DNA from: Streptomyces sp. SBT349 | GTDB lineage: Bacteria > Actinomycetota > Actinomycetes > Streptomycetales > Streptomycetaceae | DNA: 64,000 nt | NCBI RefSeq assembly: GCF_001083795.1 | Contig: NZ_LAVK01000001.1 | Location: forward strand, 1-64,000 | Direction: 5' to 3' | Shown: one piece after another, positions 1 to 64,000 of the stretch | Position numbering within the stretch: the first letter of the stretch is position 1 | Layout: the number at the start of each line of letters is the position of its first letter | The notes under the pieces: generated by a model | Seen by the model: the letters and a program-made list of their open reading frames with translations, nothing else | Told to the model about the DNA's origin: nothing | Databases searched by the model: none | Position numbers and translations under genes: made by a program

Positions 1-98
1 TGGGGTAAGGCTCCCTGTAGACGACAGGGTTGATAGGCCGGAGATGGAAGCCTGGTGACAGGTGGAGTTGACCGGTACTAATAGGCCGAGGGCTTGTC
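1..98 (+). rRNA. 23S ribosomal RNA, 3' end (partial)
   Basis: The first bases match the conserved 3' end of bacterial 23S rRNA, including the block GACCGGTACTAATAGGCCGA near 69-88 that precedes the closing stem. Only the last ~100 nt are inside the window. The exact mature 3' end is not visible; I place it after the GGCTTGTCC that should pair with the 5' end of the molecule. The spacer at 99-148 leads to 5S rRNA. Confidence 0.9.
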
Positions 99-148
99 CG
101 CAGATGCTCGCGTCCACTGTGAATTCTCGATCGATGAACACCGGATTT

Positions 149-269
149 GTTCCGGTGGTCATGGCGGGAGGGAAACGCCCGGTTACATTCCGAACCCGGA
201 AGCTAAGCCTCCCTGCGCCGATGGTACTGCATGGGGGACCGTGTGGGAGAGTAGGACACCGCCGGACAA
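149..269 (+). rRNA. 5S ribosomal RNA
   Basis: About 120 nt starting GTTCCGGTGGTCAT and ending CCGCCGGACAA, which pair as the terminal helix of 5S rRNA. It holds the conserved CCCGGTTACATTCCGAACCC loop region and the GGGAGAGTAGGAC block. Length and position (50 nt after 23S) fit a streptomycete rRNA operon. Ends may be off by one or two bases. Confidence 0.93.
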
Positions 270-273
270 TACT

Positions 274-346
274 GCCCCAATAGCTCAGTCGGCAGAGCGT
301 CTCCATGGTAAGGAGAAGGTCAACGGTTCGATTCCGTTTTGGGGCT
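274..346 (+). tRNA. tRNA-Thr (anticodon GGT)
   Basis: A 73-nt cloverleaf: acceptor stem GCCCCAA / TTGGGGC, D stem GCTC/GAGC, anticodon stem TCTCC/GGAGA with loop ATGGTAA (anticodon GGT, reads ACC/ACU), and T arm ACGG-TTCGATT-CCGT. CCA is not encoded, as is usual in streptomycetes. It lies 4 nt after 5S rRNA, so it is probably the last gene of the rRNA transcript. Confidence 0.95.
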
Positions 347-356
347 CGGAAATCAA

Positions 357-385
357 GGCTCTCGCTTTTCGGCGGGGGCCTTTTT
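357..385 (+). terminator. Intrinsic terminator of the rRNA-tRNA operon
   Basis: A 9-bp stem (GGCTCTCGC pairing with GCGGGGGCC, including two G-T pairs), a 6-nt loop and a run of five T follow the tRNA by 10 nt. This is a classic rho-independent terminator and one of the few here with a real T tract. Confidence 0.85.
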
Positions 386-437
386 CGCTGTCCGCGTCCG
401 CACGCACGCGCCGACCCGCGGCCGGCGCCGGCCGGAG

Positions 438-3041
438 TTATTCGGGGATACGCAGCGTCAGAATGGCCATGTCGTCCGACGGGGCGTCAGCCGCGAAGCG
501 CTCCACGGCCCGCAGCACCCGCGCGGCGACGGCGCCCGCGTTCAGGCCCGTGCACGAGCTCAGCACATCGGCCAGGCCGTCGTCCCCCAACATGCGCGTG
601 CCCTCGCGGCGTTCCGTCACGCCGTCGGTGACGCACAGCAGGACGTCCCCCGGGTCGAGCATGGTGCTCTGCTCGTACAGCTCCAGATCGTCCATCACCC
701 CGAGGAGCGGCTGAGGACTCGCGGCCGGCGCCACCGTTCCGTCCTGGGTGAGACGCAGCGGCAGCGGATGTCCCGCGCACACCATCTTCAGCAGCGCGCC
801 GCCCTCCGGCTGCGGCCACAACTCGCCGTACAGCAGCGTGAGGAAGCGGGAGCGCGGGCCCTCCTCCAGGATCGCCGCGTTCAGCCGCTCCAGGACCGCC
901 GGGCCGCCCAGGCCCTCGCGGGCCAGCAACCGGAGGGCGTGCCGCGCGAGTCCGGTGACGGCCGCGGCCAGCGGGCCCGTTCCGCAGACGTCGCCGATGG
1001 CGAACCCGTACGCGCCCTCGCGGATCGGGAAGACGTCGTAGAAGTCCCCGCCGACCTCGTTGCCCTCGCCCGCGGCCCGGTAGATGACCTCGACGTCCAC
1101 GCCGTCGATCTCCGGCAGTTCAGGCGGCAGCAGGCTGCGCTGCAACGACTGGCTGATGGCGGTGCGCTCGCTGTAGAGGCGCGCGTTGTCCAGGGCGAGC
1201 GCGGCCCGGCGGGACAGGTCCTCGGCCAGCTCCAGGATGTCCTGGCGGAACCGCTCCTCCGAGGGCTTGCCGAGCGCCAGCAGGCCGATGACGCGGTTGC
1301 GCGCGATGAGCGGCAGAACGACCGTTTCGCCACCGACCGCCGAGGCGGTCGTCAGGCTGGTGCCCGGCACCCGCGACGAGTGCTCGCCCAGGGCCAGGCT
1401 CCGCAGCGAGCTGCGCAGGGCCGTGTTGTGCGCGGCGTCCGCCGGCGCGGTCCAGAGGCGGACGCCCAGGGTGATGTCCGGATCCGGCGGGGCCACGCGT
1501 TCGAGGAGTGCCTTGATGCCGTCGATGCGGTCCTCGTCCTCGTGCAGGACGTACGAGAGAACCGGCTCGGAGCCGAACTCGTGGATCGTGTAGACGGCGC
1601 ACCAGGTGGCCAGCGTCGGGACGGTCATCTGCGCCATCAGCGCGAGCGTCTGGTTCCGGTCGAGGGTGCCCGCGAGCAGTTCCGACGCCTCGACGAGGAA
1701 CGCCAGGGAGCCACGGCGCAGCCGCTCCAGCTCCGTGAGACGGGCGGATTCGACGGCGAGGGCGATCCGGTCGGCGGCGAACTGGAGGCGCAGCGCCTCC
1801 TCGTTGCTGTAGCGGCCCGGGGTCTCGGAGGCGACGCCGAGCGAGCCCGTCAGCCGGCCCTCGACCTTCAGCGGCACGGTCACCACCGCGTGCATGCCGG
1901 TGCCCGAGAGCAGCGGAACGGCGCCGGGCGCGATGGCCAGGTCCTCGTGCACCGAGGGCATGCGGGCGGAGCCGTAGCGCCCGCTGCCGGTCTCGACCGG
2001 GACGCGGGCGAAGCGCTGGCGCGCCGAGGGCAGTCCGGTGGTGGCCCGCACCTCGAGCTCGGTCTCGTCGTCCGTGGCGAGCAGCAGGAACGCGGCGTCG
2101 CCGTCGAGCATGTCGCGGGCGCGTTCCACGGTGCGCTGGAGCAGCCCGTCCAGGTCGTCCGGGGGAGGGGAGCCGATCAGCGCGTCCAGCGGGTCGCCGG
2201 TCCGGTCCAGGCCGTCGGCGCCGCCTCCGTGGCCCGGCAGGCGCGAGGGGCTCTGGAGGATGGCCCGCTCCTGGTCGCGCACGATGAGGCAGACCGTCGA
2301 CGGCTCCCCGTGGGCGTCGCGGACGCGCAGGTGGCAGGCGTAGACCGGGATCGTTCTGCCGTCGGAGTCGCGCAGGCCGTAGCTGCCCTCCCAGCGGGAG
2401 AGGGCCAGGGCCTCGGCGATGCCGGTGCCGGTGCCCGGGGTCTGCGGCCAGGCCGCGAGATCGGACAGGGGCTTGCCGACGACCTGCTCCGCCGCGTATC
2501 CGAACAGCTCCCGGGCGTCCTCGTTCCACACCGTGATGCTGTCGGCGCGGTCGACCTGGACCACGGCCACCCGGGCGCGGGTGTCGCTGACCGGCAGCGC
2601 CTCGTCCGGCAGCACGGGCCCCGCGGATCGGGTGCCGATGGGGAGCACCTGCTGCTCAAGGCGGAACCAGACGCGCTTGTCGGTGGTGGTGTAGTCGACG
2701 CCCCAGCGGGTGGCGAGGGCCGCGCAGAGCAGCAGGCCGCGTCCGCCCTCGCTGCTGAGGTCCAGCCGGCCGCGGGAGATCTCGGCGAGCGGCAGCTCGC
2801 GCTCCGGGTGGCGGTCGGCGACCTCGACGCGGACCCCCTCCGCGTCGCGCAGGCAGCGGACCTCCGCGGACGTGCCGGCGTGCACCACCGCGTTGGTCAC
2901 CAGTTCGCTGGTGAGAACGACGGCGTCCTCGATCAGGTCGGTGAGGCCCCAGCCCTGGAGGGTGTCCCGCACGAAGCCCCGCGCGGTCGCGACCGAGCGT
3001 CCGACCGGCTCGAAGGTGGCCGCAGCTCGCGCGGTGATCAC
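438..3041 (-). CDS. osaC: OsaC-like sigma-factor regulator: RsbW-type kinase, PAS, GAF and SpoIIE/PP2C phosphatase domains
   Basis: An 867-aa cytoplasmic multidomain protein. Residues ~10-130 are a GHKL anti-sigma-factor kinase domain with an N box (SELVTNAVVHA). A PAS domain follows at ~140-260, then two GAF-like regions (~290-430, ~450-620), then a SpoIIE-type PP2C phosphatase (~650-865) with GGDFYD, GDVCG, VTDGV and DDM metal-binding motifs. The start is GTG with GGGGGAG 6-7 nt upstream. It is divergent from the osaA homologue, as in S. coelicolor, where OsaC is reported to restrain sigma-B activity after osmotic stress. The domain set could both bind a sigma factor and dephosphorylate an antagonist. 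Identity rests on domain order plus synteny; the partner sigma factor is not in this window. Confidence 0.88.
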   Translation of the reverse strand: MITARAAATFEPVGRSVATARGFVRDTLQGWGLTDLIEDAVVLTSELVTNAVVHAGTSAEVRCLRDAEGVRVEVADRHPERELPLAEISRGRLDLSSEGGRGLLLCAALATRWGVDYTTTDKRVWFRLEQQVLPIGTRSAGPVLPDEALPVSDTRARVAVVQVDRADSITVWNEDARELFGYAAEQVVGKPLSDLAAWPQTPGTGTGIAEALALSRWEGSYGLRDSDGRTIPVYACHLRVRDAHGEPSTVCLIVRDQERAILQSPSRLPGHGGGADGLDRTGDPLDALIGSPPPDDLDGLLQRTVERARDMLDGDAAFLLLATDDETELEVRATTGLPSARQRFARVPVETGSGRYGSARMPSVHEDLAIAPGAVPLLSGTGMHAVVTVPLKVEGRLTGSLGVASETPGRYSNEEALRLQFAADRIALAVESARLTELERLRRGSLAFLVEASELLAGTLDRNQTLALMAQMTVPTLATWCAVYTIHEFGSEPVLSYVLHEDEDRIDGIKALLERVAPPDPDITLGVRLWTAPADAAHNTALRSSLRSLALGEHSSRVPGTSLTTASAVGGETVVLPLIARNRVIGLLALGKPSEERFRQDILELAEDLSRRAALALDNARLYSERTAISQSLQRSLLPPELPEIDGVDVEVIYRAAGEGNEVGGDFYDVFPIREGAYGFAIGDVCGTGPLAAAVTGLARHALRLLAREGLGGPAVLERLNAAILEEGPRSRFLTLLYGELWPQPEGGALLKMVCAGHPLPLRLTQDGTVAPAASPQPLLGVMDDLELYEQSTMLDPGDVLLCVTDGVTERREGTRMLGDDGLADVLSSCTGLNAGAVAARVLRAVERFAADAPSDDMAILTLRIPE

Positions 3042-3273
3042 GTCACTCCCCCAAAGGTCTGTCGTCAGTCCGGCGCCTCATCGGCAGCCAGTAGCCAGAT
3101 TACTGACGTCGCCCGCCGCGGCGGACGGCGCATCCGATGATTTCCCCCTCCCCGGAGAATCAGTGGTATGCGATGCTGCCGAACTGTTATCGCCCGGTCT
3201 GTTGGGAGTGAAACACTGGAAGGGCCCCATGTGAAAGTCCGGGCGGAACGGTCGACCCTGCGGGAGGGACACA

Positions 3274-6200
3274 GTGGTGTCTGACGGAGCAGCTGCGCGT
3301 GCCGGCACGGCCGCGCGAACGAAGAGGTCGCGGAGCGGCGGTACCGTCGAAGTCGACGCCGTCGCCCTGAACCGGCTGCTCTCCGCGCTGGAGGCGATGC
3401 GGGACGGCAACCTCAGGAAGCGCCTGACCGTGGTCGGCGACGGTCCCATGGCGGAGATCGCGGCGCTCTACAACGAGGTCGCGGACCGCAATCTGCACCT
3501 CACCGGCGAGCTGGCGCGCGTGCGCCGCGTCGTCGGACGTGAGGGCAAGCTCACCGAGCGGGTCGAGACGGGGCTGTCGCAGGGCGCCTGGGCCAAGGCC
3601 GTTGACGACGCGAACGAGCTGGTGGACGACCTGGTGCGCCCGGTCGCGGACGTGGGCCGGGTGCTGACCGCGGTCGCGGACGGCGACCTGGGGCAGCGGA
3701 TGGATCTGCGGGCCCAGGCGGAGAACGGCGCGAGCCGCCCGCTGCGCGGGGAGTTCCTGCGGGTGGGCCGCACGGTCAACAGGATGGTGGACCAGCTCTC
3801 GGAGTTCACCGTCGAGGTCACGCGGGTGGCGAGCGAGGTCGGCACCGAGGGCAAGCTCGGCGGCCAGGCCAAGGTGCCGGGGGTCTCGGGCTCCTGGAAG
3901 GACCTGACCGACTCGGTCAACACGATGGCCGCCCGGCTGACCGCGCAGGTCCGCGACATCTCGACGGTCACCAAGGCGGTGGCGGACGGCGATCTGTCGC
4001 GGCAGGTCACCGTGCATGTCGCGGGCGAGATGCTGGAGCTGAAGAACACCGTGAACACCATGGTGCGCCAGCTCTCCTCGTTCCAGTCCGAGGTGACCAG
4101 GGTCGCCCGCGAGGTGGGCACCGACGGCGTGCTGGGCGGCCAGGCGCGCGTGCAGGGCGTCAGCGGCGCTTGGAAGGACCTCACCGACTCCGTCAACCTG
4201 ATGGCGGGCAACCTGACCCGGCAGGTGCGCGAGATCTCCGAGGTCACGCGAGCCGTGGCCAACGGCGACCTGTCGCAGAAGATCACGGTCACGGCGCGCG
4301 GCGAGGTCGCGGGACTGGCGGACACGCTCAACGCCATGACGGAGCGGCTGTCCTCGTTCGCCGACGAGGTGACCAGGACGGCCGTCGAGATCGGCACCGA
4401 CGGCACCCTGGGCGGGCAGGCGCGGGTGCAGGGCGTGGCCGGGGTGTGGAAGGCGCTGACCGACTCGGTCAACACCGCCTTCAGGAACCTGTCGGACCAG
4501 GTGCGGGACATCTCCGAGGTCACGCGGGCCGTGGCCAACGGCGACCTGTCCAAGAAGGTCACCGTGGATGTGTCCGGCGAGATGCTGGAGTTGAAGAACA
4601 CGGTCAACAGGACCGTCGACCAGCTGTCGTCCTTCCAGTCGGAGGTCACGCGCGTCGCGCGGGAGATCGGGGACGAGGGAGCGCTCGGCGGCCAGGCGTC
4701 GGTGAAGGGCCTGGCGGGTGCCTGGAAGGATCTGACCGACTCGGTGAACACGGTTTTCCGCAATCTGTCCGATCAGGTGCGTGACATCGCGCAGGTGACG
4801 ACCGCGGTGGCCAACGGGGATCTCTCGCAGAAGGTGACCGCGAATGTCTCCGGGGAGATGCTCGAACTCAAGAACACCGTCAACAGGATGGTCGACCAGC
4901 TCTCCTCCTTCGCCGACCAGGTCACCCGGGTCGCGACCGAGGTGGGTATCGAGGGGCGGCTCGGCGGCCAGGCGTCCGTGGACGGCGTCAGCGGCACCTG
5001 GAAGGCGCTGACCGATTCCGTCAACCAGATGGCGTTCAACCTCACCGATCAGGTGAGGAACATCGCCCAGGTGACAACCGCCGTGGCGCGCGGTGATCTG
5101 TCGCAGAAGATCGACGTGAACGCCAGGGGCGAGATCCTGGAGCTCAAGAACACCGTGAACACGATGGTGGACCAGCTGTCGTCGTTCGCGAAGCAGGTGA
5201 CCCGCGTGGCCCGCGAGGTGGGCACGGAGGGGCGGCTCGGCGGCCAGGCGCAGGTGGCCGACGTCGCCGGTGTGTGGCGCGACCTGACCGACTCGGTCAA
5301 CGACATGGCGTCGAACCTGACCGATCAGGTGCGGAACATCGCCCAGGTCGCCACGGCCGTGGCGCGCGGTGACCTCTCGCAGAAGATCACGGTCGAGGCG
5401 CGCGGCGAGTTCCTGGAGCTGAAGGACACGCTCAACTCGATGGTCGACCAGCTGCTGTCGTTCGCGGACCAGGTGACCCGGGTGGCGCGCGAGGTCGGTA
5501 CGGAGGGGCGGCTCGGGGGCCAGGCCGAGGTCGAGGGCGTCGCGGGGACCTGGAAGGACCTCACCCAGTCCGTCAACGGGATGGCGAACAACCTGACCTC
5601 GCAGGTGCGGAACATCTCGGAGGTCACCACCGCGGTGGCCTCGGGCGACCTCACCAAGAAGATCACCGTCGGCGCCAAGGGCGAGATCCTGGAGCTGGTC
5701 ACCACGGTGAACACCATGGTGGACCAGCTGTCCTCGTTCGCCGACGAGGTGACCCGCGTGGCCAGGGAGGTCGGCACCGAGGGCCGCCTGGGCGGCCAGG
5801 TGGAGGTGCGCGGCGTCTCCGGCACCTGGAAGAACCTGACGGACAACGTCAACCTCATGGCCCGCAGCCTCACCACCCAGGTGCGGAACATTTCCGAGGT
5901 GGCGACGGCGGTGGCCAACGGCGACCTGTCCCGCAAGGTCACGGCGAAGGCCAGCGGCGAGGTCGCCGAACTCGCCGACACGGTCAACCGGATGGTCACC
6001 ACGCTGTCGTCGTTCGCGGCCGAGGTCACGCGGGTGGCGCGCGAGGTGGGAACGGATGGGCGGCTGGGCGGCCAGGCCAACGTCCCCGGTGTCTCGGGCA
6101 CCTGGCGGGACCTGACCGAGTCGGTCAACTCGATGGCGTCCAACCTCACCCTCCAGGTCCGCAACATCACCACGGTCACCACGGCGATCGCGGGCGGTGA

Positions 6201-8814
6201 CCTGACGAAGAAGATCGACATCGAGGCGCGCGGCGAGATCCAGCTGCTGACGGAGACCCTGAACACGATGGTCGACCAGCTCTCCCTCTTCGCCGAGCAG
6301 GTGACCAAGGTGGCCCGCGAGGTGGGTACCGAGGGCCAGCTGGGCGGGCAGGCGCGGGTGCCGGGCGTCGCGGGGACGTGGAAGGACCTGACCGACTCGG
6401 TGAACGAGATGGCGGGCAACCTGACCGGTCAGGTCCGCGGCATCGCCCGGGTGGCCACGTTCGTGACCCGTGGCGACCACAACGTGAGCATCAGCACCGA
6501 CGCGGCGGGCGAGATCCTGGTGGTCCAGGAGAGCGTCAACGCGATGATCAGGAACCTCAGGGACGCCACCCAGGTCAACAAGGAGCAGGACTGGCTCAAG
6601 GGGAACCTGGCGCGGATCTCGGCGCTGATGCAGGGCCGTCGCGACCTGAAGGACGTTGCGACGCTGATCATGAGCGAGCTGTGCCCCGCGGTGGCCGCGC
6701 AGCACGGCGGGTTCTACCTGTCGGTGCCGGTGGACGGCGACGAGAACCTGGTGGCCGGGGCCGGCGAGGGCGACGCGTACGAGCTGCGCATGATCGCCGC
6801 CTACGGGTACGCGCCGGACACGCAGGCGCTGTCGTTCCGGCCGGGTGAGGGCCTGATCGGGACGGCGGCCGGCGAGCGGCGCATCCTCCAGTTCGGGCCG
6901 ACGCCCGAGGGGTATCTGCGGATCTCGTCGGGCCTCGGCGAGGCGCCGCCGGTCACGGTGATCATCCTGCCGGTGCTCTTCGAGGACCGGGTGCTCGGCG
7001 TGCTGGAGCTGGCGTCGTTCAAGCCGTTCACGCAGATCGAGCGCGACTTCCTGGCACAGATGGCCGAGATGATCGCCACCAGCGTCAACACGATCAGCGT
7101 GAACACCAGGACGGAGATGCTGCTGAAGCAGTCGCAGGAGCTGGCCACCCAGCTCCAGGACCAGACGGCGGAGCTGGAGCGGCAGCGGAAGGCGCTGGAG
7201 GACTCCAACGCCGAGCTGAAGGACAAGGCGGATCTGCTCGCCGAGACCAACCGCAACATCGAGGTGAAGAACTCGGAGATCGAGGAGGCCAGGCGCGGGC
7301 TCCAGGAGCGGGCCGAGCAGCTCGCCGTCTCCATGCGGTACAAGTCGGAGTTCCTGGCGAACATGTCGCACGAGCTGCGGACCCCGCTGAACTCGCTGCT
7401 GATCCTCGCCAAGCTGCTCGCGGACAACGCGGAGGGCAACCTCTCGCCGAAGCAGGTGGAGTTCGCCGAGACGATCCACGGCGCGGGCTCCGACCTGCTC
7501 CAGCTGATCAACGACATCCTCGACCTGTCGAAGGTCGAGGCCGGGAAGATGGACGTCAGCCCGGCGCGGATCGCGCTGGTGCAGCTGGTGGACTACATCG
7601 AGGCGTCGTTCCGGCCGCTCACGGCCGAGAAGAACCTGGAGTTCTCGGTTCGGGTCTCGCCCGAGCTGCCCGCCACCCTGCACACGGACGAGCAGCGGCT
7701 CCTCCAGGTCCTGCGGAACCTGCTGTCCAACGCGGTGAAGTTCACCGACACGGGTTCGGTGGAGCTGGTGATCAGGCCGGCCGCGGGCGAGGTGCCCGTC
7801 GAGATCAGGGAGCAGATGCTGGAGAGCGGGTCGGTGCTGTCCGCCGACGCGCCGCTGGTGGCGTTCGCCGTCTCGGACACCGGGATCGGCATCGCGGCGG
7901 GCAAGATGCGGGTGATCTTCGAGGCGTTCAAGCAGGCGGACGGCACGACGAGCCGGAAGTACGGCGGCACGGGGCTCGGCCTGTCGATCAGCCGGGAGAT
8001 CGCGCGGCTGCTGGGCGGGGAGATCCACGCCGCCAGCGAGCCGGGCCGCGGGTCCACGTTCACGCTCTACCTGCCGCTCCAGCCCACGGAGCTGCCGCCG
8101 CCCGGCTACGGGCAGTTGGCCAGCGGGACGCTGAGCGTCGAGGCCGGTGCCAGGCAGCGGCCGGCGGCCATCGAGGCGGCGCCCGCTCCCGCGGTGGTCG
8201 AGACGGCGGCGGAGGGCGGCGCGGAGCCGGGGCAGGCACCGGCCGAGGGGCGCCAGGCGCGCAAGAGCCGCGAGGCGTCGATCGCGGCGGAGCGGGCGGC
8301 GGAGTCGCTGACCAAGCGGCACCGGGAGCGCTTCATGGAGAACGGCCACGCCAGGGAGAAGGAGCGCGAGCCCGAGCCGGCGGCGGAGTCGGAGGCGTCC
8401 CAGGCGGAGCGCCGGAGGGCGTTCCGGGACTTCCGGGGCCGGAAGGTGCTGATCGTGGACGACGATGTGCGCAACGTGTTCGCGCTGACCAGCGTGCTCG
8501 AGCAGCACGGGCTCCGGGTGCTGTACGCGGAGAACGGGCGCGAGGGCATCGAGGTGCTGGAGTCCAACGAGGACGTGGCGCTGGTGCTGATGGACATCAT
8601 GATGCCGGAGATGGACGGGTACTCCACGACCGCCGCGATCCGGCGGATGCCGCAGTTCGCCGGGCTGCCGATCATCGCGCTGACGGCGAAGGCGATGAAG
8701 GGCGACCGGGAGAAGAGCATCGAGTCGGGCGCGTCGGACTACGTCACCAAGCCGGTGGACACCGATCACCTGCTGTCCGTGATGGGGCAGTGGATGGAGA
8801 ACGGGGGCGTGTGA
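3274..8814 (+). CDS. osaA: OsaA-like giant hybrid histidine kinase with ten-unit poly-HAMP array
   Basis: An 1846-aa soluble hybrid sensor kinase with no signal peptide or membrane segment. Residues ~150-1090 are ten 92-aa HAMP-type repeats, each with the signature GxWKxLTDSVN and GDLSxKI/V. A GAF-like domain follows (~1115-1265), then a coiled coil (~1285-1350), HisKA with phosphoacceptor His1366 in [10 protein letters not shown], HATPase_c ([14 protein letters not shown]), an Ala/Glu-rich linker, and a receiver domain with Asp1774 in [11 protein letters not shown]. The start is GTG with GGGAGGG 5 nt upstream. The architecture resembles group III (Nik1/Os-1) fungal osmosensor kinases. Order and neighbours match S. 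coelicolor osaA, which together with osaB supports osmoadaptation. The kinase and receiver motifs all look intact. Confidence 0.92.
3745..6540 (+). repeat. Ten in-frame 276-bp tandem repeats encoding HAMP units
   Basis: The conserved Trp codon of each unit falls exactly every 276 bp, from 3895 to 6379, giving ten copies with no indel. Identity is high between neighbours, for example around TGGAAGGACCTGACCGACTC, but copies have diverged at the ends and middle. The boundaries given are approximate. The array lies wholly inside osaA and could expand or contract by recombination in 92-residue steps without a frameshift. Confidence 0.9.
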
Positions 8815-9202
8815 CCTTCCCGTTGGGCCCGTCGGAGGGGAACTTACGAGGTCGTGGCCTCGTTCTGGCAATGTGTGCAGCGGAGTTCGCCGGAGTCGGG
8901 GTGCGTGGTATCGTGACGCAGCGCGATGCGTTGATCACCGGACGCCTCGCGCTGTTGATCGCTGGGTGATCGGGCAGGACGTTTTCTGGTGTGGCGGGGG
9001 CAAGGCCGGAGGATCTCCGGTCTCTCGCGACAGGGCGAGAGGGCCCATCGAATGCCGTTGCGCGCAGGCGTGGGGCGTACCAGGCTCGCTGGCAATGGTG
9101 CCGGAGAGGATGTCAACATGTCCGGCACAGGACCGGACGGCGTGAGGGTGCCGTCCACAACGGCGGCGCCACGCCGCGCCGCAGGGGCAAGGAGGACGGG
9201 CC
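8815..9202 (+). other. osaA-osaB intergenic region with candidate upstream reading frame
   Basis: 388 bp without an accepted gene. It has no clear terminator for osaA, so read-through into osaB is possible. A short frame starts at ATG 9118, 8 nt after GGAGAGG (9103-9109), and runs 39 codons to 9237, overlapping the osaB start by 35 nt in another frame. It could be a regulatory uORF or chance. A loose sigma-B-like pairing (GTTC at 8885, TGGTAT at 8906, 17-nt spacer) is too weak to call. The rest shows nothing recognisable. Confidence 0.4.
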
Positions 9203-9883
9203 ATGGTGCAGAAGGCCAAGATCCTCCTGGTCGATGACCGACCCGAGAATCTGCTGGCGCTTGAGGCGATTCTCTCGGCGCTGGATCAGACGCTGGTCCG
9301 GGCATCGTCAGGGGAGGAAGCGCTCAAAGCGCTGCTCACAGAAGATTTCGCGGTCATCCTGCTCGACGTCCAGATGCCGGGTATGGACGGCTTCGAGACG
9401 GCGGCTCACATCAAACGGCGCGAGCGGACGCGCGACATCCCCATCATCTTCCTGACCGCGATCAATCACGGCCCGCACCACACGTTCCGGGGCTATGCGG
9501 CGGGCGCGGTCGACTACATCTCCAAGCCGTTCGACCCGTGGGTGCTGCGGGCCAAGGTGTCGGTCTTCGTCGAGTTGCACATGAAAAACATGCAACTGCG
9601 CGAGCAGGCTCTGCTGTTGCGGCGCGAGCTGGAGGGCGGCGCGCAGCCGGGAGCCGACAGCGACAGGGCCGCCGGAGGGCTGCTGCCCGAGCTGTCCGCA
9701 CGGCTGGCCGCGGTCGAGGAGCAGGCCGAGGTGCTCACCAAGGAGCTGTCGGAGTCGGGCGGCGGCGCCGCCGTGTCGACCGCGGCCCACCTGGAGCGGA
9801 AACTGTCCGGTCTGCGCCGGGCACTTGACGCGCTCCAGCCGGGTGCGACCGAGCGGACGTCCGTGGAGTCGCAGCCGGGATAG
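9203..9883 (+). CDS. osaB: OsaB-like response regulator with coiled-coil tail
   Basis: A 226-aa protein. Residues ~5-120 are a CheY-like receiver with the acidic pair DD (11-12), phospho-acceptor Asp55 in LLDVQMPGMDG and the conserved Lys in YISKPFDP. There is no DNA-binding domain. Instead the C-terminal half (~125-215) is charged and rich in Leu, Glu and Arg, and is predicted to form a coiled coil. Start ATG 9203 follows AAGGAGG at a good distance. It is the likely partner of the OsaA kinase upstream. In S. coelicolor OsaB is reported as required for aerial growth under osmotic stress. Output must act through protein contacts, since no effector enzyme motif is seen. Confidence 0.9.
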   Translation: MVQKAKILLVDDRPENLLALEAILSALDQTLVRASSGEEALKALLTEDFAVILLDVQMPGMDGFETAAHIKRRERTRDIPIIFLTAINHGPHHTFRGYAAGAVDYISKPFDPWVLRAKVSVFVELHMKNMQLREQALLLRRELEGGAQPGADSDRAAGGLLPELSARLAAVEEQAEVLTKELSESGGGAAVSTAAHLERKLSGLRRALDALQPGATERTSVESQPG

Positions 9884-9960
9884 GCGGATCGGCCGGGCCG
9901 CGCGCGGAAGACGGGATGCGGTCCGTGCCCCCGGCGCGCGTGCCCGGTAATCTCGCCTCC

Positions 9961-12690
9961 ATGGCCTCAGGTACGTCCGGCAAGGGTTCCCAGGGCGCGC
10001 GAGCCGGGCGCGGCGGCGGTGGGGGAGCCAAGAAGGCGCCAGCGAAAAGGGCGCCCGCGAAGAAAGCCGCGGCCAAGAAGCCGGCGGCCCCGGCGAAGAA
10101 GGCCGCCCCGGCGAAGAATCTGGCGTTCCGCGTCGTCCGCGCGCTCTGGATGGGCATCGCGCACCCGGTGGGCGCGATGTTCCGCGGCATAGGGCGGGGT
10201 GCCAAGGGGCTCGACCCGGCCCACCGCAAGGACGGCCTCGCGCTGCTGCTCCTCGGCCTCGCCCTGATCGCCGCCGCCGGCACCTGGTCGAACCTCCAGG
10301 GGCCCGTCGGCGAGCTGGTCACCATCCTGATCACCGGCGCCCTCGGCCGTCTGGACCTGATCGCCCCCCTCGTCCTCGGGTTCATCGCCGTGCGGCTGAT
10401 CCGGCACCCGGAGAAGCAGGAGGCCAACGGCCGCATCGTCATCGGGCTGAGCGCCCTGCTGGTGGGCGTGCTGGGCCTGGTCCATATCGCCACGGGCGCC
10501 CCGGGGCGCAGCGAGGGCGCGCAGGCGCTGCGGGACACCGGAGGGCACCTGGGCTGGGCCGCCTCCCGGCCCCTGATCCTCGCCGTCGGCGAGCCGCTGG
10601 CGGTGGCGCTGCTGACGCTGCTGACCGTCTTCGGGCTGCTGGTCGTCACGGCCACCCCCGTCAACACCATCCCCCGGCGGCTGCGCCAGGGGGCGACCAG
10701 GCTGGGCCTGCTGGACGGGAGTGGGCCCGGCACCGAGACCGAGATCCTGGTGGAGCGCTACCGGGAGCACGACGACACCGACTGGCCGCACCAGGCGCCG
10801 TCCCCCGACCTCGCGGAGCGCGCCGCCCTGGAGCGCCGCCGCAGGGCACGGCGCGGCGGCCGTGCCGGCGGCGAGGACAGCGGCGAGGACGGCGGGGAGG
10901 GCCGAGGTGCTCCGGGACGGCGCGGTCGCACGCGCCGCGCCGACCCGATCGACGTGGCGGCGGCGGCCGCGGCCGCCCTGGACGGGGCCGTGCTGCACGG
11001 CGTGCAGCCATCGCCGCTGGTCGCGGACCTCACCAGCCGGGTGACCGCCGGCGCGGGCAAGGCCGCCGACGGGGAGCTGGACGGGGAGCCCGAGCGGGCG
11101 GCCGTACCGGAGGAGGCCGGGCCGGGCGGCGGCAGCGTTCCCGACCTGACGAAGAACGCCCCCGAGCCCCTCGCCCCCCTCCCGCCGCGCGCCGAGCAGT
11201 TGCAGCTCTCCGGGGACATCACCTACTCCCTGCCCTCGCTCGACCTGCTGGTCCGGGGTGGTCCCGGCCGGGCCCGCAGCGCCGCCAACGACGCGGTGGT
11301 CGAGTCGTTGACCACGGTGTTCACCGAGTTCAGGGTGGACGCCCGGGTCACCGGTTTCACCCGCGGCCCGACCGTCACGCGGTACGAGGTCGAGCTGGGC
11401 CCGGCGGTCAAGGTCGAGAAGATCACCGCGCTGACCAAGAACATCGCCTACGCGGTGGCCAGCCCGGACGTCAGGATCATCAGCCCGATCCCCGGGAAGT
11501 CGGCGGTCGGCATCGAGATCCCCAACAGCGACCGCGAGATGGTCAACCTCGGCGACGTGCTGCGGCTGGCGGACGCGGTGGGCGAGGACCACCCGCTGGT
11601 CGTGGGCCTCGGCAAGGACGTCGAGGGCGGCTATGTCACGGCCAACCTGGCGCGCATGCCGCACATGCTGGTGGCGGGCGCCACCGGCTCCGGCAAGTCC
11701 TCCTGCGTCAACTGCCTGATCACCTCGGTGATGATGCGGTCGACGCCCGAGGACGTGCGGCTGGTGCTGATCGACCCCAAGCGCGTCGAGTTGACCGCCT
11801 ACGAGGGCATCCCGCACCTCATCACCCCGATCATCACCAATCCCAAGCGGGCCGCCGAGGCCCTCCAGTGGGTGGTGCGCGAGATGGACCTGCGCTACGA
11901 CGACCTCGCGGCGTACGGGTACCGGCACATCGACGACTTCAACGCCGCCGTGCGCTCGGGCAAGGCCACCGCTCCGGCCGGCAGCGAGCGGAACCTGGCG
12001 CCCTACCCGTACCTGCTGGTGATCGTCGACGAGCTGGCCGACCTCATGATGGTCGCGCCGCGCGACGTGGAGGACTCCATCGTCCGGATCACCCAGCTGG
12101 CGCGCGCCGCCGGCATCCATCTGGTCCTGGCCACCCAGCGGCCGAGCGTGGACGTGGTCACCGGGCTGATCAAGGCGAACGTCCCCTCCCGCCTCGCCTT
12201 CGCCACCTCGTCGCTCGCGGACAGCCGCGTCATCCTCGACCAGCAGGGCGCCGAGAAGCTGATCGGCAAGGGCGATGGCCTGTTCCTGCCCATGGGGGCC
12301 AACAAGCCCGTGCGGATGCAGGGCGCCTTCGTCACCGAGGACGAGGTCGCCGGGATCGTCAGGCACTGCAAGGACCAGATGGCGCCCGTGTTCCGCGAGG
12401 ACGTGACCGTCTCCTCGGGCAGGAAGAAGGAGGTCGACGAGGAGATCGGGGACGACCTCGACCTGCTGTGCCAGGCTGCCGAGCTCGTGGTCTCGACGCA
12501 GTTCGGTTCGACGTCCATGCTCCAGCGCAAGCTGCGGGTGGGCTTCGCCAAGGCGGGGCGGCTGATGGACCTGATGGAGTCGCGCGGCGTGGTGGGGCCG
12601 AGCGAGGGATCCAAGGCCAGGGACGTGCTGGTCAAGCCGGACGAACTCGATGGCGTGCTCGCGCTGATCCGGGGGGAGACTCACCTCTAG
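9961..12690 (+). CDS. ftsK: FtsK/SpoIIIE-family DNA translocase
   Basis: A 909-aa septal DNA pump that moves chromosomes during (sporulation) division. The N-terminus is a Lys/Ala/Pro-rich basic tail (1-45), followed by four membrane segments between ~residues 90 and 230, an acidic/Arg-rich linker (~270-400), the RecA-like motor with Walker A GATGSGKSS (Lys579), a LVIVDELADLM Walker B, and a C-terminal gamma winged-helix domain (~840-900) for KOPS reading. I chose ATG 9961 because family members start MAS; TAATCT at 9948-9953 could be the -10 of a leaderless transcript. An in-frame ATG at 9916 with GGAAG upstream would add 15 residues. Confidence 0.93.
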   Translation: MASGTSGKGSQGARAGRGGGGGAKKAPAKRAPAKKAAAKKPAAPAKKAAPAKNLAFRVVRALWMGIAHPVGAMFRGIGRGAKGLDPAHRKDGLALLLLGLALIAAAGTWSNLQGPVGELVTILITGALGRLDLIAPLVLGFIAVRLIRHPEKQEANGRIVIGLSALLVGVLGLVHIATGAPGRSEGAQALRDTGGHLGWAASRPLILAVGEPLAVALLTLLTVFGLLVVTATPVNTIPRRLRQGATRLGLLDGSGPGTETEILVERYREHDDTDWPHQAPSPDLAERAALERRRRARRGGRAGGEDSGEDGGEGRGAPGRRGRTRRADPIDVAAAAAAALDGAVLHGVQPSPLVADLTSRVTAGAGKAADGELDGEPERAAVPEEAGPGGGSVPDLTKNAPEPLAPLPPRAEQLQLSGDITYSLPSLDLLVRGGPGRARSAANDAVVESLTTVFTEFRVDARVTGFTRGPTVTRYEVELGPAVKVEKITALTKNIAYAVASPDVRIISPIPGKSAVGIEIPNSDREMVNLGDVLRLADAVGEDHPLVVGLGKDVEGGYVTANLARMPHMLVAGATGSGKSSCVNCLITSVMMRSTPEDVRLVLIDPKRVELTAYEGIPHLITPIITNPKRAAEALQWVVREMDLRYDDLAAYGYRHIDDFNAAVRSGKATAPAGSERNLAPYPYLLVIVDELADLMMVAPRDVEDSIVRITQLARAAGIHLVLATQRPSVDVVTGLIKANVPSRLAFATSSLADSRVILDQQGAEKLIGKGDGLFLPMGANKPVRMQGAFVTEDEVAGIVRHCKDQMAPVFREDVTVSSGRKKEVDEEIGDDLDLLCQAAELVVSTQFGSTSMLQRKLRVGFAKAGRLMDLMESRGVVGPSEGSKARDVLVKPDELDGVLALIRGETHL

Positions 12691-12738
12691 AGTCCCAGGG
12701 GTCGACCATCCCGATGGCGTATAAAGCCGTCGGCCCGG

Positions 12739-12769
12739 TTGCTCGTTCCTTTCGGAGCCCCCCTAGACT
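12739..12769 (+). promoter_or_regulatory. Candidate promoter upstream of the rodZ-like gene
   Basis: TTGCTC (12739-12744) and TAGACT (12764-12769) with a 19-bp spacer, 41 bp before the GTG start of the HTH membrane protein. This resembles the vegetative (HrdB-type) pattern. It is called from sequence only. Confidence 0.35.
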
Positions 12770-12809
12770 TATAAACACAGCACGTGGCTCACGCTCGAAA
12801 GGCGCCCCC

Positions 12810-13628
12810 GTGTCCAACGGCAACTCTTCAGCCAAGGACCGGCCTTCCGTCGGTCGAATCCTCCAGCAGGCGCGCGTCGACGCAAAGCTGACCGTGGACG
12901 AGGTCAGTTCGTCCACTCGTGTGCGCATTCCGATCGTGCAGTCCATCGAACAGGACGACTTCTCCGGCTGCGGCGGTGATGTCTACGCCCGTGGCCACAT
13001 CCGTACGCTCGCCCGAGCGGTGGGGGCGGACGCCGCCGAGCTCATCGAACTGTTCAACGAGCAACAGGCCACGGCCCCGCCCCTGCTCTCGTCCGGACCT
13101 CTGTTCGAGGCGGAGCGGATCCGTCCCGAGCCCCGCCGGCCGAACTGGACGGCCGCCATGGTGGCCGCGATCGTCGTGGTGATCGGCTTCGTCGGCTTCA
13201 CCTTTTTCAGTGGTGGCGAGGGCGAGGACCCCGGCGCGGTCGCCGAGGGCTCCGAGTCGCCGAGCCCGACCGGCGAGACGGAGAGCGAGCCTCCCGAGAA
13301 CACCACCGAGCCGGAGGAGACCAACACCCCCGAGCCGTCCGAGAGCGCGGTGGCCGCGGCGGCGGCGGACAAGGTCACGGTCAGGGCGACCGCGGAGGGC
13401 GGCTCCAGCTGGATCTCCGCCAAGGACGGCAACGGCGGCCTGATCTTCCAGGGGGTTCTGGAGGAGGGCGCCTCCGAGACGTTCACGGACGACGAACAGA
13501 TCGACCTCATCATCGGGAACGCGGGAGCCGTCTCGCTCCACGTCAACGGAAGCGAGATCGAGACCGCCTTCGAAATGGGACAGGTGGAGCGCCTCAGTTA
13601 CACCCCCGGCGACCCCAGCGAGGGCTGA
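12810..13628 (+). CDS. RodZ-like helix-turn-helix membrane protein
   Basis: A 272-aa protein with an N-terminal Xre-type helix-turn-helix (residues ~10-85; LTVDEVSSSTRVR, then DVYARGHIRTLA, the RodZ-type HTH_25 pattern). One membrane segment follows at ~113-132 (VAAIVVVIGFVGFTFF), then a Pro/Glu/Thr-rich linker and a DUF4115-like C-terminal domain (~185-265). RodZ proteins link the cell-shape cytoskeleton to the membrane. Start GTG 12810 is preceded by GAAAGG at about 8 nt. The position between ftsK and rimO is conserved in streptomycetes. I am sure of the family, less of the function. Confidence 0.82.
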   Translation: MSNGNSSAKDRPSVGRILQQARVDAKLTVDEVSSSTRVRIPIVQSIEQDDFSGCGGDVYARGHIRTLARAVGADAAELIELFNEQQATAPPLLSSGPLFEAERIRPEPRRPNWTAAMVAAIVVVIGFVGFTFFSGGEGEDPGAVAEGSESPSPTGETESEPPENTTEPEETNTPEPSESAVAAAAADKVTVRATAEGGSSWISAKDGNGGLIFQGVLEEGASETFTDDEQIDLIIGNAGAVSLHVNGSEIETAFEMGQVERLSYTPGDPSEG

Positions 13629-13681
13629 TCACGGTCCGTCCCGGGGCAGGCGGCGGCCCTGGGACGAAGTAGGGTGAGGCC

Positions 13682-15232
13682 ATGTCCGAACGCCGCACCG
13701 TTGCCCTGGTCACCCTTGGTTGCGCCCGTAATGAGGTGGATTCAGAAGAGCTGGCGGGGCGGCTCGCCGCGGACGGCTGGGACCTGGTGGAGGACGCCGC
13801 CGACGCCGAGGTCGCCGTGGTCAACACGTGCGGATTCGTGGACGCGGCGAAGAAGGACTCGGTCGACGCGCTGCTGGAGGCCGGCGAGCTCAAGTCGGCG
13901 GCGGCCGACGGCGCGAGCGGGCGCACGCGGGCCGTCGTGGCCGTGGGATGCATGGCCGAGCGATACGGCAAGGAGCTCGCCGACGCCCTGCCCGAGGCCG
14001 ACGCGGTGCTCGGCTTCGACGACTACGCCGACATCTCCTCGCGCCTCCAGACGATCCTGTCCGGCGGCACGCACGCCCCGCACATACCGCGTGACCGGCG
14101 CAAGCTGCTGCCCATCTCCCCCGCGGACCGGCAGGACGCGGGCGTCGCGCTGCCGGGGCACGGCGCCATCGCCGACCTGCCCGCCGGCGTCGCCCCCGCC
14201 TCGGGGCCGCGTGCCCCGCTGCGGCGCAGGCTCGGCACGGGCCCGGTCGCCTCGGTGAAGCTGGCCTCGGGCTGCGACCGGCGCTGCACCTTCTGCGCCA
14301 TCCCCTCCTTCCGCGGCTCGTTCGTCTCCCGACGCCCCTCCGACGTGCTCGGCGAGGCCCGCTGGCTGGCCGGGGAGGGCGTGAAGGAGATCATGCTGGT
14401 CTCGGAGAACAACACGTCCTACGGCAAGGACCTCGGCGACATCCGGCTGCTGGAGACCCTCCTGCCCGAACTGGCCGCCGTGGAAGGGCTGGAGCGGATC
14501 CGCGTCAGCTACCTCCAGCCGGCCGAGATGCGGCCGGGCCTGATCGACGTGCTCACCTGCACCGAGAAGGTCGCGCCGTACTTCGACCTGTCCTTCCAGC
14601 ACTCCGCGCCCCGAGTCCTGCGCGCCATGCGGCGGTTCGGCGACACCCGGCGCTTCCTCGACCTGCTCGGCACCATCCGCGCCAAGGCCCCGGAGGCCGG
14701 CGTCAGGTCCAACTTCATCGTCGGCTTCCCCGGTGAGACGGAGGACGATCTCGCCGAGCTCGAAACCTTCCTCACCGAGGCCCGGCTCGACGCCATCGGC
14801 GTCTTCGGGTACTCGGACGAGGACGGCACCGAGGCCGCCTCGCTCCAGGACAAGCTCGACCCGGACGAGATCGCCGAGCGGCTGGACCGCGTCTCCAGAC
14901 TCGCCGACGAGCTCATCGGGCAACGCGCCGAGGAGCGCGTCGGCGAGCGCTCGCGCGTCCTGATCGAGTCGCTGGGCGACGGGGACGGCGAGGCGGCGGA
15001 GTCCGCGGAGGGCTTCGAGGGCGCCGAGGTGATCGCGGTCGGCCGCGGCGAGCACCAGGCCCCCGAGACGGACGGGCACATCCTGGTCATCGCGCCGCCG
15101 TCCGGCGCGGGAGGAGACCGTCCGCGGCCGGGTGTCGGGGAGTTCGCCGAGACGGAGATCGTCGCCGCCCGGGGCGTGGACCTCATCGCCGTGCCCGTCC
15201 CCGCCCCCGGCCCCGGCGGGGACGGAAGATGA
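13682..15232 (+). CDS. rimO: Ribosomal protein S12 methylthiotransferase RimO
   Basis: A 516-aa radical-SAM enzyme that adds a methylthio group to the conserved Asp of ribosomal protein S12. The N-terminal UPF0004 domain carries the three auxiliary-cluster cysteines Cys14, Cys50 and Cys90. The radical-SAM cluster is CDRRCTFC (Cys198, 202, 205). [12 protein letters not shown] is typical of RimO rather than MiaB. A TRAM domain should occupy ~430-500, here with an acidic insertion ([13 protein letters not shown]). TAGGGT lies 9 nt before the ATG, suggesting a leaderless start. The stop overlaps pgsA by 4 bp. Confidence 0.93.
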
Positions 15233-15882
15233 CGGATACGCCGGCCCCGGCCGACGAGGTGGGACCGAGGGCGGCTCCCGGGCGCACGGGCACTGCCGGC
15301 CTGTGGAACATCGCCAACATCCTGACGATGGTGCGCCTGCTGCTGGTCCCCGGCTTCGTGCTGCTCATGTTCGCCGAGGACGGCCACGACCCCGCCTGGC
15401 GCTCGGTCGCCTGGGCCGCGTTCACCGTCGCCATGATCACCGACCTGTTCGACGGGGAGCTGGCCCGCCGCAGGAACCTGGTGACCGACTTCGGCAAGAT
15501 CGCCGACCCCATCGCCGACAAGGCGATCATGGGGGCGGCGCTGATCTGCCTCTCGGCCCTCTCCGACCTGCCGTGGTGGGTGACCGTGGTCATCCTGGTC
15601 AGAGAGCTCGGCATCACGCTGCTGCGGTTCTGGGTGATCAGGCACGGCGTCATCCCCGCCAGCCGGGGCGGCAAGGCGAAGACCCTCACCCAGGGCATCG
15701 CCGTCGGCATGTACATCCTGGCCCTCACCGGGCCGCTGGCGACGCTGCGGTGGTGGGTGATGGCCGTCGCGGTGGTGCTCACCGTGGCGACCGGTCTCGA
15801 CTACGTCAGGCAGGCGATCGTGCTGCGCAGGGCCGGCCTGGCGAGGAATCGGACGGCGGACGGCGGAAGGGACAGCCGGTGA
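15229..15882 (+). CDS. pgsA: CDP-diacylglycerol-glycerol-3-phosphate 3-phosphatidyltransferase
   Basis: A 217-aa integral membrane enzyme making phosphatidylglycerol phosphate from CDP-diacylglycerol. It contains the full CDP-alcohol phosphotransferase signature: Asp72, Asp75-Gly76, Ala79-Arg80, Gly89, Asp93, Asp97. About four to five hydrophobic helices follow. Its ATG overlaps the rimO stop (ATGA) and its stop overlaps the cinA start (GTGA), so the three genes are translationally coupled. A related specificity (other CDP-alcohol transferases) cannot be fully excluded, but rimO-pgsA-cinA synteny is strong. Confidence 0.92.
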
Positions 15883-16460
15883 GCGGGAACGTGAGTCCGG
15901 ACGAGCCACCGCTCGCGGCCCAGGTGCTGGGGCTGCTGGCGCGGCGCGGGCAGACGGTGGCGGTCGCCGAGTCGCTGACCGGGGGCCTGCTCGCGGCGGC
16001 ATTGACCGGGATTCCCGGGGCCTCGCGGGCGTTCCTCGGCTCGGTCACGGCGTATGCCACCGAGGCCAAACGGGACGTGCTGGGCGTGGACGGCGCGGTG
16101 CTGGCCGAGCGCGGGCCCGTTGACGCGGAGGTCGCCAGGCAGCTGGCGCTGGGCGTGCAGGAGCTGCTGGACGCGGACTGGGGGGTGGCCACCACGGGCG
16201 TCGCGGGACCCGAGCCGCAGGACGGGAAGCCGGTGGGGACCGTGCACGTCGCCGTTTCGGGGCCGAGAACCGGGGGAGTGGTGGCGCAGCGGCTGAATCT
16301 GCGGGGAGACAGGGCCGCGATCCGGGCCAGCAGCGTGCGGGCGGCGCTGACTCTGCTGCGGAACGAGCTGATCGTCGCCCGGGAGGAGCAGGGTGGTGAG
16401 GGCACCGCGGCGGGGCAGGATACGGAACAGAACGGAGAGGATGGATGTTTGCAGCCCTGA
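15879..16460 (+). CDS. cinA: CinA-family nicotinamide-nucleotide amidase (C-terminal domain only)
   Basis: A 193-aa stand-alone CinA C-terminal domain, which deamidates nicotinamide mononucleotide in pyridine-nucleotide salvage. It shows [18 protein letters not shown] near residues 26-43 and [19 protein letters not shown] around 108-127. The N-terminal MoCF-like half of full CinA is absent, as in other streptomycetes. GTG 15879 overlaps the pgsA stop by 4 bp. The last 30 residues are Gly/Glu/Gln-rich and look unstructured. Confidence 0.88.
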
Positions 16461-16555
16461 GTGAACAAGACATCGCTCCCCGCCCCGTTGGAGTCCGAGG
16501 CGGTACGGTGGGGCATGAAGCAAGCGAGGCCAACGGTCCGAGGAGGGAGCCACCG

Positions 16556-16963
16556 ATGATCCTGCTCCGTCGCCTGCTGGGTGACGTGCTGCGTCGGCAG
16601 CGCCAACGTCAGGGCCGCACCCTGCGCGAGGTGTCATCCTCCGCCCGGGTCTCTCTCGGATATCTCTCCGAGGTGGAGCGCGGGCAGAAGGAAGCCTCTT
16701 CCGAGCTGCTTGCCGCCATCTGCGACGCACTGGAACTGCGGATGTCGGAGCTGTTGAGGGAGGTCAGCGACGAGCTGGCCCTCGCCGAGCTGGCCCAGTC
16801 CGCCGCGAGCGACGCGGTGCCGTCCCTGGGGGTTCCCTCCGGGCGGGGCCTGGGGGAGCGTCCCATGCTCAATCCGGTGCGGGTGACATCCGTCACTCAC
16901 CGTCCCGACGAGCACGTCACCATCAAGGCATCGAGCGAAGCCGTCGACGTCGTCGCGGCCTGA
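16556..16963 (+). CDS. clgR: ClgR transcriptional activator of clp and other stress genes
   Basis: A 135-aa Xre-family regulator. The helix-turn-helix occupies ~10-65 ([32 protein letters not shown]). AGGAGGG lies 8 nt before ATG 16556, a near-ideal ribosome binding site. In S. lividans ClgR activates clpP1, clpC and lon and is itself degraded by Clp through its C-terminal Ala-Ala. This protein ends VDVVAA, so that degron looks kept. The 95-bp gap from cinA may hold its own promoter. Nearest alternative: a generic HTH regulator, but synteny and both ends of the protein support ClgR. Confidence 0.9.
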
Positions 16964-16975
16964 TCTCTCAGCGTC

Positions 16976-16994
16976 CCCGGGGTCGAGCCCCGGG
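16976..16994. terminator. Small hairpin between convergent clgR and lhr
   Basis: A 7-bp perfect stem (CCCGGGG / CCCCGGG) with a 5-nt loop fills the 33-bp gap between the clgR and lhr stops. It has no T run on either strand, so it is a weak candidate for a bidirectional terminator. Confidence 0.35.
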
Positions 16995-16996
16995 CG

Positions 16997-19900
16997 TCAC
17001 GGCCGCAGGCGCAGCCCGCGCGGCGTCGCGTGGAAGCCGGCGGTCTCCAGGAGTCCCGTCCAGGCCGGATCGGCGAGGACCGGGGAGCCATTGACCCGCT
17101 CCACAGTGAGCGAGCCCAGGGCGCCGTCACGTGCGACCCTGGCCAGTCCCTCCGCGGCGGCCCGCAGCGAGTCCTCGGCGGTCTCCGCCTCCTCACCGGG
17201 CCAGGCCAGCAGGGTCCTCCCGCCCCTCTCCAGATAGAGCGCGAGCCTTCCCTCCACCAGCACCACCAGGGCGCCCGCCTTGCGCCCCGGCTTGTGGGTC
17301 GCCCCCGCCGGTGGCTCGGGCCACGGCAGGGCGGCGCCGAACGCGTTCGCCGGGTCGGCCGCCGCCAGCACCAGCGCCTGCGTCCCTCCCGGGGCGGCGC
17401 CCCGCTCCGCGGCCGTGCTGATCGCCCGCAGCCGGTCCACGGCACCGTCCACGGCGAACTGGGCCGCCCCCAGACCCTCGACCACGTAGCCGCGCCTGGC
17501 CTGGCCGCTGTCCTCGAACGCGGACAGCACCCGGTACGCCGCGGAGAAGCCGCCGGTGACGCCCTCGGCGGTGACCGCGCCGCGGGTGACGACCCCGTGC
17601 CGGTCCAGCAGCGTGCGGGCAAGGGCGTGCGCGCGGAGCGTGGGATCCGCCTCGGGCACCGGGGGAAGGGACCAGCGGCCCCCGACGGTGGGCGGCCCGT
17701 TCCGTGGGGCGGGCGCCCGGCCCCCGCCGATGGCCAGGGAGCCGTACCGGCCACGCGGCGCGGTGCGGCGGGCGCGGTGGGCGACGGACCCGGCGGTGCG
17801 TCCCGAGCCGAGCAGGGCCCGCAGCGGGCCGAGGGTGTCGTTGGTCAGCCGGCCCGACCAGGCCAGCTCCCACACGGCGTCGGTCAGCGCGGCGTCCCGG
17901 ACGTCCTGGCCGGCCGCCCTGACCTGCTCGGCGATCTGCCGGAAGAACAGCCCGTACCCGCCGGACAGCGTATCGAGCACCGCCCGGTGCAGCGGCGAGA
18001 GCTCCAGCGGGTGCGGTGGGGGCAGCAGCAGGGGAGCCGTGTCGGCGGGGTAGAGGGCGACCCAGCCGTCCTTGCCGGGCAGGGCGCCGGCCCCGGCCCA
18101 GATCACCTCTCCCGAGGCCGTCAGCTCGTCGAGCAGCGGTGGCGCGTAACCGGAGACGCGGGAGGGCAGGACCAGCCGCTCCAGCGCGGAGGCGGGCACG
18201 GGCGTGCCCTGGAGCTGCTCGATCGCCCGCACCAGGCCGTCGATGCCGCGCAGACCGCCGCGGCCCGTGCCGCTCACGTGCTGCCACTGGGGCAGGAACG
18301 CGGCCAGCGCCGTGGGCGGCACCGGCTCCAGCTCCTCGCGCAGCGCGGCGAGCGAGCGCCGCCGCAGCCGGCGCAGGACCGTGTGGTCGCACCACTCGTG
18401 GCCGACGCCGCCGGGCCTGAACTCCCCCTGCACCAGGCGCCCTTCGGCGGCCAGCCGGTGCAGGGCGCCGTCGGCCACGGCCGCGCCGAGGCCCAAGCGG
18501 GCTGCGGCCTGGGCCGAGGTGAACGGGCCGTGGGTGCGCGCGTACCGGGCGAGCAGGTCGCCCAGCGGGTCGCCGACCGGCTCGGTGAACGCCTCGGGCA
18601 CGCCGACGGGCAGCGCGGCGCCCAGGGCGTCCCGCAGTCGCCCGGCGTCCTCGATGGCGGCCCAGTGGTCGCGGCCCGCGAGGCGGATCCGCAGCGCACG
18701 TCGGGCGCCGGCCAGCTCGGCGGCCCACTCGGGACGGGCGCCGCGTTCGGCCAGCTCCTCGTCGGTGACCGGGCCGAGGACGCGCAGCAGGTCGGCGACG
18801 CCCTCGGCGTCCTTGACCCGGCGCTCCTCGGTCAGCCACCGGAGCTCGCGCTCCAGCTGGGCGAGCACGCCGGGGTCGAGCAGCTCGCGCAGCTCGGCGC
18901 GGCCCAGCAGCTCGGAGAGCAGCCGGGAGTCCAACGAGAGGGCGGCGGCGCGCCGTTCGGCGAGAGGGGAGTCGCCCTCGTAGAGGTACTGCGCGACATA
19001 GCCGAACAGCAGGGAACGGGCGAACGGCGAGGGCTCGCGGGTGGTGACCTCGACCAGGCGGACCCGCCGCGCCTCGATGTCGCCCATCAACTCGGTCAGG
19101 CCGGGCACGTCGAAGACGTCCTGAAGGCACTCGCGGACGGCCTCGAGCACGATAGGGAAGGAGCCGAACTCGGCCGCGACGGACAGCAGTTGGTGGGCGC
19201 GCTGGCGCTGCTGCCACAGCGGGGTGCGGCGACCCGGGTCGCGCCGGGGCAACAGCAGCGCCCTGGCGGCGCATTCGCGGAAGCGGGCGGCGAACAGCGC
19301 GGAGCCGCCCACCTGGTCGGTGACCAGCTGGTCGACCTCGGCGGCGTCGAACAGCACGTCGCCGACGCCGACGGGGGCCGAGGCGTCGTCGAAGGCGGCG
19401 TCCGCGGGCCCCGACGCGGGGCCGAGGGCATCGGGGTCGAAGCCGGAGTCGGCGGCCAGCAGATCGGCGTCGGGCAGCCGCAGCACGATGCCGTCGTCGG
19501 CGTGCAGCACCTGGGCGTCCAGCCCGAAGCGTTCGGTCAGCCGGGCGCCGAGGGCCAGCGCCCAGGGGGCGTGCACCTGGGCGCCGAACGGCGAGTGCAC
19601 CACCACGCGCCAGTCGCCCAGTTCGTCGCGGAACCGCTCCACCACGATCGTGCGGTCGTCGGGAACGTGGCCGCAGGCCCGGCGCTGCTCGTCCAGATAG
19701 GCCAGCACATTGTCCACGGCCCAGGCGTCGAGCCCCGCGGTGGCCAGACGGGCGCGGGCGGCCTCGGGGTCCAGCCCGCCGATCTCGCGCAGGAACGCGC
19801 CGAGCGCGCGGCCGAGCTCCAGCGGGCGACCGAGCTGGTCCCCCTTCCAGAAGGGCAGGCGCCCGGGGACGCCGGGGGCGGGCGTGACCAGCACGCGGTC

Positions 19901-21664
19901 ACGGGTGATGTCCTCGATCCGCCAGGACGTGGTGCCGAGCGTGAAGACGTCGCCCACGCGCGACTCGTAGACCATCTCCTCGTCCAGCTCGCCGACCCGG
20001 CCCCCGCCCTTCTGCGGGTCGGCCCCGGCGAGGAAGACGCCGAACAGGCCGCGGTCGGGGATCGTGCCGCCCGAGGTGACGGCGAGCCGCTGGGCGCCGG
20101 GGCGGCCGGTGAGGGTGTGCGCGACGCGGTCCCAGACCAGCCGGGGCCGCAACTCGGCGAAGGCGTCGGACGGATAGCGCCCCGCCAGCATGTCGAGCAC
20201 CGCGTGGTACGCGGACTCGGGCAGGGCGGCGAAAGGCGCGGCCCGCCTGACCAGGGCCAGCAGCTCGTCGACGTCCCAGGTGTCCATGGCGGTCATCGCG
20301 ACGAGCTGCTGGGCCAGGACGTCCAGCGGGTTCGCCGGGACGCGCAGGGACTCGATGGCCCCGGCCCGCATCCGCTCGGTGACCACGGCCGACTGCACCA
20401 GGTCTCCGCGGTACTTGGGGAAGACCACACCGGCCGAGACGGCCCCGACCTGGTGTCCCGCGCGGCCGACCCGCTGGAGTCCGGAGGCCACCGAGGGGGG
20501 CGACTCGACCTGGACGACGAGGTCGACGGAGCCCATGTCGATGCCGAGCTCCAGGCTGGAGGTGGCGACCACGGCGGGCAGCCGCCCGGCCTTGAGGTCC
20601 TCCTCGATCAGGGCGCGCTGCTCCTTGGAGACGGAGCCGTGGTGGGCGCGGGCCAGCACGGGGGCCGCGCCCCTGGCCGCGCCGGAGCCGCCCATCAGCG
20701 CGGCGGGCGCGTGCTCCTCGGGAAGCGTCTCGCCGGTGGCCCGCTCGTGGGCGATCTCGTTCATCCGGTTGCACAGGCGCTCGGCGAGCCGGCGGGAGTT
20801 CGAGAAGACGATCGTGGAGCGGTGGGCCTGCACGAGGTCGACGATGCGCTCCTCCACCGAGGGCCAGATCGAGGGCACCTCGCCGGAGCCGGGGGCGTCG
20901 GGCACGGGGGAGCCCCCCAGCTCGCCCATGTCCTCCACCGGCACCACCACGGAGAGCCGGAACTCCTTGGCCGAGGGCGGCTGGACGATCTTCGCCTTGC
21001 GCTGCGGGGAGAGGAAGCGCGCCACCTCGTCCACCGGGCGCACCGTGGCCGAGAGCCCGACGCGCCGGGCGGGCCGGGGCAGCAGGGCGTCCAGCCGCTC
21101 CAGGGTCAGGGCCAGGTGGGCGCCGCGCTTGGTGCCCGCCACGGCGTGCACTTCGTCCACGATGACCGTCTCCACCCCGGCCAGGGACTCCCTGGCCGCG
21201 GAGGTCAGCATGAGGAAGAGCGACTCGGGGGTGGTGATCAGGATGTCCGGTGGGCGCCTGACCAGGGAGCGGCGCTCGGCCGCGGGGGTGTCGCCGGTGC
21301 GGATGCCGACCCTGATCTCGGGCTCGGGCAGGCCCATGCGCACCGACTCCTGCCGGATGCCGGTCAGGGGACTGCGCAGATTCCGCTCGACGTCGACGGC
21401 CAGGGCCTTCAGCGGCGAGACATACAGGACCCGGCACCGCTTGTGCGCCTCGGCGGGCGGGGGCGCGGAGGCGAGCCGGTCGAGCGAGGCGAGGAAGGCG
21501 GCGAGGGTCTTGCCCGACCCGGTCGGCGCGACGACCAGCGCGTCCGCCTCCTCGGCGATGGCCTGCCAGGCCCCGACCTGCGCGGCCGTGGGCGCCTGGA
21601 AGGCGCGCGAGAACCAGGCCCGGGTCGCCGGGGAGAAGGCGTCGAGTGCCGAGAGTGGGTCCAT
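16997..21664 (-). CDS. lhr: ATP-dependent helicase Lhr
   Basis: A 1555-aa superfamily 2 DNA repair helicase. Motif I is APTGSGKT (~residue 45), motif II DEVHAVAG, with further motifs SATVRP and the helicase-C block LELGIDMGSVDLVVQVESP ... QRVGRAGH. The Lhr core (winged helix and beta-sheet, to ~870) is followed by the long C-terminal domain typical of actinobacterial full-length Lhr. Start ATG 21664 gives MDPLSALDAFSPATR, the usual N-terminus; longer in-frame starts lie in low-quality sequence. It diverges from the DUF3046 gene over 102 bp. Confidence 0.92.
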   Translation of the reverse strand: MDPLSALDAFSPATRAWFSRAFQAPTAAQVGAWQAIAEEADALVVAPTGSGKTLAAFLASLDRLASAPPPAEAHKRCRVLYVSPLKALAVDVERNLRSPLTGIRQESVRMGLPEPEIRVGIRTGDTPAAERRSLVRRPPDILITTPESLFLMLTSAARESLAGVETVIVDEVHAVAGTKRGAHLALTLERLDALLPRPARRVGLSATVRPVDEVARFLSPQRKAKIVQPPSAKEFRLSVVVPVEDMGELGGSPVPDAPGSGEVPSIWPSVEERIVDLVQAHRSTIVFSNSRRLAERLCNRMNEIAHERATGETLPEEHAPAALMGGSGAARGAAPVLARAHHGSVSKEQRALIEEDLKAGRLPAVVATSSLELGIDMGSVDLVVQVESPPSVASGLQRVGRAGHQVGAVSAGVVFPKYRGDLVQSAVVTERMRAGAIESLRVPANPLDVLAQQLVAMTAMDTWDVDELLALVRRAAPFAALPESAYHAVLDMLAGRYPSDAFAELRPRLVWDRVAHTLTGRPGAQRLAVTSGGTIPDRGLFGVFLAGADPQKGGGRVGELDEEMVYESRVGDVFTLGTTSWRIEDITRDRVLVTPAPGVPGRLPFWKGDQLGRPLELGRALGAFLREIGGLDPEAARARLATAGLDAWAVDNVLAYLDEQRRACGHVPDDRTIVVERFRDELGDWRVVVHSPFGAQVHAPWALALGARLTERFGLDAQVLHADDGIVLRLPDADLLAADSGFDPDALGPASGPADAAFDDASAPVGVGDVLFDAAEVDQLVTDQVGGSALFAARFRECAARALLLPRRDPGRRTPLWQQRQRAHQLLSVAAEFGSFPIVLEAVRECLQDVFDVPGLTELMGDIEARRVRLVEVTTREPSPFARSLLFGYVAQYLYEGDSPLAERRAAALSLDSRLLSELLGRAELRELLDPGVLAQLERELRWLTEERRVKDAEGVADLLRVLGPVTDEELAERGARPEWAAELAGARRALRIRLAGRDHWAAIEDAGRLRDALGAALPVGVPEAFTEPVGDPLGDLLARYARTHGPFTSAQAAARLGLGAAVADGALHRLAAEGRLVQGEFRPGGVGHEWCDHTVLRRLRRRSLAALREELEPVPPTALAAFLPQWQHVSGTGRGGLRGIDGLVRAIEQLQGTPVPASALERLVLPSRVSGYAPPLLDELTASGEVIWAGAGALPGKDGWVALYPADTAPLLLPPPHPLELSPLHRAVLDTLSGGYGLFFRQIAEQVRAAGQDVRDAALTDAVWELAWSGRLTNDTLGPLRALLGSGRTAGSVAHRARRTAPRGRYGSLAIGGGRAPAPRNGPPTVGGRWSLPPVPEADPTLRAHALARTLLDRHGVVTRGAVTAEGVTGGFSAAYRVLSAFEDSGQARRGYVVEGLGAAQFAVDGAVDRLRAISTAAERGAAPGGTQALVLAAADPANAFGAALPWPEPPAGATHKPGRKAGALVVLVEGRLALYLERGGRTLLAWPGEEAETAEDSLRAAAEGLARVARDGALGSLTVERVNGSPVLADPAWTGLLETAGFHATPRGLRLRP

Positions 21665-21766
21665 GCCACCATCGTGCACCCCGCGACTGACAGGCGGGCG
21701 GGCCGGCGAGTGGCGGGCCGAAGGGTGGCGGGCCGAGGGGCGGCGGGGCGGCGGGATACTGGGGAC

Positions 21767-21961
21767 ATGCGGTTGACGGACTTCTGGGAGCGGATGAACG
21801 AGCACTTCGGTGCGCCCTACGCGGACTCCTTCGCCCGGGACCATGTGATGTCCGAGCTCGGCGGGCGGACGGTCTGTGAGGCACTGGACGCGGGCTGGGA
21901 CGCCAAGGACGTCTGGCGGGCGGTCTGCACGGCCTTCGAGGTGCCCTCTCACCTGCGGTGA
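21767..21961 (+). CDS. DUF3046 protein
   Basis: A 64-aa acidic protein (MRLTDFWERMNEHFG...) of the DUF3046 family, found beside recA across actinobacteria. Function is unknown. GATACT lies at 21755-21760, 6 nt before the ATG, suggesting a leaderless mRNA. It ends 162 bp before recA and could be partly co-transcribed with it. The sequence is complete, with no known catalytic motif. Confidence 0.85.
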   Translation: MRLTDFWERMNEHFGAPYADSFARDHVMSELGGRTVCEALDAGWDAKDVWRAVCTAFEVPSHLR

Positions 21962-22010
21962 CGCGGCTGATCTGCGCTTTTCTGAGATCCCCACAGATCA
22001 CGGGAGTCAC

Positions 22011-22040
22011 TTGACACGCAAATCGAACAGCCATTCTCAT
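22011..22040 (+). promoter_or_regulatory. recA promoter with SOS (LexA-type) operator
   Basis: A perfect -35 TTGACA at 22011-22016, with a -10 candidate TCTCAT at 22035-22040. Between them, at 22023-22036, is TCGAACAGCCATTC, a near match to the Gram-positive SOS box GAACNNNNGTTC with one changed base in the right arm. The same imperfect type (GAAC-N4-ATTC) is described for Streptomyces recA. LexA bound here would block RNA polymerase. Confidence 0.75.
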
Positions 22041-22123
22041 GGAAGGGCAATCGGCGATTGTCAGTGGCGGGCGCTAGCGTCCGTGATGTGAAGCGATCTA
22101 ATCAGACGGACCGGGTGGCACCC

Positions 22124-23287
<1,164 letters not shown>

Positions 23288-23289
23288 CG

Positions 23290-23913
23290 GTGACCCGGCG
23301 CAGCGAATGGCCGGAGCGCCCGGCACCCCAGGACAGCGGTGGCCCCTTTGCGTCGAGGGCCGGTGAGGGGCCACCGCGCGCACCACGGGACCCGGTCGAG
23401 CGGGCGCGGGCGATCTGCCTGCGCCTGCTCACCGGGACCCCGCGCACCCGGCGGCAGCTGACGGACGCCCTGCGCAAGCGGGAGATCCCCGAGGAAGCGA
23501 TCACGGAAGTCCTCGACCGCTTCGAGGAGGCCGGGCTCATCGACGATGCCGCGTTCGCGGCGGCGTGGGTCGAGTCCCGGCACCACGGGCGGGGTCTGGC
23601 GCGCACCTCCCTCGCCCGCGAGCTGCGGACCAAGGGGGTGGCGGCGCCGGTGATCGCGGAGGCGGTCGCCCAGCTCGACCCGGAGCGCGAGGAGGAGACC
23701 GCCCGAGCCCTGGTGGAGCGCAGGCTGCGTTCCACGCGGGGCGTCGAGCCGGTGAAGCGGCTGCGGCGGCTGGTCGCCATGCTGGCGAGGAAGGGCTACG
23801 CGGAGGAGCTGGCGCTGCGGGTGGTCCGCGAGGCGCTCGCGGCACAGGCCGCCGACGGCGGCACGGAGACGGGCGGCCCGGGTCCGGACGGGGAGCGGGA
23901 CGGGGCGTTCTAG
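23290..23913 (+). CDS. recX: RecA regulator RecX
   Basis: A 207-aa all-helical protein that binds RecA filaments and limits their activity. It shows the three RecX repeats from ~40 to 185 (for example EAGLIDDAAFAAAWVESR and KGVAAPVIAEAV). The N-terminal ~35 residues and the Gly/Asp-rich tail are extra. GTG 23290 lies 3 nt after the recA stop without its own clear ribosome binding site, so translation is probably coupled. Its stop codon overlaps the opposing monooxygenase stop by four bases. Confidence 0.92.
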   Translation: MTRRSEWPERPAPQDSGGPFASRAGEGPPRAPRDPVERARAICLRLLTGTPRTRRQLTDALRKREIPEEAITEVLDRFEEAGLIDDAAFAAAWVESRHHGRGLARTSLARELRTKGVAAPVIAEAVAQLDPEREEETARALVERRLRSTRGVEPVKRLRRLVAMLARKGYAEELALRVVREALAAQAADGGTETGGPGPDGERDGAF

Positions 23914-25478
23914 CGCGCCGGTTCGGGCTCCTCGGTCCTGCCGCGCAGGACGGCCACGCAGGCACGGAGGGACTGCTGGTCGGCGCCCGGGAGGGCGGCG
24001 GCGAGGTGGCCGTCCGGGCGGACCACCAGCAGGGTGTGCGCACCGGCCCCGGGATACTCCTCGGTCACCAGCAGCTCCGCGGGCAGCGGCAGGGTGTTCG
24101 CCGTCGCGGCCAGCTCGGGCATCAGCCCGGCCGTCAGCCAGTGCCTGGCGTCCCACACCCGCGCCCCCGGCGCGGTCAGGACCAGCAGCAGCGGGCCGCC
24201 GAGCCGGTCCCGCAGCCGCCCCAGGTCCCCCTCCAGGGTGATCACCGGCACGTCGGCGACCGGCGCGCCGGTCGCCGTCTCGGTGACCGCGGCCCGGCGC
24301 GGGGCGCAGGCGATGGGGGAGGAGCCGTACCGCGGCGGGGCGCCCAGGGCGCCCCGGCCCAGGTGGCTGTCGGCGAGCAGCGTCAGCCTGCCGCCGCCCC
24401 GGGCCGCGAGCCGCGTGGTCAGCCCGCCCCGGCCGCGCACCAGCGGAAGTGCCTGGTCGACGGCGCGCAGCCGGGCGCCGACGGCGATGCGCCGCTCCGC
24501 CTGGTAGCTGTCGAGCAGGGAGTCGGCGTCGCCCTCGTGGCAGGCGACGGCGAGCTTCCAGGCCAGGTTGTCGGCGTCGCGCAGGCCCTCGGCGACCTGC
24601 TGGGTGCCGAGCGCGCCGAGCAGGTGGGCCGCGTCGCCCGCCAGGAAGGCGCGCCCCGAACGCCAGCCGCGGGCCAGCCGCTGATGGCAGACGTGCACGC
24701 CGGTGTCGAGGAGCTCATGGGGCGGCAGGTCCCCGCCGTGCCAGGCCGCCAGGGTGGTGTGCACCCGCTCCAGCAGGGCGTCGGGGGTGACCAGCCCGTT
24801 GTCCGGGGGCAGCGGCCAGTCGAGCCGCCACCGGTCCCCCGCCAGCGGCCGGGCCGTGACCTCGCCGGCCGGAAGCCCGCGGTGCAGCCCGGCCTCGTCC
24901 GGCCAGGGCAGCTCGGCGCCGACGGCCGCCACCGCGAACCGTTCGACCCCGGTGCGGCCGGGGAAGGGGATCCGCAGCAGCTTCCGCACGGTGGAGCGGG
25001 GCCCGTCGCAGCCGACGAGGTGGCTGCCGCGCCACTGCCGGGTCAGGTCGGGCCGCCCCTCGGGCGCGTGGGCGACGGAGTGCGCGAGCACCTCGTGCTC
25101 GCGCTGCTCCAGGTCGGTGATCCGGTGGCCCCTGGCGATCCGGACCAGCTCCTGCCGCGCCACCGCGTCCCGCAGCGCCCGCTCCAGGGCGTGCTGCGGG
25201 ACATGGCGCGGGGCCGCTTCCGGGTCGAGCCGCTCGTGCAGCACGGTCCTGCCCCGCTGCGTGGACCGCCAGGCGGTCCACGCCGGGGCGTGCCCGCCGG
25301 TCCCCGGCATCCCGGCCCAGTGGGCGATGTCGTGCGGCAGCACGCAGGTGCGGGCGAGGCGCACGGGGGGCGGTCCCTGGGCGCCGTCGAGCACGACGGT
25401 CGGGACTCCGTGCCCGGCCAGGGCAAGCGCCAGCGCGAGCCCCACGGGGCCCGCGCCGGCGATGATCACGGGCAGCAC
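23910..25478 (-). CDS. FAD-dependent aromatic-ring-hydroxylase-like monooxygenase
   Basis: A 522-aa class A flavoprotein monooxygenase of the PHBH fold. It has the dinucleotide-binding GAGPVG (8-13), a second FAD/NADPH motif GCDGPRSTVR, and the GD motif FLAGDAAHLLGALG followed by DADNLAWKLA. The C-terminal ~120 residues resemble the thioredoxin-like tail of this family. The histidine-rich RHPPTGG stretch common after GDAAH is changed to LLGALGT. Start GTG 25478 is chosen just ahead of the FAD fold and lacks a clear ribosome binding site. It is on the same strand as gluABCD, 83 bp downstream. The substrate cannot be deduced. Confidence 0.75.
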   Translation of the reverse strand: MLPVIIAGAGPVGLALALALAGHGVPTVVLDGAQGPPPVRLARTCVLPHDIAHWAGMPGTGGHAPAWTAWRSTQRGRTVLHERLDPEAAPRHVPQHALERALRDAVARQELVRIARGHRITDLEQREHEVLAHSVAHAPEGRPDLTRQWRGSHLVGCDGPRSTVRKLLRIPFPGRTGVERFAVAAVGAELPWPDEAGLHRGLPAGEVTARPLAGDRWRLDWPLPPDNGLVTPDALLERVHTTLAAWHGGDLPPHELLDTGVHVCHQRLARGWRSGRAFLAGDAAHLLGALGTQQVAEGLRDADNLAWKLAVACHEGDADSLLDSYQAERRIAVGARLRAVDQALPLVRGRGGLTTRLAARGGGRLTLLADSHLGRGALGAPPRYGSSPIACAPRRAAVTETATGAPVADVPVITLEGDLGRLRDRLGGPLLLVLTAPGARVWDARHWLTAGLMPELAATANTLPLPAELLVTEEYPGAGAHTLLVVRPDGHLAAALPGADQQSLRACVAVLRGRTEEPEPAR

Positions 25479-25561
25479 AGCATGTATGCAACGGCAGCGG
25501 GAATCGGGCGTCAAGTCGGCCCCTCGGCGGGCCGGTTGCGCCGGGCCCCGACGGCCGGCCC

Positions 25562-26464
25562 TTACCGGGGGCCGCCGGGCCCCTGTACCTCGCCGCCGGC
25601 GTTCATCTCCTCGGTCACGGTGGTGGAGAGCACGGCGCCCGTGCCGCGCTTGCCGCGCCTGATCCGGTTCTCCAGCCAGCTCGCGAAGCTGGTCAGCAGG
25701 AAGTTCAGCAGGACGTAGATCACGCCGACCACGGCGAAGGCGGCCAGCAGGTTGGCGAAGTTGCCGTCGATGAGGCCGACGCTGCCCATCAGCTCGTCGT
25801 AGCTCAGGATCGCGCCGCCGAGCGCGGTGTCCTTGACGATGACGACCAGCTGGCTGACGATCGCCGGCAGCATCGCGGTGACCGCCTGGGGCAGCAGCAC
25901 GAAGACCATGAGCTGCCCCTTGCGCATGCCGATCGCCTTGGCCGCGTCCGTCTGCCCCCGGGGCAGCGAGAGCACGCCGGCGCGCACGACCTCGGCCAGC
26001 ACCGAGGCGTTGTACAGGACCAGGCCCGTCACCACCGCGTACAGCGGCCGCACGTCGCGGTCGATGTCGGTCCACATGGCGTACGCCTCGTTGGCGAACA
26101 GCATCAGCAGCAGCACGGGGATCGCGCGGAAGAACTCGACCACGGCGCCCGCGGGGACCCGCACCCAGGCGTGCTCGGAGAGCCGGCCGATGCCCAGCAC
26201 CGCGCCCAGCGGGAGCGCGATCACCATGGAGAGGGCCGCCGCCGTGAGAGTGCCCTCGATGCCGGGCAGGATGAAGGTCGTCCACACGTTGCTCTGGGTG
26301 AACGGCTCCCACTTCTCCCAGGCCAGCTGGCCCTTCTCGTCCAGGACGCCCAGCACCCACCAGGCCCCCAGCGCGAGCACGACGAGGAAGACGACGGCGA
26401 TGAGGAGATTCCGCCGCCGGGCGCGCGGCCCGGGGGCGTCGTAGAGAACGGAGAGGTTGCTCAT
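25562..26464 (-). CDS. gluD: Glutamate ABC transporter permease GluD
   Basis: A 300-aa inner-membrane permease of the HisM family with a cytoplasmic N-terminal tail, five to six hydrophobic helices and the EAA loop (AKAIGMRKGQLMVFVLLPQA). Its ATG overlaps the gluC stop by 4 bp. It is the last transporter gene of a gluABCD-type operon. The C-terminus ends in a short basic then Gly-rich tail. Confidence 0.88.
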   Translation of the reverse strand: MSNLSVLYDAPGPRARRRNLLIAVVFLVVLALGAWWVLGVLDEKGQLAWEKWEPFTQSNVWTTFILPGIEGTLTAAALSMVIALPLGAVLGIGRLSEHAWVRVPAGAVVEFFRAIPVLLLMLFANEAYAMWTDIDRDVRPLYAVVTGLVLYNASVLAEVVRAGVLSLPRGQTDAAKAIGMRKGQLMVFVLLPQAVTAMLPAIVSQLVVIVKDTALGGAILSYDELMGSVGLIDGNFANLLAAFAVVGVIYVLLNFLLTSFASWLENRIRRGKRGTGAVLSTTVTEEMNAGGEVQGPGGPR

Positions 26465-27135
26465 CGCTTCACCGCCACGCGCTTGGCCACCCAGCCGAGG
26501 GCGAGCCCCGTCGGCAGCGTGAGAACGATGAATCCGAAGGCGAACAGGAGCGCGATCGGTATCAGCTGGGCCTCTTTCTCGATCATGTCCCGCATCAGCA
26601 GGGCGGCCTCCGCGACGCCGATGGCCGCCGCCACCGTGGTGTTCTTGGTGAGGGCGATCAGCACGTTCGCCAGCGGCGCGACCACCGACCTGAACGCCTG
26701 GGGGAGCACGATCAGCGTCAGCACCTGCGTGAAGTTGAGCCCGAGCGCCCGCGCCGCCTCGGCCTGGCCGACCGGCACCGTGTTGATCCCGGACCGCAGC
26801 GCCTCACAGACGAAGGTCGAGGTGTAGAGGACGAACCCGAGGACGGCCAGCCGGAAGGAGAGGCTGTCGGTGCCGAAGTCGGCCCACAGCGTCATGCCCA
26901 GCGTGTAGGCGAGGAGCTGCGAGCAGCCCACGATGATCAGCGTCAGCGGGGTGTTGCGGACGATGTGCACGTAGGCGGTGCCGAACGCCCGCATGATCGG
27001 GACCGGGCTGACGCGCATCCCGGCGAGGACCGTTCCCCATATGAGGGACCCGATCCCGGAGAGGACGGTGAGCTGCACCGTCGTCCAGAACGCTCCGAAC
27101 AGGTCATACCTGTCGAGGTCAAGGAAGTCGAACAC
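26461..27135 (-). CDS. gluC: Glutamate ABC transporter permease GluC
   Basis: A 224-aa permease, shorter partner of GluD, with five hydrophobic helices and an EAA-type loop (ARALGLNFTQVLTLIVLPQAF). It begins MFDFLDLDRYDLFGAFWTT. It lies 104 bp downstream of gluB, across a strong hairpin, and overlaps gluD by 4 bp. GluC and GluD should form the heterodimeric channel energised by GluA. Confidence 0.88.
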   Translation of the reverse strand: MFDFLDLDRYDLFGAFWTTVQLTVLSGIGSLIWGTVLAGMRVSPVPIMRAFGTAYVHIVRNTPLTLIIVGCSQLLAYTLGMTLWADFGTDSLSFRLAVLGFVLYTSTFVCEALRSGINTVPVGQAEAARALGLNFTQVLTLIVLPQAFRSVVAPLANVLIALTKNTTVAAAIGVAEAALLMRDMIEKEAQLIPIALLFAFGFIVLTLPTGLALGWVAKRVAVKR

Positions 27136-27182
27136 GGAATCTCGCAGTCTCGCCTAGCGGAGGGCGGATGGCGGAAAGGGGT

Positions 27183-27217
27183 GTGGCGCGCCGCCCCGCC
27201 TCGGGGCGGCGCGCCAC
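27183..27217 (-). terminator. Strong hairpin between gluB and gluC
   Basis: A perfect 15-bp inverted repeat (arms 27183-27197 and 27203-27217, arm GTGGCGCGCCGCCCC) with a 5-nt loop in the 104-bp gap between gluB and gluC. There is no T run, so it is more likely an mRNA-stabilising or partial-attenuation structure than a full terminator. It would allow more binding protein than permease. Confidence 0.6.
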
Positions 27218-27239
27218 CTGGGCCCTGAGCGGGCCAGGG

Positions 27240-28049
27240 TCAGGGACGCGCCCCGATCTCGGGGGCGGGGTCGGCCTCGTAGCCGGCCGGGCCGAAGTGC
27301 TCCTCGACCAGCTCGGCCCAGGTGCCGTCCTCCACCATCTGCTCGATGGCGGCGTTGACGTCCTCCAGGTCCTCGGAGTCCTTGGGCAGGCCGACGCCGT
27401 AGTACTCGTCGCTCAGCTCCAGGCCCGCGAGGGCGAACTTGCCCTGGTGCTCCTCCTGCGCGGCGTAGCCGGCGAGGATGGAGTCGTCGGTGGTCAGCGC
27501 GTCGATGCCGCCGTTCTCCAGGCCGGTGAGGCACTCAGAGTAGGTGTTGAAGTCCTCGAGGGCGGCGTCCGGCGCGAAGTCCTCCTGGACATTCGCGGCG
27601 GAGGTGGAGCCGGCGACCGAGCAGAGCGTCAGGTCGTTGATCGCCTCGGTGCTGGGCACCTCCTCGCCCGCGCGGATCAGGAGGTCCTGGTGGGCGATGA
27701 AGTACGGCCCGGCGAAGTCGACCTGCGCCTCGCGCTCCTCGGTGATCGAGTAGCTGGCGGCGATCATGTCGACGTCCCCGCGCTCCAGCAGCTGCTCGCG
27801 GTCGGGGCTGGGGGCCTCTTCGAACTCGATCTGGTCCTCTTCGTAGCCCAGTTCGCCGGCGATGTAACGGGCGACGTCCACGTCGAAGCCCTCGTAGTCG
27901 CCGTCCTCGGTCAGCAGGCCGAGGCCCGGCTGGTCGAACTTGATGCCGATGACGATGCCTTCGTCGTCACCGCCGCCGCCACAGGCCGTGGCGGTCAGGG
28001 CGAGGGCGACGGCGGAGGCGGCGAGGGCGCTTGCCTTGCGAAGTCTCAT
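27240..28049 (-). CDS. gluB: Glutamate-binding lipoprotein GluB
   Basis: A 269-aa extracytoplasmic solute-binding protein of family 3 (SBP_bac_3). The signal peptide MRLRKASALAASAVALALT ends in a lipobox-like TATAC with lipidated Cys23. The mature chain shows the usual family blocks (GFDVDVARYIAGELG, VDMIAASYSITEEREAQVDF, LTTDDSIL). Start ATG 28049 follows GGGGGAACT by a few bases. It delivers glutamate to GluCD. Confidence 0.9.
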   Translation of the reverse strand: MRLRKASALAASAVALALTATACGGGGDDEGIVIGIKFDQPGLGLLTEDGDYEGFDVDVARYIAGELGYEEDQIEFEEAPSPDREQLLERGDVDMIAASYSITEEREAQVDFAGPYFIAHQDLLIRAGEEVPSTEAINDLTLCSVAGSTSAANVQEDFAPDAALEDFNTYSECLTGLENGGIDALTTDDSILAGYAAQEEHQGKFALAGLELSDEYYGVGLPKDSEDLEDVNAAIEQMVEDGTWAELVEEHFGPAGYEADPAPEIGARP

Positions 28050-28114
28050 GATGGGAGTTCCCCCTTGTTGTCTCTGAGGTATGGAGGTGAACGCGTGCGA
28101 CATGCGGCGGCGCA

Positions 28115-28903
28115 TCAGTGCTGGAGGATCTTCGAAAGGAAGTCCTTCGCGCGGTCGCTCCGCGGGTTGTCGAAGAACTGGTGGGGGTCGGCCTCTTCGA
28201 CGATGCGACCGTCGGCCATGAACACCACGCGGTTGGCGGCGGAGCGGGCGAAGCCCATCTCATGCGTGACCACGACCATGGTCATGCCCTCACGGGCCAG
28301 TTGCTGCATGACTTCGAGGACCTCGTTGATCATCTCGGGGTCCAGTGCCGAGGTGGGCTCGTCGAAGAGCATCACCTTCGGTTCCATGGCGAGGGCGCGG
28401 GCGATCGCCACCCGCTGCTGCTGCCCGCCGGAGAGCTGTGCCGGGTACTTGTCGGCCTGGTTGCCCACGCCCACGCGGTCGAGCAGGGTGTGCGCGCGCT
28501 TCCTGGCGAGCGCCTTGTCCTGGCCGCGGACCTTGATGGGGCCCAGCGCGACGTTGTCCAGGACCGTCTTGTGCGCGAACAGGTTGAAGGACTGGAAGAC
28601 CATGCCCACATCGGCGCGCAGCCGGGCCAGCTCCTTGCCCTCCTCGGGAAGGGGGCGGCCGTCGATGCTGATGCTGCCGTCGTCGATGGTCTCCAGGCGG
28701 TTGATCGCCCGGCACAGCGTGGACTTGCCCGAGCCCGAGGGGCCGATCACGACGACGACCTCGCCGCGCTTGATCGTCAGGTTGATGTCCTGGAGCACGT
28801 GGAGCGCGCCGAAGTGCTTGTTCACGCTGTCCAGGACGACGAGATCATCCGCCGGGGGCGGCACTGCGTCGGCGGCCTCCTTGGCCAGCGGCACATCGCT
28901 CAT
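28115..28903 (-). CDS. gluA: Glutamate ABC transporter ATPase GluA
   Basis: A 262-aa polar amino acid ABC ATPase. Walker A is GPSGSGKST, the Q loop lies near MVFQSFNLF, the signature is LSGGQQQR, and Walker B with the adjacent Glu is [14 protein letters not shown], followed by the switch His in [10 protein letters not shown]. It is the first gene of the operon, divergent from gluR over 255 bp, with a good promoter at 28937-28965. Confidence 0.92.
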
Positions 28904-28936
28904 CGTGGTCTTGCTCCGTCCTCGTCGGTTGCACGG

Positions 28937-28965
28937 ACCCTAGCCAGCATGGATCACACCGTCAC
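28937..28965 (-). promoter_or_regulatory. Promoter of the gluABCD operon
   Basis: Read on the minus strand: -35 GTGACG (28965-28960), 17-bp spacer, -10 TAGGGT (28942-28937). This would start RNA about 25-30 nt before gluA. The remaining upstream region (to 29158) is where GluR would be expected to bind, but I see no obvious direct repeat there. Confidence 0.55.
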
Positions 28966-29158
28966 CTGATCTGAGGGGAAATTGAGCATAACGATCCGGT
29001 TGCCTCCCAGTTGCGGAGAGTTACTGTCCGTCGCCTGTCGTGAGCGGTGAATAACGGAAGCGTTCAGCTCGTCCCGTTTCCCTTGACGTGGGACGTCCGC
29101 ATCGGGATGGATGCGGAGTGAGCCGGAAAGCCGGAAAGGCCGGAGAGGAAGCCGCGGG

Positions 29159-29845
29159 ATGAGACTGCTCCTTGTCGAGGACGACGAGCACGTCGCCGCT
29201 GCCCTGGTCGCGGTGCTGGGCAAGCACGGCTTCGACGTCGTCCGGGCCCGCGGCGGCGAGGAGGCGCTGGGCCTGCTGCGCGACAAGTCCTTCGGCGTGG
29301 TGCTTCTGGATCTCGGCCTGCCCGATCTCGACGGCTTCGAGGTATGTGGCCGGATCCGGCGTCTCACATCGGTGCCGATCATCATGGTGACCGCCCGCGC
29401 GGACGTGCGCTCCCGCATACACGGTCTCAATCTGGGTGCGGACGACTACGTGGTCAAGCCCTACGACACCGGGGAACTGCTGGCCCGCATCCACGCGGTC
29501 AGCCGCCGCACCGGTCCCGAGGAGGCCGCCGAGCCGGGGGAGCGGGAGGACGTGCTGGCCCTGGGCCCGGTGACCGTCGAGCTCGCCACCCGCCAGGTGA
29601 CCGTGGACGGGCAGCCGGTCACGCTGACCCGCAAGGAGTTCGACCTGCTCGCGCTGCTCGCCCAGCGCCCGGGTGTGGTCTTCCGCCGCGAGCAGATCAT
29701 CAGCGACGTCTGGCAGACCAGCTGGGAGGGGACCGGCCGCACCCTCGAAGTGCACGTGGCCTCCCTGCGCTCCAAGCTGCGCAGGCCCGAACTGGTGGAG
29801 ACGGTCCGCGGCGTCGGCTACCGCCTGGCCATACCCCCGGCCTGA
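29159..29845 (+). CDS. gluR: OmpR-family response regulator GluR
   Basis: A 228-aa protein with receiver domain 1-115 (acidic pocket EDDE 7-10, phospho-acceptor Asp51 in LLDLGLPDLDG, Thr78, Lys100) and a winged-helix DNA-binding domain ~130-225 (LTRKEFDLLALLAQRPGVVF, VRGVGYRLA). ATG 29159 is preceded by GGAGAGG at ~10 nt. It sits 21 bp before the sensor kinase and diverges from gluABCD. The S. coelicolor homologues GluR-GluK are reported to sense glutamate and control gluABCD, so the same role is inferred here. Confidence 0.87.
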   Translation: MRLLLVEDDEHVAAALVAVLGKHGFDVVRARGGEEALGLLRDKSFGVVLLDLGLPDLDGFEVCGRIRRLTSVPIIMVTARADVRSRIHGLNLGADDYVVKPYDTGELLARIHAVSRRTGPEEAAEPGEREDVLALGPVTVELATRQVTVDGQPVTLTRKEFDLLALLAQRPGVVFRREQIISDVWQTSWEGTGRTLEVHVASLRSKLRRPELVETVRGVGYRLAIPPA

Positions 29846-29866
29846 CCGGCGCGGACGGGAACCCTC

Positions 29867-31321
29867 ATGCGCTCGCGGCTTCTCCCCCTGCTCATCGTGC
29901 TGCTGACCGGCGTCCTGCTCGCCCTCGGCATCCCGCTGGCCACCAGCCAGGCCCGCAGCGAGCAGCAGCGTGTCGTCGTGGACCGCATCGACGACACCGC
30001 GCGCTTCGCCTCCCTCACGCAGTTCGCCGCAGACTCCGCCGCCCCCGGCGCGGCCGGACGCCAGCGCCTGGCCACCCTGGGCGACGAACTGGCGACCTAC
30101 CACGACGTCTACGGCATCAAGGCCGGCGTCTTCCAGCGCGACGGGGAGCCGCTCGCGGTCGCTCCCGCCGGATGGGAGGTGCCCGGCGGGGTCGGCGGCG
30201 AGGAGTTCGCCGAGGCCCTGGCGGGCCGCCGCAGCCAGGGCCCCGCCCAGGTGTGGCCCTGGGCCCTGGACCGGCGGCTGGTCGTCGCCTCCCCGGTGAT
30301 CAGGGACGGCGACGTGATCGCGGTGGTGGTCATCGACTCCCCGACCGGGCCGCTGCGCTCCCGCATCCTGCGCGGCTGGCTCGGCATCGCCGCGGGGGAG
30401 GCCGCCGCGATGCTGCTGGCCGTCGCCGCCGCGTTCGGCCTGACCCGCTGGGTGCTGCGCCCGGTGCGGGTGCTCGACAGGGCCACCCACGCCATCACCA
30501 CCGGCAGCCTGACCGCCCGGGTCGCCGCCGCGAGCGGGCCGCCCGAGCTGCGCAGCCTGGCGCGTTCGTTCAACGAGATGGCCGACCACGTCGAGGAGGT
30601 CCTGGAACAGCAGCGGGCCTTCGTCGCCGACGCCTCCCACCAGCTGCGCAACCCGCTGGCCGCGCTGCTGCTGCGGATCGACCTGCTGGGTCTCGAACTG
30701 CCCGAGGACAACGAGGAGTTCGCCTCGGTGCGGGCCGAGGGCGTCCGGCTGGCGCGGGTCCTGGACGGCCTGCTCGGCCTCGCGCTCGCCGAGGGCACCC
30801 CCGCCGACCTGCGCGTCACGGACGTGGCCGCGCTCGCCCGCGAACGCGTCGACGCCTGGCGCCCGGTCGCCGACCGCCGCGGCGTGACGCTGCGGTTCGA
30901 GGGTGCCTCGGCCGCCACCGGGTGGGCCGACCCGGTGGGGCTCTCCAGCGCGCTGGACGCCATTGTCGACAACGCGCTGAAGTTCACCCCGGGCGGCGGC
31001 GAGGTCCGCGTCGTCCTCACGCCGAACGGCGAGTCCGTCACCATCGAGACCGCCGACGACGGCCCCGGGCTGGCGGGGGACGAGCTGGACCGGATCGGCG
31101 ACCGCTTCTGGCGCAGCGGCCGCCACCAGAACGTCTCCGGCTCCGGCCTCGGCCTCTCCATCGTGGCCGCGCTGCTGGCCGCCGGAGGGGCGACGATCAC
31201 CTATGCCGCGAACGAGCCGCACGGCCTGCGGGTGATCGTCGCCGTCCCGCGCCACGCCCCGGAGGACGCGGCGCCCGGCGCGGTCAGCCGCGAGCTGCCG
31301 CCCGGCGCAGCCGGAGCGTGA
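29867..31321 (+). CDS. gluK: Sensor histidine kinase GluK
   Basis: A 484-aa membrane kinase. Helix 1 is at ~5-25, an extracytoplasmic sensing region runs to ~165, helix 2 is at ~168-190 (LGIAAGEAAAMLLAVAAAFGL), then HAMP, HisKA with His258 in DASHQLRNPLAALLLR, and HATPase_c with N box DNALKF, DDGPGL and GSGLGLSIV. It is the partner of the adjacent GluR. Its last 38 bp overlap the 3' end of the convergent alpha-mannosidase gene. Confidence 0.87.
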   Translation: MRSRLLPLLIVLLTGVLLALGIPLATSQARSEQQRVVVDRIDDTARFASLTQFAADSAAPGAAGRQRLATLGDELATYHDVYGIKAGVFQRDGEPLAVAPAGWEVPGGVGGEEFAEALAGRRSQGPAQVWPWALDRRLVVASPVIRDGDVIAVVVIDSPTGPLRSRILRGWLGIAAGEAAAMLLAVAAAFGLTRWVLRPVRVLDRATHAITTGSLTARVAAASGPPELRSLARSFNEMADHVEEVLEQQRAFVADASHQLRNPLAALLLRIDLLGLELPEDNEEFASVRAEGVRLARVLDGLLGLALAEGTPADLRVTDVAALARERVDAWRPVADRRGVTLRFEGASAATGWADPVGLSSALDAIVDNALKFTPGGGEVRVVLTPNGESVTIETADDGPGLAGDELDRIGDRFWRSGRHQNVSGSGLGLSIVAALLAAGGATITYAANEPHGLRVIVAVPRHAPEDAAPGAVSRELPPGAAGA

Positions 31322-34300
31322 GGATCTCGAACGGCCGCAGCGCCAGCTCCACGCCGCCGTCCTCGCCGACCGTGTGCTCCCGCCCGTCACCGAGCGGGCG
31401 CTCCAGCAGGTCGGTCGTCTCCACGGCGGCGAGCGGGAAGCCCGTCACCAGCCGGCCGCGTGCCCGGCCGCCCGCCGACTCGTACAGGCGCACCACCACG
31501 TCGCCGGTGCGGTCGTCGGCCATCTTCACGGCCTCCGCGACGATCGCCCCGCCGTCCACGACGGTGACCAGCGGCTCCACGGTGGCCCGGCCCGGCACCA
31601 GGCGCTCCGGCAGGTTGAGCCCGTGGCCCTCGCGGACCGCGTCGCCGATCGTCGCCCCGGGCGCCAGGGCGTACCGCAGCCGGTGGCTCCCCTGGTCGGT
31701 CTCCGGGTCGGGGTAGCGCGGCGCGCGCAGCAGCGACAGGCGGACGGTCGTGGTCTGGCCGCCGTCCTCGCGCACCTCGCGGGTCACGTCGTGCCCGTAG
31801 GTCGAGTCGTTGACCACCGCGGCACCCCAGCCGGGCTCGCCCACCTGGATCCAGCGGTGCGCGCAGATCTCGAACTTGGCCGCCTCCCACGAGGTGTTGG
31901 TGTGCGTCGGCCGGAACACGTGGCCGAACTGCGTCTCGGCGGCCGAGGCGTCGGCCTTCACGTCCAGCGGGAACGCGGCCTTCAGGATCTTCTCCCGCTC
32001 GTGCCAGTCGATCTCGGTGTCGACCTCCAGAACGCGCGTGCCGGCGCGCAGCGTGAGCCGCTGCACCACCCGCGAGGCGCCGAAGGAACGCGCCACCTCC
32101 ACCGTCGCGGCACCGCCGTCCGCGGCCTCCAGCGACAGCGCCTCCACGTCCGTGAGGTCGCACACGCTGTTGCGGTAGAACGCGTCGACGTCCCAGGCGT
32201 CCCAGTGGTTCGGCAGGTCGGGGTGGAGCTGGAGCAGGTTGCCCGCGGCTCCGGGGGCGATCGCCTCGCGGCCCGCTGGCAGGTCCACGGCCGAGACCAC
32301 CAGGCCCCGGGCGTCGATCTCCACCCGCAGCAGGCCGTTGGCCAGCGTGAACCCGCCGCCCGCGCGCTCCTCGGCGTGCACCGGCGCCTGGGGCAGGTCG
32401 GGTCGGGGCGCCGCGCCCCCCGCCGGGATGCCCCCGCGCTCGTGCGGGGCCGCGTTGAACACCACGGTGCCCTCCCCGTCCCCGCTCCCGTCCCCGTCCC
32501 CGTTCCCATTTCCGGCCAGCGCCCGCTGCGCCCCGTCCACCAGGGCGAGCAGCTCCTCGCGCAGCCGCGCGTAGGTCTCCCTGGCCTCGCGGTGCACCCA
32601 GGCGATGGACGAGCCGGGCAGGATGTCGTGGAACTGGTGGAGCAGCACCGTCTTCCAGATCCGCTCCAGCTCCTCGTAGGGGTACGCGTAGCCGTCCACG
32701 GCGACCGCCGCGGTCGCGGCCCACAGTTCGGCCTCCCGCAGCAGCGACTCGCTGTGCCGGTTGCCCTGCTTGGTCTTGGCCTGCGATGTGTAGGTGCCGC
32801 GGTGCAGCTCCAGATAGAGCTCGCCCACCCACACCGGCGCGTCCGGGTACTCCTCGTGGGCCTTGCCGAAGAACGCCGAGGGCCGCTCGATCTCCACCCG
32901 CGGCGAGCCCTCCAGGTCCCGCAGCCGGGCCGCGCGGGCCAGCATCTCGCGGGTGGGACCGCCGCCGCCGTCCCCCCAGCCGAAGGGCGCCAGCGAACGT
33001 GTCCCGCGCCCCTTCTCACGGTAGTTGCGCGCCGCGTGCGCCATCTCGCGCCCGCTCAGGTCGGAGTTGTAGGTGTCCACCGGCGGGAAGTGCGTGAATA
33101 CGCGGGTGCCGTCGATGCCCTCCCACCAGAAGGTGTGGTGCGGGAACGTGTTGGTCCTGCTCCACGAGATCTTCTGCGTGAGGAACCACGTCGACCCCGA
33201 CAGCTTCACCAGCTGCGGCAGCGCGCCGGTGTAGCCGAACGAGTCCGGCAGCCACACCTCATCGGTCTCGATCCCGAACTCCTCCAGGAAGAACCGCTTG
33301 CCGTACACGAACTGCCGGGCCATGGCCTCGCCGCCCACCATGTTGGTGTCGGACTCCACCCACATCCCGCCCACCGGCACGAACGTCCCGTCCGCGACCT
33401 TCTCCCGCACCCGCGCGAAGATCTCCGGCCTGTGCTCCTTCAGCCAGGCCAGCTGCTGGGCCTGCGACATGGCGAAGACGAACTCCGGGTGGTCGTCCAT
33501 GAGCGCGACCACGTTCGCCGAGGTGCGGGCCACCTTCCGCACGGTCTCGCGCAGCGGCCACAGCCACGCCGAGTCGATGTGCGCGTGGCCGACCGCGCTG
33601 ATCCGGTGCGCGGTCGCGTGGGCGGGGGAGGCGAGCACCCCGGCCAGCCGCTCCCGCGCGGCCGGGGCGCTGCCCGCCACGTCCTCGAGGTCCAGCGCGT
33701 CGAGCGCCCCCTCGATCGCCCGCAGCAGCGTCCAGCGCAGGGCGTCCTCGACGCCCAGCTGGCTCATCAGCCCGCCCACCACGTCGAGGTCCTGCGCCAG
33801 CTCCCACACCTGGGGCTCGAAGACCGTGAGGTCCATGCGCGCCAGGCGGTACAGGGGCTCGTCGCCCGCGGTGAGCCGGTCGCCGAGCTCGCTGGGCTCC
33901 GCCTCGTTGAGGATGGGATTGGCCGCCGCCTCGACGAACAGCTCCACCTCCTCGCCGCCCTCGGCCGCCTCGGCGATCCGCACCCAGTCGTTGTAGGGGT
34001 TCAGCCCCTTCACGGCCTGGCCGTCGCGCCGGTATGCCAGGCCCTCGCACTGGAAGCCGGGCATCATCCGGTCGAAGCCGAGGTCGATCACCGCCTCGAC
34101 CGTCCGCCCGGCCCACTCGGCCGGGACCCGTCCGGTGAGCCGGAGCCATGTGGTGCCCCAGGCCGGGCCCCACGGGTCCCCCGCCGCGGCCGGCCCGTAC
34201 GCGGCGCCCAGTGCCTCGGCCACGGGAACGGGCTCGCCCGGGGCGTCCCAGCGCTCGACGGTCAACGGCACGGGGTCGCGGTGGACGGCGGGCCGGATCC

Positions 34301-34355
34301 GCTCCTTCAGGACCCGGGCAAGACGGTCTTCGACCAGCGTGCGGTCGTCGTGCAT
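31284..34355 (-). CDS. Glycoside hydrolase family 38 alpha-mannosidase
   Basis: A 1023-aa protein with the GH38 hallmarks GHAHIDSAWLWP (metal-binding His-X-Asp) and WLPDSFGYTGALP with the likely nucleophile Asp371, then TNTFPHHTFWWEGIDG. An all-alpha middle and a beta-sandwich C-terminal domain follow. No signal peptide, so cytoplasmic. Between the middle and C-terminal domains is a low-complexity stretch of alternating Gly with Asn, Asp or Ser (DNA 32465-32517), absent from the usual core. Start ATG 34355 has CGGAG about 8 nt upstream. It may trim mannose from glycans or recycled glycoconjugates; the linkage is unknown. Confidence 0.88.
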   Translation of the reverse strand: MHDDRTLVEDRLARVLKERIRPAVHRDPVPLTVERWDAPGEPVPVAEALGAAYGPAAAGDPWGPAWGTTWLRLTGRVPAEWAGRTVEAVIDLGFDRMMPGFQCEGLAYRRDGQAVKGLNPYNDWVRIAEAAEGGEEVELFVEAAANPILNEAEPSELGDRLTAGDEPLYRLARMDLTVFEPQVWELAQDLDVVGGLMSQLGVEDALRWTLLRAIEGALDALDLEDVAGSAPAARERLAGVLASPAHATAHRISAVGHAHIDSAWLWPLRETVRKVARTSANVVALMDDHPEFVFAMSQAQQLAWLKEHRPEIFARVREKVADGTFVPVGGMWVESDTNMVGGEAMARQFVYGKRFFLEEFGIETDEVWLPDSFGYTGALPQLVKLSGSTWFLTQKISWSRTNTFPHHTFWWEGIDGTRVFTHFPPVDTYNSDLSGREMAHAARNYREKGRGTRSLAPFGWGDGGGGPTREMLARAARLRDLEGSPRVEIERPSAFFGKAHEEYPDAPVWVGELYLELHRGTYTSQAKTKQGNRHSESLLREAELWAATAAVAVDGYAYPYEELERIWKTVLLHQFHDILPGSSIAWVHREARETYARLREELLALVDGAQRALAGNGNGDGDGSGDGEGTVVFNAAPHERGGIPAGGAAPRPDLPQAPVHAEERAGGGFTLANGLLRVEIDARGLVVSAVDLPAGREAIAPGAAGNLLQLHPDLPNHWDAWDVDAFYRNSVCDLTDVEALSLEAADGGAATVEVARSFGASRVVQRLTLRAGTRVLEVDTEIDWHEREKILKAAFPLDVKADASAAETQFGHVFRPTHTNTSWEAAKFEICAHRWIQVGEPGWGAAVVNDSTYGHDVTREVREDGGQTTTVRLSLLRAPRYPDPETDQGSHRLRYALAPGATIGDAVREGHGLNLPERLVPGRATVEPLVTVVDGGAIVAEAVKMADDRTGDVVVRLYESAGGRARGRLVTGFPLAAVETTDLLERPLGDGREHTVGEDGGVELALRPFEILTLRLRRAAARG

Positions 34356-34459
34356 GGTGCTACTCCGAATGTCTCGTGATGCGTGACGTTGCAATTACGG
34401 GCAGGATCGGAACGGAACGGATGAGTGGGGGACAGGGAAAAGGGGAGCGGCCGGTCAGA

Positions 34460-35458
34460 TCACGACTTGACCGACCGGTAGTAGTCGCGGGCGCCCTGGT
34501 GCAGCTCCAGGGGCTGCGTGTAGATCGCCGTCCGCAGATCCACCCGCTGGGCCGCGTGCACCTGGCGCCCGATCCGGTCGCGGCCGTTGATCACCGAGCG
34601 GGTGATCTCCTCGGCGATCGCCGGGTCGGCTTCCTCGGTCGTCACCAGCAGGTTCGCCACCGCGATGGTGTCCACCACCTGGGAGTCCGAGATCTCGGGG
34701 TAGGCGTCGGGCGGCATGACGGCGGCGCGGTAGTACTCGGTGTACGGGCCCCGCTCGCTGAGCTCGGGCAGCAGGTCGCCCAGGGGCACCAGCCGGATGT
34801 CCAGGTAGCTCGACAGCCGTGCGACCGCCGTGGTGGGCAGCCCGCCCGACCAGAAGAACGCGTCGATGCGGCCCGCCTCCAGCATCCGCGGCATGTCGTC
34901 GATGCCCGCCCGGGCCGCGTCCACGTCGCGGTCCATGTCCAGGCCCGCGGCGGCGAGCAGCTCGCGCGTCACCAGCTGGACGCCCGACCTGTCCTGTCCG
35001 ACGCCCACCCGCAGCCCGGCCAGGTCCTCGGTCCTGCGCACCGGCGAACCGGCGGGCACCACCAGCTGGATGTAGTCGTCGTACAGCCGCGCGCAGGCCC
35101 GCAGCCGGTCGGCGCCCTCGCGGCCCTCGGACCGGTAGACGGCGATCGAATCGGCGGTGGCGATGGCGTAGTCGGCCTCGCCCGAGGCGAGGCGGGCCAG
35201 GTTCTCCAGGGATCCGACGCTCGGCCGGAGCGCCATGTCGAGGGCGGGCGCGTCGTTCGCCAACTGCCCCTGAAGCAGCTGCCCGTACTTGGCGTAGACT
35301 CCGCTGTTCACCCCGGTGCTCAGGGTCACCGAACCGACGACCCGGTCGTCGCTCCCGACCAGGGGCCGCCACAGCAGCGCGGCCACCAGGGCCAGCACCA
35401 CGAGAACGCCCAGCACGAGCGGCGCGGACCGCCGCCGTGGGGAACGCACGGAGAGCAT
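34460..35458 (-). CDS. TAXI-family TRAP-type solute-binding protein
   Basis: A 332-aa secreted or membrane-anchored binding protein: basic N-terminus, one hydrophobic segment (~13-31), then the TAXI fold starting [19 protein letters not shown]. No lipobox is seen, so it may stay anchored. On the minus strand TAGCTT (35470-35465) lies 6 nt before the ATG, suggesting a leaderless transcript. TAXI proteins normally feed TRAP permeases, but no permease gene is in this window. The substrate is unknown; organic acids such as glutamate or 2-oxoglutarate are typical of the family. Confidence 0.8.
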
Positions 35459-35537
35459 CCGAGCAAGCTATCAGCGGAACGTAGACTTGGGGACCTGCGG
35501 TATCCGCTTCTCGTACCGAATGGGATTGAGTTCTCGC

Positions 35538-37028
35538 ATGCCCGAAGTCGCGCGCACCTACGAAGTCCGGACGTTTGGCTGCCAGATGAACGTCCACGAC
35601 TCCGAGCGGATGGCCGGGCTGCTGGAGCAGGCCGGCTACGTTCCGGCCGCCCCGGAGGCCGAGGGCGCCGACGTCGTGGTGTTCAACACCTGCGCCGTCC
35701 GGGAGAACGCCGACAACCGCCTCTACGGGAACCTGGGCCAGCTCGCCCCCCGCAAGGCCGCCCGCCCCGGCATGCAGATCGCCGTCGGCGGCTGCCTGGC
35801 GCAGAAGGACCGCGACACCATCGTCAGCCGCGCCCCCTGGGTGGACGTCGTCTTCGGCACACACAACGTGGGCAGCCTCCCCGTCCTGCTGGAGCGGGCC
35901 AGGGTGCGGCGAGAGGCCCAGGTGGAGATCGCCGAGTCCCTGGAGGCGTTCCCCTCCACCCTGCCGACCCGGCGCGAGAGCGCCTACGCGGCCTGGGTCG
36001 CGATCTCCGTCGGCTGCAACAACACCTGCACGTTCTGTATCGTCCCCGCGCTGCGTGGGAAGGAAAAGGACCGCCGCCCCGGCGACATCCTCGCCGAGAT
36101 CGAGGCCCTGGTCGCCGAGGGGGTCTCCGAGATCACCCTGCTCGGCCAGAACGTGAACGCCTACGGTTCCGACATCGGCGACCGGCGGGCGTTCTCCCAC
36201 CTCCTGCGCGCCTGCGGCCGCGTCGAGGGCCTGGAGCGCGTCCGCTTCACCTCGCCCCACCCGCGCGACTTCACCGACGACGTCATCGAGGCGATGGCCG
36301 AGACGCCGAACGTGATGCCCCAGCTGCACATGCCGCTCCAGTCCGGCTCGTCGCGGGTGCTGCGCGCCATGCGCCGCTCCTACCGGCAGGAGCGCTACCT
36401 CGGCATCATCGAGAAGGTCCGCGCCGCCCTCCCCGAGGCCGCCATCACCACCGACATCATCGTGGGCTTCCCCGGCGAGACCGAGGCCGACTTCGAGGAC
36501 ACCCTGCACGTGGTGCGCCAGGCCCGGTTCGCCCAGGCGTTCACCTTCCAGTACTCCAAGCGGCCCGGCACCCCGGCGGCCGACATGGAGGGACAGATCC
36601 CCAAGGAGACGGTCCAGGCCCGTTACGAGCGGCTGGTCGCGCTCCAGGACGACATCTCCTGGTCGGAGAACAAGAGGCAGGTCGGCCGCACCGTCGAGGT
36701 GCTGGTCGCCGAGGGCGAGGGTCGCAAGGACGACGCCACGCGGCGCCTGTCCGGCCGCGCCCCCGACAACCGCCTGGTGCACTTCACCAGGCCCCAGATG
36801 CCGGTCCGCCCCGGCGACATGGCCACCGTCACCGTCACCTACGCCGCCCCCCACCACCTGCTGGCCGAGGGCCCGACCGAGGCCGTCCGCCGCACCCGCG
36901 CCGGCGACGCCTGGGAGCGCCGCACCGCCGTGCCCGCCGAGAGGGCGCCCGGCGTGATGCTGGGCCTCCCCGCGGTCGGCCCGCCCGCCGACCCCGAGCC
37001 CGCGGTCGGCGGCTGCGCCGCCCACTGA
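35538..37028 (+). CDS. miaB: tRNA-2-methylthio-N6-isopentenyladenosine synthase MiaB
   Basis: A 496-aa radical-SAM methylthiotransferase acting on A37 of tRNAs after MiaA. The N-terminal auxiliary cluster uses Cys15, Cys52 and Cys86; the radical-SAM cluster is CNNTCTFC (Cys160, 164, 167). A TRAM domain lies at ~375-445, and a Pro-rich tail ends in GGCAAH. I chose ATG 35538 ([18 protein letters not shown]) by alignment with remembered homologues; an in-frame ATG at 35520 would add six residues. It forms a loose cluster with miaA, 1.1 kb downstream. Confidence 0.94.
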
Positions 37029-37091
37029 CCGCCGCCGCCCACGGATCGCCGCCGACCGGCGGCCGTCCCGGCCGGGGGTTAGGCTGCCGCC

Positions 37092-37799
37092 ATGCTCGTC
37101 GCCGCAGCCGTCTGCCCCTGTCCGCCGTTGCTGGTGCCCGAGGTGGCGGGGGGCGCCGCGTCCGAGCTCGACGCCGCACGCGCCGCCTGCGACGACGCCC
37201 TCGGCGTCCTCACCGCCGCCCGCCCCGACCGCCTGCTGGTCGTGGGTCCCGCCGCCCAGCCGGAGCGTGGCGCGTTCCCCGCGGGCACCAGGGGGTCGCT
37301 GCGCGGATTCGGCGTCGAGGTCGAGGTCGCCCTCGGCAAGGGCGATCCGGGAGAACGGGAGCTGCCGACGTCGCTGACCGTCGGCGCCTGGCTGCTGGAG
37401 CGCACCGGCTGGAGCGCCGCCCCCGTCGAAGGGCTCGGGGTCGGTGAACCCCTCGAGCCACAGCGCTGTGCCGACGTCGGCCGTGAGATCGCGGCGGGCC
37501 CCGGGCGTCTGGCGCTGCTGGTGATGGGCGACGGCAGCGCGTGCCGGGCGCCTCGCGCCCCCGGCGCGTTCGACGAGCGCGCCGCCGCGTTCGACGCCGC
37601 GGCGGCGCGGGCGCTCGGCGCGGCGAACACCGCCGCGCTGGCCGCGCTGGACGCCGAGCTGGCCGAGGAACTGCACGCGGCCGGCCGCTCCAGCTGGCAG
37701 CTGCTGGCCGGGGCGGCCGAGGAGGCCGGGCTCGCGGGGCGGCTGCTGTACGACGAAGCCCCGTACGGCGTGGGCTACTTCGTGGCCTCCTGGTCGTAG
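37092..37799 (+). CDS. Class III extradiol dioxygenase-like protein (LigB fold), function unknown
   Basis: A 235-aa protein conserved between miaB and miaA in streptomycetes. It begins MLVAAAVCPCPPLLVPEVAG, related to the CPHPPLL start of LigB/MEMO-like proteins, but the metal-binding His position is Cys here. LALLVMGDGSACRAPRAPGAF is a second conserved block. TAGGCT lies 9 nt before the ATG, suggesting a leaderless start. No catalytic activity should be assumed. Confidence 0.75.
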   Translation: MLVAAAVCPCPPLLVPEVAGGAASELDAARAACDDALGVLTAARPDRLLVVGPAAQPERGAFPAGTRGSLRGFGVEVEVALGKGDPGERELPTSLTVGAWLLERTGWSAAPVEGLGVGEPLEPQRCADVGREIAAGPGRLALLVMGDGSACRAPRAPGAFDERAAAFDAAAARALGAANTAALAALDAELAEELHAAGRSSWQLLAGAAEEAGLAGRLLYDEAPYGVGYFVASWS

Positions 37800-37819
37800 G
37801 CGGTCGTGGGCCGGGCCCG

Positions 37820-38023
37820 TCAGGGCTTGGCCGCGCCCTCGCCCGCCTCGCTGTCCGCGGCCTGTGCGGAGCCGGTCTGCTGGGGGATCCCCACCGCGTC
37901 CCCCTCGGCCTCGGCCCCGGCCTCGGCGGCGCCGGGCGCCTCCTCGGGCGCCGCCCCCGGGGTCTCCTCCGGCGGCTCCTGCGGACCCTTGCCGCGGCCA
38001 CGGAACCAGGCAATCACTCCCAT
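37820..38023 (-). CDS. Small acidic conserved streptomycete protein
   Basis: A 67-aa protein: a short hydrophobic/basic start (MGVIAWFRGRGKG) and a long Pro/Glu/Ala-rich disordered tail ending DSEAGEGAAKP. GGGAG lies 6 nt before the ATG, a strong ribosome binding site. Similar small proteins are remembered at this place in other streptomycetes. Function unknown; it is sometimes mis-labelled as gliding motility. The first 10 residues could associate with the membrane. Confidence 0.65.
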   Translation of the reverse strand: MGVIAWFRGRGKGPQEPPEETPGAAPEEAPGAAEAGAEAEGDAVGIPQQTGSAQAADSEAGEGAAKP

Positions 38024-38137
38024 GACAACTCCCGACCTTCCTCACATTGAACGGTTCGGAACCAGCAACGACCCGCGACCAGCGGCGTCACGTCGCTCGT
38101 TCGAGGAGGCGGGCCCGGATCTGGGAGACTGCCCCGT

Positions 38138-39085
38138 GTGAGCAGCGCATCCGGTGCCCCCCAGGTCGTCGCCGTGGTCGGGCCCACCGCGGCCGGCAAG
38201 TCGGACCTCGGCATCGCCCTGGCCAGACGGCTGGGCGGCGAGGTGGTCAACGCCGACGCCATGCAGCTCTACCGCGGCATGGACATCGGCACCGCCAAGC
38301 TGACCCCCGCCGAGCGGCAGGGCGTGCCGCACCACCTGCTCGACGTCTGGGACGTCACCGAGACCGCGAGCGTCGCCGCGTTCCAGCGGCTGGCCCGCGA
38401 GCGGATCGACGCGCTGCTCGCCGAGGGCCGCACCCCGGTGCTGGTCGGGGGCACGGGCCTCTATGTCCGCGGCGCCGTCGACGCCCTCGAATTCCCCGGC
38501 ACCGACCCGGAGGTCAGGGCCGCTCTCGAGGAGGAGCTGGGCCGGGAGGGCAGCGGCGCGCTGCACGCCAGGCTCGCCGTCGCCGACCCGCCCGCCGCCC
38601 GCGCCATCCTGCCGAGCAACGGGCGGCGCATCGTCCGGGCGCTGGAGGTCATCGAGATCACCGGGCAGCCGTTCACCGCACGGCTGCCGGGCGCCGCCGA
38701 CGACGGATCCGTCTACCGCACCCTCCACATCGGCGTCGGCGTCGAACGCGCCGAGCTGTACGAGCGGCTCACCGCCCGCGTGGACCGGATGTGGAGCGCG
38801 GGCCTGGTCGATGAGGTCCGCTCCCTCGAACGCGCCGGACTGCGCGAGGGGCGCACCGCGTCGAGGGCGATCGGCTACCAGCAGGTGCTCGCGGCGCTGG
38901 CCGGGGAGTACGACGAGGAGGAGGCGCGCGCCCAGACCGTTCGCGCCACCAGACGCTTCGCCCGCCGGCAGGAGAGCTGGTTCCGGCGCGACCCGCGCGT
39001 GCGCTGGCTGAGCGGGGCGCGCGAGGCTGCCGATGAGCTTGAGCAACGTGCGTGGGAGCTGCTCGAACGGACGGTCACATCCTGA
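38138..39085 (+). CDS. miaA: tRNA dimethylallyltransferase MiaA
   Basis: A 315-aa enzyme that transfers an isopentenyl group to A37 of tRNAs reading UNN codons; its product is the MiaB substrate. P-loop GPTAAGKS (15-22), the conserved VNADAMQLYRGMDIGTAK and GGTGLYVRG motifs, and the Arg-rich tRNA-binding C-terminus are all present. Start GTG 38138 has GGGAG about 10 nt upstream. Confidence 0.94.
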   Translation: MSSASGAPQVVAVVGPTAAGKSDLGIALARRLGGEVVNADAMQLYRGMDIGTAKLTPAERQGVPHHLLDVWDVTETASVAAFQRLARERIDALLAEGRTPVLVGGTGLYVRGAVDALEFPGTDPEVRAALEEELGREGSGALHARLAVADPPAARAILPSNGRRIVRALEVIEITGQPFTARLPGAADDGSVYRTLHIGVGVERAELYERLTARVDRMWSAGLVDEVRSLERAGLREGRTASRAIGYQQVLAALAGEYDEEEARAQTVRATRRFARRQESWFRRDPRVRWLSGAREAADELEQRAWELLERTVTS

Positions 39086-39194
39086 TCACGTGATGGCATC
39101 GGGACGCCCCAAGCGGGCGGGACCGGTCCCCGAGCGTGCCATCATCGAGCGATGTCGCAACCGTGAAGCCGTTGAGTCTGGAGGGCGCGTGGCG

Positions 39195-39710
39195 ATGGAG
39201 GCCGGCCCCCGGGAAAGCAACGGCATGACGGAGGACGTTCCGCCCCGACGGCTCCCCCCCGACGCGGAACTGCTGCCCGAAGGGGAACTGCTGCCCGACG
39301 GCGAGCTGTTGCCCGACGGCGAGCCGCTGCCGGAGGATCAGGCCGTCGAGATCATCGACGACTTCAACAGGGACGAGTCCTATGCCGACTTGCGCCCGCC
39401 CCGGCGGCTGAGGCTCACCCTCTTCGCGCCCATCGTGCTGCTGAGCCTGCTCGGCTCCCTGATGTTCGCCTTCCCGCTCGCCTTCGCCTTCGACGAGGCG
39501 GGCGCCGTGGTCGCCATGCTGGGCCTCCTCATCGGGTGCAGCGCCGCCGGGTGGGGCATGATGGCCGCCCGCCGCGTCGGCTACACCTGGCCCGGCCTGC
39601 CCCCGCGCGGCTCGGGGCAGCGCCCCGACTGGCGGCTGCTGGCGCTCTACGGACTCGGCGTCTCGGTCCTCGCCGTGCTCGCCGTCATGCGGGTGGCCGC
39701 GCTGCGCTGA
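39195..39710 (+). CDS. Three-helix membrane protein, function unknown
   Basis: A 171-aa protein with an acidic N-terminus containing a repeated LLPxGE unit (about four copies, residues ~25-45), then three predicted membrane helices (LFAPIVLLSLLGSLMFAFPL; AVVAMLGLLIGCSAAGWGMM; WRLLALYGLGVSVLAVLAVM). ATG 39195 is 9 nt after GGAGGG; a GTG 6 nt earlier and an ATG at 39225 are alternatives. It lies between miaA and dapF. I do not recognise the family. Confidence 0.7.
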   Translation: MEAGPRESNGMTEDVPPRRLPPDAELLPEGELLPDGELLPDGEPLPEDQAVEIIDDFNRDESYADLRPPRRLRLTLFAPIVLLSLLGSLMFAFPLAFAFDEAGAVVAMLGLLIGCSAAGWGMMAARRVGYTWPGLPPRGSGQRPDWRLLALYGLGVSVLAVLAVMRVAALR

Positions 39711-39740
39711 GTGTCGTCACGATCCGTTACGCTCGGGCCC

Positions 39741-40637
39741 GTGGGCACCGCACAGCAGCCCGTGCCGTTCCTCAAGGGGCACGGCACGGAGAACGACTTC
39801 GTGATCATTCCCGATCCTGACGACCGGCTCGACCTCTCGGCCGCCACCGTCGCGCGCCTGTGCGACCGGCGCGCGGGCCTCGGCGCCGACGGCCTGCTGC
39901 GCGTCGTGCGCGCGGCCGGCGAGGCCGAGTGGTTCATGGACTACCGCAACGCCGACGGCAGCATCGCCGAGATGTGCGGGAACGGCGTGCGGGTCTTCGC
40001 GCGCTACCTCCGGCGCGCCGGGCTGGCCGAGGGCGACTCCCTCCCCGTCGCCACCCGCGCGGGGGTGCGCCGGGTGCGGTTCGAGGACGACGGTGACATC
40101 ACGGTGTCCATGGGACCGGCCACGCTGCCCGGGGGCCCGGGGGAGTCGGTCACCGTCACGGTGGGGGAGCGGACCTGGCCCGCACGCCACGTCGACATGG
40201 GGAACCCGCACGCGGTCGCGTTCGTCGGCGCCCTCGACCACGCGGGCCCGCTGCTCGACCCGCCCGCCGTCCACCCCGCCGCCGCGTATCCGCACGGGGT
40301 GAACGTGGAGTTCGTCGTGGACCGCGGCCCCGGGCACGTCGCGCTCCGGGTGCACGAGCGGGGCTCGGGCGAGACGCGCTCCTGCGGCACCGGCGCGTGC
40401 GCCGTGATGGTCGCCGCCGCCCGGCGGGACGGTCGTGACCCGGCGGCGGACGGCCGCCGGGCCACCTACACCGTGGACGTCCCGGGTGGGCGGCTGGTGG
40501 TCAGCGAGGACCCGGAGGGCCAGGTCACCATGAAGGGCCCGGCCGTGATCGTCGCCGAGGGGACGCTGGACGCCGCCTGGCTGCATCAATCCTGGCCGGT
40601 GACGCCGCATATTTCAGCCACGTTTCACAGAACATAA
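39741..40637 (+). CDS. dapF: Diaminopimelate epimerase DapF
   Basis: A 298-aa enzyme converting LL- to meso-diaminopimelate for lysine and peptidoglycan synthesis (streptomycete walls use LL-DAP, so mainly lysine). The two catalytic cysteines are Cys79 (EMCGNGVR) and Cys215 (RSCGTGACA). Start GTG 39741 gives VGTAQQPVPFLKGHGTENDF, matching the family; TACGCT 7-8 nt upstream suggests a leaderless mRNA. Longer in-frame starts upstream are unlikely. Confidence 0.93.
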   Translation: MGTAQQPVPFLKGHGTENDFVIIPDPDDRLDLSAATVARLCDRRAGLGADGLLRVVRAAGEAEWFMDYRNADGSIAEMCGNGVRVFARYLRRAGLAEGDSLPVATRAGVRRVRFEDDGDITVSMGPATLPGGPGESVTVTVGERTWPARHVDMGNPHAVAFVGALDHAGPLLDPPAVHPAAAYPHGVNVEFVVDRGPGHVALRVHERGSGETRSCGTGACAVMVAAARRDGRDPAADGRRATYTVDVPGGRLVVSEDPEGQVTMKGPAVIVAEGTLDAAWLHQSWPVTPHISATFHRT

Positions 40638-40795
40638 GTCACTCGAATGGGTGATCCACCACGATAGGGGCGGACGTCGGCGGGTGCACCGTGGTGGGCT
40701 CGGTAGCATCAAGCACCGGCGCCGCTGCGGGAATCCCTCGAATCGATCGACGTCAGCCGCGGTCCGGTCAACAGACCGCGGGAGGTGCCCACCCC

Positions 40796-42922
40796 ATGAG
40801 TGCAGAGGCGACCACACCGGGCGGCGCCGCCCGTGAACGCCGGGGCCACCGAAGAGACGTGCTGCGGCTGCGGCAGCTCGGCCGCGCCGCCGTCATCCGC
40901 TCCACCGTGCGCGACCGGCTCCCCGACGCCATCGAGCATGTGGCCCAGGCCCACCGCCGCCACCACCCGCGCGCCGATCTCGACGCCCTGCGCCGTGCCT
41001 ACCTGCTGGCCGAATTCGCGCACCGCGGGCAGATGCGGAAGAGCGGCGAGCCCTACATCACGCACCCGCTCGCCGTCACGCTGATCCTCGCCGAGCTCGG
41101 CGCCGAGACCACGACGCTCACCGCCTCCCTCCTCCACGACACGGTCGAGGACACGGAGGTGACCCTCGACCAGGTCCGCGCCGACTTCGGCGACGAGGTC
41201 GGCCATCTGGTGGACGGCGTCACCAAGCTGGAGAAGGTGGACTACGGCGCCGCGGCCGAGCCCGAGACGTTCCGCAAGATGCTCGTGGCCACCGGCAGCG
41301 ACGTGCGGGTGATGTCCATCAAGCTCGCCGACCGCCTGCACAACATGCGGACCCTCGGCGTGATGCGCCCCGAGAAGCAGGCCCGCATCGCCCGCGTCAC
41401 CCGCGACGTGCTGATCCCGCTCGCCGAGCGCCTCGGCGTGCAGGCCGTGAAGACGGAGCTGGAGGATCTGGTCTTCGCCATCCTCCATCCCGAGGAGCAC
41501 GCGCTGGCCCGGGAGCTGATCCGCCGTCACGCCCGGCGCCCCGACCCGCTGGCCGAGGCCGCCGTCGCGGTCCGCGAGGTGCTGCGCGAGGCCGGGGTCA
41601 CCGCCCAGGTCGTCACCAGACCCCGGCATGTGCTGTCGGTGCACCGCGTTCGGCTGAAACGCGGCGAGCCCGGCTCCTTCGACTACGGCCGGCTCCTGAT
41701 CCTCGTCCCGGAGAACGCGGACTGCTACGCCGCGCTGGGCGAGCTGCACACCTGCTTCACGCCGGTGGTCTCCGAGTTCAAGGACTTCATCGCCGTCCCC
41801 AAGTTCAACCTGTACCAGTCGCTGCACACCGCCTTCGCCTTCGGCGGCGGGCGGATCGCCGAGGTGCTGGTGCGCACGCACGCCATGCACCGCGTCGCGG
41901 AGGCGGGCGTGGTCGCGCTGGGCGACCCGCACCGCGCGGGCGAGGGCGAGGCCGACGAGGGCGAACGCGTCGACCCGACCCGCCCCGGCTGGCTCTCCCG
42001 GCTGCTCGACTGGCAGCGGCAGGCCCCCGACCCCGACACCTTCTGGACCGCGCTCCGCGACGAGCTGGCGAAGGACCGCGAGATCACGGTCTTCGGCGAG
42101 GCGGCGGACGCGGGCCCCCTCCAGCTCCCGGTCGGCGCGACCTGCGTGGACGCGGCCTACGCCCGGCACGGGCAGGACGCCCACGCCTGCATCGGCGTCC
42201 GCGTCAACGGGCGGCTCGCCACCCTGCGCACCGTGCTCCACGACGGCGACACGGTGCACCTCCTGCTCGCGCCCGACGGCAGCACGGGCCCCTCGCCCGA
42301 GTGGCTGGGGTACGCCACCACGCCCGCCGCCCGCATCCCGATCGGCCACTGGCTGGACAGCGGCGCCGCCACCGGCGCGGAGCCGGGCCCCGAGCCCGTT
42401 CCGCCGCTCGGAGCCACGGCCGGGGCCGCGGCGCCCGCGTCCCGCCGGGAGGCGGCGGACCCGGCCGACAGCGCGGCCGCCCTCGTCGCGGGTGCCCCCG
42501 AGGCCCCGGTGCGCCTGGCGCGTTGCTGCACGCCCGTCCCGCCCGACGGGGTGAGCGGCTTCACCGTGCGTGGCGGCGCCGTCACCGTGCACCGCGAGGA
42601 CTGCCCGTCCGCGGTGCGGATGACCGCCGCCGGGCGCCGTCCGCTGCCGGTGACCTGGCGCTCGGACTCCATCGGCTGCCGCGTCACCCTGCACGCCGAG
42701 GCCCTCGGCCGCCCCGAGCTGCTCGCCGACCTCACCGAGGCCCTGGCCGCCCACGGCGCGGCCGTGCTCGCCGCCGAGGTCGAGCCCCCCCGCGAGCACC
42801 GCGTCCGCCACACCTACACGCTGCGACTGCCCGACTCCTCCGGGCTTCCCCGCCTGATGCGCGCGATGCGCCGGGTGCCGGGCGTCTACGACGTGACCCG
42901 CGCGGCCCGCCTCCAGTCCTGA
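40796..42922 (+). CDS. rshA: RelA/SpoT homologue RshA, (p)ppGpp hydrolase with divergent synthetase domain
   Basis: A 708-aa stringent-response enzyme. The HD hydrolase domain keeps His90, His114-Asp115 and Glu118-Asp119 (HPLAV, SLLHDTVEDTEV). The synthetase region keeps an Asp after Phe (SFDYG), VSEFKDFIAVPKFNLYQSLHT and a Glu in AEVLVRT, but departs from the usual DL(I/V)GIRV, EVQIRT and AEYGVAAHW forms. TGS (~420-485), a zinc-finger-like CC/C stretch (LARCCTPVPP ... DCPS) and ACT (~630-700) follow. GGAGGT is 9 nt before ATG 40796. It is shorter than the main streptomycete RelA and matches the second homologue, RshA. Hydrolase activity seems secure; synthetase activity less so. Confidence 0.85.
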   Translation: MSAEATTPGGAARERRGHRRDVLRLRQLGRAAVIRSTVRDRLPDAIEHVAQAHRRHHPRADLDALRRAYLLAEFAHRGQMRKSGEPYITHPLAVTLILAELGAETTTLTASLLHDTVEDTEVTLDQVRADFGDEVGHLVDGVTKLEKVDYGAAAEPETFRKMLVATGSDVRVMSIKLADRLHNMRTLGVMRPEKQARIARVTRDVLIPLAERLGVQAVKTELEDLVFAILHPEEHALARELIRRHARRPDPLAEAAVAVREVLREAGVTAQVVTRPRHVLSVHRVRLKRGEPGSFDYGRLLILVPENADCYAALGELHTCFTPVVSEFKDFIAVPKFNLYQSLHTAFAFGGGRIAEVLVRTHAMHRVAEAGVVALGDPHRAGEGEADEGERVDPTRPGWLSRLLDWQRQAPDPDTFWTALRDELAKDREITVFGEAADAGPLQLPVGATCVDAAYARHGQDAHACIGVRVNGRLATLRTVLHDGDTVHLLLAPDGSTGPSPEWLGYATTPAARIPIGHWLDSGAATGAEPGPEPVPPLGATAGAAAPASRREAADPADSAAALVAGAPEAPVRLARCCTPVPPDGVSGFTVRGGAVTVHREDCPSAVRMTAAGRRPLPVTWRSDSIGCRVTLHAEALGRPELLADLTEALAAHGAAVLAAEVEPPREHRVRHTYTLRLPDSSGLPRLMRAMRRVPGVYDVTRAARLQS

Positions 42923-42969
42923 GTCCGGATCCCGGGACGGCCCGGGGCCCGGCGCCGGCCCCGCACCCG

Positions 42970-43030
42970 GGTGGGCACGCCACCGCGCCGCGTGCTAATC
43001 GGGGTGACGCGGGGGTGGCACCGTGCCACC
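42970..43030 (+). promoter_or_regulatory. Two related dyads upstream of hflX
   Basis: GGTGGGCACGCCACC (42970-42984) and GGTGGCACCGTGCCACC (43014-43030) share GGTGG...CCACC arms; the second has 8-bp perfect arms around one base. They lie 125-185 bp before the hflX start and look like operator sites. No cognate regulator is known to me. Confidence 0.4.
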
Positions 43031-43155
43031 ATGGGACGCGCGGCCGGGAATGTTCCGAGTCGCACGGGCGTTGAAGAGCTGACAGTTCCCCGGCGTCCAA
43101 GCGCCGGCCGAGGCCGTCCGAGCCTCGCCGTCTTCCCCCGACTTTAAGGAACGCA

Positions 43156-44640
43156 TTGACCTTCTCTTCCCTTCCTCAGGATCACCAGCGCCGCACCGCG
43201 GGCCGCCGGGCCGACGCCCTGATGGATGAGGACGTCGCCCGGAGCGAGTTCGACGACGTGGACGGCGATCAGTTCGAGCGCGACGAGCGCGCCGCACTCC
43301 GCCGTGTCATCGGGCTCTCGACCGAGCTGGAGGACATCACCGAGGTCGAGTACCGGCAGCTGCGTCTGGAGCGCGTGGTGCTCGTCGGCGTCTGGACCTC
43401 CGGTACCGCGCGGGACGCGGAGCTGTCCCTCGCGGAGCTCGCCGCCCTGGCCGAGACCGCGGGCGCCCTGGTGCTCGACGGCGTGATCCAGCGCCGCGAC
43501 AAGCCGGACCCGGCCACCTACATCGGCTCGGGCAAGGCGCAGGAGCTCAGGGACCTCGTGCTGGAGACCGGCGCCGACACCGTCGTGTGCGACGGTGAGT
43601 TGAGTCCGGGTCAGCTGATCCACCTGGAGGATGTCGTCAAGGTGAAGGTGGTCGACAGGACCGCCCTGATCCTGGACATCTTCGCCCAGCACGCCAAGTC
43701 CCGTGAGGGCAAGGCGCAGGTGTCGCTCGCCCAGATGCAGTACATGCTGCCGCGGCTGCGCGGCTGGGGCCAGTCGCTGTCGCGCCAGATGGGCGGCGGT
43801 GGCTCCAGCAGCGGTGGCGGGGGGATGGCCACCCGCGGCCCCGGTGAGACCAAGATCGAGACCGACCGGCGGCGGATCCGCGAGAAGATGGCGAAGATGC
43901 GCCGGGAGATCGCGGACATGAAGCACGGCCGGGAGCTCAAGCGGCAGGAGCGCCACCGCAACAAGGTGCCGTCCGTCGCCATCGCCGGCTACACCAACGC
44001 GGGCAAGTCCTCCCTGCTGAACCAGCTGACCGGCGCCGGAGTCCTCGTGGAGAACGCGCTGTTCGCCACGCTGGACCCGACCGTGCGCCGGGCGACCACG
44101 CCCAGCGGGCGCGGGTACACCCTGGCCGACACCGTGGGCTTCGTGCGCCACCTGCCCCACCACCTGGTGGAGGCGTTCCGCTCCACCATGGAGGAGGTCG
44201 GCGAGGCCGACCTGATCCTGCACGTGGTGGACGGCTCGCACCCGGTGCCCGAGGAGCAGCTCGCGGCCGTCCGTGAGGTGATCCGCGAGGTGGGGGCGAA
44301 GGACATCCCCGAGATCGTGGTGCTCAACAAGGCGGATGCCGCGGACGAGCTGACGCTCCAGCGGCTGCTGCGGGCCGAGAAGCGGGCCATCGCCGTTTCG
44401 GCGCGCACCGGCCTGGGGCTCGACCGGCTCCTCGAGTGGATCGACGACGAACTGCCGCGCCCCGCCGTGGAGCTGGGGGTCCTGGTGCCCTACACCGAGG
44501 GTGGTCTGGTCTCCCGCGTGCACGCGGAGGGCGAGGTCCTCTCCGAGGAGCACACCGCCGAGGGCACGCTGCTCACGGTTCGGGTGCACCCGGAGCTGGG
44601 TGCGCTGCTCGAACCGTACGTCCCGGCCGTCCGGGGCTGA
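43156..44640 (+). CDS. hflX: Ribosome-associated GTPase HflX
   Basis: A 494-aa Obg-HflX GTPase that splits or rescues stalled ribosomes. The N-terminal HflX domain (~55-260) is followed by the Gly-rich linker GGGGSSSGGGG, GPGETKIETDRR, and a GTPase domain with G1 GYTNAGKS (from Gly278), G3 DTVGFVRHLP and G4 LNKAD. Start TTG 43156 is supported by AAGGAA 6-7 nt upstream; ATG 43222 (MDEDVA) is an alternative. A strong terminator follows. Confidence 0.92.
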   Translation: MTFSSLPQDHQRRTAGRRADALMDEDVARSEFDDVDGDQFERDERAALRRVIGLSTELEDITEVEYRQLRLERVVLVGVWTSGTARDAELSLAELAALAETAGALVLDGVIQRRDKPDPATYIGSGKAQELRDLVLETGADTVVCDGELSPGQLIHLEDVVKVKVVDRTALILDIFAQHAKSREGKAQVSLAQMQYMLPRLRGWGQSLSRQMGGGGSSSGGGGMATRGPGETKIETDRRRIREKMAKMRREIADMKHGRELKRQERHRNKVPSVAIAGYTNAGKSSLLNQLTGAGVLVENALFATLDPTVRRATTPSGRGYTLADTVGFVRHLPHHLVEAFRSTMEEVGEADLILHVVDGSHPVPEEQLAAVREVIREVGAKDIPEIVVLNKADAADELTLQRLLRAEKRAIAVSARTGLGLDRLLEWIDDELPRPAVELGVLVPYTEGGLVSRVHAEGEVLSEEHTAEGTLLTVRVHPELGALLEPYVPAVRG

Positions 44641-44680
44641 CCGCCCCGGTTCCCGCGGCGAGCGTGCTCGCTCGCGCACT

Positions 44681-44715
44681 GCCTGAGGGGCCGCCCGTGG
44701 GGCGGCCCCTCAGGC
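44681..44715. terminator. Bidirectional terminator between hflX and tetR
   Basis: A perfect 16-bp inverted repeat (arms 44681-44696 and 44700-44715) around a 3-nt loop, 40 bp after the hflX stop. The stop codon of the convergent TetR gene lies inside the right arm. No T tract, as is common in streptomycetes. Confidence 0.75.
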
Positions 44716-45303
44716 ATGTACGGCCACGGCACCGCTCACGCGCGCCGGGTCGGCCGCGAGGCCGCGCAGCACGAGCTGGACCCACCGCCGCCGCGCGGCC
44801 TCGGGCAGGTCGTCGCCCGGGAGATTGCCCAGGGCGAGCATGAGATCGGCCGCCGTGACGTCCCGGTGCAGCGATCCCTCCGCGTGACCGGCCGCGACGA
44901 TGCGCGACAGGAGGCTCCCGCCCCTCCGGGCCAGCTCCTGGTCCGCCCTCATCCCGAGGGGGCCGATCGCGGTCCTGACGGTGCGGTCCGTGCCGGCCGC
45001 TTCGCTGATGCGCCCGGCCAGTAACGCCAGTTCGGCGAAGGCGCTGCCGCCCGCGTCGATCCGGGCGACCGCCTCGTCGAGAGCCGTGAAGATGCGGTGG
45101 ACGAGGTCGCCCACGATCGCCTGGACGAGATCGGCCTTGGTCGGGAAGTGCCGGTACAGGGTCCCCACCGCCACCCCGGCCTCCCGGGCGATCTCGTCGA
45201 TCCCCGCGCCCTCTCCCCGCGCGGCGAACAACGTGCGCGCGGCGCGCAGGATGTTCGCGCGGTTGCGTGCGGCGTCCGCACGCAACCGGTGTGGTGCGGT
45301 CAC
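44710..45303 (-). CDS. TetR-family transcriptional regulator
   Basis: A 197-aa repressor-like protein. The N-terminal helix-turn-helix (~15-62) shows NILRAARTLFAARG and AGVAVGTLYRHFPTKADLVQAI. The C-terminal ligand domain resembles the TetR_C_33-like group. GTG 45303 has GGAGG about 8 nt upstream. A 12-bp-arm inverted repeat lies just inside the coding start and an 8-bp-arm dyad 43 bp upstream, so autorepression is likely. No divergent target gene is visible in the next kilobase. Confidence 0.85.
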   Translation of the reverse strand: MTAPHRLRADAARNRANILRAARTLFAARGEGAGIDEIAREAGVAVGTLYRHFPTKADLVQAIVGDLVHRIFTALDEAVARIDAGGSAFAELALLAGRISEAAGTDRTVRTAIGPLGMRADQELARRGGSLLSRIVAAGHAEGSLHRDVTAADLMLALGNLPGDDLPEAARRRWVQLVLRGLAADPARVSGAVAVHA

Positions 45304-45364
45304 GGATCGGCCTCCGTCCTCCCGAGTGCACCTGAGGATGCCACAGCCACGCGCCGCGCGTGGC
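45261..45364. promoter_or_regulatory. Two dyads around the tetR start, candidate operators
   Basis: Dyad 1: arms GGTTGCGTGCGG (45261-45272) and CCGCACGCAACC (45276-45287), perfect 12-bp arms with a 3-nt spacer, inside codons 6-14 of tetR. Dyad 2: GCCACGCG-CCG-CGCGTGGC (45346-45364), 43 bp upstream of the start. Their size and symmetry fit TetR operators, but they differ in sequence. Dyad 1 also encodes conserved residues (RLRADAARNR), so codon constraint may explain part of it. Confidence 0.45.
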
Positions 45365-46322
45365 CGGGAACCAGCGCCGGGACACGGGCGGATTCCGTCG
45401 CGGAATACCGACTTCTGCTTGCGGACCCGCACCGCCTGAGCCGAGCCATTTCCGGCCAACTGCTCGCGGCCGCCGGTTTCCTTCCGCTCCTCGCCCTCAT
45501 GGGCGGCGTTCACCTCGTCGGCAACGCGTCGTCGTGGGGGGTTCTCACCGCGCTCCGCCAGCGGGTGGCCGCGCTGCCGGCCAGGGATGTCGGGACCGCG
45601 TGCGCCGCCCGGCGGCCCCCGCATCGTTGGTCACCGGGGCGCGAGAGCCGGGAACTGATGTCTCAATTCCTGCTTCCGCGAGCACAGTTCAAGGTCGCCT
45701 TTAGGCATCTGGGTCATGATCGGCCACGACCGGCCGGGAGAGGCCCCCACACCGAGCCCTGCCCGCGTAGCCCCCAAAAGGTCTCCGGAGCGCCGACATC
45801 ATGACCCTCTCCCAGGCAGCCCGCACCTGTCACCAGCCGTCGGCACCGGGTCCCTCCGGGCCGCCGCACCTCCTCGCCCCCCGCCGCAGCGGCCACCTGA
45901 CCCCGGCCCCTCCGGGTCGATCTAGCGGCAACGGCAGACCAGAGGTGTGGCGTTGATCACACGCGGCCCCGCCGCGGCCCGGGGGCCGAGGCGCGGGACG
46001 AAGGCGAACGCCCGGGGCCGCCGCCGTCCGTTGCGCGGGCATGGGGGCGCGGGGGCCGCCAGGCCCGGTGACCTGGCACCGCCGGTCACCGCCGACACCT
46101 CCCGTATACCACCGTCGCCCCTCCCGACGTCCCGCGGGATGGCCCCGCTGACCGACGCCGAACCGCGGATGTCGACCCGCCGCCGCCTCCTGGCACGGCG
46201 ACGGGGCCGCCCTCGCGGCCGCCGTGTGACCGCTCGCATACGTGTGTGACGCACCGGTGTTGGTTACCGTAGGGAATGGTTCAGTCGCTATGGCCGATGT
46301 ATCGGACAAAGGGGGAAGGCTG
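45304..46322. other. Gene-poor region between tetR and the SARP regulator
   Basis: About 1 kb with no convincing gene. Open frames exist on both strands but they are Arg/Pro-rich, lack ribosome binding sites and resemble no family I know. One forward frame at ~45400-45620 has fair codon bias and a hydrophobic stretch (LLAAAGFLPLLALMGG) but no start codon, so it may be a gene remnant. The last 80 bp before the SARP start are less GC-rich and probably hold its promoter. Confidence 0.5.
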
Positions 46323-47159
46323 ATGAGATACGAGATCCTGGGACCGCTTCGCCTCACGGGTGAGGAGGGCACCTCGTACATCGGTGCCCGCAAGGTCGAA
46401 ACGCTGCTGGCCGCGCTGCTCGTACGATCCGACCAGGTCGTGCCGAGCGGGCGGATCAAGGAGGAGATCTGGGGCGGCTCCCCGCCCAAACGCGCGTCCG
46501 CCGCCATGCATGTCTACGTGTCACAGCTCCGCAAGATCCTTGCCGCCGCGACGGGCGCGGCCGACAGCCCGATCGTCACCCGGCCTCCGGGTTACACGAT
46601 CCAGATCGGCCCCGACGACGAACTCGACGTGCACGCCTTCGAGTCGCACATCCGAGCGGGCCGCGCCCACCGCCAGGAGGGCCGCCACGAGGACGCCTGC
46701 ACCGCACTGACGTCCGCGCTCTCCCTGTGGCGCGGCCACGCCCTCGCCGGGGTCTCCGGCGGCCCGCTGATCGGCGCGTTCACCGCGTATCTGGAAGACG
46801 CCCGCGCCGAGTGCCAGGAGATGCTGATCGACGCCCAGCTGGCCATGGGTCGCCACCGCGAACAGGTGGGCCGGCTCCAGGCGCTGATCAGCGAGAACCC
46901 CCTGAGCGAGGTCTTCTACCGGCAGCTCATGCTCGCCCTCTACCGCTCCGAGCGGCAGGCCGACGCGCTGCGGGTCTACGAGAGCGCACGCCGTGTCCTC
47001 CACGACGAGCTCGGCCTGGAGCCGGGCCAGCCGCTGCGGGACCTCCAGCGGGCCATCCTGCTGGCCGACCCGCGGCTGGGTGCCCAAGCGGCATCCGGCT
47101 CGGCCCCGTTCGGCCACTCCCTGCACCGCCTGGACCGGGTGGGAGCCGTCGGAGCCTGA
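46323..47159 (+). CDS. SARP-family transcriptional regulator
   Basis: A 278-aa activator of the AfsR/SARP type without the NB-ARC half. It has an OmpR-like winged-helix domain (~1-95; MRYEILGPLRLT, AAMHVYVSQLRKIL, TRPPGYTIQI) and a bacterial transcriptional activation domain (~100-250; HAFESHIRAGRA, FYRQLMLALYRSERQADALR, LGLEPGQPLRDLQRAIL). ATG 46323 is preceded by GGGGGAAGG. SARPs usually control neighbouring secondary-metabolite genes by binding direct repeats; the siderophore operon 2.2 kb downstream is the only candidate nearby. No TTA codon was noticed. Confidence 0.85.
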   Translation: MRYEILGPLRLTGEEGTSYIGARKVETLLAALLVRSDQVVPSGRIKEEIWGGSPPKRASAAMHVYVSQLRKILAAATGAADSPIVTRPPGYTIQIGPDDELDVHAFESHIRAGRAHRQEGRHEDACTALTSALSLWRGHALAGVSGGPLIGAFTAYLEDARAECQEMLIDAQLAMGRHREQVGRLQALISENPLSEVFYRQLMLALYRSERQADALRVYESARRVLHDELGLEPGQPLRDLQRAILLADPRLGAQAASGSAPFGHSLHRLDRVGAVGA

Positions 47160-47237
47160 CCACCCCTCGATTAGCATGGACGCGTCGGCACGTATCTCGT
47201 CGAGAGAGCGTGACCCTCGGAACCGGGAGAGCTGCTC

Positions 47238-47660
47238 GTGTTGCGCACCATGTTCAAATCCAAGATCCACCGCGCCACGGTGACCCAGGCCGACCTGCAG
47301 TACGTCGGCTCGGTCACCGTGGACGCGGCCCTGATGGAAGCCGCCGACCTGCTGCCGGGCGAGCAGGTCCACATCGTCGACATCGACAACGGAAGCCGCC
47401 TGGAGACCTATGTCATCGAGGGCGAACGCGGCTCCGGCGTCATCGGGATCAACGGCGCGGCCGCCCACCTGGTGCAGCCGGGCCACCTGGTCATCCTCAT
47501 CAGCTACACCCAGGTCGACGACGCCGAGGCGCGCCGCATGCGGCCCACCGTCGTGCATGTGGACCGCGCCAACCGGGTGGTCGGCCTGGGCGCCGACCCC
47601 TCCGAGCCCCCGCCCGGCGGCGACGCCGAGCGCAGCCCGCAGGCCGCCCACCGCGCCTGA
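47238..47660 (+). CDS. panD: Aspartate 1-decarboxylase PanD
   Basis: A 140-aa pyruvoyl enzyme making beta-alanine for pantothenate and CoA. The self-cleavage site Gly24-Ser25 is in YVGSVTVD. Lys9 (FKSKIHRA), the [17 protein letters not shown] core and ISYTQV are typical. Start GTG 47238 ([10 protein letters not shown]) has GGGAGAG about 8 nt upstream. It is complete. panC or panB is not nearby, so this is a lone panD. Confidence 0.93.
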
Positions 47661-47709
47661 GCACCGCCTGAGCACCACCCGAGCACCACTCAGCGGCCGG
47701 ACACGGCAC

Positions 47710-47757
47710 GACGCCGGGGCCCGGCGGTCACCCTCGTGACCGCCGGGCCCCGGCGTC
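47710..47757. terminator. Very strong terminator hairpin between panD and the protease gene
   Basis: A perfect 22-bp inverted repeat (arms 47710-47731 and 47736-47757) with a 4-nt loop CCTC, followed by TGTTTC. It lies between two convergent genes and should stop transcription from both sides. Confidence 0.85.
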
Positions 47758-47794
47758 TGTTTCGGCGGCGTTTGCCCCGCCGTCGCGTCCGGAC

Positions 47795-49006
47795 TCAGCC
47801 GGTCATGGTCGAGCTGACGTGGTCGTACACGCCCTGGGCCTCGACGTCGAGTCGCGGACCCGCCAGCCAGGTGCTCTCCAGCGGGCCGATGGAGTTGACC
47901 GAGATCAGCTCCGGCTCGCCCGCCTCGTTGGTGCGCAGCCAGGGGCCGCCCGAGGAGCCGCCCGTCATCGTGCAGCCCGCCCAGTACATGACCGGCATGG
48001 TGGCGTCCATCGACAGCCGGCCCGGGTAGTCGACGCACATGTACATGGCGGCGCCGTCGTAGGGCGGGGCGGCGGGGAAGCCGTACAGCGTGACCGCGCC
48101 GAGGTCGGAGACCGCCGGGGCGTCGAAGCTGACGTCGAGCGCGGCGCCCACCGTCTCCTCGAGCGAGGCGCCGCTGCCGTCCTCGGGCTGGACCGAGAAG
48201 ACCGCGAAGTCGCCGTGCGCGCCGCTGCCGCCCGAGTCGGTGCCGTTGTCGATCCAGTACTGCGTGGTGGAGACGTACTCAGCCCAGTACACCCCGTACG
48301 GCGCCACCTCTTCGGGCGCCGCCGCCGCGAGCTCCTCGGCCGTCATGCCGTTGTTGTTGTAGGCGGGGACGAAGCTCAGGTTGCGGTACCAGCCGCCACC
48401 CGCGCCCGCGTGCACGCAGTGACCGGCGGTGGCCACCAGGTTCGACTGACCGGGGCGGGCGGGGTCCTTCACCACCGTGCCGGAGCAGACCATCGGGCCC
48501 TCGGGGCTGTCGAAGAAGACCTTGCCGATCGGCGCGCCGTTCTCCGTGTAGGGCGTGGCCACGGGCTCCGCCTCGACCGGGGCCGGCTCGGGGTCGGTGA
48601 TGCCCCGGTCGCCCTCGGGACTGTCGACCTCCGGAGGGTTGGGGTCCTCCTCGATCTGGTCCTCGTCGATGGACGGGTCGGGGTCCTCGGCGTCCTCCAT
48701 GCGGTCCGGGTCCCACAGCCCCTCGATGATCGGGTTGACGTACTCCCCGATCTCGCGCATCCAGGTGTCCCGGTCCCAGTTCTCCCAGCCGCCGTCCAGC
48801 CAGGCTTCCATGTCGAAGTCGAACGGCAGGTTGTCGATGAGGTCCTGGAGCTGGTCGTCCCCGGCGCTCGCGTCCTCGCTCGGCGTGGCCCCCTCGCCCG
48901 ATTCTTCGTCGCCATTGCATGCGGTCGCCGTCAGCGCCAAGGCGGCGGCCATCGCCGTGGCTGCCAAGGCGACGCGGCGACGCGGTCGCCTGCGTATCGA
49001 TGACAT
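47795..49006 (-). CDS. Trypsin-like serine protease, probable lipoprotein
   Basis: A 403-aa secreted protein. Signal peptide with many arginines (MSSIRRRPRRRVALAATAMA), ending in TATAC, so Cys31 could be lipid-modified. An acidic Asp/Glu/Pro-rich region (~35-165) precedes the catalytic domain: His196 in ATAGHC, Asp in GDFAVFSV and Ser352 in TGGSSGGPW. It resembles V8/trypsin-like S1 peptidases, with two cysteines around the active Ser. Start ATG 49006 follows GGGGGA by 8 nt. The substrate is unknown. Confidence 0.85.
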   Translation of the reverse strand: MSSIRRRPRRRVALAATAMAAALALTATACNGDEESGEGATPSEDASAGDDQLQDLIDNLPFDFDMEAWLDGGWENWDRDTWMREIGEYVNPIIEGLWDPDRMEDAEDPDPSIDEDQIEEDPNPPEVDSPEGDRGITDPEPAPVEAEPVATPYTENGAPIGKVFFDSPEGPMVCSGTVVKDPARPGQSNLVATAGHCVHAGAGGGWYRNLSFVPAYNNNGMTAEELAAAAPEEVAPYGVYWAEYVSTTQYWIDNGTDSGGSGAHGDFAVFSVQPEDGSGASLEETVGAALDVSFDAPAVSDLGAVTLYGFPAAPPYDGAAMYMCVDYPGRLSMDATMPVMYWAGCTMTGGSSGGPWLRTNEAGEPELISVNSIGPLESTWLAGPRLDVEAQGVYDHVSSTMTG

Positions 49007-49364
49007 GGGTGCATTCCCCCTGTGTGTTGCCGAGTTGTCCATCGTGGTGCCGTGCGGTGCCCCGGCACGGAAGGTGACCACCACTATGCCGGTGCTGATC
49101 TGGACGGCGGCAGCCGGGTCCCCGGTTCCGCCCGCGTCCGAAGTGGGTGCCCGAGCAAAGGATCTTGTCGCGGGCCGTGATCGGGAGGTCGCGCCGTCGT
49201 TACCACGGATGGAGGAACGCCACGGCCTCGTCCCGCGGCGTTGTCACCACGGCGTTGTCACTGCGGCCCTGTCACCACGGTGTCGACATACGTCACGAAC
49301 CGACATGTCCTGAAGGAGGAGGCAGTGCCGTTCGGTCCGTGCCGAGCCGGCGCGCCACACACGG
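49007..49364. other. Divergent regulatory region between the protease and siderophore genes, with triple 14-bp repeats
   Basis: 358 bp. Three tandem 14-bp copies occur at 49241-49282: GTTGTCACCACGGC, GTTGTCACTGCGGC, CCTGTCACCACGGT. Downstream are palindromes TGTCGACA (49282-49289) and GACATGTC (49302-49309). They could be binding sites for an activator of the siderophore operon. No iron box like TTAGGTTAGGCT was found here. The rest shows nothing clear. Confidence 0.45.
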
Positions 49365-49405
49365 ATGAACGCACGCCCCCGTCCCGAACGCAGCCCCTCC
49401 CGTGA
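49325..49405 (+). CDS. Candidate 26-codon leader peptide of the siderophore operon
   Basis: GTG 49325 follows AAGGAGGAGG (49313-49322), the strongest ribosome binding site in the area, and the frame stops at 49403-49405. It overlaps the long synthetase frame in a different phase. The synthetase has no such site at its own first ATG (49365), but an in-frame GTG at 49410 lies 4 nt past this stop, which fits translational coupling. The peptide is Pro/Arg-rich with no known motif. It may instead be chance. Confidence 0.35.
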   Translation: MPFGPCRAGAPHTDERTPPSRTQPLP

Positions 49406-51332
49406 GCGCGTGCCGGTCCGCCGCCGGCTCGCCCGCCTCATGGAACCGCCCGCGCCGAGGCGGGCCCACCCCCACGGGACGACGGCCGCGGCCTCCGCGA
49501 GCGCCGCGCTGGAGACCGCCGACCCGCTGGAGCAGCGGGACGCCGGGTCGGCCGCCGACGCCGCCGCGGTCGAGGGCCTGCTGCGCTGCTGGCTGCGCGA
49601 GACTGGCGCCACGCGCCCCGCCGACGGCGTGCTGCGCGTGCCGCTGCCCGCCTCAGGCACCGCGCTGTGCGTCCCCGTGCGGTACTGGTCGGCGACCGGC
49701 TTGCACCGGTTCGGCGCCGTCGCCCTCGACGGGGCGCCGGCCGGGGGGCGGCCGGTGGACGCCGTCACGCTCGCCGCGTTGCTCGCCCGCGAGGCCGCGA
49801 CCGGCCAGGACCCCGCCGGGGAGACGGCCGAGGCCACCGCGCTGGTCGGCCGGGTGGCCGACTCCGTGGGCAGGACCGCCGCCTTCCTCGCCGCGTGGCG
49901 CGCCGACCCGGGCCCGGCGGCGCACGGCCACCTCTTCCTCGACGCCGAGCAGTCCCTCCTCCTCGGCCACCCGCTGCACCCCACGCCCAAGAGCCGCGAG
50001 GGCCTCGCGGGCACCGAGGCCGACCGCTGCTCGCCCGAGCTGCGCGGCCGGTTCCGGCTGCACTGGCTGGCGGTGGACCGGTCCGTCCTCGCCACCGACT
50101 CCGCCTGGTCGGAGAACGGCGCGACGGTGCCCGCCGAGGTGCTCACCGCCAGGCTCGCCGGACCCGGGCTCGCGCTGCCCCCCGGCACGGCGGCGCTGCC
50201 GCTCCACCCCTGGCAGGCCGGGGACGTGGTGCACCGGCCCGCGGTCGCCGCCCTGCTGGACGCCGGGCTGCTGCACGACCTGGGCGAGCACGGGGACCTC
50301 TGGCACCCGACCTCCTCGGTCCGCACGGTCCACCGGCCGGGCGCGCCCGCCATGCTGAAGCTCTCGCTCGGCCTGCCCATCACCAACTCCCGCCGGGAGA
50401 ACCTCCGCAAGGAGCTGCACCGCGGCGTCGAGGTGCACCGCCTGCTCGAAGCGGGCCTGGCCCGCGAGTGGCGCGCGGCCTTTCCCTCGGGGCGCGGGTT
50501 CGACATCGTCAGGGACCCCGCCTGGCTCGCGGTCGACGACGCCGAGGGGCTCCCCGTGCCGGGGCTCGACACCCTGCTGCGGCAGAGCCCGTTCGGCGCC
50601 CACGACGACGTGCTGTGCCTGGCGGCGCTGACCGGGCCCCGGCCCTGGCCCGGCCGCCCCGAGCGGGAGCTGCGCTCGCGGCTCGCCGACGTGGTGTCCG
50701 CGCTCGCCGCCAGGAGCGGCCAGGAGATCCCGGCCGTCTCCGGCGAGTGGCTGCTGCGTTATCTGCGCGCGGTCGTCAGCCCGTTGCTGTGGCTCGACGC
50801 CCACGCCGGCATCGCGCTGGAGGCCCACCAGCAGAACACGCTCGTCGTGCTCGACCGCGAGGGCTGGCCCACCGGCGGCCGGTTCCGGGACAATCAGGGC
50901 TACTACTTCAGGGCCTCCCACCGCGACGCGCTCAGGCGGCGGCTGCCGGGACTGGGGGACCGCTCCGACACCTTCGTCGGCGACGAGGTCACCGACGAGC
51001 GCTTCGCCTACTACCTGGGCATCAACAACGTGCTCGGTCTCATCGGCGCGTTCGGCGCCCAGCGGCTCGCCGACGAGACGGCGCTGCTGGCCGTGGCGCG
51101 CGGCTTCCTCGCGGAGGAGGCCCGCGCGGCGGGCCGCGGGCCGCTCTCCCCGCTGGTCACGCGGCTGCTGGAGGCGGACGCGCTGCCCTGCAAGGCCAAC
51201 CTGCTGACCCGCCTGAACGGCCTGGACGAGCTGGTCGGCCCGGTCGACGGCCAGTCGGTCTACGTCTCGATCCCCAACCCGTTCGCCCACCCAGCCCCTT
51301 CCACCCCGGGGAGCCACCATGACCGCCCCTGA
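49365..51332 (+). CDS. IucA/IucC-family NIS siderophore synthetase (first)
   Basis: A protein of up to 655 aa. NIS synthetases join a carboxylate such as citrate to hydroxamate amines using ATP. Seen: LPLHPWQAGDVV, SSVRTVHRPGAPAMLKLSLGLPITNSRREN (nucleotide-binding core), HQQNTLVVLD, the FerritinB/FhuF-like C-terminus with YYLGINNVLGLIGAFG and CKANLLTRLNGLDELV. The true start is uncertain: ATG 49365, GTG 49410 (just after the leader stop) or ATG 49440 all precede the conserved part. It overlaps the acetyltransferase by 14 bp. It corresponds to iucA by order. The product is unknown. Confidence 0.85.
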   Translation: MNARPRPERSPSRERVPVRRRLARLMEPPAPRRAHPHGTTAAASASAALETADPLEQRDAGSAADAAAVEGLLRCWLRETGATRPADGVLRVPLPASGTALCVPVRYWSATGLHRFGAVALDGAPAGGRPVDAVTLAALLAREAATGQDPAGETAEATALVGRVADSVGRTAAFLAAWRADPGPAAHGHLFLDAEQSLLLGHPLHPTPKSREGLAGTEADRCSPELRGRFRLHWLAVDRSVLATDSAWSENGATVPAEVLTARLAGPGLALPPGTAALPLHPWQAGDVVHRPAVAALLDAGLLHDLGEHGDLWHPTSSVRTVHRPGAPAMLKLSLGLPITNSRRENLRKELHRGVEVHRLLEAGLAREWRAAFPSGRGFDIVRDPAWLAVDDAEGLPVPGLDTLLRQSPFGAHDDVLCLAALTGPRPWPGRPERELRSRLADVVSALAARSGQEIPAVSGEWLLRYLRAVVSPLLWLDAHAGIALEAHQQNTLVVLDREGWPTGGRFRDNQGYYFRASHRDALRRRLPGLGDRSDTFVGDEVTDERFAYYLGINNVLGLIGAFGAQRLADETALLAVARGFLAEEARAAGRGPLSPLVTRLLEADALPCKANLLTRLNGLDELVGPVDGQSVYVSIPNPFAHPAPSTPGSHHDRP

Positions 51333-52023
51333 CACCGGCCGCGGCGCGGGCGTCGCCGACGGCCCCGGCAGCGACGACGGACCGGACACCGCCGACCTCG
51401 ACCTGCCGCCCGACCTCGCCGGCGCGCCTGTGGACTACGCCATGGACATGGACGGCGGGCCCCTGGCCACGCGCCTGCTGGACAACGTGCCGGCCTGGGG
51501 CCCCCTCCGCACCGGCGTCGGCATCTTCCAGCTCGTGCCGGTCTGCCTCGACCGGGACCTCGCGCTGATCTCCACATGGATGAACGACGCCGACGTGGCG
51601 CTGTTCTGGATGCTGGCCGGGTCCCCCCGGCGCACCGCCGAGCACGTCAGGAGGCAGCTCGACGGCGACGGGCGGAGCCTGCCCTGCCTCGGCGTCCTGG
51701 ACGGGCTGCCCATGAGCTACTGGGAGCTCTACCGCGCCGACCTCGACCCCGTCGCCTTCCACTACCCGTCGCTGCTCCACGACACCGGCGTCCACCTCCT
51801 CATCGGCAGCGCCGAGGACAGGGGGCGGGGCCTGGGCGCGGCGCTGCTCCGGGGCGTCACCGAGCTGGTGCTGCGGAACCGCTCCTCCTGCCGGCGGCTC
51901 GTCGGCGAGCCCGATGTGCGCAACGCCGCCTCCGTCGCGACGTTCGAGGCCGCGGGCTTCGAGAACACCGGCGAGGTCGACCTCCCGGACAAGCGCGCCG
52001 CGATCATGATCAGAACCCGCTGA
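51319..52023 (+). CDS. GNAT acyltransferase of siderophore biosynthesis (IucB/RhbD/AlcB-like)
   Basis: A 234-aa protein. After an acidic disordered start (~1-35), the AlcB/GNAT domain covers ~60-230: DLALISTWMNDADVALFWML at the start, then VHLLIGSAEDRGRGLGAALL, the acetyl-CoA pyrophosphate loop, and GEPDVRNAASVATFEAAGFEN. It should acylate a hydroxylated diamine. ATG 51319 has GGGGAG 4-5 nt upstream and overlaps the preceding synthetase. It lies between the two synthetases as iucB does. Confidence 0.83.
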   Translation: MTAPDTGRGAGVADGPGSDDGPDTADLDLPPDLAGAPVDYAMDMDGGPLATRLLDNVPAWGPLRTGVGIFQLVPVCLDRDLALISTWMNDADVALFWMLAGSPRRTAEHVRRQLDGDGRSLPCLGVLDGLPMSYWELYRADLDPVAFHYPSLLHDTGVHLLIGSAEDRGRGLGAALLRGVTELVLRNRSSCRRLVGEPDVRNAASVATFEAAGFENTGEVDLPDKRAAIMIRTR

Positions 52024-52065
52024 GCCCCCGCCCGTTCACCCTCCCTGTCCCACCGAGGAGTCCTC

Positions 52066-53814
52066 ATGCCCGTCAGCCCCGAGTCCGACTGGAACCGTGC
52101 CGCCCGCCGCATGCTGGCGAAGCTGCTCGCCGAGTTCGCCTATGAGGGCGTCATCACGCCCAGACCGGACGGCTCGCCCGCCGGCGCCTACCACCTGCCC
52201 GTCGCCGAGGACCTGGTCTACCGCTTCCGCGCCCGCCGGGGCGCCTATGGCCACTGGCGGATAGACCCGCGGTCGATCGTCCCGACCGCCGACCCACTGG
52301 AATTCATCGCCCGCGCCCACGACGCGCTGCTCGCCCTCTCCGGCGACACCACGGGCCACCTCATCCGCGAACTCACCGCCACCCTCAGCGCGGACGTCGG
52401 GCTCGCCGCCGGGGCCCTCGACGTCGAGCGGCTGGCCGACCTCGACCACGCCGAGCTGGAGGGCCACCAGACCGGCCACCCCTGGCTCGTCGCCAACAAG
52501 GGGCGCATCGGGTTCTCCGCGGCCGACGCCGCCCGCTGGGCCCCCGAGGCGCGGACGCCCCAGCCGCTTCCCTGGCTCGCCGTCCACCGCGAGCTCGCCC
52601 GTTACCGCGGCACCGCCGACCTGGCCACCCCGGCCCGGCTCTACGACGACGAGCTCAGCGCGGAGACGCGCGAGATCTACGCCCGCGCCATCGCCGCCCG
52701 CGGCCAGGACCCCTCCGCCTACCTGTGGCTGCCGGTCCACCCCTGGCAGTGGGACGAGACCATAGCCCCGCTCTACGCGCCCCAGATAGCCGCCGGCCTG
52801 ATCGTCCCGCTCCCCTCGGACGGGGACCTGCGGCTGCCGCAGCAGTCGATCCGTACCTTCCTCAACGCCTCCAGACCCGAGGCCCGCAGCGTCAAGCTGC
52901 CGCTCTCCATCCTCAACACCCTGGTCTTTCGCGGCCTCCCCACCGAACGCACCCTGGCGGCCCCGGCCGTGACCGGCTGGATGCACGCCGTCCGCGACGC
53001 CGACCCGTTCCTCGCCGAAGACACCCGCGTCATCCTGCTCGGCGAGGTCGCCTCCGTCACCGTCGAGCACCCGCTCTACGACCGGCTGCCCGACGTCCCC
53101 TACCAGTACCGCGAACTGCTCGGCTGCATCTGGCGCGAGTCCATCAACCCCTTCCTCGACCCGGGGGAACGCGCGCGCACCCTGGCCGCGCTGCTGTCCA
53201 CCGACCGGGACGGGCGCTCGCTGACGGCCGAGCTGGTCCGCCGCTCGAAGCTCCCGGCGCACGCCTGGCTGCGCCGCCTGTTCGCCGCGCTGCTGCCGCC
53301 GTTGCTGCACTTCCTCTACCGGTACGGAACGGTCTTCTCGCCGCACGGGGAGAACGCGCTGGTGGTCTTCGACGAGCGCGACATTCCCGTCCGGCTCGCG
53401 GTCAAGGACTTCGTCGACGACGTGAACCTCAGCGCCGAGCCGCTGCCCGAACTCGACTCCATCCCCGCCCAGGTGCGGCGCGTGCTGCTGACGGAACCGC
53501 CGGGATTCCTGACGCAGTTCATCCACTCGGGCCTGTTCGTGGGCGTCTTCCGCTACCTCGCACCGCTGTGCGAGGAGCAGCTGGGAGTGCCCGAGGCCGA
53601 CTTCTGGTCACTCGTCAGGGCGGAGATCCTCGCCCACCAGCGGCGTTTCCCGGAGCTGCGGAGCCGCTTCGAGACGTTCGACCTGCTCACGCCGCGCATC
53701 GAGCGGCTCTGCCTCAACCGCAACCGGCTGCACCTCGACGGGTACCGGGACCGCGCGCGGCGCCCGCACGCCGCGGTCCACGGCACGGTCGCCAACCCGC
53801 TGCACGCGTCGTGA
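52066..53814 (+). CDS. IucA/IucC-family NIS siderophore synthetase (second, DesD/AlcC-like)
   Basis: A 582-aa protein. Motifs: LPVHPWQWDETIAPLY, PQQSIRTFLNASRPEARSVK LPLSILNT (split only for length), SPHGENALVVF and RLAVKDFVDDVNLS near the C-terminal domain. These place it closer to type C synthetases (DesD, AlcC) that join hydroxamate monomers than the first gene. ATG 52066 has GAGGAG 6-7 nt upstream. It is the last gene of the three-gene operon and ends 82 bp before the DinG-like helicase. No hydroxylase or transporter gene follows. Confidence 0.86.
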   Translation: MPVSPESDWNRAARRMLAKLLAEFAYEGVITPRPDGSPAGAYHLPVAEDLVYRFRARRGAYGHWRIDPRSIVPTADPLEFIARAHDALLALSGDTTGHLIRELTATLSADVGLAAGALDVERLADLDHAELEGHQTGHPWLVANKGRIGFSAADAARWAPEARTPQPLPWLAVHRELARYRGTADLATPARLYDDELSAETREIYARAIAARGQDPSAYLWLPVHPWQWDETIAPLYAPQIAAGLIVPLPSDGDLRLPQQSIRTFLNASRPEARSVKLPLSILNTLVFRGLPTERTLAAPAVTGWMHAVRDADPFLAEDTRVILLGEVASVTVEHPLYDRLPDVPYQYRELLGCIWRESINPFLDPGERARTLAALLSTDRDGRSLTAELVRRSKLPAHAWLRRLFAALLPPLLHFLYRYGTVFSPHGENALVVFDERDIPVRLAVKDFVDDVNLSAEPLPELDSIPAQVRRVLLTEPPGFLTQFIHSGLFVGVFRYLAPLCEEQLGVPEADFWSLVRAEILAHQRRFPELRSRFETFDLLTPRIERLCLNRNRLHLDGYRDRARRPHAAVHGTVANPLHAS

Positions 53815-53896
53815 CCCGGCGCGCCCGGCCGGGCGCCGTCCGTCGCCCGAGCTGGCGTCGCCCGTTGTCGGAGGGGGCGGCTAAGGTGACCTGCCT

Positions 53897-55894
53897 ATGA
53901 CTGCCACATCCGAGGACCCCACCCTCACCGATCTGCTGCACGCCGCGGTCACCGCCGTGGGAGGCACCGAGCGGCCCGGCCAGGTCGCGATGGCGGAGGC
54001 CGTCGCGGGGGCCGTCGAGGACGGCACGCACCTGCTGATCCAGGCCGGCACCGGCACCGGCAAGTCGCTCGGCTATCTGGTCCCCGCCATCGCCCAGGGG
54101 GACCGGGTGATCGTCGCCACGGCCACGCTCGCCCTGCAACGGCAGCTGGTCGAGCGGGACCTGCCGCGCACCGTGGAGGCCCTGCATCCGCTGCTGCGCC
54201 GCCGCCCCGAGTTCGCGACGCTCAAGGGCCGGTCGAACTACGTGTGTCTCCACCGGCTCCACGAGGGCGTCCCGCAGGACGACGAGGAGGGTCTCTTCGA
54301 CCAGTTCGAGGCGGCGCAGGCCGCCGGCGGGCCGACCAGCAGGCTGGGCAAGGACCTGCTGCGGCTGCGCGAGTGGTCGGACGGGACGGAGACCGGGGAC
54401 CGCGACGACCTGACGCCCGGCGTCTCCGACCGGGCCTGGTCGCAGGTGTCGGTCTCCTCGCGCGAGTGCCTGGGCGCGACCCGGTGCACCTACGGGGCCG
54501 AGTGCTTCGCGGAGGCCGCCAGGGAGCGGGCCAAGCTGGCCGAGGTGATCGTCACCAACCACGCGCTGCTGGCCATCGACGCCATCGAGGGCGCGCCGGT
54601 GCTCCCCGGGCACGAGGTGCTGATCGTGGACGAGGCCCATGAACTGGTCTCCCGCGTCACCGGAGTGGCCACCGGCGAGCTGACGCCCGGCGGGGTGAAC
54701 CGGGCCGTCCGGCGGGCCGCGAAGATCATCGACGAGAAGACGGCGGACCAGCTCCAGACGGCGGCCGAGACGTTCGAGCGTCTGATGGAACTGGCCCTGC
54801 CGGGGCGTCTCGAGGAGCTCCCCGAGGACCTGGGGTACGCGCTGGCGGCGCTGCGGGACGCGGCGCGGGCCACGTTCACGGCTCTGGGGAACACGCGGGA
54901 TTCCTCCGTGGGCGACGAGGACGCGGTGCGGAAGCAGGCGCTGGCCTCCGTGGAGACGGTGCAGGACGTGGCCGAGCGGATCGTGCAGGGCTCCGAGTTC
55001 GACGTGGTCTGGTGCGAGCGGCACGACCGGTACGGCGCCTCGCTGCGGGTCGCGCCGCTCTCCGTCTCGGGGCTGCTGCGGGAGAAGCTCTTCGTGGACC
55101 GCTCGGTGGTGCTGACCTCGGCGACGCTCAAACTCGGCGGTGACTTCAACGGGGTCGGGGCCTCCCTGGGCCTCGCGCCGGAGGGGGAGCACGGCGAGGA
55201 GCTGCCCGAGTGGAAGGGCCTGGACGTGGGCTCGCCGTTCGACTACCGCAAGCAGGGCATTCTCTATGTCGCGCAGCATCTGTCGCCACCCGGCAGGGAG
55301 AGCAGCCGCGGTGACATGCTGGACGAGCTGGCGGAGCTGGTGGAGGCCGCGGGCGGGCGCACGCTGGGGCTGTTCTCCTCGATGCGCGGCGCGCAGGCCG
55401 CGGCCGAGGCGCTGCGCGGTCGGCTGGACATGCCGATCCTGCTCCAGGGCGAGGAGACGTTGGGCGAGCTGATCAGGACGTTCGCGGGCGACGCGCGGAC
55501 CTGCCTGTTCGGCACGCTCTCGCTGTGGCAGGGCGTGGATGTGCCGGGCCCCAACTGCCAGCTGGTCGTGATGGACCGGGTCCCTTTCCCGAGGCCGGAC
55601 GATCCGCTGGTCAGCGCGCGGCAGAAGGCGGTGGAGGAAGCCGGGGGGAACGGGTTCATGGCGGTGGCCGCCACGCATGCGGCCCTGCTGATGGCGCAGG
55701 GCGCGGGTCGGCTGGTGCGGGCGACGGAGGACCGCGGCGTGGTCGCGGTGCTGGATCCCCGACTGGCGAAGGCGCGGTACGGCAGCTTCCTCCGCGCCTC
55801 CATGCCCGACTTCTGGTACACCACCGACCGCAACCAGGTGCGTCGCTCACTCGCAGCGATCGACGCGGCAGCGCGGTCCGCCGCCGCGTCGTAG
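53897..55894 (+). CDS. dinG: DinG/XPD-like ATP-dependent DNA helicase
   Basis: A 665-aa superfamily 2 helicase with an iron-sulfur cluster. Walker A is AGTGTGKS (50-57), DEAH-box VDEAHELVS, and the cluster cysteines lie between YVCLHR and SSRECLGATRCTYGAECF. The C-terminal helicase half includes SLWQGVDVPG and QGAGRLVRATED. TAAGGT (53882-53887) 9 nt before the ATG suggests a leaderless start. The neighbouring lexA supports a repair role, but no SOS box was seen at its promoter. YoaA versus DinG cannot be decided. Confidence 0.85.
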   Translation: MTATSEDPTLTDLLHAAVTAVGGTERPGQVAMAEAVAGAVEDGTHLLIQAGTGTGKSLGYLVPAIAQGDRVIVATATLALQRQLVERDLPRTVEALHPLLRRRPEFATLKGRSNYVCLHRLHEGVPQDDEEGLFDQFEAAQAAGGPTSRLGKDLLRLREWSDGTETGDRDDLTPGVSDRAWSQVSVSSRECLGATRCTYGAECFAEAARERAKLAEVIVTNHALLAIDAIEGAPVLPGHEVLIVDEAHELVSRVTGVATGELTPGGVNRAVRRAAKIIDEKTADQLQTAAETFERLMELALPGRLEELPEDLGYALAALRDAARATFTALGNTRDSSVGDEDAVRKQALASVETVQDVAERIVQGSEFDVVWCERHDRYGASLRVAPLSVSGLLREKLFVDRSVVLTSATLKLGGDFNGVGASLGLAPEGEHGEELPEWKGLDVGSPFDYRKQGILYVAQHLSPPGRESSRGDMLDELAELVEAAGGRTLGLFSSMRGAQAAAEALRGRLDMPILLQGEETLGELIRTFAGDARTCLFGTLSLWQGVDVPGPNCQLVVMDRVPFPRPDDPLVSARQKAVEEAGGNGFMAVAATHAALLMAQGAGRLVRATEDRGVVAVLDPRLAKARYGSFLRASMPDFWYTTDRNQVRRSLAAIDAAARSAAAS

Positions 55895-55914
55895 CCGGCG
55901 GGCTCCCGGAGGCG

Positions 55915-56664
55915 TCAGATGCGCCGCATGACGGCGACGACCTTGCCGAGGATGGTGGCCTCGTCGCCGGGGATCGGCTGGTAGGACGCGTTGTGCGGGA
56001 GGAGCCAGACCTGGCCCTCCTCGCGCTTGAAGCGCTTGACCGTCGCCTCGCCGTCGAGCATGGCGGCGACGATGTCCCCGTTCTCCGCGACGGGCTGGCG
56101 CCGGACGGTCACCCAGTCCCCGTCGCAGATCGCGGCCTCGATCATGGAGTCGCCGACGACCTTCAGCACGAAGAGCTCGCCGTCACCGACCAGCTGGCGG
56201 GGGAGCGGGAAGACGTCCTCGACCGACTCCTCGGCCAGGATGGGGCCACCGGCGGCGATCCGGCCCAGCAGCGGCACATAGGAGGCGGCGGGCTTGCCCG
56301 CGGTGTCCGCGGCCTGGGGCGCGGGCGTCTCGGCGCCGCGCACCTCGTAGGCGCGGGGCCGGTGCGGGTCGCGCCTGAGGAAGCCCTTGCGCTCCAGGGC
56401 CATCAGCTGGTGGGCCACGGAGGAGGTGCTCGACAGACCGACCGCTTGGCCGATCTCCCGCATGGAGGGGGGGTACCCGCGCCGCTGCACCGAGTCGCGG
56501 ATGACCTCGATGACGCGCCGCTGGCGGTCCGTGAGCCCCGAACTGTCCGCCCGGATCCCCGGAGGTCGCCCCGGCAGCGAACGGCCGGGTGTGGCTCCTG
56601 GCGCACCCATCCGGTCCTGGCGGCGCTCAGCGGCGGTGATGGCGTCGTCTGCTGCGGTGGTCAA
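55915..56664 (-). CDS. lexA: SOS repressor LexA
   Basis: A 249-aa repressor and self-cleaving protease. The winged-helix DNA-binding domain is at ~43-107 ([35 protein letters not shown]). The cleavage site is Ala138-Gly139 ([10 protein letters not shown]), with catalytic Ser173 (GDSMIEA) and Lys210 (ATVKRF). The N-terminal ~40 residues are an extension usual in streptomycetes. The start is TTG 56664 with AAGGGG about 9 nt upstream. A good LexA operator lies 65-80 bp upstream, so it represses itself. Confidence 0.95.
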
Positions 56665-56728
56665 TGTTGGCCCCTTCTCAGGTGGTTCTCCCTAGTCTGA
56701 CAACGGTAGTTGCTATCGAAAGGTTGCG

Positions 56729-56744
56729 CCAAACACACGTTCGA
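56729..56744. promoter_or_regulatory. LexA operator (SOS box) upstream of lexA
   Basis: CCAAACACACGTTCGA, 14 of 16 bases matching TCGAACNNNNGTTCGA. It lies in the 465-bp lexA-nrdR region, on the lexA side, where it can autoregulate lexA. The bases between here and 56916 show nothing else clear. Confidence 0.78.
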
Positions 56745-56916
56745 GTGAAATATCCCGGATCCACCTGCGTGATCCAGGGGCCCGGTGTATGAAGCGTGAT
56801 TTTATGCCCCTCCCCGGCCGCGAAGCGTGACCGCCCGTGCGGTAGCCTCCCATGCGTCCCTTCCTCGCCGTCGCCCGGGTCTCCGTTGTCACCACGCGAC
56901 ACGCGCGCCGATGATG

Positions 56917-56976
56917 TTGACAGGCAAACCCCAGATCTAGTGGTCTGCTCTCTGGCAGCTCCCCACAAATTGTGGT
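56917..56976 (+). promoter_or_regulatory. nrdRJ promoter with two NrdR boxes
   Basis: -35 TTGACA at 56917-56922. Box 1 ACCCCAGATCTAGTGG (56928-56943) covers the -10 region (TAGTGG). Box 2 CCCCACAAATTGTGGT lies at 56961-56976. Both resemble the NrdR box ACACWATATATWGTGT, and their centres are about 33 bp (three helix turns) apart, as required for NrdR. The leader of ~150 nt that follows has no B12 riboswitch signature that I can see. Confidence 0.75.
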
Positions 56977-57129
56977 CGAGGGCCTCATGGGCGGCCGGAA
57001 TCGCTTATGCTGGGAAGCGCGACGACGGGTCCGCACCCGCGGCTCGTCGGAGCGGTGTCACCGCGCCGTCGGCGGGGTGTCGTCACGCTGCGTGACATGT
57101 AGGGACGAGCGCCGGAAGGGAGCGAGCCG

Positions 57130-57615
57130 ATGCACTGCCCCTTCTGCCGACACCCCGACAGCCGTGTCGTTGACAGCCGTACCGCGGACGACGGCACCAT
57201 GATCCGCCGCCGTCGGCAGTGCCCGAGCTGCTCCCGCCGCTTCACCACGGTGGAGACGGCCTCGCTCATGGTGATCAAGCGCAGCGGTGTCACCGAGCCG
57301 TTCAGCCGGGACAAGGTGATCGCCGGGGTGCGCAAGGCGTGCCAGGGGCGTCCCGTCACCGAGGACGCCCTCGCCCAGCTGGGCCAGCGGGTGGAGGAGG
57401 CCGTGCGCGCCACCGGCAGCGCCGAGCTCTCCACCCACGACGTGGGCCTCGCCATACTCGGGCCGCTCCGCGAGCTGGACCTGGTGGCCTATCTGCGCTT
57501 CGCGTCCGTCTACCGCGCCTTCGACTCGCTCGAGGACTTCGAGGCCGCCGTCGCCGAGCTGCGCGAGGGGTTCCCCGACGCGCCCGAGCAGGCGCGACCA
57601 CCCGTCGTCGGCTGA
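57130..57615 (+). CDS. nrdR: Ribonucleotide reductase repressor NrdR
   Basis: A 161-aa protein. The N-terminal zinc ribbon has MHCPFC (Cys3, Cys6) and QCPSC (Cys31, Cys34). The ATP-cone domain covers ~46-136 ([20 protein letters not shown]). NrdR senses ATP/dATP and represses ribonucleotide reductase genes. GGAAGGGAG lies upstream of ATG 57130. It is followed after 149 bp by nrdJ; together with the boxes upstream this is an autoregulated nrdRJ operon. Confidence 0.96.
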
Positions 57616-57764
57616 GCCGGACCCGGCAGGTCCCACGGGGCCCGAGCCGACACAGACCTGACCGGAGCGCATCGTCGCGTTGCGGTCATTTCAGAACAAC
57701 GGAACGCGTGGCCAGGGTCGCACCTGGCCGCACCAGGGCGTTATGCCCGGTACAGGGAGGCGGA

Positions 57765-60683
57765 ATGACTGAGACGACGAGCGGCCCGGCACGTGGTTCC
57801 CGCGCCAAGGGTGGCAAGGGAAGCAAGGGCTTGCGGATCGAGCGCATCCACACCACCCCCGGCGTGCATCCCTACGACGCGGTGGTGTGGGAGCGACGTG
57901 ACGTCGTCATGACCAACTGGCGTGACGGCTCGATCAACTTCGAGCAGCGTGGCGTCGAGTTCCCCGACTTCTGGTCGGTGAACGCGGTCAACATCGTGAC
58001 GAGCAAGTACTTCCGCGGCGCCGTCGGCACGCCGCAGCGGGAGGTCAGCCTCAAGCAGCTCATCGACCGGGTGGTGAAGTCCTACCGGGGCGCGGGCGAG
58101 GAGTTCGGCTACTTCGCCGGACCGGAGGACGCCGAGATCTTCGAGCACGAGCTGGCGCACGCCCTGCTGCACCAGATCTTCAGCTTCAACTCGCCGGTCT
58201 GGTTCAACGTCGGGACCGCGCAGCCCCAGCAGGTCAGCGCCTGTTTCATCCTGTCCGTCGACGACTCGATGGAGTCGATTCTCGACTGGTACAAGGAAGA
58301 GGGGATGATCTTCAAGGGAGGTTCGGGCGCGGGGCTGAACCTGTCGCGGATCCGCTCCTCGAAGGAGCTTCTGTCCTCCGGGGGGAACGCGTCGGGCCCC
58401 GTGTCGTTCATGCGCGGCGCGGACGCCTCGGCCGGGACCATCAAGTCGGGCGGCGCCACCCGGCGCGCGGCCAAGATGGTCGTGCTGGACGTGGACCACC
58501 CCGATGTCGAGGCGTTCATCGAGACCAAGGTCAAGGAAGAGGAGAAGATCCGCGCGCTGCGCGACGCGGGCTTCGACATGGACCTGGGCGGCGACGACAT
58601 CACGTCGGTCCAGTACCAGAACGCGAACAACTCGGTGCGGGTCACCGACGACTTCATGCGGGCGGTCGAGGCGGGCGAGAAGTTCGGGCTGCGGGCGCGC
58701 CAGACCGGCGAGATCATCGAGGAGGTCGACGCCGCCGCGCTGTTCCGCAAGATGGCGGAGGCGGCGCACGCCTGCGCCGACCCGGGCATCCAGTACGACG
58801 ACGTCATCAACCACTGGCACACCTCGCCCGAGTCGGGGCGCATCAGCGCCTCGAACCCGTGCAGCGAGTACATGCACCTGGACAACTCCTCCTGCAACCT
58901 CGCCTCGCTGAACCTGATGAAGTTCCTCAGCGACGACGACCGCGGGAACCAGGCGTTCGACGCGACGCGTTTCGCGCAGGTCGTCGAGCTGGTCATCACG
59001 GCGATGGACATCTCCATCTGCTTCGCCGACTTCCCGACCCGGAAGATCGGCGAGACGACGCGGGCGTTCAGGCAGCTGGGCATCGGCTACGCGAACCTGG
59101 GTGCGCTGCTGATGGCGACCGGTCACGCCTACGACTCGGACGGCGGCAGGGCGCTGGCCGGGGCGATCACCTCGCTGATGACCGGTACCTCCTACCGTCG
59201 CTCGGCGGAGCTCGCGGCCGTGGTCGGCCCGTACGACGGGTACGCGCGCAACGCGGACGCGCACAACCGCGTCATGCGCCAGCACTCCGACGCCAACGCC
59301 GAGGCCAAGCGCATGGACGACCTGGACACCCCGGTCTGGGCGGCGGCGACCGAGGCGTGGCAGGACGTGATCCGCCTCGGGAAGAAGAACGGTTTCCGCA
59401 ATGCCCAGGCGTCGGTGCTGGCCCCGACCGGGACCATCGGCCTGATGATGGACTGCGACACCACGGGCATCGAGCCGGACCTGGCGCTGGTGAAGTTCAA
59501 GAAGCTGGTCGGCGGCGGGTCGATGCAGATCGTGAACAACACGGTCCCCAAGGCGCTCAAGCGGCTGGGCTACCAGCCGGAGCAGGTCGAGGCGATCGTG
59601 GCGCACATCGCCGACCACGGGAACGTGGTGGACGCCCCGGGCCTGAGGCGCGAGCACTACACGGTCTTCGACTGCGCCATGGGCGACCGGTCCATCGCGC
59701 CGATGGGCCATGTGCGCATGATGGCCGCCGCCCAGCCGTTCCTGAGCGGGGCGATCTCCAAGACGGTGAACATGCCGAGCACCAGCACGGTGGACGACGT
59801 CGCGGGGATCTACCTCCAGGGCTGGAAGCTGGGGATCAAGGCCCTCGCGGTCTACGTGGAGAACAGCAAGGTCGGCCAGCCGCTGTCGGCGAAGAAGCAG
59901 GACAAGGCCGACACGGTGAACGGGGTCGCGGGGGGCGGCGAGCGGGCCGCGGTGGTGTCCGCCGAGCCCGAGAAGGTCGTGGAGTACCGGCCGGTGCGCA
60001 AGCGGCTGCCCAAGGGCCGTCCCGGCATCACCACCTCGTTCACCGTGGGCGGCGCCGAGGGCTACATGACCGCCAACTCCTACCCGGACGACGGTCTCGG
60101 CGAGGTCTTCCTGAAGATGTCCAAGCAGGGTTCGACCCTGGCGGGCATGATGGACGCCTTCTCCATCGCGGTGTCGGTGGGCCTCCAGTACGGCGTGCCG
60201 CTGGAGACGTACGTCTCGAAGTTCACCAACATGCGCTTCGAGCCGGCCGGGATGACGGACGACCAGGACGTGCGGATGGCGCAGTCCATCGTGGACTACA
60301 TCTTCCGGCGGCTGGCGCTGGACTTCCTGCCCTTCGAGACCAGGTCGGCGCTCGGCATCCACACGGCGGCCGAGCGGCAGCGGCACCTGGAGACGGGGTC
60401 CTACGAGCCCACGGACGAGGAACTGGACGTGGAGGGTCTGTCCCAGTCGGCTCCGCTCCAGAACGCCGCGCCCACCCCGCCGCCCGCTCCCGAGGTGGCT
60501 CCGCCGGTCGCGGCGGCGGCGGTCCCCGCGCCCAAGGAGGCGCACAGCTCCACGGAGCTGGCCGAGATGCAGCTCGGGCTGAACGCCGACGCCCCGCTCT
60601 GCCTGTCCTGCGGCACCAAGATGCGCCGCGCGGGCAGCTGCTACCTCTGCGAGGGCTGCGGGTCCACCAGCGGTTGCAGCTGA
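57765..60683 (+). CDS. nrdJ: Adenosylcobalamin-dependent (class II) ribonucleotide reductase NrdJ
   Basis: A 972-aa enzyme reducing ribonucleotides to deoxyribonucleotides without oxygen. Seen: FSFNSPVWFNVG, QVSACFILSVDDSMESI, FKGGSGAGLNLSRIRS, NPCSEYMHLDNSSCNLASLN (active-site region with Cys and Glu), and the DUF/TSCPD-like C-terminal part. The tail has CLSCGTKMRRAGSCYLCEGCG, a Cys-rich zinc or redox-shuttle segment. Start ATG 57765 has GGGAGG about 5 nt upstream. An Ala/Pro linker (~905-930) precedes the tail. Confidence 0.96.
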   Translation: MTETTSGPARGSRAKGGKGSKGLRIERIHTTPGVHPYDAVVWERRDVVMTNWRDGSINFEQRGVEFPDFWSVNAVNIVTSKYFRGAVGTPQREVSLKQLIDRVVKSYRGAGEEFGYFAGPEDAEIFEHELAHALLHQIFSFNSPVWFNVGTAQPQQVSACFILSVDDSMESILDWYKEEGMIFKGGSGAGLNLSRIRSSKELLSSGGNASGPVSFMRGADASAGTIKSGGATRRAAKMVVLDVDHPDVEAFIETKVKEEEKIRALRDAGFDMDLGGDDITSVQYQNANNSVRVTDDFMRAVEAGEKFGLRARQTGEIIEEVDAAALFRKMAEAAHACADPGIQYDDVINHWHTSPESGRISASNPCSEYMHLDNSSCNLASLNLMKFLSDDDRGNQAFDATRFAQVVELVITAMDISICFADFPTRKIGETTRAFRQLGIGYANLGALLMATGHAYDSDGGRALAGAITSLMTGTSYRRSAELAAVVGPYDGYARNADAHNRVMRQHSDANAEAKRMDDLDTPVWAAATEAWQDVIRLGKKNGFRNAQASVLAPTGTIGLMMDCDTTGIEPDLALVKFKKLVGGGSMQIVNNTVPKALKRLGYQPEQVEAIVAHIADHGNVVDAPGLRREHYTVFDCAMGDRSIAPMGHVRMMAAAQPFLSGAISKTVNMPSTSTVDDVAGIYLQGWKLGIKALAVYVENSKVGQPLSAKKQDKADTVNGVAGGGERAAVVSAEPEKVVEYRPVRKRLPKGRPGITTSFTVGGAEGYMTANSYPDDGLGEVFLKMSKQGSTLAGMMDAFSIAVSVGLQYGVPLETYVSKFTNMRFEPAGMTDDQDVRMAQSIVDYIFRRLALDFLPFETRSALGIHTAAERQRHLETGSYEPTDEELDVEGLSQSAPLQNAAPTPPPAPEVAPPVAAAAVPAPKEAHSSTELAEMQLGLNADAPLCLSCGTKMRRAGSCYLCEGCGSTSGCS

Positions 60684-60720
60684 GACGGCGCGGTCCGGGG
60701 CGGCGGGCGCCCGGCCGACG

Positions 60721-60767
60721 GACGCGGACGGCGGGGAACTCCCAGTGGGTTCCCCGCCGTCCGCGTC
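60721..60767. terminator. Strong terminator after nrdJ
   Basis: A perfect 19-bp inverted repeat (arms 60721-60739 and 60749-60767) with a 9-nt loop, 37 bp after nrdJ and 10 bp before the stop of the convergent gene. Probably bidirectional. No T tract. Confidence 0.8.
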
Positions 60768-60777
60768 CCCCAGGGGG

Positions 60778-61911
60778 TTACCGTCCCGAGTACTGGATGA
60801 GTTCGTAGCTGTTGGACCTGCCCTCGCCCTCCAGGCGCGAGTAGGTGCCGACGGCCCAGAGGCGGCCGGTGTGGCCGATGGGGGCCAGGTCGGCGATGCT
60901 GTACGCCTGGGTCTGGCCGTCGTCGACGCGCTCGCCGGAGACGCGCTCCCAGTCGTGGCCGTCGTAGTGCCAGTAGAACGGCGGGGACTCGAAGCCGTCC
61001 GGGTCGCCGGTGAGCCAGAGGCCGCCGCGGCCGTCGCCGTGCAGCACGCGGGGCGCGAGCTCGTCGAGCGGCGCGTCCACCTGCTCCCAGTCGCGGCCGT
61101 CCCAGTGCCAGAGCTGGTACTCGGGGCCGTTCTCCCCCCACGGGACGAGGTCGCCGACCAGCCACACGTCGTCGCTCGACTCGGCGTACAGATGGACGGG
61201 GCGCAGCCCGGGGGTCGGGGGTGCCATGTCGTGCCAGTCGCGGCCGTCCCAGTGCCTGACCACGGGCTGGAGCTGCTCGCCGAGGTCGGCCGATCCGCCC
61301 ACGGCCCAGATGTCGCGGGAGGAGAGGGCCTGGAGGTCGAGGATGTTGTGGCCCGAGCCCAGGTCGGTGGTCACCCACCGGCCGTCCTGGTAGGTGGATA
61401 TCCAGCGGTCACCGGCCAGCCAGGCACCGCCGTGGACGGCGGCGATCTCGGCGCGGCTGCCGTAGTGGCCGGCGTTCGGCAGCTCGGGGAGGTCGACGAG
61501 GCGCCAGCGCAGGCCGTCGAAGTGCGCGGTCAGCTCCTCCTGGCCGTTCCGTCCATAGGCCCAGACGTCGTGCGGGGAAGAGGCGTTCACCGAGTGCCAG
61601 CTGGTGGCCTCGGGCAGGCCGGGGGCTCGGTCCTCGTTCCAGGAGAAGCCGTTCCAGCGGAGGACGACGCCCTCGGAGCTGCTGTTCTCGTTCGTCTGGC
61701 TGCCCACGGCCCAGGCCGCGAACGGGCCCGCGGCCGTGACCGAGCTCATGGAGGAGCCCCAGGTCAGCCGGCCGGCCGAGGCGGTTGCCCAGCCGGGGTG
61801 TCCACCGGTGGCGTCGGGGCCGGGGGCGGCCGACGCCGTCGGCGCGAGTAAGGCGGTGGTGGCCGTGACGAGTATCGGTAGGGCGATCCTCAGGAGTGAT
61901 CGCTTGCTCAT
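60778..61911 (-). CDS. Secreted beta-propeller-like protein of unknown function
   Basis: A 377-aa protein with a clear signal peptide (MSKRSLLRIALPILVTATTA, cleavage after Ala28 in TASA-AP). The mature part has about six repeats with a DVWAVG-like core (PFAAWAVG, DVWAYG, DIWAVG, DVWLVG, GLWLTG, RLWAVG) each near a W-D-G turn, which suggests a propeller. AAGGA lies 5 nt before ATG 61911. No catalytic motif. Possibly a surface-binding or scaffold protein. Confidence 0.8.
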   Translation of the reverse strand: MSKRSLLRIALPILVTATTALLAPTASAAPGPDATGGHPGWATASAGRLTWGSSMSSVTAAGPFAAWAVGSQTNENSSSEGVVLRWNGFSWNEDRAPGLPEATSWHSVNASSPHDVWAYGRNGQEELTAHFDGLRWRLVDLPELPNAGHYGSRAEIAAVHGGAWLAGDRWISTYQDGRWVTTDLGSGHNILDLQALSSRDIWAVGGSADLGEQLQPVVRHWDGRDWHDMAPPTPGLRPVHLYAESSDDVWLVGDLVPWGENGPEYQLWHWDGRDWEQVDAPLDELAPRVLHGDGRGGLWLTGDPDGFESPPFYWHYDGHDWERVSGERVDDGQTQAYSIADLAPIGHTGRLWAVGTYSRLEGEGRSNSYELIQYSGR

Positions 61912-62083
61912 GCTGGTCCTTCCCTGCGCGACATTGGGCCGGAAAGGGGTCTGCCTCGCGGCGCCCCCGTGTGGAGGAAGACTCGCCACCTCGCGGGCCG
62001 GTTGTACGTGGAGGGGCGCGCATGCTCGCCCTGCGCGCTCTGCGTCGTTCGGTGACGATGGGGGAGGTGGAAGGTGGTGGGCC

Positions 62084-62848
62084 ATGCGGAGCGTGATCCT
62101 GGTGACCGGCGGCTCTGGAACGGTGGGCCGCGAGGTGGTGCGCAGGCTGCTGGAGGACGAGCATGAGGTGCGGGTGTTCAGCCGTCGGGAGCGGCCGGAC
62201 ATCGGACGCTCGCCGGTCGAGTGGCGCCGGGGGGATCTGCGGACGGGCGAAGGTCTGCCCGAGGCGCTGGCCGGTGTCGACGTGGTGGTGCACTGCGCCA
62301 CGGGGGGCGGGCGCGTCGATGTGGCGCTGACGCGGCGGCTGACCGAGGCGGCGCTCCGGGCGGGAGAACCGCACCTGGTCTCCCTCTCGATCGTCGGCGC
62401 CGACCGCGCGCCGGGCCTGCCGTTGTTCCGGGCGAAGCTGGCGTGCGAGCGGATCGTGGAAGAGTCGGGGCTGCCCTGGACCGTGCTGCGGACCACCCAG
62501 TTCCATGGGCTGATCACGCGGGTGGTGGCGGCGCAGCGCTGGCTTCCCGTGGTGGTCACGCTGGGCGGTGGCGTGCGGCTCCAGCCGGTGGCGGAGCGGG
62601 AGGTGGGGGAGCGGCTGGTCGAGCTCGCGGTGGGTGAGCCGGTGGGCCGGGCCGAGGACATGGCCGGTCCCGAGATCAGGACGGCGAGAGAGCTGACGCG
62701 GACGGGGGGGCGGGCCGGGGGGCTGCGGCGGCCGGTGGTGGGGGTCAGGCTGCCGGGTAAGGCGTTCCGTGCGGTGCGCGACGGCGCGCTGCTCGCGCCC
62801 GACCATGCCGTGGGCCGGGTCGGTTTCGCGGAGTATGTGGCCGCCTGA
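62084..62848 (+). CDS. NAD(P)-binding atypical short-chain dehydrogenase (NmrA-like)
   Basis: A 254-aa protein with a Rossmann start ILVTGGSGTVGREVVRRLL (residues 5-23) and no YxxxK catalytic pair in the usual place, as in the NmrA/atypical-5 group. GGGGGAGGTGGAAGGTGG precedes the ATG. It diverges from the propeller gene. Members act as redox sensors or quinone/NADPH-linked enzymes; the exact role is unknown. Confidence 0.8.
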   Translation: MRSVILVTGGSGTVGREVVRRLLEDEHEVRVFSRRERPDIGRSPVEWRRGDLRTGEGLPEALAGVDVVVHCATGGGRVDVALTRRLTEAALRAGEPHLVSLSIVGADRAPGLPLFRAKLACERIVEESGLPWTVLRTTQFHGLITRVVAAQRWLPVVVTLGGGVRLQPVAEREVGERLVELAVGEPVGRAEDMAGPEIRTARELTRTGGRAGGLRRPVVGVRLPGKAFRAVRDGALLAPDHAVGRVGFAEYVAA

Positions 62849-62968
62849 GAGCGTCCGGTGAGGCGAACGGGGCGCCGGTGTGGAGGCGTTGGAGCCCTCG
62901 CCGGGAACGGGCGGGCGTGATCGGCGATCTCGTGCCTCCCGTGCCGGGGATGGCCGTACGATGGCGCG

Positions 62969-63577
62969 GTGCTGGTCAAGTGGATGCGGTGCGCCGTGCT
63001 CGATCGAGCGGGATTCGAGCGGGGGCAGCGGAAGTGGGCGGGGCTGCCCGGCGAGCCCGGGTTCCGGGCGCAGGGCGGCGGATGGAGCCGCTCCAGGCCC
63101 GGCGTCGCGCATCTGTTCGGATTCTGGGAGAGCCGGGCGTTCTACGACTCGTTCATGGCCCGTTCCCACGACCGCCTCGCGGCGGCGCAGAACGGCACAT
63201 ACCAGGACATGCGCGTGCGGCTCTTCCAGTACCGCTTCGACGTGAAGATGGGCTTCGAGCCACGGTTCACCGAGGCGAACCTGCTGCGGGTGGCACACTG
63301 CCGCGTCCACAAGGACCGCGCCGAGCACTTCGCCCTCATGCAGGAGAAGGTCTGGAACCCGGCGATGGCGGGCTCGCCCGGCATGCTCCGGGGCGTCTTC
63401 GCCGAGGCGGAGCCGGAGAGCGAGTTCCTCGTGCTGTCCATGTGGGATTCCGCCGCCGAACGTGCCAAGTACCGCACCGAGCGGGTGGAGCGCCTGGCCC
63501 TGCGGGCCCAGATGGGAGCGGATCTCGCGGCGATAGCCGGGGATGTCATCGACATGGAGCCGTCGTGGACGGTCTGA
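62969..63577 (+). CDS. YdbC-like (DUF4937) dimeric alpha/beta-barrel protein
   Basis: A 202-aa protein. The first half (MLVKWMRCAVLD ... GFRAQGGGW ... FGFWESRAFYDSFMARSHDR) and the second half (HCRVHKDRAEHFALMQEKVW ... VLSMWDSAAERAKYR) look like two ferredoxin-like units, as in YdbC/ABM proteins. GTG 62969 lies 6 nt after TACGAT, suggesting a leaderless start. Function unknown. Alternative: an ABM-type monooxygenase, but the usual active-site residues are not apparent. Confidence 0.7.
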   Translation: MLVKWMRCAVLDRAGFERGQRKWAGLPGEPGFRAQGGGWSRSRPGVAHLFGFWESRAFYDSFMARSHDRLAAAQNGTYQDMRVRLFQYRFDVKMGFEPRFTEANLLRVAHCRVHKDRAEHFALMQEKVWNPAMAGSPGMLRGVFAEAEPESEFLVLSMWDSAAERAKYRTERVERLALRAQMGADLAAIAGDVIDMEPSWTV

Positions 63578-63634
63578 GCCCTCACCACGTGGACGGACCG
63601 GCGGGCCGCCCGCCGTCGAATTAGGCTGATGGCC

Positions 63635-64000
63635 ATGGCACGACCTCGGCGCATCGTCCTCCTCCGGCACGGGGAGTCCCAGGGGAACCACGACGACGCC
63701 GTCTACGAACGCGTCCCCGACCATGCTCTGGCGCTGACGGAGAAGGGCAGAAAGCAGGCGGAGGTCGCGGGCGAGCGCCTGCGGGCGGTCTTCGGCGAGG
63801 AGCGGGTGTCCGCCTATGTCTCTCCCTACCAGCGCACCCACCAGACCTTCCGCGCGCTCCGCCTCGACCCCGCCCGGGTGCGGGTGCGGGAGGAGCCGCG
63901 CCTGCGCGAGCAGGACTGGGGCAATTGGCAGGACCGCGAGGACGTCCAGCGGCAGAAGCAGGCGCGGGACGCCTATGGCCACTTCTTCTACCGCTTCGCC
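63635..64000 (+). CDS. Histidine phosphatase (phosphoglycerate mutase-like), 5' part
   Basis: The first 122 codons of a gene that runs off the window. RHGES (11-15) is the phospho-histidine motif; SAYVSPYQRTHQT and the acid LREQDWGNW complete the family pattern. TAGGCT at 63622-63627 and ATG 63635 7 nt later suggest a leaderless start; ATG 63629 is also in frame. The substrate is unknown; glycolytic mutase is less likely than a general phosphatase. Confidence 0.85.
   Translation, partial: MARPRRIVLLRHGESQGNHDDAVYERVPDHALALTEKGRKQAEVAGERLRAVFGEERVSAYVSPYQRTHQTFRALRLDPARVRVREEPRLREQDWGNWQDREDVQRQKQARDAYGHFFYRFA

Follow-up and report, generated by a model that had tools for sequence, protein, structure and literature searches.

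The rshA locus

The window analyzed in this study is the whole stretch of 64,000 nucleotides at the start of contig NZ_LAVK01000001.1 of Streptomyces sp. SBT349, and all features described below lie on its plus strand. The gene at 40796..42922 encodes a long RelA/SpoT homologue (RSH) of 708 amino acids, RshA, whose open frame, Pfam domains and residue alignments predict a hydrolase-only, or [Hs], enzyme. The frame begins with an ATG at 40796, is open throughout without an internal stop, and follows a GGAGG ribosome-binding site read directly at 40781..40785. A minus-strand frame over the same coordinates is also stop-free, but it was rejected as the usual shadow of GC-rich DNA because the plus frame has the ribosome-binding site, the Pfam domains and 80 named orthologs. 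HD_4, RelA_SpoT, TGS and ACT_4 domains were all detected in the one protein; its score with NCBIfam TIGR00691 (RelA/SpoT) was 465.6 bits, below the 499.2-bit cut-off, which sets it apart from Rel[HS].

The neighbours conserved in gene order are, judging by their sequences, miaA (38138..39085), dapF (39711..40637) and hflX (43156..44640). The gene order is the same in S. violaceoruber NRRL S-981, a close relative of S. coelicolor whose RshA ortholog is 67% identical. RshA is also present in Actinacidiphila. The gene is Streptomyces RshA, the second long RSH of the genus, with the order HD-SYNTH-TGS-ZFD-ACT and in a clade apart from Rel (Atkinson, 2011); S. coelicolor rshA (Sun, 2001) is its putative ortholog.

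The 80 named RshA loci are the top-ranking 80 among at least 576 relatives, a choice that favors close relatives, so the copies in an even draw of 61 genomes across the genus were examined too, without exception. No genome was dropped from this genus sample. Three of its copies are incomplete: the frame of G008 is cut, G041 is broken, and G050 runs into a contig end. G008 accounts for the gaps, for the unusual residues at D264 and K297 and for one of the two at E323. Residues were compared between 117 distinct RshA rows and 42 distinct actinobacterial Rel rows plus Escherichia coli SpoT, with one broken copy (L141), open frames shorter than 550 amino acids and duplicates by the last 400 amino acids left out of the 117-row counts.

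Hydrolase domain

Residues 61-204 (40976..41407), delimited by Pfam and alignments, form the (p)ppGpp hydrolase domain (HD), and its HD residues are intact, in agreement with the original prediction. All 11 positions checked (R81, K82, H90, H114, D115, E118, D119, K144, K176, D179, and N183) are present in the window protein and are intact in 61 of the 61 evenly drawn genomes. Of the 39 HD columns that are invariant in 28 Rel rows, 36 are conserved throughout the 21 RshA rows examined. The domain would be expected to hydrolyse (p)ppGpp to GDP or GTP and pyrophosphate.

Synthetase domain

The pseudo-synthetase domain (SYNTH), as predicted from Pfam and alignments, covers residues 205-376 (41408..41923). 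Its motifs had been read as SFDYGRLLILV, EVLVRT and AEAGVVALG, in departure from the synthetase consensus; these readings are correct, but the departure does not extend to the first Asp (D296) or the Glu (E356), both of which are kept. In RelSeq numbering, the residues lost are the adenine-stacking R269 of the GIRV motif, replaced by L301 (41696..41698); the catalytic Q325 of EVQIRT, replaced by L358 in the triplet E356 (the kept E323), V357 and L358 (41861..41869); and H342 of AAHW, replaced by L375 (41918..41920). Further changes that had not been listed are K251 to V285 (41648..41650) in the ATP helix, G240 to T274 and K243 to R277. The last of these is a conservative change. Five of the eight residues of the Rel[HS] set (R241, K243, K251, D264, R269, E323, Q325, and H342) are therefore changed in the window protein.

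The departure is common to the whole sampled genus and is not particular to this strain. All 117 distinct RshA rows have G240, K251, R269, Q325, and H342 altered and Arg in place of K243, whereas each of the 42 distinct Rel rows, like E. coli SpoT, retains all six residues; no Rel row carries the RshA-type changes. Within the 117 RshA rows, the R269 and H342 positions are always Leu, the Q325 position is Leu or Ile, and the K251 position is never Lys and is mostly apolar. The evenly drawn genomes gave the same picture: every one of the 61 has lost G240, K243, K251, and R269 (the last always to Leu), and Q325 and H342 are changed in each of the 60 that have the position aligned. Strain-specific decay and sequencing error were rejected as causes because the pattern is common to all 117 rows. 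Domain-wide, 41 of the 76 SYNTH columns invariant in 28 Rel rows were kept in all 21 RshA rows and 23 were lost in all 21. One genome of the genus sample, G060, has in addition E323 changed to Gln and R241 to Lys. Statements about D264 and R269 hinge on the alignment adopted, in which D296 stands opposite the catalytic Asp and L301 opposite the Arg; this was obtained in later alignments and is the mapping used in the original prediction. One MAFFT run, in which a gap of six residues split the DLVGIR motif and D296 was matched to a different Asp, was set aside as an alignment artefact.

Mycobacterium tuberculosis positions G241 and H344 align with T274 and L375 of RshA; the mutants G241E and H344Y, mentioned only as background, are reported to be synthetase-dead.

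Several of the altered residues are assigned to ATP binding or catalysis in published work. According to PMC7983052 and PMC13299517, R241 and R269 sandwich the adenine of ATP, and the ATP phosphate is held by lysines in RelP; the assignment of K251 as such a lysine is our own positional mapping from RelP (PMC7983052). D272 and Q347 of Thermus thermophilus, which correspond by our mapping to RelSeq D264 and Q325, were called catalytic (Tamman, 2022; PMC9974481).

Much of the remaining site is kept. R241 and D264 (116 of 117 rows each), H244, S247, K297, K304, N306, Y308, H312, E323, and A335 are retained in RshA. These include both magnesium acids, E323 and D264 (which is D296 at 41681..41683), and, on the guanine side, K304, N306, Y308, and A335; both sets persist with few exceptions. 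The guanine-side loop (residues 335-344; 41798..41827) has K336, N338, Y340, and H344, the equivalents of RelSeq K304, N306, Y308, and H312, in 117 of 117 rows; guanine is held by Y308, N306, and A335 according to PMC7983052 and PMC13299517. The pocket is partly altered, with Gln at the S181 position where Rel has Asn. The W185 position is Thr, Ser, Ala, Arg, or Val in RshA and is likewise Thr in E. coli SpoT.

The proposal that RshA may mainly hydrolyse (p)ppGpp gains support from these patterns, as ATP-binding and catalytic residues are gone in all 117 rows and in the genus sample and the HD domain is intact in 61 of 61 genomes. Judged from sequence, RshA is likely to act one way, as a hydrolase of (p)ppGpp whose pseudo-synthetase is regulatory; pyrophosphate transfer from ATP would have been lost together with the adenine-clamping Arg (R269), the ATP-phosphate Lys (K251), the catalytic Gln (Q325) and the His of AAHW. 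On this view RshA probably removes the signal under regulation and is not the two-way enzyme as which it is listed.

It is unlikely that RshA is still bifunctional, with a weak or conditional synthetase that tolerates Leu, Val or Ile at the ATP positions, for example under phosphate limitation. A relA mutant of S. coelicolor M600 reportedly contained (p)ppGpp when phosphate was limiting, and RshA is said to have been called bifunctional in that work. A search of the S. violaceoruber NRRL S-981 genome with PF04607 matched only Rel and RshA, which leaves no small synthetase of that family there to explain the (p)ppGpp; polynucleotide phosphorylase, a maker of pppGpp in Streptomyces, would be a candidate for another source. 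RshA was listed as [HS], with both functions, by Atkinson (2011), and PMC9927088 (2022) describes it as a long RSH with both functions and an rshA frameshift as a step in making a ppGpp0 strain. D264, E323, and R241 are present in nearly all rows, as are S247 and most guanine residues, and the first three leave some room for a slow or altered synthetase. The [HS] listing, however, does not fit the loss of SYNTH motifs in 117 of 117 rows, and the sequences compared here indicate [Hs], with the helical domain mostly missing in most copies. R269, K251, Q325, and H342 have been replaced by residues unlikely to do the same chemistry, whereas all four are present in the active synthetase SpoT of E. 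coli. The SpoT of Moraxellaceae, in which the same Arg and Gln positions are changed along with the Asp, was synthetase-dead by test (PMC9974481), and the E323Q change present in G060 abolishes synthesis in RelSeq (PMC13299517).

If RshA is a one-way hydrolase, synthesis would lie elsewhere, and the original prediction left it to RelA. A canonical Rel (C658) is indeed encoded in the window's own genome, and 55 of the 61 genus genomes have no RelA_SpoT domain over the Pfam cut-off besides Rel and RshA. The other six, among them the genome of the window, encode a third, short protein with a RelA_SpoT domain, which makes RelA as the only source less certain in this strain.

Selection and phylogeny

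RshA forms its own clade apart from Rel and occurs beside Rel within the same genome. In trees rooted by E. coli SpoT, without Acinetobacter baumannii SpoT, it falls among actinobacterial RSHs and outside the gammaproteobacterial SpoT lineage. The SYNTH domain evolved fast on the RshA stem (2.78 changes per column, vs. 0.58 in HD) and is now under purifying selection. Present-day dN/dS in six pairs was 0.06-0.33 in SYNTH vs. 0.27-0.90 in the linker, and 56 of 157 SYNTH columns (216-372) were invariant over 81 RshA rows.

These values make it quite improbable that the domain is in plain decay, with no role beyond holding HD in shape. The long SYNTH stem does resemble relaxed constraint after duplication, and G060 lacks even E323 and R241, but the invariant columns, the low dN/dS and the guanine-side and magnesium residues fixed in nearly all rows point to a domain that is maintained. 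We regard as highly improbable a change of chemistry in which SYNTH uses another pyrophosphate donor or acceptor: loss of the adenine clamp with retention of the metal acids and guanine site, and fixation of the metal acids, R241, S247, and K297 in 116 or 117 of 117 rows, beyond the needs of a dead domain, would suit it, but the catalytic Gln and the phosphate-binding Lys are gone too, E323 is Gln in one genome, and no RSH with another donor is known.

C-terminal half and structure model

The TGS domain (residues 429-520; 42080..42355) has diverged. At the position of H458, the contact with the CCA end of tRNA, 37 of 81 RshA rows have His, 42 have Tyr and 2 have Leu. TGS is followed by a disordered linker at the site of the Rel helical domain (42356..42499, from the alignment and an AlphaFold2 model), a zinc-finger domain with conserved cysteines (ZFD; 42500..42679, from the alignment) and an ACT/RRM domain (42680..42910, from Pfam). 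The helical domain is mostly gone in most RshA copies: the stretch between TGS and ZFD measures 15-104 amino acids in 81 RshA rows vs. 112-117 in 28 Rel rows. Only three of 58 complete genus copies approach or exceed the Rel length (110, 134, and 365 amino acids). The window protein, with 52 amino acids there, lacks the helical domain and differs in this also from Rel[HS]. The genome's own Rel (C658) is about 49% identical to RshA over HD to TGS and has the same domain order, but unlike RshA it has complete synthetase motifs, a helical domain and a fixed TGS His. Because most species have lost the bulk of the helical domain, and the tRNA-end site in TGS is eroded, RshA may no longer be driven by starved ribosomes.

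The AlphaFold2 model of RshA (mean pLDDT 72.7) retains the fold and matches N-terminal halves of Rel (7oiw, Z 31.2, 320 residues, rmsd 2.9), with residues 329-339, a nucleotide loop, below a pLDDT of 50. The model and the matches to Rel structures did not distinguish an open from a closed state.

A candidate regulatory role for the pseudo-synthetase

Since most of the guanine pocket is kept, and stays under constraint with the magnesium acids, RshA may sense GDP or GTP. HD and SYNTH are antagonistic in long RSHs, and binding of GDP/GTP or alarmone in the leftover pocket could therefore tune the hydrolase; such binding should favor the open, hydrolase-off state. We tentatively propose that RshA is a guanine-nucleotide-sensing hydrolase, uncoupled from the ribosome, whose SYNTH domain has been kept without its ATP half as a receptor for GDP/GTP (or pppGpp).

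A pseudo-SYNTH can serve as a regulatory domain (Tamman, 2022; PMC9974481). The SpoT[Hs] of Moraxellaceae (A. baumannii, PDB 7qpr) resembles RshA in its intact HD and in a pseudo-synthetase without an adenosine Arg and the catalytic Gln, but there the other Arg, the catalytic Asp and the Tyr that stacks on guanine are gone as well, whereas RshA keeps R241, D264, E323, and Y308. Since A. baumannii SpoT does not bind GDP (PMC9974481), sensing is not transferable from that precedent to RshA. SpoT[Hs] belongs to a gammaproteobacterial lineage and combines a helical domain with a short Core, whereas the actinobacterial RshA is mostly without the former and lacks the latter. A Core as short as that of SpoT[Hs] was not found (20-41 amino acids in 81 RshA vs. 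14-44 in 28 Rel rows), nor was its shorter alpha6-alpha7 loop, which is 13 amino acids in 81 of 81 RshA rows and in the window genome's Rel.

ppGpp controls antibiotic production and development in Streptomyces, where rshA has been treated as the gene for a second two-way enzyme. If RshA only destroys the signal, rshA mutants should be read as having (p)ppGpp raised rather than lowered, strains made ppGpp0 by disrupting rshA call for reinterpretation, and any (p)ppGpp formed independently of RelA must come from elsewhere. Synthesis would then have been lost from long stringent factors in a second lineage, and the dead half may act differently in this one. Were the sensing proposal correct, this second, phylogenetically separate [Hs] stringent factor would have a regulatory solution that differs from the one in Moraxellaceae SpoT; it would be fixed throughout the Streptomyces sampled and occur in another form in a further actinobacterial family.

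A second long RSH of family f18 (L126-L128) also has a largely intact HD and a degenerate SYNTH (R269L, G240V, H342R/K). It groups with RshA on the HD (SH-aLRT 87) and SYNTH (SH-aLRT 95) trees, which, like the larger RSH tree, are quick trees, and the grouping may be partly long-branch attraction because both are long branches. The f18 protein differs from RshA in that its gene is in tandem with rel, in that it keeps Q325 with E323D, K243S, K251R, and K297R, and in its TGS domain, which has changed little, with 25 of 28 Rel-invariant columns intact, and is followed by a TGS-ZFD stretch of 79-199 amino acids.

RshA and its synthetase domain

The gene at window positions 40796-42922 (+) begins with ATG, has GGAGG upstream, and by translation encodes a 708-residue long RelA/SpoT homologue (RSH) in which a domain search detected HD, RelA_SpoT, TGS and ACT domains. 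The host genome is that of a Streptomyces, and among the matches listed the closest named one was from S. radicis (91%). The genes miaA, dapF, rshA and hflX were all matched in 76 of 80 named loci, and the order miaA-dapF-rshA-hflX and the strands were identical in all 76; one of these genes had no match in each of the other four.

The original prediction had read three synthetase (SYNTH) motifs of RshA as departures from consensus and the hydrolase (HD) residues as intact. The three motif readings were correct, and all 12 HD positions examined were present in the window protein. By RelSeq numbering, this protein has Leu in place of R269, Q325 and H342, Thr in place of G240, Arg in place of K243 and Val in place of K251, and it retains D264, E323, R241, H244, S247, K297, K304, N306, Y308, H312 and A335. 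Across 117 distinct RshA rows (the 80 named loci, the window and further genomes; two fragments of one disrupted gene were dropped), R269 and H342 were always Leu, K243 was always Arg, Q325 was always Leu or Ile, and neither Lys at K251 nor Gly at G240 occurred in any row. All six positions were unaltered in 42 of 42 distinct Rel rows and in E. coli SpoT.

Because the named loci were the best 80 of at least 576 relatives and hence weighted to the closest ones, the RshA copies of 61 genomes sampled evenly across the genus, a set that overlaps the 117 rows, were examined too. R269 was Leu, K251 was not Lys and G240 and K243 were replaced in 61 of 61; Q325 and H342 were replaced in all 60 aligned copies, and the 11 HD positions checked were intact in all 61. 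The loss of SYNTH residues in RshA is confirmed and is general across the sampled genus. Columns invariant in Rel were retained in all 21 RshA rows compared at 36 of 39 HD positions and 41 of 76 SYNTH positions (23 were lost in all 21 rows); the retained fractions were 11/28 in TGS, 11/18 in the zinc-finger domain (ZFD) and 9/30 in ACT. The RshA of one genome (G060, locus L182) has Gln at E323 and Lys at R241, two otherwise fixed SYNTH residues.

R241 and R269 sandwich the adenine of ATP and two RelP lysines stabilise its phosphate, as described in PMC7983052; by our own positional mapping, these lysines are K243 and K251. The pppGpp contacts of the RelSeq site are given in PMC13299517 as S181, W185, R241, K243, H244, S247, K251, K297, Y299, K304, N306, H312, Q325 and A335, and D264G and E323Q are each reported there to abolish RelSeq synthesis. 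Eight of the 14 contacts are retained in essentially all RshA; K243, K251, Q325, S181, W185 and Y299 differ. The last three are not constant either among enzymes that are active or presumed so: Rel carries Asn for S181, E. coli SpoT carries His for S181 and Thr for W185, and 5 of 42 Rel rows have Phe for Y299. The changes thus affect the ATP/catalytic side of the domain, and the guanine side is mostly spared. The Pfam RelA_SpoT match begins at model position 24-31 in most genus-sample RshA (position 3 in those of G031 and G047) and at 1 in Rel, which agrees with a changed N-terminal portion of SYNTH.

Evolution and predicted function

Quick trees that included nine RshA rows and had E. coli SpoT as the root placed 2.78 changes per SYNTH column on the RshA stem, versus 0.58 per HD column. 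Over six pairs, present dN/dS ranged from 0.06 to 0.33 for SYNTH, from 0.01 to 0.11 for HD, from 0.04 to 0.51 for TGS and from 0.27 to 0.90 for the linker, and 56 of 157 SYNTH columns (216-372) were invariant over 81 RshA rows. These values indicate a burst of change in SYNTH after which constraint was regained, as a new, non-catalytic job for the domain would predict.

The proposal that RshA may mainly hydrolyse (p)ppGpp and leave synthesis to RelA is supported at the sequence level by the SYNTH changes across the sampled genus, the intact HD and the presence of a canonical Rel (contig C658 of the same genome). RshA is most likely a hydrolase in which the pseudo-synthetase would serve as a control domain. 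The precedent is A. baumannii SpoT, described as having an active hydrolase, a dead synthetase and a regulatory pseudo-SYNTH (PMC9974481; also PMC12742793). That enzyme is reported not to bind GDP and to lack the catalytic Asp and the guanine Tyr as well (PMC9974481), whereas RshA retains both residues. T. thermophilus Rel is reported to be shifted towards an open conformation with active synthetase by GDP in the synthetase site, and towards a closed one with active hydrolase by ppGpp in HD (PMC13299517). From this switching and the kept Asp and Tyr, we infer that GDP/GTP or the alarmone itself might tune RshA. The published shortening of the Core and the alpha6-alpha7 loop in SpoT[Hs] (hydrolase with pseudo-synthetase) was looked for in RshA and not found, which argues against a copy of the exact SpoT[Hs] mechanism.

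The relA mutant in the S. coelicolor M600 study reportedly contained (p)ppGpp under phosphate limitation. Inactivating either relA or rshA is described as abolishing actinorhodin in that strain (PMC6627660). The clade was named RshA[HS], denoting both functions (Atkinson 2011), and RshA is treated in PMC9927088 as capable of synthesis; our reading of the alignments conflicts with this printed view. Among the RshA papers listed, none was found to describe loss of the synthetase, judged mostly by titles and abstract openings; an unrelated anti-sigma factor shares the name RshA.

Helical region and TGS

The stretch between TGS and ZFD is 112-117 residues in Rel (28 of 28 rows) versus 15-104 (median 51) in 81 RshA rows. 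It was 39-90 residues in 55 of 58 complete genus-sample copies and 110, 134 and 365 in the other three, so that the greater part of the helical domain is absent from most species, though not demonstrably from every one. The 365-residue stretch belongs to L142 (G031), the remaining complete copies having 39-134. The linker in place of the helical domain (window 42356-42499) evolves nearly freely and varies greatly in length between species. In the AlphaFold2 model the RSH fold was retained (mean pLDDT 72.7), with linker residues 525-559 below 50. The TGS position of B. subtilis Rel H420, which we take to be a tRNA-end contact, was His in 28 of 28 Rel rows; of the 81 RshA rows, 37 have His there, 42 have Tyr and 2 have Leu.

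Distribution of RshA and other RSH-type proteins

All 61 genus genomes had an RshA match; the copy of G041 looks broken and those of G008 and G050 are incomplete. Residues ~333-467 of the G041 copy (L141) match the strand opposite to residues 1-379, through an inverted segment, a disrupted gene or an assembly error. An order sample of 50 genomes gave RshA matches in 35 of 35 members of the genus; at the cut-off used, 13 of the other 15 had only Rel and 2 had no match. Among 69 genomes sampled from the class, two long copies were detected only in the genus (4/4) and in a further actinobacterial family, f18 (3/3); one genome (G125) had two partial pieces and five had no match. The second f18 copy (L126-L128) lies in tandem with rel in all three genomes and has a largely intact HD. 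Its SYNTH is degenerate too, but in a different way (K243S, K251R, R269L, K297R, E323D and H342R/K, with Q325 retained). It clustered with RshA in both the HD and SYNTH trees (support 87 and 95).

An HD-only protein of the SBT349 genome (L004, C77:38770-39396) resembles small alarmone hydrolases and is thus a further candidate (p)ppGpp hydrolase. A third RelA_SpoT domain scored above the cut-off in 6 of the 61 genus genomes and, of six genomes reached via named loci, in one; that of S. violaceoruber had none. The third such protein of SBT349, on contig C177, has 332 residues, lacks the QSLHT loop and weakly matches PADLOC PDC-S33. It lies in locus L095 (about 31366-31719 plus flanks) side by side with genes for an NA37 nucleoid-associated-domain protein and a small putative membrane protein; the three together might form a mobile or defence cassette.
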